From: a virus
Virus record (IMG/VR): IMGVR_UViG_3300032235_000182
Location: 1-27,289 of that record
Length of the DNA: 27,289 nt
Reading direction: 5' to 3' (one strand)
A program made the position numbers and the translations under genes. Under the pieces are notes generated by a model. The model saw only the letters and a list, made by a program, of their open reading frames with translations. It was not told where the DNA came from and did no database searches. Shown here piece by piece: positions 1-27,289 of the stretch (positions within the stretch are counted from its first letter, which is position 1; each line of letters opens with the position of its first letter).

Positions 1-123
1 CACTGTGATACTCCGTATCGTTAGCTACTCCCCTACTGCACTTCGTGCAATTCACTGTGATACTCCGTATCGTTAGCTACTCCCCTACTGCACTTCGTGC
101 AATTCACTGTGATACTCCGTATC
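1..123. repeat. 52-bp tandem repeat with two mini-hairpins per unit
   Basis: Two complete 52-bp copies (1-52 and 53-104) are followed by a 19-bp partial copy (105-123); the copies look identical. The array may continue before position 1. Each unit holds two perfect 5-bp stems with 3-base loops: GATAC-TCC-GTATC and TGCAC-TTC-GTGCA. There are no unique spacers, so it is not a CRISPR array, and no T-run follows either hairpin, so a terminator is unlikely. Function unknown. Confidence 0.9.
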
Positions 124-334
124 AACTCCGTGCTAAACTCTACACTAGTTATCGAACCCACCTTCAACATAGTTCTAAAAATTTTTTACATAAAACAACA
201 TACAAAAACGCTGTCGCAACGCTATCGCAAACGCTAATATACGTTCTCGCAAAGCTGCTTAGATTGTCGCAGCACCAGAACAGCCCTAAAATAAAAAGTT
301 TGGACAACAGCAGTATTGTGATGTAACATAAGCT
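124..334. other. Non-coding leader region before the tail genes
   Basis: I see no credible gene here. A reading frame of 93 codons (45-326) crosses the region but begins inside the tandem repeat and runs through a promoter. The stretch is AT-rich and holds a degenerate direct repeat at 207-235: AACGCTGTCGC (207-217), then AACGCTATCGC (218-228), then a partial AACGCT (230-235). The word TCGCA recurs at 214, 225, 247 and 267. The last 35 bases form the promoter of the tail genes. Confidence 0.6.
300..329 (+). promoter_or_regulatory. Sigma-70-like promoter with start codon at about +1
   Basis: A -35 box TTGGAC (300-305) is separated by 18 bases from a weak -10 box TAACAT (324-329). The ATG at 335 is only 5 bases after the -10 box, about where transcription would start, and no Shine-Dalgarno sequence is present. 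The mRNA may therefore be leaderless. The word TTTGGAC recurs at two other intergenic promoters in the window (22749 and 24395). The match to the -10 consensus is imperfect, hence moderate confidence. Confidence 0.5.
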
Positions 335-340
335 ATGTTA
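324..340. promoter_or_regulatory. 17-bp inverted repeat over the -10 box and start codon (possible operator)
   Basis: TAACATA-AGC-TATGTTA is a perfect 7-bp inverted repeat with a 3-base centre. Its left arm contains the putative -10 box and its right arm contains the ATG of the next gene. The inverted repeat at 18792-18808 has the same size and the same position on its -10 box. This suggests a repressor or activator site, but a 7-bp dyad alone is not rare by chance. Confidence 0.4.
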
Positions 341-706
341 AGTTCGCAAGTTGCCCTAATTGAAACAGCGTTAAGTACTATCGCAACAGTAGGTCCGGGG
401 TTTATAGATCAGGTAAATGACTTTCCAGCTGTCGCTCTGCTGCGCCCAAGCGTATCTCGACAGCATATCGGTGCACGTGCTACTATTAATCGTTTTACTT
501 TTGTAGTTCGTGGATATGTGCTAACTGACGAAGACAGCATTGAATCGAGTGAAGATCTAGCGAGGGCGATTGAGCGAACGCTGCAGAGCTTAGATAGCCC
601 GTTAATATATTCTTCAAGAGTGCTGAGTGTTGAAACTGATGAAGGACTGCTATCGCCGTATGGCATGTGTGATATTGCTTGTGAGGTTGATTGGTTGAAT
701 GAGTAA
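335..706 (+). CDS. Tail terminator-like protein, paralog 1
   Basis: A 123-residue protein, likely a head-tail or tail completion protein that caps the tail tube at the head-proximal end. Size, mixed alpha/beta composition and position just before a tail-tube-like gene fit the tail terminator families, but I recognise no diagnostic motif. It is clearly related to the next gene: both share FPA (about 30-32 here), VRGY (58-61), an ED-L-R-E helix (73-80), TDEG (101-104) and PY-CD (108-113) in the same order. No Shine-Dalgarno precedes the ATG at 335, which falls at the predicted transcription start. It overlaps the next gene by 8 bases. Could equally be another neck protein. Confidence 0.5.
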   Translation: MLSSQVALIETALSTIATVGPGFIDQVNDFPAVALLRPSVSRQHIGARATINRFTFVVRGYVLTDEDSIESSEDLARAIERTLQSLDSPLIYSSRVLSVETDEGLLSPYGMCDIACEVDWLNE

Positions 707-1097
707 ACGTTCGCAAATAATTCAGTCCTTTATAGACCACATCGAATCGTCAATCGGGTATGGTGGATATCGCGGGTTACGATTCCTGCATGAGATAAAT
801 AGCTTCCCTGCATTCTACATACATCCTCGTGGTGAGAGTCGTCGTCATAATGGTGATGGAAGCAAACTCGCTATATTACGTCTTGATGTTCGTGGATATG
901 GTTGGAGTGAGGGGCTCAGTTATATTGAGGATCTTGTACGAGACCTTGAGACCGCAGTTCAAAGCTATCGCCCGCTGCATCCGCATCTAGTACATGAAGC
1001 TCGTACAATATCGCTGCGAACAGACGAAGGCGCTATGGAACCGTATTGCATCTGTGATATGAGCGTTGAAATTTTATATGGAATAAATGATGACTAA
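699..1097 (+). CDS. Tail terminator-like protein, paralog 2
   Basis: A 132-residue paralog of the preceding protein, sharing FPA (36-38), VRGY (64-67), the ED-L-R-E helix (77-84), TDEG (108-111) and PY-CD (115-120). It carries about 9 more residues at the N-terminus, including a Tyr/Gly-rich stretch (20-25). The start overlaps the end of paralog 1 by 8 bases and the end overlaps the next gene by 11, so translational coupling is likely. Two adjacent copies suggest a duplication with split roles, for example a neck protein and a terminator that form two stacked rings. Sequence identity is low, so the duplication is old. The functional call rests on size and context. Confidence 0.5.
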   Translation: MSKRSQIIQSFIDHIESSIGYGGYRGLRFLHEINSFPAFYIHPRGESRRHNGDGSKLAILRLDVRGYGWSEGLSYIEDLVRDLETAVQSYRPLHPHLVHEARTISLRTDEGAMEPYCICDMSVEILYGINDD

Positions 1098-1542
1098 AGA
1101 AATAAACATTGTCTCACCTTCAACGACAGTTGAAGCACTGAACCGTACGCTAGAGGCTCCTCCTCTAGATCCAGTGCTATTGAGCATTGCTAATGACTAT
1201 CTAGCAGGTAAGAGCATTGAGACGATAAGTGACGAGTATGGTATACCAAGTGATCGTGTTACAGCTGTAATTGAAAAGCGTGAAGTAAAGACCTACATCG
1301 ATAACGTTTTTGCTACTCAAGGATACCTCAACCGTAACCGTCGCATCGCGCTCATCAACGCGGTAATTGACCAAAAGATCCAAGAAGCAGTTGAAACAGG
1401 CATATATTCCAAGAAAGATCTACTTGATTGGATGAAACACCTTGCTGATATTGAAGCTACACTAAAGCCACAAGCTAAAGGTCCAGCCGTTGCAGTTCAA
1501 ATTAATAACTATGACAGGCTAATGAAAGATTTACTAGAATAG
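1087..1542 (+). CDS. HTH protein, small terminase subunit-like
   Basis: A 151-residue protein with a helix-turn-helix at about 43-63 (GKSIETISDEYGIPSDRVTAV), a helical middle (85-125) and a conserved-looking tail with QINNYDRLMKDLLE at the end. HTH at the N-terminus, helical oligomerisation core and a short C-terminal peptide match the layout of phage small terminase subunits, which bind the packaging site and load the large subunit. It starts with ATGATG, so Met1 or Met2 could be used, and overlaps the upstream gene by 11 bases. The large terminase is 22 kb away at 23141, unusual for a terminase pair unless the genome is circular. A transcription factor or tail-assembly protein remains possible. 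Confidence 0.45.
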   Translation: MMTKEINIVSPSTTVEALNRTLEAPPLDPVLLSIANDYLAGKSIETISDEYGIPSDRVTAVIEKREVKTYIDNVFATQGYLNRNRRIALINAVIDQKIQEAVETGIYSKKDLLDWMKHLADIEATLKPQAKGPAVAVQINNYDRLMKDLLE

Positions 1543-1543
1543 C

Positions 1544-2863
1544 ATGAGCACACTACAGCTTCAACGTAATTCAGAGGTATTTTATAGTAGCGTAGATCTG
1601 TTAAGTTCTGCGGCTACAGACATGACTCCGTCTAACACTTGGAAGCTAGACATACTATCTGGATTTGCGTTAAGTGCAGATGCTGTAACTCGTGATATTC
1701 AGCATACTCAGCATGGAACTACAGTAGATCGTTCTCGCTACGTCTATACTACGGCTCGTAATCCTGTAAACTGGAACTTTACTACGTATCTTCGTTGTAC
1801 TGGAGCAGAGCGTAATGCTGTTCCTGGCGGGTTAACTCAGTATACTAATGCTAGTGGAAATGCAAAGCCTACAGCTGATTGGTTTTTATGGCAAGCTCTA
1901 ATATCTAATACTGCTCCCGCTGCTGCTGGTGAGCAGTCTGTTTGGGGTAGCCAAGGGCGACTTAGTACCGCAGCTAGTGATAGCGGTACTGGCAAGCACG
2001 CTTCTAACTCTAGTTCGCTAGTGCGCCCTGAAGGTATTCTATACTTTAAGCTAGACAATACTATCTATCGTGTCGCAAATGCTATTGTAGATAGTGCTAC
2101 GCTAACTGCTGGGATTGAAGAAATTGTAACAGTTGATTGGAACGGTAAAGGTACAAGCCTACTAGAACTACAAGGCGAAGCTAGAGATTCAGCTATTAGT
2201 GTTTTTGGTGGTGTACTTAATTCAGGTGCGACGGCAGTCGCAAACGCAAATGCTGCTACACTAAGTCTCGCTCAAGCGTATCACCCGTATGCGCGTATGA
2301 ATGTAGCTGGAGTTATATCTACTGCACCTTATCTTAAGAATAGACTAAGCGCTATTGAGCTTTACTACAATGCTAATAGTTATGCTTTTCCAGTAACAGC
2401 ATTTTCATTAGAATATAAGAATGATATCGGTTATATAGATCGTGATCGTTTAGGAACTGTAAATAACGTAGTAACTGGCTATAGTACTAGTAGAAGCATT
2501 AGTGGATCGCTTAGCATGTATCTACGTGGTGGTGATAACGCTTCTGCGCAGTTTTTACGTGAAATATCAAGCAGTGCTGACTTAAGCACAGCTAATAGCG
2601 CTTCTGCTACAATCTATATTGGTGGCACTACTGCACCTTATGTGTCTGCGTATATGCCTGCAGTTCACTTTAGCTACCCAGTAATATCTACAGAAGACAT
2701 AATAAATTTATCTACTAGTTTCACAGCGCAAGAAACGTATCCCCGTGGTTGTGATGAACTTACTTTAGTTGCTACTCGTTTTGGTGCAGCTATTAGTGCC
2801 TTTACTACAGGCATCTGGGTTGATAGCGGTTTTTGGGGTGATACAGGAGTTTGGAGTGATTAA
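1544..2863 (+). CDS. Probable major tail tube protein with W-x-D repeat tail
   Basis: A 439-residue Ser/Thr/Ala-rich, predicted beta protein. Near residue 189 it has GIEEIVTVDWNGKGT, a pattern seen in phage tail tube proteins, and the second half (from about 297) repeats a similar beta fold with GYSTSRSISGSLSMYLRGG, suggesting two tandem tube domains. The last 17 residues form three 6-residue units, GIWVDS-GFWGDT-GVWSD. The gene follows the HTH gene after 1 base and is 2 bases from the next fibre gene. It would assemble into the conduit for DNA delivery, but no tape measure gene follows as is usual, so a different virion shaft or sheath role cannot be excluded. Confidence 0.55.
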   Translation: MSTLQLQRNSEVFYSSVDLLSSAATDMTPSNTWKLDILSGFALSADAVTRDIQHTQHGTTVDRSRYVYTTARNPVNWNFTTYLRCTGAERNAVPGGLTQYTNASGNAKPTADWFLWQALISNTAPAAAGEQSVWGSQGRLSTAASDSGTGKHASNSSSLVRPEGILYFKLDNTIYRVANAIVDSATLTAGIEEIVTVDWNGKGTSLLELQGEARDSAISVFGGVLNSGATAVANANAATLSLAQAYHPYARMNVAGVISTAPYLKNRLSAIELYYNANSYAFPVTAFSLEYKNDIGYIDRDRLGTVNNVVTGYSTSRSISGSLSMYLRGGDNASAQFLREISSSADLSTANSASATIYIGGTTAPYVSAYMPAVHFSYPVISTEDIINLSTSFTAQETYPRGCDELTLVATRFGAAISAFTTGIWVDSGFWGDTGVWSD

Positions 2864-2865
2864 TA

Positions 2866-4215
2866 ATGGCAACATTTAATAACGGCGAATCAGGATTAAG
2901 CGTTCGTACAAAACTAAATAACGTAATGCAGCATGCAGACGGTACTGCTAGTACGCTAACTTTTAATGAAGCTGGTGCAGACGTAGATCTACGTGTCGAG
3001 GGTGTAGGACAAACTCACGCGCTATTCTTAGAGGCTAGCACCTCTAATATTGCAATTGGTACTGCAACTGCTAGCTCTAAGCTAACAGTTGCAGGTGATG
3101 TCAGCGCTACTGGCATTTCTACAGCTCTTACGACACGTGACACTACTACTCGTCGTTTAACCTCTCCAGGAGGTGGTAATAACGGTGTTGGAGGTATAGC
3201 TACAACTACTGGTGCTATTGCTATTACACTGCCTGTTGGTTATACTAGCCATATGGTTCGGTTTACTGTTAAAGTATTTGACTATGCTACTCAAGAAACT
3301 TTTGAGATTGTAATTGCTGGTTATAATCATACTGTAGGTCCTGGATGGGTTAACTGCAGTGCTTATATAGTCAGTAGTAACGCGACTGATCGTGACTTCA
3401 CTGTACGTTTTGGTTTTAACGCTACTACCTCTAAATGTGTAGTATACGTAGGAGAATTAACTTCTACTTGGGGTTATCCACAAGTTAACGTTACAGATGC
3501 TCAGATTGGATATACAGCAACCGGAATAGCTGATTGGAGCGCTAACTGGGCTATTGGCTTTGAGGCAAGTGCATTCCAAAACGTAACAGTCACTCTCACT
3601 AATAATCGTGTAGGAGCACGTTTGACTGGTGCCGGGCAGCCTACTGCTGCCTTAACTGACGCAGGCGCTCGTAGCGATCTACTACGTCTATCTTCTAGCA
3701 ATACTTCTGCTGGAGGCGGTGGTGGAATTGTTTTTACGACTCAACAAGCTGATACTGTAAACTCACTAGGTATGGCAGCTATTAAAGGCTTGCTTGTAAG
3801 TGGTACAACTAATACAACAGGTGACTTAGCATTTAGCACTCGTAACGCTGTTACTGATACAAACTTAACAGAACGTATGCGTATTACTAGTACAGGATTA
3901 GTAAGTATTACTGGTGGAGCTCTAGGTCGTGGTGGTGTAGTAACTAAAACCGCTTCATTTACTCTAGCCGCTAACGAAGACTGGATAATTTGTAACGGTA
4001 CCGCTAGTATAGTAGTAACATTCCCTGCCGCCTCTGCATGGACTGGTAGAGAAGTTATGATTAAAAATATCGCAGCCTTTACAGTAGTCTCAGCTGGAAC
4101 TAACGTAGTACCTATAAACAGTGCTACCGCAGGTACTGCTATTCTACCAGCTACTACAGGCAGCTGGGCTACATTAGTATCAGACGGTACTAACTGGGTT
4201 ATAATGCAATCCTAA
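2866..4215 (+). CDS. Tail fibre protein with C-terminal beta tip
   Basis: A 449-residue virion fibre. The N-terminus, beginning MATFNNGESGLSVRTKLN, resembles the attachment segment found on many tail fibres. It is followed by LFLEASTSNIAIGTATASS (about 53-72) and SKLTVAGDVSATG, the head motif seen in fibres of the S74/chaperone-tip type, and later by AFSTRN and TERMRITSTGLVSI (about 337-350). No S74 autoprotease domain follows. Instead the end (about 360-449) is a small beta domain similar in plan to the C-terminus of the 1182-residue fibre at 8932-12480: KTAS/KTAN start, a TFPA/TLPA strand, a final DGTNW/DGSTW. Role: probably host recognition. Confidence 0.65.
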   Translation: MATFNNGESGLSVRTKLNNVMQHADGTASTLTFNEAGADVDLRVEGVGQTHALFLEASTSNIAIGTATASSKLTVAGDVSATGISTALTTRDTTTRRLTSPGGGNNGVGGIATTTGAIAITLPVGYTSHMVRFTVKVFDYATQETFEIVIAGYNHTVGPGWVNCSAYIVSSNATDRDFTVRFGFNATTSKCVVYVGELTSTWGYPQVNVTDAQIGYTATGIADWSANWAIGFEASAFQNVTVTLTNNRVGARLTGAGQPTAALTDAGARSDLLRLSSSNTSAGGGGGIVFTTQQADTVNSLGMAAIKGLLVSGTTNTTGDLAFSTRNAVTDTNLTERMRITSTGLVSITGGALGRGGVVTKTASFTLAANEDWIICNGTASIVVTFPAASAWTGREVMIKNIAAFTVVSAGTNVVPINSATAGTAILPATTGSWATLVSDGTNWVIMQS

Positions 4216-4224
4216 GGAGTATAA

Positions 4225-4566
4225 ATGAGTAAGCAACCTCGTGATGACGGCAATGCCGCTATACCAGTTCTCAGCTATAAATATCATGGCGGCCAAAGCA
4301 TTGCTTTCGGCGGAGCTTCAGTACGCAGTACTGAATTTGGCGGTTCCACACGTGTAGTATCGCTATATACTAATGAAGGTTGCTTTTTTGAGATTGGCGA
4401 CTCTACTGTAGAATCTAACACTTCGAATTCTCACATACTTCCAGCAGGGGTTTATATAGATGTATCTCTAGGATCTGAGATTATTTCTACACAGAATCAA
4501 AAGTATATATCTGCAATTGGTTTAGACGGTAACGAAGGTATCTTATATATTAGCGAGCGTGTCTAA
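4225..4566 (+). CDS. Small virion-associated protein of unknown function
   Basis: A 113-residue, beta-rich protein with no motif I recognise. It has a strong ribosome binding site (AGGAG at 4215-4219, 5 bases before the ATG) and ends in TAATG, overlapping the next gene by one base. Its place among fibre genes, lack of signal peptide or membrane segment, and alternating hydrophobic/polar pattern (for example VVSLYTNEGCFFEIGDSTV, 44-62) suggest a small fibre accessory or decoration protein. A perfect 8-bp stem with a 3-base loop lies at 4317-4335, but that length is expected by chance. Confidence 0.5.
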   Translation: MSKQPRDDGNAAIPVLSYKYHGGQSIAFGGASVRSTEFGGSTRVVSLYTNEGCFFEIGDSTVESNTSNSHILPAGVYIDVSLGSEIISTQNQKYISAIGLDGNEGILYISERV

Positions 4567-4799
4567 TGAGTTTAATTACCAACTTAATATTATCTATTAC
4601 AGCAATTAATCGTAAACTTCGCCCTGCCCCCCAACCGCAGGGCGAAGGATTTGATGTATTGCTCACTCAATCGGATGATGCTATAATTGCTCAAGATGGC
4701 AGATTTATAGTTCGCCAAACTGTACTATATGAACTAGAAACTCAAGATGGCTTACTGCTGTTAACTCAAGACGGTAAACAACTTGTAGTAGGATTCTAA
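4566..4799 (+). CDS. Small protein with TQDG repeats, unknown function
   Basis: A 77-residue protein. Residues 1-18 are hydrophobic and could form a short helix; 19-28 form a Pro/Gln linker (RPAPQPQGEG); the rest contains three related beta-strand units built on L-TQ-D and AQDGRFIV / TQDGLLLL / TQDGKQLVV. This kind of short TQDG repeat suits a small fibre-associated protein. It is translationally coupled on both sides, TAATG with the upstream gene and a one-base overlap with the fibre gene downstream. The linker is encoded by an 11-bp perfect inverted repeat (4617-4647). Function not assigned. Confidence 0.5.
   Translation: MSLITNLILSITAINRKLRPAPQPQGEGFDVLLTQSDDAIIAQDGRFIVRQTVLYELETQDGLLLLTQDGKQLVVGF
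4617..4647. repeat. GC-rich 11-bp inverted repeat with 9-base loop inside a coding sequence
   Basis: CTTCGCCCTGC (4617-4627) pairs perfectly with GCAGGGCGAAG (4637-4647) around a 9-base loop. It begins 51 bases after the ATG at 4566. With equal base frequencies, about 0.07 such stems (loop 3-12) would be expected in a window this size. It uses codons CCC, CCG and GCC that look scarce in the surrounding AT-rich genes. Loop size and distance from the start codon match the 15-bp hairpin at 18876-18914. Confidence 0.85.
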
Positions 4800-6562
4800 T
4801 GGCAAACGTAAAAATAACGCAGCTAGAGCATATATCTAGTTCTCAACTTGCACCAGAAGATGTTTTTGTTGTTGACGACGTATCTACGTTAGTCACCCGT
4901 AAACTCACACTTGCTAACCTAATACGTTATAGTGGCAATGCTCATGCAGTTCAATCAAACTTAACTTCATACATCACTATATCTACAGCTAACGCTGCTG
5001 CCCTAGCTAACTCAATAGCTAACTTTGGTAGCGGCGGTTTTGCGCTAAATATAATTGGCGATGCGGGTACAGATACTGTACAAGTTGGTGTTGACAGTTT
5101 AAGCTTTACAGGTGGTGTAGGTCTAAGCTCTTCCATAACTAATAACACTGTTATTTTTAATTTAGATAACACTGCGGTTGTATCTGGTACTTATGGTGGA
5201 GTTGGTGCTACAACTGTTGTACCTATCATAACTATTGATGCTCAAGGTCGTATCGTAAGCGCGTCTAATGCTAGCGTGAGTGTAGATCTTTCTGAAGTAG
5301 ATTCTAGACTAGACAACGTTGAAAGTGCTATAGGCAACTTAATAAACGGTACTACAACCTTCACTGCTAATCTTACCGTAGCTGGAGAGGTATCAGCTAA
5401 CAGATATAATGTATCTGGTTATGGCGATATAATCGACTCTACTGGTGCTTGGATTGGTCCGTCTAGTGGTCTTTTCGGATATACTGGTAGTGCTGGTATT
5501 AACGGTTTTACTGGTAGTGCAGGTAGTCTAGGTGTAGACGGCTATGCTGGTTCTGTAGGCTTTAGCGGATCTAAAGGCGATATCGGCTTTACTGGTAGTG
5601 CTGGTTTTGCAGGTAGTGTAGGCTTTGTTGGGTCTAAGGGTGATATAGGTTTTAGCGGTTCTCGCGGTGACCTAGGCTACACCGGCTCTCAAGGTGTTAC
5701 GGGTTTTAGTGGTAGCTCAGGCGTACAAGGTGTTACAGGCTTTACTGGTTCTCGTGGAGATACAGGTTTTGTAGGATCGTTTGGTGCTACTGGTTTTGTA
5801 GGATCTCAAGGTGTTATAGGATTCAGTGGTAGCACTGGTTTTACAGGCTCTATTGGGTACAGCGGGTCAGTAGGATTTACTGGATCACAGGGCTCAACCG
5901 GTTTTGTTGGTTCTCGCGGAGATTTAGGCTATAGCGGTTCTATAGGTTTCACGGGTAGTCTTGGTGCCGTTGGTTTTACAGGATCAGTAGGTTTTGTCGG
6001 TTCTGTAGGCTATACTGGAAGTATAGGCTTTTCTGGAAGCCAAGGTAGAATAACTACGGATGCAGCAGTTCCTCCTACTTCTCCTTATCAAGGGCAAATC
6101 TGGTTTAATACTGAATCACTAAAGACCTATGTATACTATGATTCATTCTGGGTAGAGGTTGGCGGGTCTGAGCTAGGTACACTATATACTAGAAGCGGTT
6201 TTACTGCTACAACCTCTAGCATATCTAATAATAGTTCTACTAATATAAATATAACTGGATACAAAAGCTACGTACTAATGTCAGTAAGTACAAGCCACGC
6301 GTCTTGGGTACGTTTATACTGTGACCAAGCTTCTCGCACGGCTGACGAAAGCAGACCTATTTACACTGATCCACTAGCTGGATCTGGAGTTATAGCAGAG
6401 TTTATTACTACAGGTAATCAAACCATAAAAGTTACACCGTTTATTTTTGGTGGAAACATGGAAACAACCCCTACTGACGACTTATATATTAGAGTCACTA
6501 ATTTATCTGGTAGCACTGCTGCTATAAGTGTTAGTGCTTTACTAACTAGATTGGAGATCTAA
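4799..6562 (+). CDS. Collagen-like tail fibre (64 G-X-Y triplets)
   Basis: A 587-residue fibre. Residues 1-40 carry the N-terminal pattern KITQL...DVFVVDDVS...TRKLTLANL, common on fibres of aquatic phages and probably the virion attachment part. Residues 227-418 are 64 uninterrupted G-X-Y triplets (mostly GFT, GSV, GSK-GDI, GFS), which should form a trimeric collagen-like helix of roughly 55 nm. Residues 428-453 (PPTSPYQGQIWFNTESLKTYVYYDSFW) resemble a common fibre linker motif, and the last about 120 residues form a beta domain, likely a trimeric receptor-binding tip. It overlaps the upstream gene by one base. There is no proline in the triplets. Confidence 0.75.
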   Translation: MANVKITQLEHISSSQLAPEDVFVVDDVSTLVTRKLTLANLIRYSGNAHAVQSNLTSYITISTANAAALANSIANFGSGGFALNIIGDAGTDTVQVGVDSLSFTGGVGLSSSITNNTVIFNLDNTAVVSGTYGGVGATTVVPIITIDAQGRIVSASNASVSVDLSEVDSRLDNVESAIGNLINGTTTFTANLTVAGEVSANRYNVSGYGDIIDSTGAWIGPSSGLFGYTGSAGINGFTGSAGSLGVDGYAGSVGFSGSKGDIGFTGSAGFAGSVGFVGSKGDIGFSGSRGDLGYTGSQGVTGFSGSSGVQGVTGFTGSRGDTGFVGSFGATGFVGSQGVIGFSGSTGFTGSIGYSGSVGFTGSQGSTGFVGSRGDLGYSGSIGFTGSLGAVGFTGSVGFVGSVGYTGSIGFSGSQGRITTDAAVPPTSPYQGQIWFNTESLKTYVYYDSFWVEVGGSELGTLYTRSGFTATTSSISNNSSTNINITGYKSYVLMSVSTSHASWVRLYCDQASRTADESRPIYTDPLAGSGVIAEFITTGNQTIKVTPFIFGGNMETTPTDDLYIRVTNLSGSTAAISVSALLTRLEI

Positions 6563-6566
6563 CTAA

Positions 6567-8516
6567 ATGGCTGTTACAACTAGAGAATACAGCGCTACTA
6601 CTAGTAGACCAAAAGATATACTACAGAGTTTACATGACGCAATTACCGACTTAGGTTGGTTTGAGCCACAACCGCTAGGTTATCTATGTAACTTCACAAA
6701 CACTCCTGGTTCTGTAATAGTAGCTAAGGCAAACGAACGTTATTTAGTAACTCCTTCAAGTACTACTGCTCCTAGCGGTACTGGGGCTGTATTTGATGTT
6801 CTTAGATCACCTGTAGGTGCGATTTCCACAGTAACTGCTGTTACCGGTGGTGCTGGATACTACGTAAGAGGTCAGATTAATGCAAGCAGTTCTGGTACTA
6901 CTGTTACAGTACCAGACACTACTGGTATTAATCCTGGCATGGTTGTTACAAAACTGACTGGCGGTACTGGTGCGCTACAGACAAATACTGTAGTAGTTAG
7001 TATTACTAACTCTACTACTCTAGTCATTGATCAAACTCCAAGCACTCCTCTAAGCGGCGCAGCTTTACTTTTCTCTGATACAGTTACTATAGGAGCTTCT
7101 AGTATTGGCGGGTCTACTTACACAGTATCTGCTACTGGTACTTCCGGACAGACAACTGTTACAGTTGCAGATGCAACAAACGTATTTGTAGGCCAACGCG
7201 TAATAGGTACCGGCATAGGCTCCCTTGCAGTAGTAACTATTGTTACTGGTAACGTAATAACGCTATCTAAAGCAAACTTTGGAACAGTTTCTGGTAACAT
7301 CACCTTTTCAGACGAAATACTTATAACTGTAACAGGTGTTGCTAATACTGAAGGTTTAACTGGTACTGCATCAGGTCTTACTATCACTAACGTAGCAAGC
7401 AACGCTAATATCTATGTTGGGGGTACAGTTGAGCTAACTGGTGGCACACCTACTTGGGATGCTTCTAATGGTAGAGTGATGATTGCTTCTATTGCCGGTA
7501 CTGGTCCTTATACTATTACACTTAGAAATGACGAAAACACTTTTAAAGGTTTTACAAGCTCTGGTAATATAACTTTTAGAGTAGCGTCTGGAGCGACTGT
7601 TAACTGGTTCGAAGTAGATACCATTACTGCACCTCAGACCTACGCTTGGGCTGTGGGTAAGATTAAAAATGCCGCTAATAAAAAGCTAGGTGATACTTTC
7701 TGGTTATTCTATGTAGGCTATGGAACTGGTTTCTACAATAACATAGTTATGTATGCACGTCCGTTAACTGGATTTAACCCGTTAACAAACTCTGCTCAAG
7801 GCGTAGGTAGCTTAGATTGGCTTGGTGCAGCTGCTGCTACAACTATAACAGCCGCGCACTATGTGCAAACAGTTGCTTCTTCTGCTTTTGTACCGCACAC
7901 ACTGCGAACAAGACAAAGCGGGGTTGATGCTAACTTTGCTACTTTTGCTTTCTTTGAAGCTAATAACAATAAAAACCCATTCTTCTTATCTAAGTATAAT
8001 ACTAATCTACAGCCTTGGGACTTAGACGACGTATTTTTAGGCGGTATAACTGAAATAGCACAACTTTCAGTATACAACACAGCAGACGTTGGTATTCTTT
8101 TCAGAACTAGACTTAACTCACCAAAACGAATGGCAGAAACAGGTTATGGTAACTATAACCTTGTAGCAGCTGCCGCTTACACTAACACCTATTTTAGGTC
8201 TACTACAGGTAATAGACTACAGTTTGCTCCTGTTGCAGGGTATGGCGACTTAGCTTTATATAGTAGGCAGTTCGGTGATATACAAACTTCTGTAACTACT
8301 ACTTACCCTGTATATACAACATTACCTGTTAACCCTCATTTCCTACCTGTGCCTTATTATTTACCCAATGACTTTGTTCTAATAGAATTACCTTGGCTAA
8401 ACGCAAATATTAGAGATACAATTACAATAAGCCCAAGTGAAATTTATACTATAGTTCAGGTTGCTACTAACCAGAGCAGCTTCACATCATTGGCTCTTGC
8501 CGCTAGGACAACTTAA
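6567..8516 (+). CDS. Large virion structural protein with repeated beta modules
   Basis: A 649-residue protein rich in Thr, Val and Gly. Residues 1-100 form an N-terminal domain starting MAVTTREYSATTSRPKDIL. Then come about three related beta modules (about 110-170, 196-250 and 260-335) with the plan T-TV-D-T-I--G--V---G-G, then TVV--I---T-LV/ITL, then SG--TFSD. Such modules are widespread in phage fibre and baseplate proteins. The C-terminal half (340-649) is Tyr/Asn-rich with no motif I recognise and may be the host-facing part. It starts 4 bases after the collagen-like fibre, so the two are probably co-expressed parts of one appendage. Confidence 0.6.
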   Translation: MAVTTREYSATTSRPKDILQSLHDAITDLGWFEPQPLGYLCNFTNTPGSVIVAKANERYLVTPSSTTAPSGTGAVFDVLRSPVGAISTVTAVTGGAGYYVRGQINASSSGTTVTVPDTTGINPGMVVTKLTGGTGALQTNTVVVSITNSTTLVIDQTPSTPLSGAALLFSDTVTIGASSIGGSTYTVSATGTSGQTTVTVADATNVFVGQRVIGTGIGSLAVVTIVTGNVITLSKANFGTVSGNITFSDEILITVTGVANTEGLTGTASGLTITNVASNANIYVGGTVELTGGTPTWDASNGRVMIASIAGTGPYTITLRNDENTFKGFTSSGNITFRVASGATVNWFEVDTITAPQTYAWAVGKIKNAANKKLGDTFWLFYVGYGTGFYNNIVMYARPLTGFNPLTNSAQGVGSLDWLGAAAATTITAAHYVQTVASSAFVPHTLRTRQSGVDANFATFAFFEANNNKNPFFLSKYNTNLQPWDLDDVFLGGITEIAQLSVYNTADVGILFRTRLNSPKRMAETGYGNYNLVAAAAYTNTYFRSTTGNRLQFAPVAGYGDLALYSRQFGDIQTSVTTTYPVYTTLPVNPHFLPVPYYLPNDFVLIELPWLNANIRDTITISPSEIYTIVQVATNQSSFTSLALAARTT

Positions 8517-8518
8517 TA

Positions 8519-8701
8519 ATGAATTTTGATGGAAACTTCACAATAACTGTCTCTGATAGTAATGGTAGGGGTTTAGTAGTTGCTAACTCTAACACAGGCA
8601 CAAGTAGTTATTTACAAAATTTAACAGGTAGCGGTACTCAAGTTAGTGTACCGCTTAACATCAGACCTAGTTCTGGACAAACCTATCCGAGAAATACATA
8701 A
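8519..8701 (+). CDS. Very small virion-region protein, unknown
   Basis: A 60-residue protein, beta-rich and polar, with no membrane segment or recognised motif. It begins 2 bases after the preceding stop codon and ends directly before the next ATG (TAA then ATG at 8702), so it belongs to the fibre operon by position. The composition (Ser, Thr, Gly and Asn) matches its neighbours. It may be a small fibre-tip or decoration protein. The tight packing supports real translation, but the function is unknown. Confidence 0.45.
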   Translation: MNFDGNFTITVSDSNGRGLVVANSNTGTSSYLQNLTGSGTQVSVPLNIRPSSGQTYPRNT

Positions 8702-8932
8702 ATGCTAAGATGGAACGCTAATTTTCAAATACCAAACTCAGGTACTCAGTCTGCCTGGGTATATCTATATGCTGACACAGATGAAAGCATAGCCACTCTA
8801 AGCTTTTATCCCGAAGACACTAAAACAAATCTCATATTTAAAAAAGATATAGAATATAAAGCCGAATATGGAGATATATATACTTATCTCTTAACTCTGG
8901 CAGAGTATGAGCATTACGAAAGAGTTAGTTAA
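8702..8932 (+). CDS. Small virion-region protein, unknown
   Basis: A 76-residue protein, aromatic-rich (WNANF, WVYLYADTDESI, YKAEYGDIYTYLL, YEHYERV), with a beta N-terminal half and a probable helix at the end. It directly abuts the 60-residue gene and its stop overlaps the ATG of the giant collagen-like fibre in TAATG, which implies coupled translation with that fibre. A fibre partner or attachment adaptor would fit, but nothing in the sequence proves it. Confidence 0.45.
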   Translation: MLRWNANFQIPNSGTQSAWVYLYADTDESIATLSFYPEDTKTNLIFKKDIEYKAEYGDIYTYLLTLAEYEHYERVS

Positions 8933-11900
8933 TGGCTGCTTATGATTTTCCAAATAATCCAACAATAGGCGATAGAGTAACAGTCGGTACGCAAACACGC
9001 GAATGGACTGGTACAGTATGGGCTTTAGTACCTACGTTAGTAACTGGGCCTACTGGCTATACAGGCTCTACAGGCTTTGTTGGTTCTAGGGGATCAAGCG
9101 GTTTTACAGGTTCAATAGGTTTCACTGGTAGTGTTGGCGTTACTGGTGCAACAGGTTTTGCAGGATCTGTAGGTTCTCAAGGAACTTTAGGATTTAGCGG
9201 GTCTGTTGGATTTACTGGCTCTGTTGGTACTTCCGGCAGTGTAGGTTTTACTGGTTCTAAAGGTGATGCTGGTACTAGCGGTTTTACAGGTTCTAAAGGC
9301 GATAGCGGCTTTAGTGGTAGCATAGGATCCACAGGCTTTACTGGTAGCACAGGATCCCAAGGAGCTACAGGTTTTACTGGTTCTAAAGGTGATTTAGGTA
9401 ATACTGGTTTTACTGGGTCTGTAGGCGCTCAAGGCCTTACAGGCTTTACAGGTTCTATAGGCTCTCAAGGCGCTACAGGTTTTTCGGGTTCTAAAGGTGA
9501 TATAGGTACTACCGGCTTTACAGGCAGCGTAGGCTCACAAGGTACTACTGGCTTTACAGGCTCCAAAGGTGATATAGGTTTTAGTGGCTCAGTAGGTGCC
9601 CAAGGCGTAACTGGTTTTACTGGTAGTTTAGGCTCTCAAGGTACAACTGGCTTTACTGGTTCTACTGGTACTCAAGGTACTACAGGTTTCACAGGATCTC
9701 AAGGCGTAACTGGATTTACAGGTTCTAACGGTGTTTCCGGTTTTACAGGATCAGTTGGTTTTGTAGGCTCTAGAGGTCAAGACGGAAGTTTTGGCGGAGC
9801 AACATTTGATTATACTTTTGACACAGCTACAACATCTAGTGATCCAGGTGTAGGCAGATTAAAATTTAATAATGCTACGTTGTCTACAGCTACATCTTTA
9901 TTTATAGACGCAACTAACGACGCGTCAACTGATATTTCTACCTTCCTTAACACTATAGATGACAGTACAAGCACTATTAAAGGACACTTTAGGGTATCAA
10001 AGAAATTTGATGCAAATACTTTTGCGTTGTACACTATAACAAGTCTTACAAATAACACTGGTTGGTTTACTGTTGTGTGTAGCTATGTATCCGGTAACGG
10101 AACATTTGCCAACAATGATGATATACTTATAACCTTTGCTAGAACTGGTGACAAAGGTGATACAGGTTTTACAGGCTCTACTGGTATTCAAGGCGTGGCT
10201 GGTTTTACTGGAAGTGCTGGGTTTACAGGATCACTCGGAAATACAGGATTTACGGGGTCTGTAGGTGCTCAAGGGGTTACTGGGTTTACAGGCTCTATAG
10301 GCGCTACTGGTTTTAGTGGCTCTGTAGGTTCTCAAGGAGTTACAGGTTTTACAGGCTCTGTAGGCGCGCAAGGAGTAACGGGTTTTACTGGTAGTGTAGG
10401 ATCACAAGGTACTACCGGCTTTACTGGGTCTGTAGGTGCTCAAGGGGTTACTGGGTTTACAGGTTCTACTGGTAGTCAGGGTACAACTGGTTTTACTGGA
10501 TCTAAAGGTGATGTAGGTACTACTGGTTTTACCGGCTCTAAAGGTGATCTAGGTAATACAGGATTTACTGGCTCTGTAGGTGCTCAGGGTGTAACAGGGT
10601 TTACTGGTTCCGTAGGAGCTACAGGTTTTAGCGGCTCTATAGGATCAACTGGATTTACTGGTTCTCAAGGAACTCAAGGTGTTACTGGCTTTACTGGTTC
10701 TCAAGGTATCCAAGGTACTACAGGTTTTTCTGGTAGTATAGGATCAACAGGATTTACCGGTAGTGTAGGTTTTCAAGGTGTTACTGGCTTTACTGGGTCT
10801 GTAGGTTTTCAAGGTGTTACTGGCTTTACTGGGTCTGTCGGTTCACAAGGTAATACAGGTTTTACAGGGTCTGTCGGTTCACAAGGTACTACAGGTTTTA
10901 CAGGTAGTGTAGGTTCTCAAGGTATACAAGGTACTACTGGCTTTACTGGTAGCGTAGGATCTCAAGGTACTACTGGCTTTACTGGGTCTGTAGGTATACA
11001 AGGTACTACTGGCTTTACAGGGTCTGTAGGTATTCAAGGTACTACTGGCTTTACAGGGTCTAAAGGTGATGTAGGTACTACTGGCTTTACAGGGTCTAAA
11101 GGTGATGTAGGCACGACTGGCTTTACTGGCTCTATAGGTTCTCAGGGTACTACTGGCTTTACAGGTAGCGTAGGTGCTCAAGGAACAACCGGGTTTACAG
11201 GTAGCGTAGGCTTTGCTGGCTCTGTAGGTACAACTGGGTTTACTGGTTCCTTTGGTAATACTGGTTTCAGTGGTTCCCAAGGTGTGTCCGGATTTACTGG
11301 CTCACAAGGAACTCAAGGTGTTACAGGGTTTACAGGTTCTAAAGGTGATGTTGGAACAACAGGTTTCACAGGCTCTGTAGGTTCTCAGGGTACAACAGGA
11401 TTTACTGGTAGTGTAGGTTCCCAAGGTACAACCGGCTTTACAGGTAGCGTAGGTTCTCAGGGTACTACGGGCTTTACAGGTAGCGTAGGATCACAAGGCG
11501 TAACCGGATTTACTGGTAGCGTAGGTTCTCAAGGCACTACTGGCTTTACCGGTAGCGTAGGTTCTCAGGGTACTACAGGCTTTACAGGTTCTGTAGGATC
11601 ACAAGGTACTACCGGCTTTACTGGGTCTGTAGGTTCTCAAGGTGTTACAGGATTTACGGGTTCTGTAGGCGGAACAGGGTTCACTGGTAGCGTTGGTTTT
11701 GCAGGATCAGTAGGCTCACAAGGTGTAACAGGATTTACAGGTTCTCAAGGCGTAATAGGTTTTAGCGGTTCTATTGGTAACTTAGGTAACACAGGTTTTA
11801 CAGGATCTGTAGGCGGTCTTGGTTTCTCTGGTAGCGTAGGTTCTCAAGGTACTACAGGTTTTACCGGCTCTGTAGGATTTACAGGTTCTTCTGGTAACCA

Positions 11901-12480
11901 AGGTACTACTGGCTTTACAGGTAGCGTAGGATCTCAGGGAACTACTGGCTTTACAGGCTCTGTAGGTTCTCAAGGTACTACTGGCTTTACAGGTTCTGTA
12001 GGCTCACAAGGTACTACTGGATTTACAGGGTCTGTTGGTCTTGTAGGCTTTACAGGTTCTATAGGTACCGTAGGCTTCACCGGTAGTGGCGGTACTGGAT
12101 TTACTGGTAGCGTAGGCGCTGCAGCAACTGTAGTATGGTCAAGAAAGACTGCAAACTATACTGCTGTAACAGGAGATTCTATAATAGCAGATACTAGTGG
12201 TGGAACATTTACTATCACTTTACCTGCTTCTCCTGTATTAGGTAGCTTAGTTACTGTAGCAGATGGTGCCAATTGGTCTATAAATCCCTTGACTATTTCT
12301 AGAAATGGAAATACAATTGAGGGACAAGCTCAAGATTTCCTACTAGATATTAAAAATGTTAAAGTAGATTTTGCGTATGATGGCAGCACATGGCAACTTT
12401 ATTCTTCTGTAGGCGCTCAGTATAACTCTGAGCAAGCTGTTATAGCTTTAGCAGCTTCTATGGCAATTGCTCTAGGCTAA
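8932..12480 (+). CDS. Giant collagen-like tail fibre (about 302 G-X-Y triplets)
   Basis: A 1182-residue fibre. Residues 1-38 are an attachment/linker motif of the YDFPNNPTIGD...EWTGTVW type, common on phage fibres. Residues 39-287 are 83 unbroken G-X-Y triplets. Residues 290-405 are a non-collagen island (FDYTFDTATTSSDPGVGRLKFNNATL, then DISTFLNTIDDSTSTIKGH), a module I know from aquatic phage fibres. Residues 406-1064 are about 219 more triplets built on a 12-residue super-repeat GFT-GSV-GSQ-GTT, broken only near GFTGSGGTGFTGS. Residues 1065-1182 form a beta domain ending in MAIALG. The triplets contain only one proline, so stability must come from Thr, Gln, Lys-Gly-Asp pairs or modification. 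Repeats this uniform could be misassembled, so the true length is uncertain. Confidence 0.8.
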   Translation: MAAYDFPNNPTIGDRVTVGTQTREWTGTVWALVPTLVTGPTGYTGSTGFVGSRGSSGFTGSIGFTGSVGVTGATGFAGSVGSQGTLGFSGSVGFTGSVGTSGSVGFTGSKGDAGTSGFTGSKGDSGFSGSIGSTGFTGSTGSQGATGFTGSKGDLGNTGFTGSVGAQGLTGFTGSIGSQGATGFSGSKGDIGTTGFTGSVGSQGTTGFTGSKGDIGFSGSVGAQGVTGFTGSLGSQGTTGFTGSTGTQGTTGFTGSQGVTGFTGSNGVSGFTGSVGFVGSRGQDGSFGGATFDYTFDTATTSSDPGVGRLKFNNATLSTATSLFIDATNDASTDISTFLNTIDDSTSTIKGHFRVSKKFDANTFALYTITSLTNNTGWFTVVCSYVSGNGTFANNDDILITFARTGDKGDTGFTGSTGIQGVAGFTGSAGFTGSLGNTGFTGSVGAQGVTGFTGSIGATGFSGSVGSQGVTGFTGSVGAQGVTGFTGSVGSQGTTGFTGSVGAQGVTGFTGSTGSQGTTGFTGSKGDVGTTGFTGSKGDLGNTGFTGSVGAQGVTGFTGSVGATGFSGSIGSTGFTGSQGTQGVTGFTGSQGIQGTTGFSGSIGSTGFTGSVGFQGVTGFTGSVGFQGVTGFTGSVGSQGNTGFTGSVGSQGTTGFTGSVGSQGIQGTTGFTGSVGSQGTTGFTGSVGIQGTTGFTGSVGIQGTTGFTGSKGDVGTTGFTGSKGDVGTTGFTGSIGSQGTTGFTGSVGAQGTTGFTGSVGFAGSVGTTGFTGSFGNTGFSGSQGVSGFTGSQGTQGVTGFTGSKGDVGTTGFTGSVGSQGTTGFTGSVGSQGTTGFTGSVGSQGTTGFTGSVGSQGVTGFTGSVGSQGTTGFTGSVGSQGTTGFTGSVGSQGTTGFTGSVGSQGVTGFTGSVGGTGFTGSVGFAGSVGSQGVTGFTGSQGVIGFSGSIGNLGNTGFTGSVGGLGFSGSVGSQGTTGFTGSVGFTGSSGNQGTTGFTGSVGSQGTTGFTGSVGSQGTTGFTGSVGSQGTTGFTGSVGLVGFTGSIGTVGFTGSGGTGFTGSVGAAATVVWSRKTANYTAVTGDSIIADTSGGTFTITLPASPVLGSLVTVADGANWSINPLTISRNGNTIEGQAQDFLLDIKNVKVDFAYDGSTWQLYSSVGAQYNSEQAVIALAASMAIALG
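9046..9798 (+). repeat. Collagen-coding minisatellite, first block
   Basis: This stretch encodes 83 G-X-Y triplets plus a final Gly-Gly. At DNA level it is a degenerate 9/18/36-base periodic array with variable third codon positions. It is more diverged than the second block and has interspersed GSK-GDx units with opposite charges. Length change in multiples of 9 or 36 bases would keep the frame. Confidence 0.85.
10147..12120 (+). repeat. Collagen-coding minisatellite, second block, 36-bp period
   Basis: About 219 G-X-Y codon triplets with a dominant 36-base (12-codon) period. An exact 36-base tandem duplication is present (10765-10800 and 10801-10836), as are near-identical units at about 10965-11120 and a repeat of more than 30 bases shared by 10258 and 10430. 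These suggest recent expansion by unequal recombination or slippage. Antisense reading frames over this stretch (10879-11280, 11782-11973) are by-products of the repeat. Confidence 0.85.
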
Positions 12481-12510
12481 CTTATATACTATTAAACAAA
12501 GGAAACAATA

Positions 12511-15423
12511 ATGACAAAAACTTTAATAAGAGACTACGTGTTTTCTCCAGGAGTTGCAGGTGCTGGTACTATTAAAATACCTGGAAGGTACACGCTAGAT
12601 CAACTTCTTATTATTACTAACACTACAAGTAATGTAGCTCTATACAACTTTGCTTCTAACATCTATACAGGTACTACTGCAACTTTTAATGCAGGAAATG
12701 ATGCTGTTAATTTTCCAACTATATCACAGAGAGAAGACGGTTACACAGTAATAACTCTTTCTATTAATACTGCTGGTATGACAGCTAATGATAAGTTACA
12801 GATATATGTAAATAGAACAGATGCTGCTACTAAAATTCGTCCTTGGGACTTTGGCACGGATGCTATCGAGCGTATGCGTGTATCGAACCCAGAATCGCTA
12901 ATCGATGCTGACTTTGAGTACGGCATTCAGCCTACTAAATGGGCAGGATACGGTACTGTTCGGGGCTATCCTTCTGGCTATGAATTACCTGGAGTAGACT
13001 TAATAGTTACTGCTGTGACTACTGATTGGACTACCACTAGCACAACAAACAGTCTCATCACTGTTACTACTTCTGTAGCTCACGGTATAATCGCAGGTCA
13101 AGTTATTAATATATCAGCTTTGAATTCGGGTATATCAGGGTTTAGTAGAGCTGATGGTACGTTCATTGTTAACTCTGCCCCTACCACGACTACTCTTACA
13201 TATTTTGCCAGAGGTGTAGTAGGTACTGCAAACGGTCAGTCTTTATTCACTGATGCCACCGTTATGAAACGTGGCGCTCTTTACACTGGTTCATCCATTC
13301 CAGTCGCGTCTGCTACAAGTAACGGTGCAAACCCATCTGTAATTACTTTGAATTTCACTAACCCTCATGGATTAGTTCCTGGTACTGCTATTCACTCTAT
13401 CGTTGCTTCTGGTACTAACGCTGCGCTAGCTTCTGGTCCCTTTGTTATTACGAGTGTTCCAAGCTTAACCTCACTAACTTATACAGCAAGAGGCGGTGGT
13501 GTTGTCGCATCTCCTGCTACTGTTACGTTATATGCGTTTACTAACTCTACAATCGTACATAGACCACAAGACGGTGGAGTTATTTTATCTACTAAGACTC
13601 CTACATATGGTGCAACAGTTGCTAGACAGAGTAAAAGATACTTTCGTTATCAATCCGGTAAAGGTTTTCTCTGGTCAACTGGTACACTATTTAGCCCAAA
13701 CTATGATATTCGTAGTATAACTGCCTCAGGAACAACTATCGGATCTACAATTACTGTTACGACTGATGATATAGATCACGGTTTACAGGCTGGAGCAGTT
13801 ATAGAACTAGCTGGATCAACAACTTCTGGTTATAATGGTCAATACACCGTAGCATCTATAGTGAGCGATTACGCATTTACAGTTACGGCCACAAGCGTAC
13901 TTGGAGCAACTACTGCAGTACTAAACATTACTCCAAAAGTGTATGTAAAAACATGGGACGGAGCAGCAGTTAGAGCTGGATTATTTGATGAGCAGAATGG
14001 CTTATTTTGGGAGTATGATGGGCACATACTGTCTGTAGTAAAACGAAATGCTACTGCACAAATAAGTGGAACAATGAGTGTAACACAAAACTCTAATGCT
14101 GTAACAGGATCAAGTACTAGATTTACTCAACAGTTGCGTGCAGGTGATAGAATAGTTATTCGTGGAATGACTCATCATGTAGTACAAGTAGTAAGTGATA
14201 CTTCCATATTCGTGTCTCCAGATTACAGAGGTGTTAACGCTTCTGGCGTAAAAGGTAACATAATTCAAGAAACAAGAGTTAGACAAGAACAATTCAATAT
14301 TGACACAGTTGATGGGACCGGTCCAAGCGGCTTTAATATGAATACAAGCAAGATGCACATGGTAGGCCTGCAGTATTCTTGGTATGGTGCCGGTTTTGTT
14401 GATTTTATGGTACGAGGCAGTGACGGTAACTGGGTTTTTGTACATCGCATGAAAAATAACAACGTTAACGATGAAGCTTATATGAGATCGGGTAACCTAC
14501 CAGTTCGCTATTCAATTGAAAACGATAGCCCCGTAACTGCATTAACTTCTGCAATTAATAACTCAGTTACATCAATTCCAGTTGCAGCATTAGAACACTA
14601 CCCAACTGCTGGTATATTATATATAGATAATGAGCTTATTAGCTATACAGGTAAATCAGCAGCAAGCGGGCCTGGTAACTTTACCGGAGCAACTCGTGCA
14701 GCAACACTAACTCAATGGCAAGCAGGTACACTATCTAGCTTTACAGCTGGTGCTGCAGCGAGCCATACAGCAGGCACTGGAATAATTTTAGTAAGTAATA
14801 CTTGTTCTCCTACTCTAAGTCACTGGGGTTCTGCGTTAATTATGGATGGTGGTTTCACAAGAGATCGTGGGTATATTTTTAACTATCAACGCACTGGGCT
14901 AAGCCTTACAACATCAAACCAAACCGCATTCTTGATCCGTCTGGCGCCTTCTGTTTCAAACAGTCAGGTTGGAGGGCTAGGGGTAAGAGACCTACTAAAT
15001 CGTTCTCAATTGCTTCTACAAGCTGTAGGTGCTGCGGTTTCTGGCGGCACAAACCCAGGTGCCTGCATTGTAGAGGGTGTTTTAAATCCTAAAAACTTTG
15101 GATCAGCAACATGGTTTCCGCTAAATACTGAATCAGTGGGTGGCCAACCAAGTCTTGCTCAAGTAGCTACAGCAGTAACCTGGTCTGCAGGAACCTTTGC
15201 AGTACCTGGTGAGCAAGTATTTGCGTTTGCAGCTCCTTCCTCAGCTTCTGGCTCGGTTAACGATAGATTAGATCTTTCAGAACTTAAAGAACTGACTGGT
15301 GCACCACTAGGTGGTGATTTTCTATATCCAGACGGTTCTGATATTCTAGCGATCAATGTTCGTCTAACTGCTGGTACCGGTACTGGACACATTCTTCTTC
15401 GCTGGGCTGAAGCACAGGCGTAA
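12511..15423 (+). CDS. Large virion structural protein (fibre/baseplate type)
   Basis: A 970-residue protein with a ribosome binding site AGGAAA before the ATG. Residues 108-143 contain KIRPWDFGTDAIERMRVSNP and then ESLIDADFEYGIQPTKW, a segment I associate with large structural proteins of aquatic phages. Three copies of a beta module follow (about 180-242, 270-330 and 410-464), each with HG(I/L)--G--I followed by G-F/Y-V and LTY-ARG or the like. The C-terminal third carries a second structural region that starts near FNMNTSKMHMVGLQYSWYG (about 605) and has no recognised enzymatic motif. Likely a large appendage or baseplate-periphery protein. It sits between the giant collagen fibre and a mini-collagen gene. 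Confidence 0.6.
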   Translation: MTKTLIRDYVFSPGVAGAGTIKIPGRYTLDQLLIITNTTSNVALYNFASNIYTGTTATFNAGNDAVNFPTISQREDGYTVITLSINTAGMTANDKLQIYVNRTDAATKIRPWDFGTDAIERMRVSNPESLIDADFEYGIQPTKWAGYGTVRGYPSGYELPGVDLIVTAVTTDWTTTSTTNSLITVTTSVAHGIIAGQVINISALNSGISGFSRADGTFIVNSAPTTTTLTYFARGVVGTANGQSLFTDATVMKRGALYTGSSIPVASATSNGANPSVITLNFTNPHGLVPGTAIHSIVASGTNAALASGPFVITSVPSLTSLTYTARGGGVVASPATVTLYAFTNSTIVHRPQDGGVILSTKTPTYGATVARQSKRYFRYQSGKGFLWSTGTLFSPNYDIRSITASGTTIGSTITVTTDDIDHGLQAGAVIELAGSTTSGYNGQYTVASIVSDYAFTVTATSVLGATTAVLNITPKVYVKTWDGAAVRAGLFDEQNGLFWEYDGHILSVVKRNATAQISGTMSVTQNSNAVTGSSTRFTQQLRAGDRIVIRGMTHHVVQVVSDTSIFVSPDYRGVNASGVKGNIIQETRVRQEQFNIDTVDGTGPSGFNMNTSKMHMVGLQYSWYGAGFVDFMVRGSDGNWVFVHRMKNNNVNDEAYMRSGNLPVRYSIENDSPVTALTSAINNSVTSIPVAALEHYPTAGILYIDNELISYTGKSAASGPGNFTGATRAATLTQWQAGTLSSFTAGAAASHTAGTGIILVSNTCSPTLSHWGSALIMDGGFTRDRGYIFNYQRTGLSLTTSNQTAFLIRLAPSVSNSQVGGLGVRDLLNRSQLLLQAVGAAVSGGTNPGACIVEGVLNPKNFGSATWFPLNTESVGGQPSLAQVATAVTWSAGTFAVPGEQVFAFAAPSSASGSVNDRLDLSELKELTGAPLGGDFLYPDGSDILAINVRLTAGTGTGHILLRWAEAQA

Positions 15424-15435
15424 TTAGGAGTATAG

Positions 15436-15681
15436 ATGACAACATCATTAAGTACGTTTTTAAGTGGAACTTATATAGGTTATACTGGCTCAGTAGGTGC
15501 TGGCTTTACTGGGTCAGTAGGATTTGTTGGGTCTACAGGATCTTTAGGCTTTACAGGATCGGTAGGAGCTGGTTTTACAGGCTCAGTAGGTTTTGTAGGG
15601 TCAGTAGGATTTGTAGGTTCTTCTGGTACAGGCGGAATAACAACAGGTAAGTCTATAGCAATGGCTATAGTTTTTGGATAA
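15436..15681 (+). CDS. Mini-collagen protein
   Basis: An 81-residue protein with an AGGAG ribosome binding site. After 14 residues it is almost entirely G-X-Y (15-67), about 17 triplets broken twice by a Gly-Ala pair (21-22 and 44-45) in a duplicated unit GSVGAGFTGSVGFVGS. The last 12 residues, TGKSIAMAIVFG, end in MAIVFG, similar to MAIALG at the end of the 1182-residue fibre. It is far too short to be a full fibre. It may extend, cap or attach a collagen-like fibre through co-trimerisation, or be a decayed remnant; its intact frame and strong ribosome binding site favour a working protein. Confidence 0.6.
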   Translation: MTTSLSTFLSGTYIGYTGSVGAGFTGSVGFVGSTGSLGFTGSVGAGFTGSVGFVGSVGFVGSSGTGGITTGKSIAMAIVFG

Positions 15682-15695
15682 TAGGAGAATAAAGA

Positions 15696-16055
15696 ATGGT
15701 AGCACCTAACGTAGTTGGAGTTACATCCATATTAGGTAAAACAGATGTTCAATCAATAGGTCTTAGCGCTACAGCTATAACCACTTGTGCAACTGATAAA
15801 GTATATAAAATTAATTCACTAATAGTATCAAATATCGACGGAGTCAACACAGCAACAGTTACAGTAGACTTGTTTAGATCTAGTGTATCGTACGCAATTG
15901 CTAGTACTATAGCAGTTCCCGCCGATACAACTCTCGTTGTAATATCAAAAGATATGGGAATATATTTAGAAGAAGGTGACGCTATCAGATGTTTAGCTAG
16001 TGCAACAGGTGATTTACAAGCTCTATGCTCTTATGAAATCATTGATGATGCGTAA
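15696..16055 (+). CDS. Small virion-associated beta protein
   Basis: A 119-residue protein with an AGGAG site 10 bases upstream of the ATG. It is predicted all-beta: repeated Thr/Val strands (VYKINSLIVSNIDG, ATVTVDLFRSS) and an acidic end (MGIYLEEGDAIRCLAS). This strand plan, in particular KINSLIVSN and YLEEGDAIR, recalls small structural proteins common near fibre genes in aquatic phages. No membrane or signal sequence is present. It probably forms part of the adsorption apparatus together with the adjacent mini-collagen and glycine-rich adhesin. Confidence 0.5.
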   Translation: MVAPNVVGVTSILGKTDVQSIGLSATAITTCATDKVYKINSLIVSNIDGVNTATVTVDLFRSSVSYAIASTIAVPADTTLVVISKDMGIYLEEGDAIRCLASATGDLQALCSYEIIDDA

Positions 16056-16063
16056 GGTGTAAC

Positions 16064-18319
16064 ATGGGTTATAGAGATAATGGTGGGATAATTGGTAGTG
16101 CTTTAACCTATGTACGAGGCGATACCGCAGCAGATTACTATATAAATACAGGATCTACAGTAGCAGCTATTCAGTATGTTGGAGGTATCTCTGCTGGTAC
16201 TTTAGGTGCTACCACTGACTACACAGTAGGACTAACTGCTCTTGAGGGTGGAATTGCTTCTGCCCCACAATACGGGGATTTAATTATAGTTGCTGTAGAA
16301 CGTAGTGGTAGTGCTAATAAAGCTTATAACATCGCTGGCTTCACACAGATTGCTGATTTATACGCTAATGATATTCAGGATTCTAACTTTCATGTAGGCT
16401 ATCTTATTTGTCCGATCATACCGCCGACACTTGTTACTTTTACAGGTGGATCTGGTAATGGAAATGACGGCATGGCAGTAATTATACAAGTATTTAGAAA
16501 TGTTGATCAAACTACTCCACTAGATGTAACATCAACAACCTTTATTGCCGCCGACACGGCTATAGTAAATCCCGCAGCAATTACGCCTGTTACTTCTGGG
16601 GCAATTATAGTTGTTGCTGGTGGTGCATCTCATGATGCTACCGCTGGCGGAGCTTTTACTGCAAACTATCTTACAAACTTTCGTACAACTAATACCGTTG
16701 CTTTAGTGGAAACTAATGATGCTACGGTAGGAATGGGCTATGTTGCATGGACTAGCGGTGCTTACGACCCAGCAGCCTGGACATTTGATGGTACTGGAGG
16801 AACTCCACTAAACTGGTCTCATAGCGCAGTTACAATGGCTATCCGTCCTGGACCAACTATTACTGTTGTTGGTAAAAAAAATTCTGGTATATGGGGGCTT
16901 GAAGCTGTCGTCAATTCTATATTAACAGACGTACAAGGACAACAAGAATATATCTCAGCTTCTGGCGCATTTACTTTTACTGTACCAGCAGGTGTTACTC
17001 AAGTCAGTGCCGTATGTATTGGTGGCGGTGGAGGCGGTTCTGGTGGAGAAGTTGGAAGAAACCAAGGCATGGGCGGCGGCGGCGGTGGCGGCTTAGCTTA
17101 TGGAACATTTGCTGTCACACCAGGAGAGACTCTAAACATTACAGTAGGCGCAGGTGGTACCTCTAGTGCTGGTAACGCAGGCGGTAACGGCGGAGCTTCT
17201 ACTATTGTAAGAGGTGCAACTACCCTTCTTTCCGGCGGCGGCGGTGGTGGTGGACCTTTCCGTTCTACTGCTGGTGGCGGTGTAGGTACTAGCACTGGTA
17301 CTGCTCGCATCTCTGGTGGTCAGGGTGGTACTGGTGGTGGTGCTACTAGTAACGATGCTGGCGGTGGTGGCGGAGGTGCTGGTGGCTATTTAGGCAATGG
17401 CGGAGCTGGCGGTGGTAACGGTGCAGGAGCCAGTAGCAGTGGCGGTGGTGGTGGCGGCGGTCCATCTACTAATCGTGGTCAAGGATTTGGTGGTGGCGGT
17501 GTAGGAGTATTCGGTGCAGGAGCAAACGGCACTGGCGGCACTAATACAAATTTGCTAGTTACTGTTGCCACTATTACTCCTGTTGTATACAATGGGTTGT
17601 CCGGCACTAACATAAGCGGTACTGGTACTGGTGCTACATTTAACATCACAAAACTATCTACAACATACACTGCAACTATAGCCGGTGGAGGTACTGGCTA
17701 TGCAGTAGGCAACCAAATTAGAATACTGGGTACTGCCGTAGGCGGTGCTACTACTGCTAACGACGTAACATTAACTGTATCTACAGTTTCAGCCGGTGTT
17801 ATAACTGCAGTTACCGTAGCTGGTACTTCTGCTGGCGGGCCTATAGCAACAGTCACTAGACTAGGCGGTACTCTAACTAACTATACAGGTACAGTTATCA
17901 ATTCAAGCACGTCTGGTGTAGTCGTTACAAACACGTCAGGAGGTACTGCTCCTGATACAACTTGGTCTTTTTCTATTAGTGGTACAGCCGGTAGTGCTCC
18001 CACTATCACTATTAGTAACGGTGGTAACAACTTTGCTGTTAATGATACAATCTTTATACCTTATACTGCGCTAGGTCAACCAGAACCTACTGCTACTGGC
18101 GGTTCTGGTGGTGGTAACGGTACTAATAGTGCTGCAGGCTTATATGGCGGCGGTGGCGGTGCACAAGATGATGATACAAGCGCTGCAGGTCTTCCTGGTG
18201 GGCGTGGCGCAGTTCGCATAATTTGGGGTTCTAATTTTAGTTACCCGTCTAATGCGCCTGCCAATATTGTTTCAGAAACAAATTTACGTGGCATACGTCG
18301 ACTAACTTCGTTAGTTTAA
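16064..18319 (+). CDS. Glycine-rich receptor-binding adhesin with inserted module
   Basis: A 751-residue protein. Residues 1-290 form a beta domain that ends in HSAVTMAIRPGP. From about 300, SGAFTFTVPAGVTQVSAVCIGG leads into a domain with long glycine runs (about 320-492), the signature of glycine-rich phage tip domains, which fold into packed polyglycine helices in T4-like gp38 adhesins. The glycine domain is interrupted at about 493-677 by a different module (GTGYAVGNQIRILG, NDVTLTVSTVSAGVITAV) and then finishes with GLYGGGGG and GGRGAVRIIWG. The chaperone gene directly downstream supports a tip adhesin role. It would contact the host receptor. Confidence 0.7.
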   Translation: MGYRDNGGIIGSALTYVRGDTAADYYINTGSTVAAIQYVGGISAGTLGATTDYTVGLTALEGGIASAPQYGDLIIVAVERSGSANKAYNIAGFTQIADLYANDIQDSNFHVGYLICPIIPPTLVTFTGGSGNGNDGMAVIIQVFRNVDQTTPLDVTSTTFIAADTAIVNPAAITPVTSGAIIVVAGGASHDATAGGAFTANYLTNFRTTNTVALVETNDATVGMGYVAWTSGAYDPAAWTFDGTGGTPLNWSHSAVTMAIRPGPTITVVGKKNSGIWGLEAVVNSILTDVQGQQEYISASGAFTFTVPAGVTQVSAVCIGGGGGGSGGEVGRNQGMGGGGGGGLAYGTFAVTPGETLNITVGAGGTSSAGNAGGNGGASTIVRGATTLLSGGGGGGGPFRSTAGGGVGTSTGTARISGGQGGTGGGATSNDAGGGGGGAGGYLGNGGAGGGNGAGASSSGGGGGGGPSTNRGQGFGGGGVGVFGAGANGTGGTNTNLLVTVATITPVVYNGLSGTNISGTGTGATFNITKLSTTYTATIAGGGTGYAVGNQIRILGTAVGGATTANDVTLTVSTVSAGVITAVTVAGTSAGGPIATVTRLGGTLTNYTGTVINSSTSGVVVTNTSGGTAPDTTWSFSISGTAGSAPTITISNGGNNFAVNDTIFIPYTALGQPEPTATGGSGGGNGTNSAAGLYGGGGGAQDDDTSAAGLPGGRGAVRIIWGSNFSYPSNAPANIVSETNLRGIRRLTSLV

Positions 18320-18336
18320 TATTTAGGAGACTCATT

Positions 18337-18753
18337 TTGTTATACTCTCATAATGGTAATTACCCAACTACATTACCGAATAGAATACGGTTATCGAACG
18401 GTATGGTTAGAACTGATTCTAGCACGTTTACCGTTGACGAAATTGCTGATGCAGGATATGTAGCGGCTGATAACCCACCAGATATTACATATCCAGAAGT
18501 GTTAGATTGGGTTGATAATGCTTGGCTTGTTAGACAGCCTAACCAGTCTGAGCAAGACGCACTATGGATCACAATACGTGCAGAGTGTCTACGACTGCTC
18601 GCAGAAAGTGATTATAAAGTTTTAAAAGCTTATGAGGCAGGTACTCCAGTTCCTGCTGATTGGGTTAGCTTTAGACAAGAGCTAAGAGATATCTACAATA
18701 ATGTAGACAACTTAAACCCTTACTTTATTATCTGGCCTGACCAGCCTGCATAA
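18337..18753 (+). CDS. Tail fibre assembly chaperone
   Basis: A 138-residue protein with the layout of the phage tail assembly chaperone family: DWVDNAWLVRQ (57-67), RAECLRLLAESDY (81-93), W-x2-FRQELRDI (109-119) and WPDQP near the end (133-137). Members of this family help fold or attach fibres and usually follow a fibre gene, as here. I take the TTG at 18337 as start because AGGAG lies at 18325-18329 with 7 bases of spacing and no suitable ATG is nearby. It ends the fibre operon: the next 68 bases hold a promoter for the sugar-modifying genes. No terminator hairpin is evident after it. Confidence 0.7.
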   Translation: MLYSHNGNYPTTLPNRIRLSNGMVRTDSSTFTVDEIADAGYVAADNPPDITYPEVLDWVDNAWLVRQPNQSEQDALWITIRAECLRLLAESDYKVLKAYEAGTPVPADWVSFRQELRDIYNNVDNLNPYFIIWPDQPA

Positions 18754-18789
18754 ACGCTTTAAGAAAGTTATGGTAAAAGCTACTATCTG

Positions 18790-18798
18790 TGTTATAAT
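18790..18798 (+). promoter_or_regulatory. Extended -10 promoter of the glycosyltransferase genes
   Basis: TGT-TATAAT is a perfect extended -10 element (TGnTATAAT). No good -35 box lies 16-18 bases upstream; TTATGG at 18768 is 19 bases away and weak, which is typical of extended -10 promoters. The gene start at 18822 would give a leader of about 17 bases, with a weak GGAA ribosome binding site. Confidence 0.6.
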
Positions 18799-18808
18799 GC
18801 TATTATAA
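18792..18808. promoter_or_regulatory. 17-bp inverted repeat over the -10 box (possible operator)
   Basis: TTATAAT-GCT-ATTATAA is a perfect 7-bp inverted repeat with a 3-base centre. The -10 box lies in its left arm. The arrangement repeats that at 324-340, where the centre is AGC, the reverse complement of GCT. This may be an operator for a DNA-binding protein; AT-rich dyads do arise by chance. Confidence 0.4.
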
Positions 18809-18821
18809 TTATGGAACAAGT

Positions 18822-20810
18822 ATGAAAATAGCTATTATAGATTTATTAGGTTTAACCTATGATGGAAATACCCTTAATAACCGCGGACTCGGTGGCTCTG
18901 AGTCCGCGGTTATTCTTATGTCTAGCGAACTAGCAAAGCTAGGCTATGATGTAACTGTATATTGCTCATGTATTGATTCTGAGGCAAAACCCGGAATATA
19001 TGACGGTGTACGCTATATTGATCACTCACAGCTTGATGCTAGTGAACAGTATGATATAGCTATAGCATCACGCACAGTACAGCCATTTAGAGCCTCTAAC
19101 CCTTATGCAGCACTCGTAATGCGTGCACAGTATAGAGTGCTATGGATGCATGACACATTTACTGACGGTGATCAAGATTTAGAAGCTATGGTTGTAAGCG
19201 GGTTTATAAATCGTATCTTTACTCTTAGCGACTTTCACACAGTCTACGCTACAAATTGCGATCACGGAGCGCGGCGTAATTTTGAAATGCTTAAGCCGTA
19301 CATATTCCAAACTCGTAATGGAGCAGTTAAGCATATAGCTGATGTAGATGTTAGTGCTAAAGATCGTAATCTTTTTGTGTACAATGCTAGTGCAACCAAA
19401 GGACTCATACCATTAGTTCGTAACATTTGGCCACGAGTTAAAACTGCAATTCCTGACGCTAAGTTGATCTGTATAGGTGGGTACTATCGCTTTCGTGAAG
19501 GTGCTGAACCTGACGAACAAGAACGTACAGTGCGTGACTTAGTAAACGATAAGAACCTTGCAGCATTAGACGTGCAGTTTACTGGTGTTATTAAGCAGAG
19601 TGAGATTGCTCGCATTTTAGCTAATGCTAGCTTTATGCTATACCCTACAGCTTTTCCTGAAACATTTGGAATTAGCTCACTAGAGTCGCTACTATATCGT
19701 ACTCCTATTATCACTGCACGATTTGGGGCGTTAGAAGAAACAGCAATTGATAGCGCTTGTTATAAGCTGCCTTACTCTACAACTCCAAATTCACTATTTC
19801 CACGTATTGACGAACGTGCTCAAGCTATTGCTTTTGTAGAAGAGACACTACGTGCATACTATAATCCTTATCTGCTGCAACAAAAACAACATGCTTGTGC
19901 TGTAGTAGACGACATTCACTCTTGGGATACTGTCGCACTACAATGGCACCAACACTTCTACCGCCAGTTTAAGCTTCCGCTACCTGTAGATACTTATAGA
20001 GCTGTAACTCGTATTAACTCTAAAGTTGCTCGTATCTTTGGTAGACGCTTTAGTAATGAAGAGAGCACTAAAACGTATAGTAGCTATGGTCCAGAACGTC
20101 GTATAGTAGTAATCTCACCCTTTTATAATGCTGAATTGTACATTAAACGCTGTATAGATTCGGTAGCACAGCAAGATTATGACAACTATGTTCATTATCT
20201 AATCGATGACGTATCTACTGATCAGTCTTACCTTGCAGCACTTAATGCTATAGAAGCACTACCTCGATCTATAAAGCATCGTTTTAGACTAATGTCTAAC
20301 GAGACTAAACAGTACGCAATTGGTAATCAGTTCTATTGTTTTGGTAAAACACAGCCAGAAGATATAGTAATGTTGCTTGATGGCGATGATTGGTTAGTCT
20401 CTAATAACAGCATATTTAAGTTTTATAATGATATTTATGCTCAAGGCTATGATTTTACCTATGGATCTATGTGGAGTTTAGCAGATAACATTCCTCTAGT
20501 AGCTCAGCAATACCCTTCTAACATAGTTAAATCTAAAACTTACCGCTCTCATAAGTTCAATTGGGGCATTCCTTACACTCATTTGCGTACTACACTAGGA
20601 GTCCACACACATTCTCTAGAATCTGCGCAGTATAAGCGCAATGAAAAATGGTTTACAGCTGGTGCGGATAACCCACTTTTCTATGATTTAATTGAGCGCA
20701 GTAACAACCCACTCGCGGTACAAGAAATTGTATGCAATTATAACGACCTAAACCCTATAAATGATTACAAAGTTAATAGCTTTGATCAAAAACTTAACTC
20801 TAGGACCTAA
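18822..20810 (+). CDS. Bifunctional glycosyltransferase, GT4 plus GT2 domains
   Basis: A 662-residue fusion. The first part (about 1-385) is a GT-B fold GT4-type enzyme: the N-terminal glycine loop with GGSES (24-28), and the E-x7-E nucleotide-sugar motif at E280 and E288 within FPETFGISSLES. The second part (about 426-662) is a GT-A fold GT2 domain: VVISPFYNAELYIKRCIDS, then DDVSTD, then the metal-binding LLDGDDW (518-524). Each part would transfer a sugar from a nucleotide donor, so the protein could build a disaccharide. Substrate unknown. Its own promoter precedes it and a second sugar-modifying enzyme follows after 6 bases. Codons 19-31 form a perfect 15-bp hairpin. Confidence 0.8.
   Translation: MKIAIIDLLGLTYDGNTLNNRGLGGSESAVILMSSELAKLGYDVTVYCSCIDSEAKPGIYDGVRYIDHSQLDASEQYDIAIASRTVQPFRASNPYAALVMRAQYRVLWMHDTFTDGDQDLEAMVVSGFINRIFTLSDFHTVYATNCDHGARRNFEMLKPYIFQTRNGAVKHIADVDVSAKDRNLFVYNASATKGLIPLVRNIWPRVKTAIPDAKLICIGGYYRFREGAEPDEQERTVRDLVNDKNLAALDVQFTGVIKQSEIARILANASFMLYPTAFPETFGISSLESLLYRTPIITARFGALEETAIDSACYKLPYSTTPNSLFPRIDERAQAIAFVEETLRAYYNPYLLQQKQHACAVVDDIHSWDTVALQWHQHFYRQFKLPLPVDTYRAVTRINSKVARIFGRRFSNEESTKTYSSYGPERRIVVISPFYNAELYIKRCIDSVAQQDYDNYVHYLIDDVSTDQSYLAALNAIEALPRSIKHRFRLMSNETKQYAIGNQFYCFGKTQPEDIVMLLDGDDWLVSNNSIFKFYNDIYAQGYDFTYGSMWSLADNIPLVAQQYPSNIVKSKTYRSHKFNWGIPYTHLRTTLGVHTHSLESAQYKRNEKWFTAGADNPLFYDLIERSNNPLAVQEIVCNYNDLNPINDYKVNSFDQKLNSRT
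18876..18914. repeat. Perfect 15-bp inverted repeat with 9-base loop inside the GT4 coding sequence
   Basis: AATAACCGCGGACTC (18876-18890) pairs without mismatch with GAGTCCGCGGTTATT (18900-18914); loop 18891-18899. It begins 54 bases after the ATG at 18822 and covers the conserved GGSE motif. Equal base frequencies would give about 0.0003 such stems in this window. It needs codons (CGC, CTC, TCC, GCG) that look uncommon in the neighbouring genes. No T-run follows, so it is not a standard terminator. Confidence 0.95.
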
Positions 20811-20816
20811 AATATA

Positions 20817-22745
20817 ATGTTTTCAGTAGTAACTTTAACCATGTGGCGTTGCTTAGACGTATTTCAACGCGCACTAGATGGTTATATCGCACACCCATTA
20901 GTAGAAGAGATACTAATAGTCAATAACGATGTAGCAAAAACGCCTGATTGGCCGCAACTTAAGCATCCTAAGGTTCATATGCTTGATCAGTCGCATAATA
21001 TTAAGGTAAATCCTGGATGGAATTTAGGCGTAGCACTAGCTAAAAACGATAAACTGTGTATTGCTAACGATGATATTGAGTTTGACACACGTTTATTTGA
21101 TAAAATATATCATAGAGTTGTTCCAGAACTTGGAGCACACGGAATTATTACTGGAGAAGCTCATTTTAATCAACCGCCTACAACTGACGGCAGCATTAGT
21201 TTTATAAAATGGAGCCCTGGTGACATAATTCATTGCTTTGGTCAGCTTATGTTTGTGCACAGAGCTAACTGGATACCTATTAGAAGTGAATTGCAAATTT
21301 ATTTTGGTGATGATACGATTTTCCATTATCATTTATATAAGGGATTAGATAACTACCTAATATATAATATCAACTTCTACTCTCCGATGGCTGCTACTAC
21401 CAGTGACAAGACACTTACTGCGGGAGCACACGATAGAGAACTACCGTTCTACCAAGAATGGGCTACTAGATATCCAATAGACTATGCTCGCTTTACTAAA
21501 CCTAAGCGTATACTAATTGCTATTCCTACTAATCGCAATATTGAGGCTGAAACTTTTAAGTCTATATATGATTTAGATATTCCTGCTGGTTATACTGCTG
21601 ATTTTCAGTTCTTTTATGGCTATCAAGTAGATCAAGTACGTAATCTTATTGCAGAGTGGGGTAAACGCTATGACTATCTATTCTGTGTAGATAGTGATAT
21701 TGTGTTACCCGTAGACACACTAAGCAAGTTTATTAGTGCTGGTAAAGATGTTATAAGCGGTTTGTATATACAACGCAAGCCTGATCAACATATTTTAGAA
21801 ATATATAGAGATGTAGACGGTGGTGGTGTTGCTAATATTGATTATGAACTGCTACGCGATAAAGGTGTTGTTGAAGTAGCAGCTTGTGGCTTTGGGTGCT
21901 GCTTAATCAACTCTGAGGTACTACGTACCATGCCTTATCCGCACTTTGTATATAAGTCAGCACTAAACCACGCAAACACCTTTAGTGAAGATATATACTT
22001 CTGTATACAAGCTAGACGTTATGGTTTTAAAGTTTGGGCTGATACTAGTGTACAATGTGACCATATCGGTTCGACTCGTTTTGTTGTTCATAAAAAGAGC
22101 GTTCTTGAGCAAACCGCTGAAAAAGATATGCTCCCTGCAGAGCACGCACAGTATCTAAAAACAATGAAAGCTGCTCCTAAAGTTGTATATGATATTGGGG
22201 CCTGCGTACTGCACTGGACTAGAAAAGCTAAAGAAGCTTGGCCTGATGCATCTTACTATCTATTTGATGCTACAGAATCAGTTAAGCCTTTTCACATTCG
22301 TTCTGGTCTACCGTGGTATAATGGCGTGCTAACTGACAGCGATAATAAGATTGTAGAGTTTTATGAAAACCTAGATCATCCTGGTGGTAACTCTTACTAT
22401 CGTGAAAATTCTGGCGCATATAATGATAGCCATAAGCAATTGAAGACGGGCTATACGCTAGATACTATTGTAAAAAGCAATAACTGGCCGCTACCAGATT
22501 TAATAAAGATGGATGTACAAGGCGCAGAACTAGATATATTAAAAGGCGCCGCTACTTGTTTAAGCGCTTGCACAGATGTTATACTTGAAGCGCAGCATGT
22601 AGACTATAATACTGGTGCACCTAAGATACAAGACATTATATCGTATATGTCTACAATAGGATTTGAGTTAGTAAGTAACTTTACAAAAGGTAATGTAGAT
22701 AGTGATTACCATTTTAAGAAAGCTAACATAAATACTTGCGTTTAA
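20817..22745 (+). CDS. Three-domain protein: GT2-like, second GT-A-like and FkbM methyltransferase
   Basis: A 642-residue fusion. Residues 1-225 are GT2-like with GWNLG (67-71) and NDDIEFD (84-90) as the metal-binding acidic motif. Residues 230-450 begin KRILIAIPTNRN and hold a second GT-A-like domain with DSD at 292-294 and a cysteine pair in ACGFGCCL. Residues 455-640 form an FkbM-type S-adenosylmethionine-dependent methyltransferase: YDIGAC (458-463) in the SAM-binding loop and KMDVQGAELDILKG (564-577), the hallmark of that family. FkbM enzymes O-methylate sugars and polyketides, so this protein may add a sugar and cap it with a methyl group. It is co-transcribed with the GT4-GT2 gene. Target not known. 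Confidence 0.75.
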   Translation: MFSVVTLTMWRCLDVFQRALDGYIAHPLVEEILIVNNDVAKTPDWPQLKHPKVHMLDQSHNIKVNPGWNLGVALAKNDKLCIANDDIEFDTRLFDKIYHRVVPELGAHGIITGEAHFNQPPTTDGSISFIKWSPGDIIHCFGQLMFVHRANWIPIRSELQIYFGDDTIFHYHLYKGLDNYLIYNINFYSPMAATTSDKTLTAGAHDRELPFYQEWATRYPIDYARFTKPKRILIAIPTNRNIEAETFKSIYDLDIPAGYTADFQFFYGYQVDQVRNLIAEWGKRYDYLFCVDSDIVLPVDTLSKFISAGKDVISGLYIQRKPDQHILEIYRDVDGGGVANIDYELLRDKGVVEVAACGFGCCLINSEVLRTMPYPHFVYKSALNHANTFSEDIYFCIQARRYGFKVWADTSVQCDHIGSTRFVVHKKSVLEQTAEKDMLPAEHAQYLKTMKAAPKVVYDIGACVLHWTRKAKEAWPDASYYLFDATESVKPFHIRSGLPWYNGVLTDSDNKIVEFYENLDHPGGNSYYRENSGAYNDSHKQLKTGYTLDTIVKSNNWPLPDLIKMDVQGAELDILKGAATCLSACTDVILEAQHVDYNTGAPKIQDIISYMSTIGFELVSNFTKGNVDSDYHFKKANINTCV

Positions 22746-22749
22746 ATTT

Positions 22750-22778
22750 TTGGACTTTTTTACTGCATTTGTTATACT
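22750..22778 (+). promoter_or_regulatory. Sigma-70-like promoter of the packaging genes
   Basis: TTGGAC (22750-22755), a 17-base spacer and TATACT (22773-22778), preceded by TG at -15 (TGT-TATACT), make this the best promoter in the window. Transcription would start near 22785, giving a leader of about 57 bases before the ATG at 22842, with AGGTGA as ribosome binding site. Confidence 0.75.
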
Positions 22779-22810
22779 AATACAGATGCAGTAAATATCA
22801 TTTACTGTAT
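22759..22810. promoter_or_regulatory. Probable operator: three TTTACTGCAT-type half-sites around the -10 box
   Basis: TTTACTGCAT (22759-22768) and its exact reverse complement ATGCAGTAAA (22786-22795) flank the -10 box with a 17-base gap. A third, near-identical half-site TTTACTGTAT follows at 22801-22810 in direct orientation. The second and third sites could also pair as a CAGTAAA/TTTACTG hairpin in the leader RNA. The placement fits a repressor that blocks polymerase. Confidence 0.55.
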
Positions 22811-22841
22811 ACTTAGTTTTCGCGAAGACTATAGGTGAATT

Positions 22842-23144
22842 ATGGAAACAAGTAGAGAGCTAGATCAAATTAGATCTGAGCTTAATAGTCTTCATGAGCG
22901 TACTAACAATAACAGAACTGCGTTAGCCACTCTTGAAGGTGTAAATGAGCAAAGATTTGACCACATATTAGCCTGTTTAGAAACTATGAGAAAAGAAATG
23001 GAAGCACAGAATGCAGCAATTTCTTCACTACAGTCTCTAGCAACTGAGGGCAAGACCTCATTAAAAACCTTGCTTTGGGTTGGTGGTTTTATAGCCAGCT
23101 TAGTAGCCTTTTTTGTTATGATGTACGACACACTACCTAAATGA
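22842..23144 (+). CDS. Coiled-coil, single-pass membrane protein (possible holin)
   Basis: A 100-residue protein. Residues 1-70 are predicted coiled coil (heptad-like Leu/Ile spacing in LDQIRSELNSLHERTNN and LETMRKEMEAQNAAISSL). Residues 77-95 form one membrane helix (LLWVGGFIASLVAFFVMMY) with a short TLPK end. This layout matches XhlA-like and other small phage membrane proteins that accompany lysis, so a holin or holin accessory role is plausible, but no endolysin is visible nearby. Its stop codon overlaps the large terminase start by 4 bases (ATGA). It is the first gene behind the strong promoter at 22750. A membrane anchor for packaging is another possibility. Confidence 0.45.
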   Translation: METSRELDQIRSELNSLHERTNNNRTALATLEGVNEQRFDHILACLETMRKEMEAQNAAISSLQSLATEGKTSLKTLLWVGGFIASLVAFFVMMYDTLPK

Positions 23145-24391
23145 GTTCACAGTTTTTTAAGTTACCAATTGATAAGCTACTTCAACGTTTGCCAAACGCT
23201 GTAACCTTCAATGAAGGTCAACGAGCTATGGTTGAAGGACTAAATAGTAAACGTTTTTGGGTTCACATAGCGGGCCGTCGTACAGGTAAATCCTATGCGG
23301 CGGCCTTGCTTGCTTTTGCAAAGCTGCTAGAGCCAGGTCAACAAGTAATGGTTGTAGCCCCTAACTTTACCCTATCATCAATTATTTGGGATTATGTTAC
23401 TGACTTAATTAAGCAAATGAATATCGAGGTTGATAAGTTCAACCAAAAAGATAAAGTAGTAAAACTAATCAATGGTTCGATTTTTCGCTTACTGTCTGCT
23501 AATAACCGTGATTCTCTAGTTGGTCGTGCTGCTAATTTACTTATCATCGACGAAGCTGCAATTATTCCAGACGACGAATACTTCTTGCGAGACTTGCGTC
23601 CTGCGCTTTCTACCTTTACAGATTCGCGTTGTCTATGGATTTCTACTCCTCGAGGTAAAGGTAACTACCTATACAATTATTATATGCGCGGCCAAAATCA
23701 CGAAGAATTTCCTGAATGGGGCTCAGCTATTTATACATGGCGTTCTAACCCAAGACTATCAGAAAAAGATATTGGCGAAGCTAAAAAGACTATGACGCGC
23801 GCACTATTCTTACAAGAATATGAGTGTGAGTGGACTACTACAGAGAGTCAAATCTACGAATATATTGATGAAGAGAAGCATAAAGGTGACTTCCAAACTA
23901 GAAAGTTTGTTGAGGTAATAGCCGGGCTTGACGTAGGTTATCGAGATGAAAATGTATTTGTAGTAATAGGTTTTGATGGCGAAAGATACTATATAATAGA
24001 CGAATATATATCTAAAGAATCTACTACTTCAGAACTAGCCTCTGTAATCCAAGAAAAAATAGAAGAATGGCGCATAGACACCATTTATATTGATAGTGCT
24101 GCTCAACAAGTAAAAGCTGACTTTGCTTATGATTACGATATTTATTGTGAAAACGCTATTAAGTCAGTAAATGATGGAATTAGTTTTGTACAAACAGTAG
24201 TTGAGCACGATAAGCTATTTTTTGATAATGATGGCGGGGCACATACTTTTCACGCAATGGCTTCATATAAATGGAACCAGTCAACTGATATCCCAAAGCC
24301 TGTACACGATTGGGCATCTCATCCTTGTGATGCTGTACGCTACGCTATATACACTCATCATAAGATGAGTTCAATATCAATTTATAATTAA
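23141..24391 (+). CDS. terL: Terminase large subunit
   Basis: A 416-residue DNA-packaging motor. The N-terminal ATPase has Walker A AGRRTGKS (44-51), Walker B LLIIDEAA (133-140) and the coupling motif STPRGKGN (168-175). The C-terminal RNase H-like nuclease has acidic residues D264 (AGLDVGYRD), D318 (YIDSAA) and D397 (HPCDAVRYA), placed as expected. It threads DNA into the procapsid through the portal and cuts concatemers. It is translationally coupled to the upstream membrane protein gene (ATGA overlap). It is slightly shorter than many HK97-type large terminases, yet all motifs are present. Confidence 0.92.
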   Translation: MSSQFFKLPIDKLLQRLPNAVTFNEGQRAMVEGLNSKRFWVHIAGRRTGKSYAAALLAFAKLLEPGQQVMVVAPNFTLSSIIWDYVTDLIKQMNIEVDKFNQKDKVVKLINGSIFRLLSANNRDSLVGRAANLLIIDEAAIIPDDEYFLRDLRPALSTFTDSRCLWISTPRGKGNYLYNYYMRGQNHEEFPEWGSAIYTWRSNPRLSEKDIGEAKKTMTRALFLQEYECEWTTTESQIYEYIDEEKHKGDFQTRKFVEVIAGLDVGYRDENVFVVIGFDGERYYIIDEYISKESTTSELASVIQEKIEEWRIDTIYIDSAAQQVKADFAYDYDIYCENAIKSVNDGISFVQTVVEHDKLFFDNDGGAHTFHAMASYKWNQSTDIPKPVHDWASHPCDAVRYAIYTHHKMSSISIYN

Positions 24392-24395
24392 ATAT

Positions 24396-24425
24396 TTGGA
24401 CAGTTTTAACAATTTTATGTAAAGT
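24396..24425 (+). promoter_or_regulatory. Promoter before the HNH gene, start codon at about +1
   Basis: TTGGAC (24396-24401), 18 bases, then TAAAGT (24420-24425). The ATG at 24432 is 6 bases after the -10 box, about where transcription would begin, and no Shine-Dalgarno is seen. The layout copies the promoter at 300-329. The -10 box matches the consensus only in part. Confidence 0.45.
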
Positions 24426-24431
24426 AGATTA

Positions 24432-24809
24432 ATGACTGATTTAAAAAGGTTACCAGTTAAGTACATTAGGGACTATATTAAAAAAGATTATAAGTTGCGA
24501 GACTGCTGTTACATATGCAGCTCTGCCGATCTTTTAGAGTTACATCATTTATATAGCGTAAGTGAGCTATTTAATCAATGGTGTACAAAGAATAACATTA
24601 AGAATATAAGCACAGAAGAGCAAATGTTTTCTATTAGAGTAACATTTGCAGAAGAGTGTAAAGCAGAGTTAGATAATGCTAATTTATTTACTCTGTGTTC
24701 TGATCACCATAAAAGGTTACACAACATATATGGTCAGACATATCCTAATTTTATGGCACCTAAGATAAAAAACTGGATACAAATACAAAAGGATAAACAT
24801 GGTAACTAA
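24432..24809 (+). CDS. HNH endonuclease
   Basis: A 125-residue nuclease of the HNH/treble-clef type. Zinc ligands are likely C26 and C29 (CYIC) and C89 and H92 (CSDHH); the catalytic histidine lies in LELHHL (35-40), and the second half is LFTLCSDHHKRLHNIYG (85-101). About 45 helical residues (41-85) are inserted between the halves. HNH proteins next to terminase genes in HK97-type phages assist DNA cutting during packaging, which its position between terminase and portal suggests; a selfish homing nuclease is the alternative. It has its own apparent leaderless promoter and overlaps the portal gene by 11 bases. Confidence 0.8.
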   Translation: MTDLKRLPVKYIRDYIKKDYKLRDCCYICSSADLLELHHLYSVSELFNQWCTKNNIKNISTEEQMFSIRVTFAEECKAELDNANLFTLCSDHHKRLHNIYGQTYPNFMAPKIKNWIQIQKDKHGN

Positions 24810-26058
24810 AGAAGTACCGCAGTGGCGCCAGTGGGTGTCTGAAAAACTAAACCCTGCACAACCGTCTATTGCTTCTTTGGAGCCTTATGCTTCTCCAGAG
24901 ACTATAGTTGAATATCAACAAGCTTATAGAGATATTGAGATTATTCATCGCTCTATAGACATGATTATTAATGCTTGCGTTGAAATTCCTTTAGTAGTTG
25001 AGGGCGCTGGCCCCGCAAAAAAAGTAAATAAACTACTTAACGTAAAACCAAATCCTTTTGAGGATAGAGTGCGCCTGTTTAGACGTGCTTTTTTGGATTT
25101 TATATTAGACGGCAATGCCTTTTTCTATTATGACGGTGAGAGCCTATTCGTACTACCTGCAAATGATGTTGAGGTAGTACCTGACGAAAAAACTTTCGTA
25201 TCTCACTATAACTATTTAGTATCTAATCAACGTTCTTCTGATTATTTTGGCTATGCCAAGCAGACTAGAAAATCACAAGCAATACGTTTTGAGTCTAACG
25301 AAATTATACATATCATGGCTGAAAATGACGAATCAATCTTTAGAGGAGTGTCTAAACTTAAGCCAGCTCTTCGTTTGATTGAGTTATATTACTACATGAT
25401 TAATTTCCAGCGTCAGTTCTTTAAGAATAACGCGCTACCTGGTTTTGTACTTACTACAGATAATATTCTATCTAAGCGTGTTAAAGAAAGACTATTAGAA
25501 GCATGGCGTTCTACTTATACCACAATTTTTGATGGTGCTAGAAACCCTGCTATTTTAGACGGCGGTTTAAAGATTGATAGGTTCTCAACTGTAAATTTTG
25601 AACAACTAGACTTTGAAGGTTCAGTAGAACGCATACAACAGGATATGTCTAAAGCTTTAGGTGTACCATATGTATTGCTTAAGTCTGGTAATAATGCTAA
25701 TATTGATGCAAATCAAAAGTTATTTTATCTGCATACGATATTACCTATCTTAAACCAATTTACTAGTGCATTTACGCACTATTTTAATAACAACATAGTA
25801 ATAAGACCAGATAGATTATCTGTACCGGCATTACAGCCTGACAATAAAACACAAGCTACCTACTATTCAACACTAGTCAATACGGGAATTATAACCCCAA
25901 ATGAGGCTCGTGAAGGATTAAGATTTGCAAAACTTGACGGACTTGATACAATAAGGATACCACAAAATATTACAGGAAGCGCAACTGACGCGACCCAAGG
26001 TGGTAGACCGGTAGATTCAGAACAAACTTCTACCAGCGAGGGAACAACGAATGAGTGA
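24799..26058 (+). CDS. HK97-type portal protein
   Basis: A 419-residue protein that forms the dodecameric ring at one capsid vertex and is the docking point for terminase and tail. The family pattern is clear: SIDMIINACVEIPLVV (52-67), LLNVKPNPFE then FLDFILDGNAFFYY (79-111), and ALGVPYVLLKSGNNAN followed by a helical stem (about 285-330). The Ser/Thr-rich C-terminus (TSTSEGTTNE) is typical of the flexible end. It overlaps the HNH gene upstream by 11 bases and the protease gene downstream by 8, so translation is probably coupled through the three genes. Confidence 0.88.
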   Translation: MVTKEVPQWRQWVSEKLNPAQPSIASLEPYASPETIVEYQQAYRDIEIIHRSIDMIINACVEIPLVVEGAGPAKKVNKLLNVKPNPFEDRVRLFRRAFLDFILDGNAFFYYDGESLFVLPANDVEVVPDEKTFVSHYNYLVSNQRSSDYFGYAKQTRKSQAIRFESNEIIHIMAENDESIFRGVSKLKPALRLIELYYYMINFQRQFFKNNALPGFVLTTDNILSKRVKERLLEAWRSTYTTIFDGARNPAILDGGLKIDRFSTVNFEQLDFEGSVERIQQDMSKALGVPYVLLKSGNNANIDANQKLFYLHTILPILNQFTSAFTHYFNNNIVIRPDRLSVPALQPDNKTQATYYSTLVNTGIITPNEAREGLRFAKLDGLDTIRIPQNITGSATDATQGGRPVDSEQTSTSEGTTNE

Positions 26059-27289
26059 TAAAACATTTTATTTAAATAGTTCTTTCGAAGCAAAAGCAAT
26101 TTCTAAGGGTAACAAATCTTTAAAAATTGCTGGATACGCTAATACTACTGCTAAAGACCGTGCAGGCGATATTGTTACCGCCGAAGCGTGGGCTAAAGGC
26201 GTAGAAAATTTTAGACGTAACCCAGTTATGTTATACCAACATAAGCATGATTGTCCGATTGGCCGTTTTGATAGCATTACGGTTGATAAAAAAGGCATTT
26301 ATGTAGAAGGTAACGTAAGCGAGGCTGCCGAGAAGAACTACGGTATACATACACTTATTAAAGATGGGGCGCTAAAAAGTTTTAGCGTCGGTTTTAGAGT
26401 TAAAGACGGTAAGTACAATAGCAAAGATGATACAATGCTAATTACAGACGTTGAACTTCTAGAAATTTCAATAGTTAGTGTTCCTTGTAACCAGGATTCT
26501 TTATTTAGTTTACGCAAAAGTTTTGATGGGTCAGAGGATGAATATCGCTCTTTCTTACAAAATTTTGAAGAAGCTACTGAAGAAGAGACAAAAATGATGC
26601 GCGGTATTAAAGCCGGTATCTCAGATATGTGCGAAGGTCATTACCATACTCTAGAACTAGATGAAATGGGCAATGGCGTAACTACTTATGCTTCTCATAT
26701 GGCTAATCATGCTCACCGCGTGATAGCTGGAGTAATTCAAGAAGCAGAAGGCCACACACATAATATTAGTATGGTAGGAGTTCCACCTATGAATATGAAC
26801 GAAGAAGAAACTACAAGTACTAGACCACTTTCTCCTTCTGAAGAGCAAGCAATTGCTGGAAAAGCAGAAGTCAGTGATTCTACTACTGAAGAAAAAGCTG
26901 TTGTAGAAGTAACAACTGAAGAGGTAAGCACTAAAGCCGCAATCGACACTATCGTTGAATTAGCTGCAGAAATTACCGAAGAAGTTGATGACACAGAAGA
27001 ATTAGCTGTTAGAGACCCTAACGAGGCAATTCCTTTTGTAAATCTATTAGCAGCCGCTAATTTAGTCAATGGAGACCTTGTAAATTACAAAGAAAAAATG
27101 TACAAGGTCGTCGAAATTGCAACTGCCCAAAGCCCAATCTTTAAATTTTTAGAAGTTGACGCTAACGGAAAAGACTGTGATAATATTCTTAATGTGAATA
27201 CAGAAGAAATTTCACAAGTCGTAAAAACACAAGAAGAGACTATAAGTGAAGACAAGATTTCAGAAACAAATCTTACAGAAAAGCTTCAC
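26051..27289 (+). CDS. Prohead protease with His-rich module and acidic tail (partial at window end)
   Basis: An open frame of 413 codons that runs off the window. Residues 1-155 are an HK97-type (U35/S78 family) serine protease: H66 in QHKHDCPIG, S112 in SFSVGF, and an acidic third residue E138 in LLEISIVSVP. It cleaves scaffold and capsid delta regions during maturation. Residues 182-240 hold three HxH motifs (H197/H199, H220/H222, H235/H237) in HYHTLELDEMGNG, HAHRVIAGVI and GHTH, suggesting metal binding. From about 247 the chain is acidic and low-complexity like a scaffold, with a small beta segment (about 330-375). An internal start with AGGAG lies at 26789. The ATG at 26051 overlaps the portal gene by 8 bases. 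Confidence 0.8.
   Translation, partial: MSDKTFYLNSSFEAKAISKGNKSLKIAGYANTTAKDRAGDIVTAEAWAKGVENFRRNPVMLYQHKHDCPIGRFDSITVDKKGIYVEGNVSEAAEKNYGIHTLIKDGALKSFSVGFRVKDGKYNSKDDTMLITDVELLEISIVSVPCNQDSLFSLRKSFDGSEDEYRSFLQNFEEATEEETKMMRGIKAGISDMCEGHYHTLELDEMGNGVTTYASHMANHAHRVIAGVIQEAEGHTHNISMVGVPPMNMNEEETTSTRPLSPSEEQAIAGKAEVSDSTTEEKAVVEVTTEEVSTKAAIDTIVELAAEITEEVDDTEELAVRDPNEAIPFVNLLAAANLVNGDLVNYKEKMYKVVEIATAQSPIFKFLEVDANGKDCDNILNVNTEEISQVVKTQEETISEDKISETNLTEKLH
26776..27289 (+). CDS. Possible nested scaffold protein (internal start at 26789, partial)
   Basis: AGGAG (26776-26780) lies 8 bases before an in-frame ATG (26789, Met247 of the protease gene). From there the product would be the acidic region alone, starting MNMNEEETTSTRPLSP. 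The split falls just after the His-rich module, where a protease and a scaffold would separate. In phage lambda the scaffold Nu3 is made from an in-frame internal start in protease gene C, so the arrangement has precedent. Internal AGGAG sequences can occur by chance, so I give moderate confidence. The start coordinate includes the ribosome binding site. Confidence 0.4.

Follow-up and report, generated by a model that had tools for sequence, protein, structure and literature searches.

A strong hairpin early in the coding sequence of a phage glycosyltransferase gene, possibly kept by selection on mRNA structure

Introduction

Why does a phage glycosyltransferase gene carry a perfect, GC-rich hairpin shortly after its start codon, and does this hairpin serve the nucleic acid as well as the protein? 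The question arises from a 27,289-base virus record, analysed over its full length and called the window here, whose + strand carries tail, terminase, and portal genes and whose terminase shares ~40% identity with its counterparts in 109-119 kb phages (Serratia, Providencia, Erwinia, and relatives). An initial annotation had described a perfect 15-bp stem with a 9-base loop in codons 19-31, across the GGSE motif, and had concluded from its uncommon codons that selection seems to act on DNA or RNA structure in addition to protein. Transcription attenuation, a translation ramp, protein binding, recombination, and packaging were listed as possible roles.

The hairpin and its surroundings

The features discussed below are the following:

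18766..18798, + strand: promoter-like block AGTT-N-TGGTAAA ... TGTTATAAT (extended -10), conserved in the window and four relatives, putatively active
18822..20810, + strand: two-domain glycosyltransferase gene, 662 aa (open reading frame with Pfam and PHROG matches)
18852..18971, + strand: 5' coding stretch, nt 31-150, where codon choice in homologs favours mRNA structure
18876..18890, + strand: 5' arm of the stem, codons 19-23 (N N R G L)
18891..18899, + strand: loop, codons 24-26 (G G S), whose GG pairs with CU on folding and leaves a 5-nt loop
18900..18914, + strand: 3' arm of the stem, codons 27-31 (E S A V I), with TCC changed to TCT, hence a G-U pair, in 4/4 close relatives

Position and pairing were exactly as annotated: AATAACCGCGGACTC, GGTGGCTCT, and GAGTCCGCGGTTATT form arm, loop, and arm at 18876-18914 with 15/15 positions complementary, beginning ~55 bases past the start codon of a gene whose N-terminal part combines the GLGGSES motif with a glycosyl transferases group 1 domain and whose C-terminal part is a family 2 domain. 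Each arm contains the palindrome CCGCGG, and no perfect short-loop stem in the window is longer. Folding of the 5' mRNA, which had been proposed as a check, adds two pairs within the loop and gives 17 bp (including a G·U pair) at -29.2 kcal/mol, with the start region of the predicted transcript largely unpaired.

Since the promoter-like block lies just upstream, the stem is probably located ~65-105 nt into the transcript predicted from this block. Homology with the relatives G002, G003, and G004 sets in abruptly at 18758-18761, ~60 bp before the gene and at the promoter-like block, and the tail-fibre region upstream of this point is not homologous to them, making it a likely module boundary. 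Two large genes in the window (8932-12480 and 4799-6562) contain many collagen-like triple-helix repeats and presumably encode fibres. Overlapping intergenic hairpins (TTTACTGCAT...ATGCAGTAAA and CAGTAAAT...ATTTACTG) were also seen at 22759-22807, upstream of the terminase region.

Codon choice and chance expectation

With the protein fixed and codons drawn according to the usage of the window, the stem register typically yields ~8/15 pairs because the codons for R-G-L and E-S-A are inherently near-complementary, i.e. the protein motif alone provides about half of the pairing, and at least 14 pairs were reached in 0/20,000 draws. Resampling all 24 genes 200 times produced zero coding stems of at least 13 bp, while 1.7, 0.44, 0.07, and 0.015 stems of at least 9, 10, 11, and 12 bp, respectively, are expected per resampled window. 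Extrapolation from this 9-12 bp tail gives ~1e-4 to 3e-4 stems of at least 15 bp per window, so that the ~0.0003 estimated previously was about right. Such a value can be reached if many windows are read, and independent evidence is therefore needed. The codons of the stem are indeed uncommon (CTC 4%, TCC 4%, GCG 8%, CGC 15%). The step from uncommon codons to selection is inconclusive, however, as template-switch mutation also produces uncommon codons.

Conservation among close relatives

The glycosyltransferases of the four nearest relatives (contigs) are 83-86% identical in amino acids, and all four retain the stem, three with 14 Watson-Crick pairs and one G·U pair and the fourth (L003) with 13 pairs and one G·U pair in register and its outer pairs interrupted. 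The TCC to TCT exchange is the sole difference in the stem core between relatives and window, and the TCT variant pairs only on the sense strand (-27.0 kcal/mol, compared with -18.7 kcal/mol for the mismatched other strand). Where residues are identical between these genomes, ~43% of codons differ, whereas 8/10 stem codons are the same in the window and in the genomes of three relatives (P = 3.3e-4, matched for amino acid), in a sample of four relatives that represent effectively three lineages. Several other synonymous spots in the block are equally constrained, with the hairpin window ranking ~36 of 2244. Almost no synonymous change was observed among the relatives in codons 594-614 of the glycosyltransferase gene (~20601-20663), codons 366-396 of the portal gene, and codons 42-60 of TerL.

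Pairing and structure in the wider family

Across 63 further homologs with a GLGGSESA-type motif, pairing in the same register was near chance as judged by codon resampling; there was no consensus structure across homologs (zero pairs in RNAalifold) and covariation in the family barely exceeded that of shuffles. A family-wide conserved RNA element was rejected on the grounds of this near-chance register and the missing consensus fold. All Rfam hits were at chance level and below the gathering score. As distant homologs share the motif and do not pair in register, the stem is lineage-specific. The alignment proposed earlier, in search of compensatory synonymous changes in both arms, thus gave a divided answer, with the same helix not conserved in distant homologs and synonymous constraint in close ones. 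Likewise, homologs with the same protein motif and unpaired arms, which had been named as evidence against a structural role, do exist among the distant GLGGSESA proteins, although the four relatives retain the stem.

Stems of at least 8 bp with the same centre were found in 8/57 homologs compared to 0.6 expected. Four of these (L012, L015, L020, and L038, 0.4 expected) lie outside the clade of the window and belong to two further lineages in the tree, so that same-centre stems require three changes, which amounts to few independent events. In L012 the stem is 14 bp long; U-A takes the place of a C-G pair, and two pairs are G·U. Slightly upstream of the stem position in the window, codons 10-18 of L004, L005, L008, and L018 form a perfect stem of 9-10 bp, GGGTTGTGC-TATGATG-GCACAACCC. 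Uncommon codons at positions 19-31 are limited to the clade of the window, and therefore what the homologs have in common is pairing and not slow codons. A rare-codon ramp as a family trait was rejected, as the codons of other homologs are no rarer in this stretch.

Codon choice in the family favours structure in the early coding region without a fixed helix. We permuted synonymous codons inside 90-nt windows, leaving protein, codon make-up, and composition unchanged, for 40 homologs <72% identical to one another in nucleotides and with the clade of the window excluded. At nt 30-150 the MFE percentile averaged 0.25; it was ~0.42 further into the gene (P = 1.2e-5) and 0.41 for flanking open reading frames (P = 6.9e-6). 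The helices behind the signal at nt 30-150 vary between lineages. The sense strand was more structured than the antisense strand in this stretch (P = 0.002), whereas the strands did not differ significantly in three control regions. Another 30, more distant homologs showed a trend only (0.357 vs 0.419, P = 0.06; against flanking frames P = 0.10). Other genes of the phage group also lean towards structure at nt 31-120 (in the window 0.30 vs 0.50 mid-gene), and strong 5' coding structure was noted for a 100-aa gene before the large terminase (22842-23144) in the window, G001, and G002.

A second hairpin in the window

The 77-aa gene at 4566-4799 contains another strong coding hairpin. Its arms (4601-4627 and 4637-4663) share a perfect core of 11 bp and fold at -31.8 kcal/mol, and its distance from the start codon is close to that of the glycosyltransferase stem. 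Homologs of the gene were found in the same four relatives only, and ~50 nt around the hairpin are near-invariant in all four, with differing flanks. One core pair is broken in G001 and one in G003, and therefore the sequence rather than the pairing seems to be conserved. One could speculate that this glycosyltransferase branch is selected to keep its early coding region structured by one helix or another, with helices turning over while a timed post-start hairpin is kept, and that the second hairpin (4601-4663) points to a shared regulatory device, but we hold this broader scenario to be rather improbable.

Weighing the explanations

The stem may best be explained as a lineage-specific, unusually strong early-coding mRNA hairpin that selection on RNA structure maintains in a small clade of phages, a reading to which we assign a probability of roughly 0.5. 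An mRNA-level role is favoured because codon choice at nt 30-150 promotes structure in homologs with differing helices and because the sense strand shows the stronger signal. The main rival is template-switch mutation, which we regard as clearly less probable yet the most serious of the alternatives. Here, the inverted repeat arising from the protein motif would have been imperfect at first, and replication that switched templates between the two arms (quasipalindrome correction) would generate both the perfect stem and the rare codons without any structural selection. The near-complementary RGL and ESA codons (~8/15 pairs) offer a suitable substrate, same-centre stems occur in separate lineages, the outer pairs fall on the variable residues N19 and N20, and perfect coding stems of at least 9 bp are modestly above expectation in 3/5 phages. 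Published work reports that template switching generates and preserves hairpins and that it homogenises inverted repeats within coding sequences (PMC8794818, PMC8604942). However, such a process predicts strand symmetry, while the signal in the family is larger for the sense strand and G-U pairs persist; synonymous retention in diverged relatives is not accounted for unless correction recurs; and perfect stems exceed expectation only weakly across the genome, G001 and G004 showing no excess at 9 bp. The nearest outgroups, at ~62-64% protein identity, are too far away to reconstruct the event as a cluster of arm-copy mutations on a dated branch. Pure chance, i.e. a rare coincidence found among many windows and passed on to the relatives by shared ancestry, is unlikely: the expectation per window is attainable over many windows and the register is not conserved in the family, but synonymous conservation of the stem (P = 3e-4) and the excess of 5' structure in independent homologs are both separate from the discovery of the stem.

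Even less probable is an attenuator, in which case transcription started at the upstream promoter would end at the stem whenever no close-following ribosome kept it from folding. The conserved promoter-like block directly upstream would fit, as would the fact that the stem was selected by a terminator-like scan, its 10-bp GC-rich core being followed by TTATTCTT. Termination is nevertheless unlikely because the stem has no T-tract: the tail is CTTATGTC or TTATTCTT and has a T-tail score (nT) of 1.5-3.1, compared to 4.1-4.6 in three T5-T6 hairpins of relatives. In homologs, this region contains no more terminator-like sites than chance predicts (2 vs 1.9), and termination would truncate the gene's own mRNA. 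An intrinsic terminator was consequently rejected, given the missing T-rich tract and the chance-level site counts, and the attenuation role proposed in the initial annotation is disfavoured. Several hairpins resembling one another (CCCTGCATAA-CCTATTGA-TTATGCAGGG) and followed by T-tracts are present in the early part of G003 (loci L116-L119) and in G004, where they constitute a repeated terminator-like type. Least probable of all, and very unlikely, is a DNA-level site for protein binding, recombination, or packaging. The CCGCGG palindrome in both arms and the sharp onset of homology at 18758-18761 would be in line with such a site, but the homology breakpoint lies at the promoter-like block and outside the stem, the DNA of the relatives would carry a G-T mismatch, and the stem is present in a single copy in the window record. 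A 22-base pattern had two matches in 257 Gb, approximately the number expected by chance. These three suggested roles thus found no support, and a widespread repeat or mobile hairpin was rejected as well (one copy, approximately chance-level matches in 84,980 genomes).

A probable role in translation

The stem most likely acts in the mRNA, probably as an early-elongation hairpin, and judging from sequence and predicted folding its simplest role would be that of a slow point in early elongation or of a stabilising hairpin. The glycosyltransferase gene would be transcribed from its own promoter just upstream, and the start region would be mostly open. Given ribosome geometry, a ribosome near codons 14-16 would meet the base of the stem. 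The first ribosomes may thus slow at about this point, which could keep early ribosomes apart from one another or hold back the nascent chain; alternatively, the stem might steady the 5' part of the transcript. Among the roles listed in the initial annotation, a translation-related one would fit best. Its broader claim of selection on nucleic acid structure in addition to protein is supported for RNA by synonymous constraint, sense-strand bias, and 5' codon choice in divergent homologs, with the stem itself restricted to one lineage and the codon argument left inconclusive.

The locus is a small and testable example of codon choice in a phage gene that apparently serves both RNA folding and protein. 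Selection and template switching make different predictions, i.e. retention of G·U pairs on the sense strand versus strand-symmetric copying of arms. If the mRNA-level reading holds true, phages would tune the expression of a glycosyltransferase via the coding sequence itself.

Comparison with known systems

Intrinsic terminators and attenuators likewise combine a GC-rich stem with nearby promoter-like sequence, but the glycosyltransferase stem lies within codons and has no T-tract, unlike the T-tract hairpins of its relatives. Inverted repeats in coding sequence that template switching has homogenised (PMC8604942, PMC8794818) resemble it in their perfect coding arms, a prior imperfect repeat, and amino-acid change at variable residues, and differ from it in that G-U pairs are retained here across diverged phages and that the family shows a sense-strand bias. 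A survey of dsDNA viruses found mRNA stability lowered at the start of genes and tending to increase downstream (PMC3072339), and the same profile of an open start followed by structure from synonymous choice is seen here and in genes of the phage group. What sets this gene apart from that profile is a single GC-rich hairpin of 15-17 bp, far above the average effect and with constrained codons. Thus, the kind of feature is already known, and the glycosyltransferase stem is an extreme example of it.
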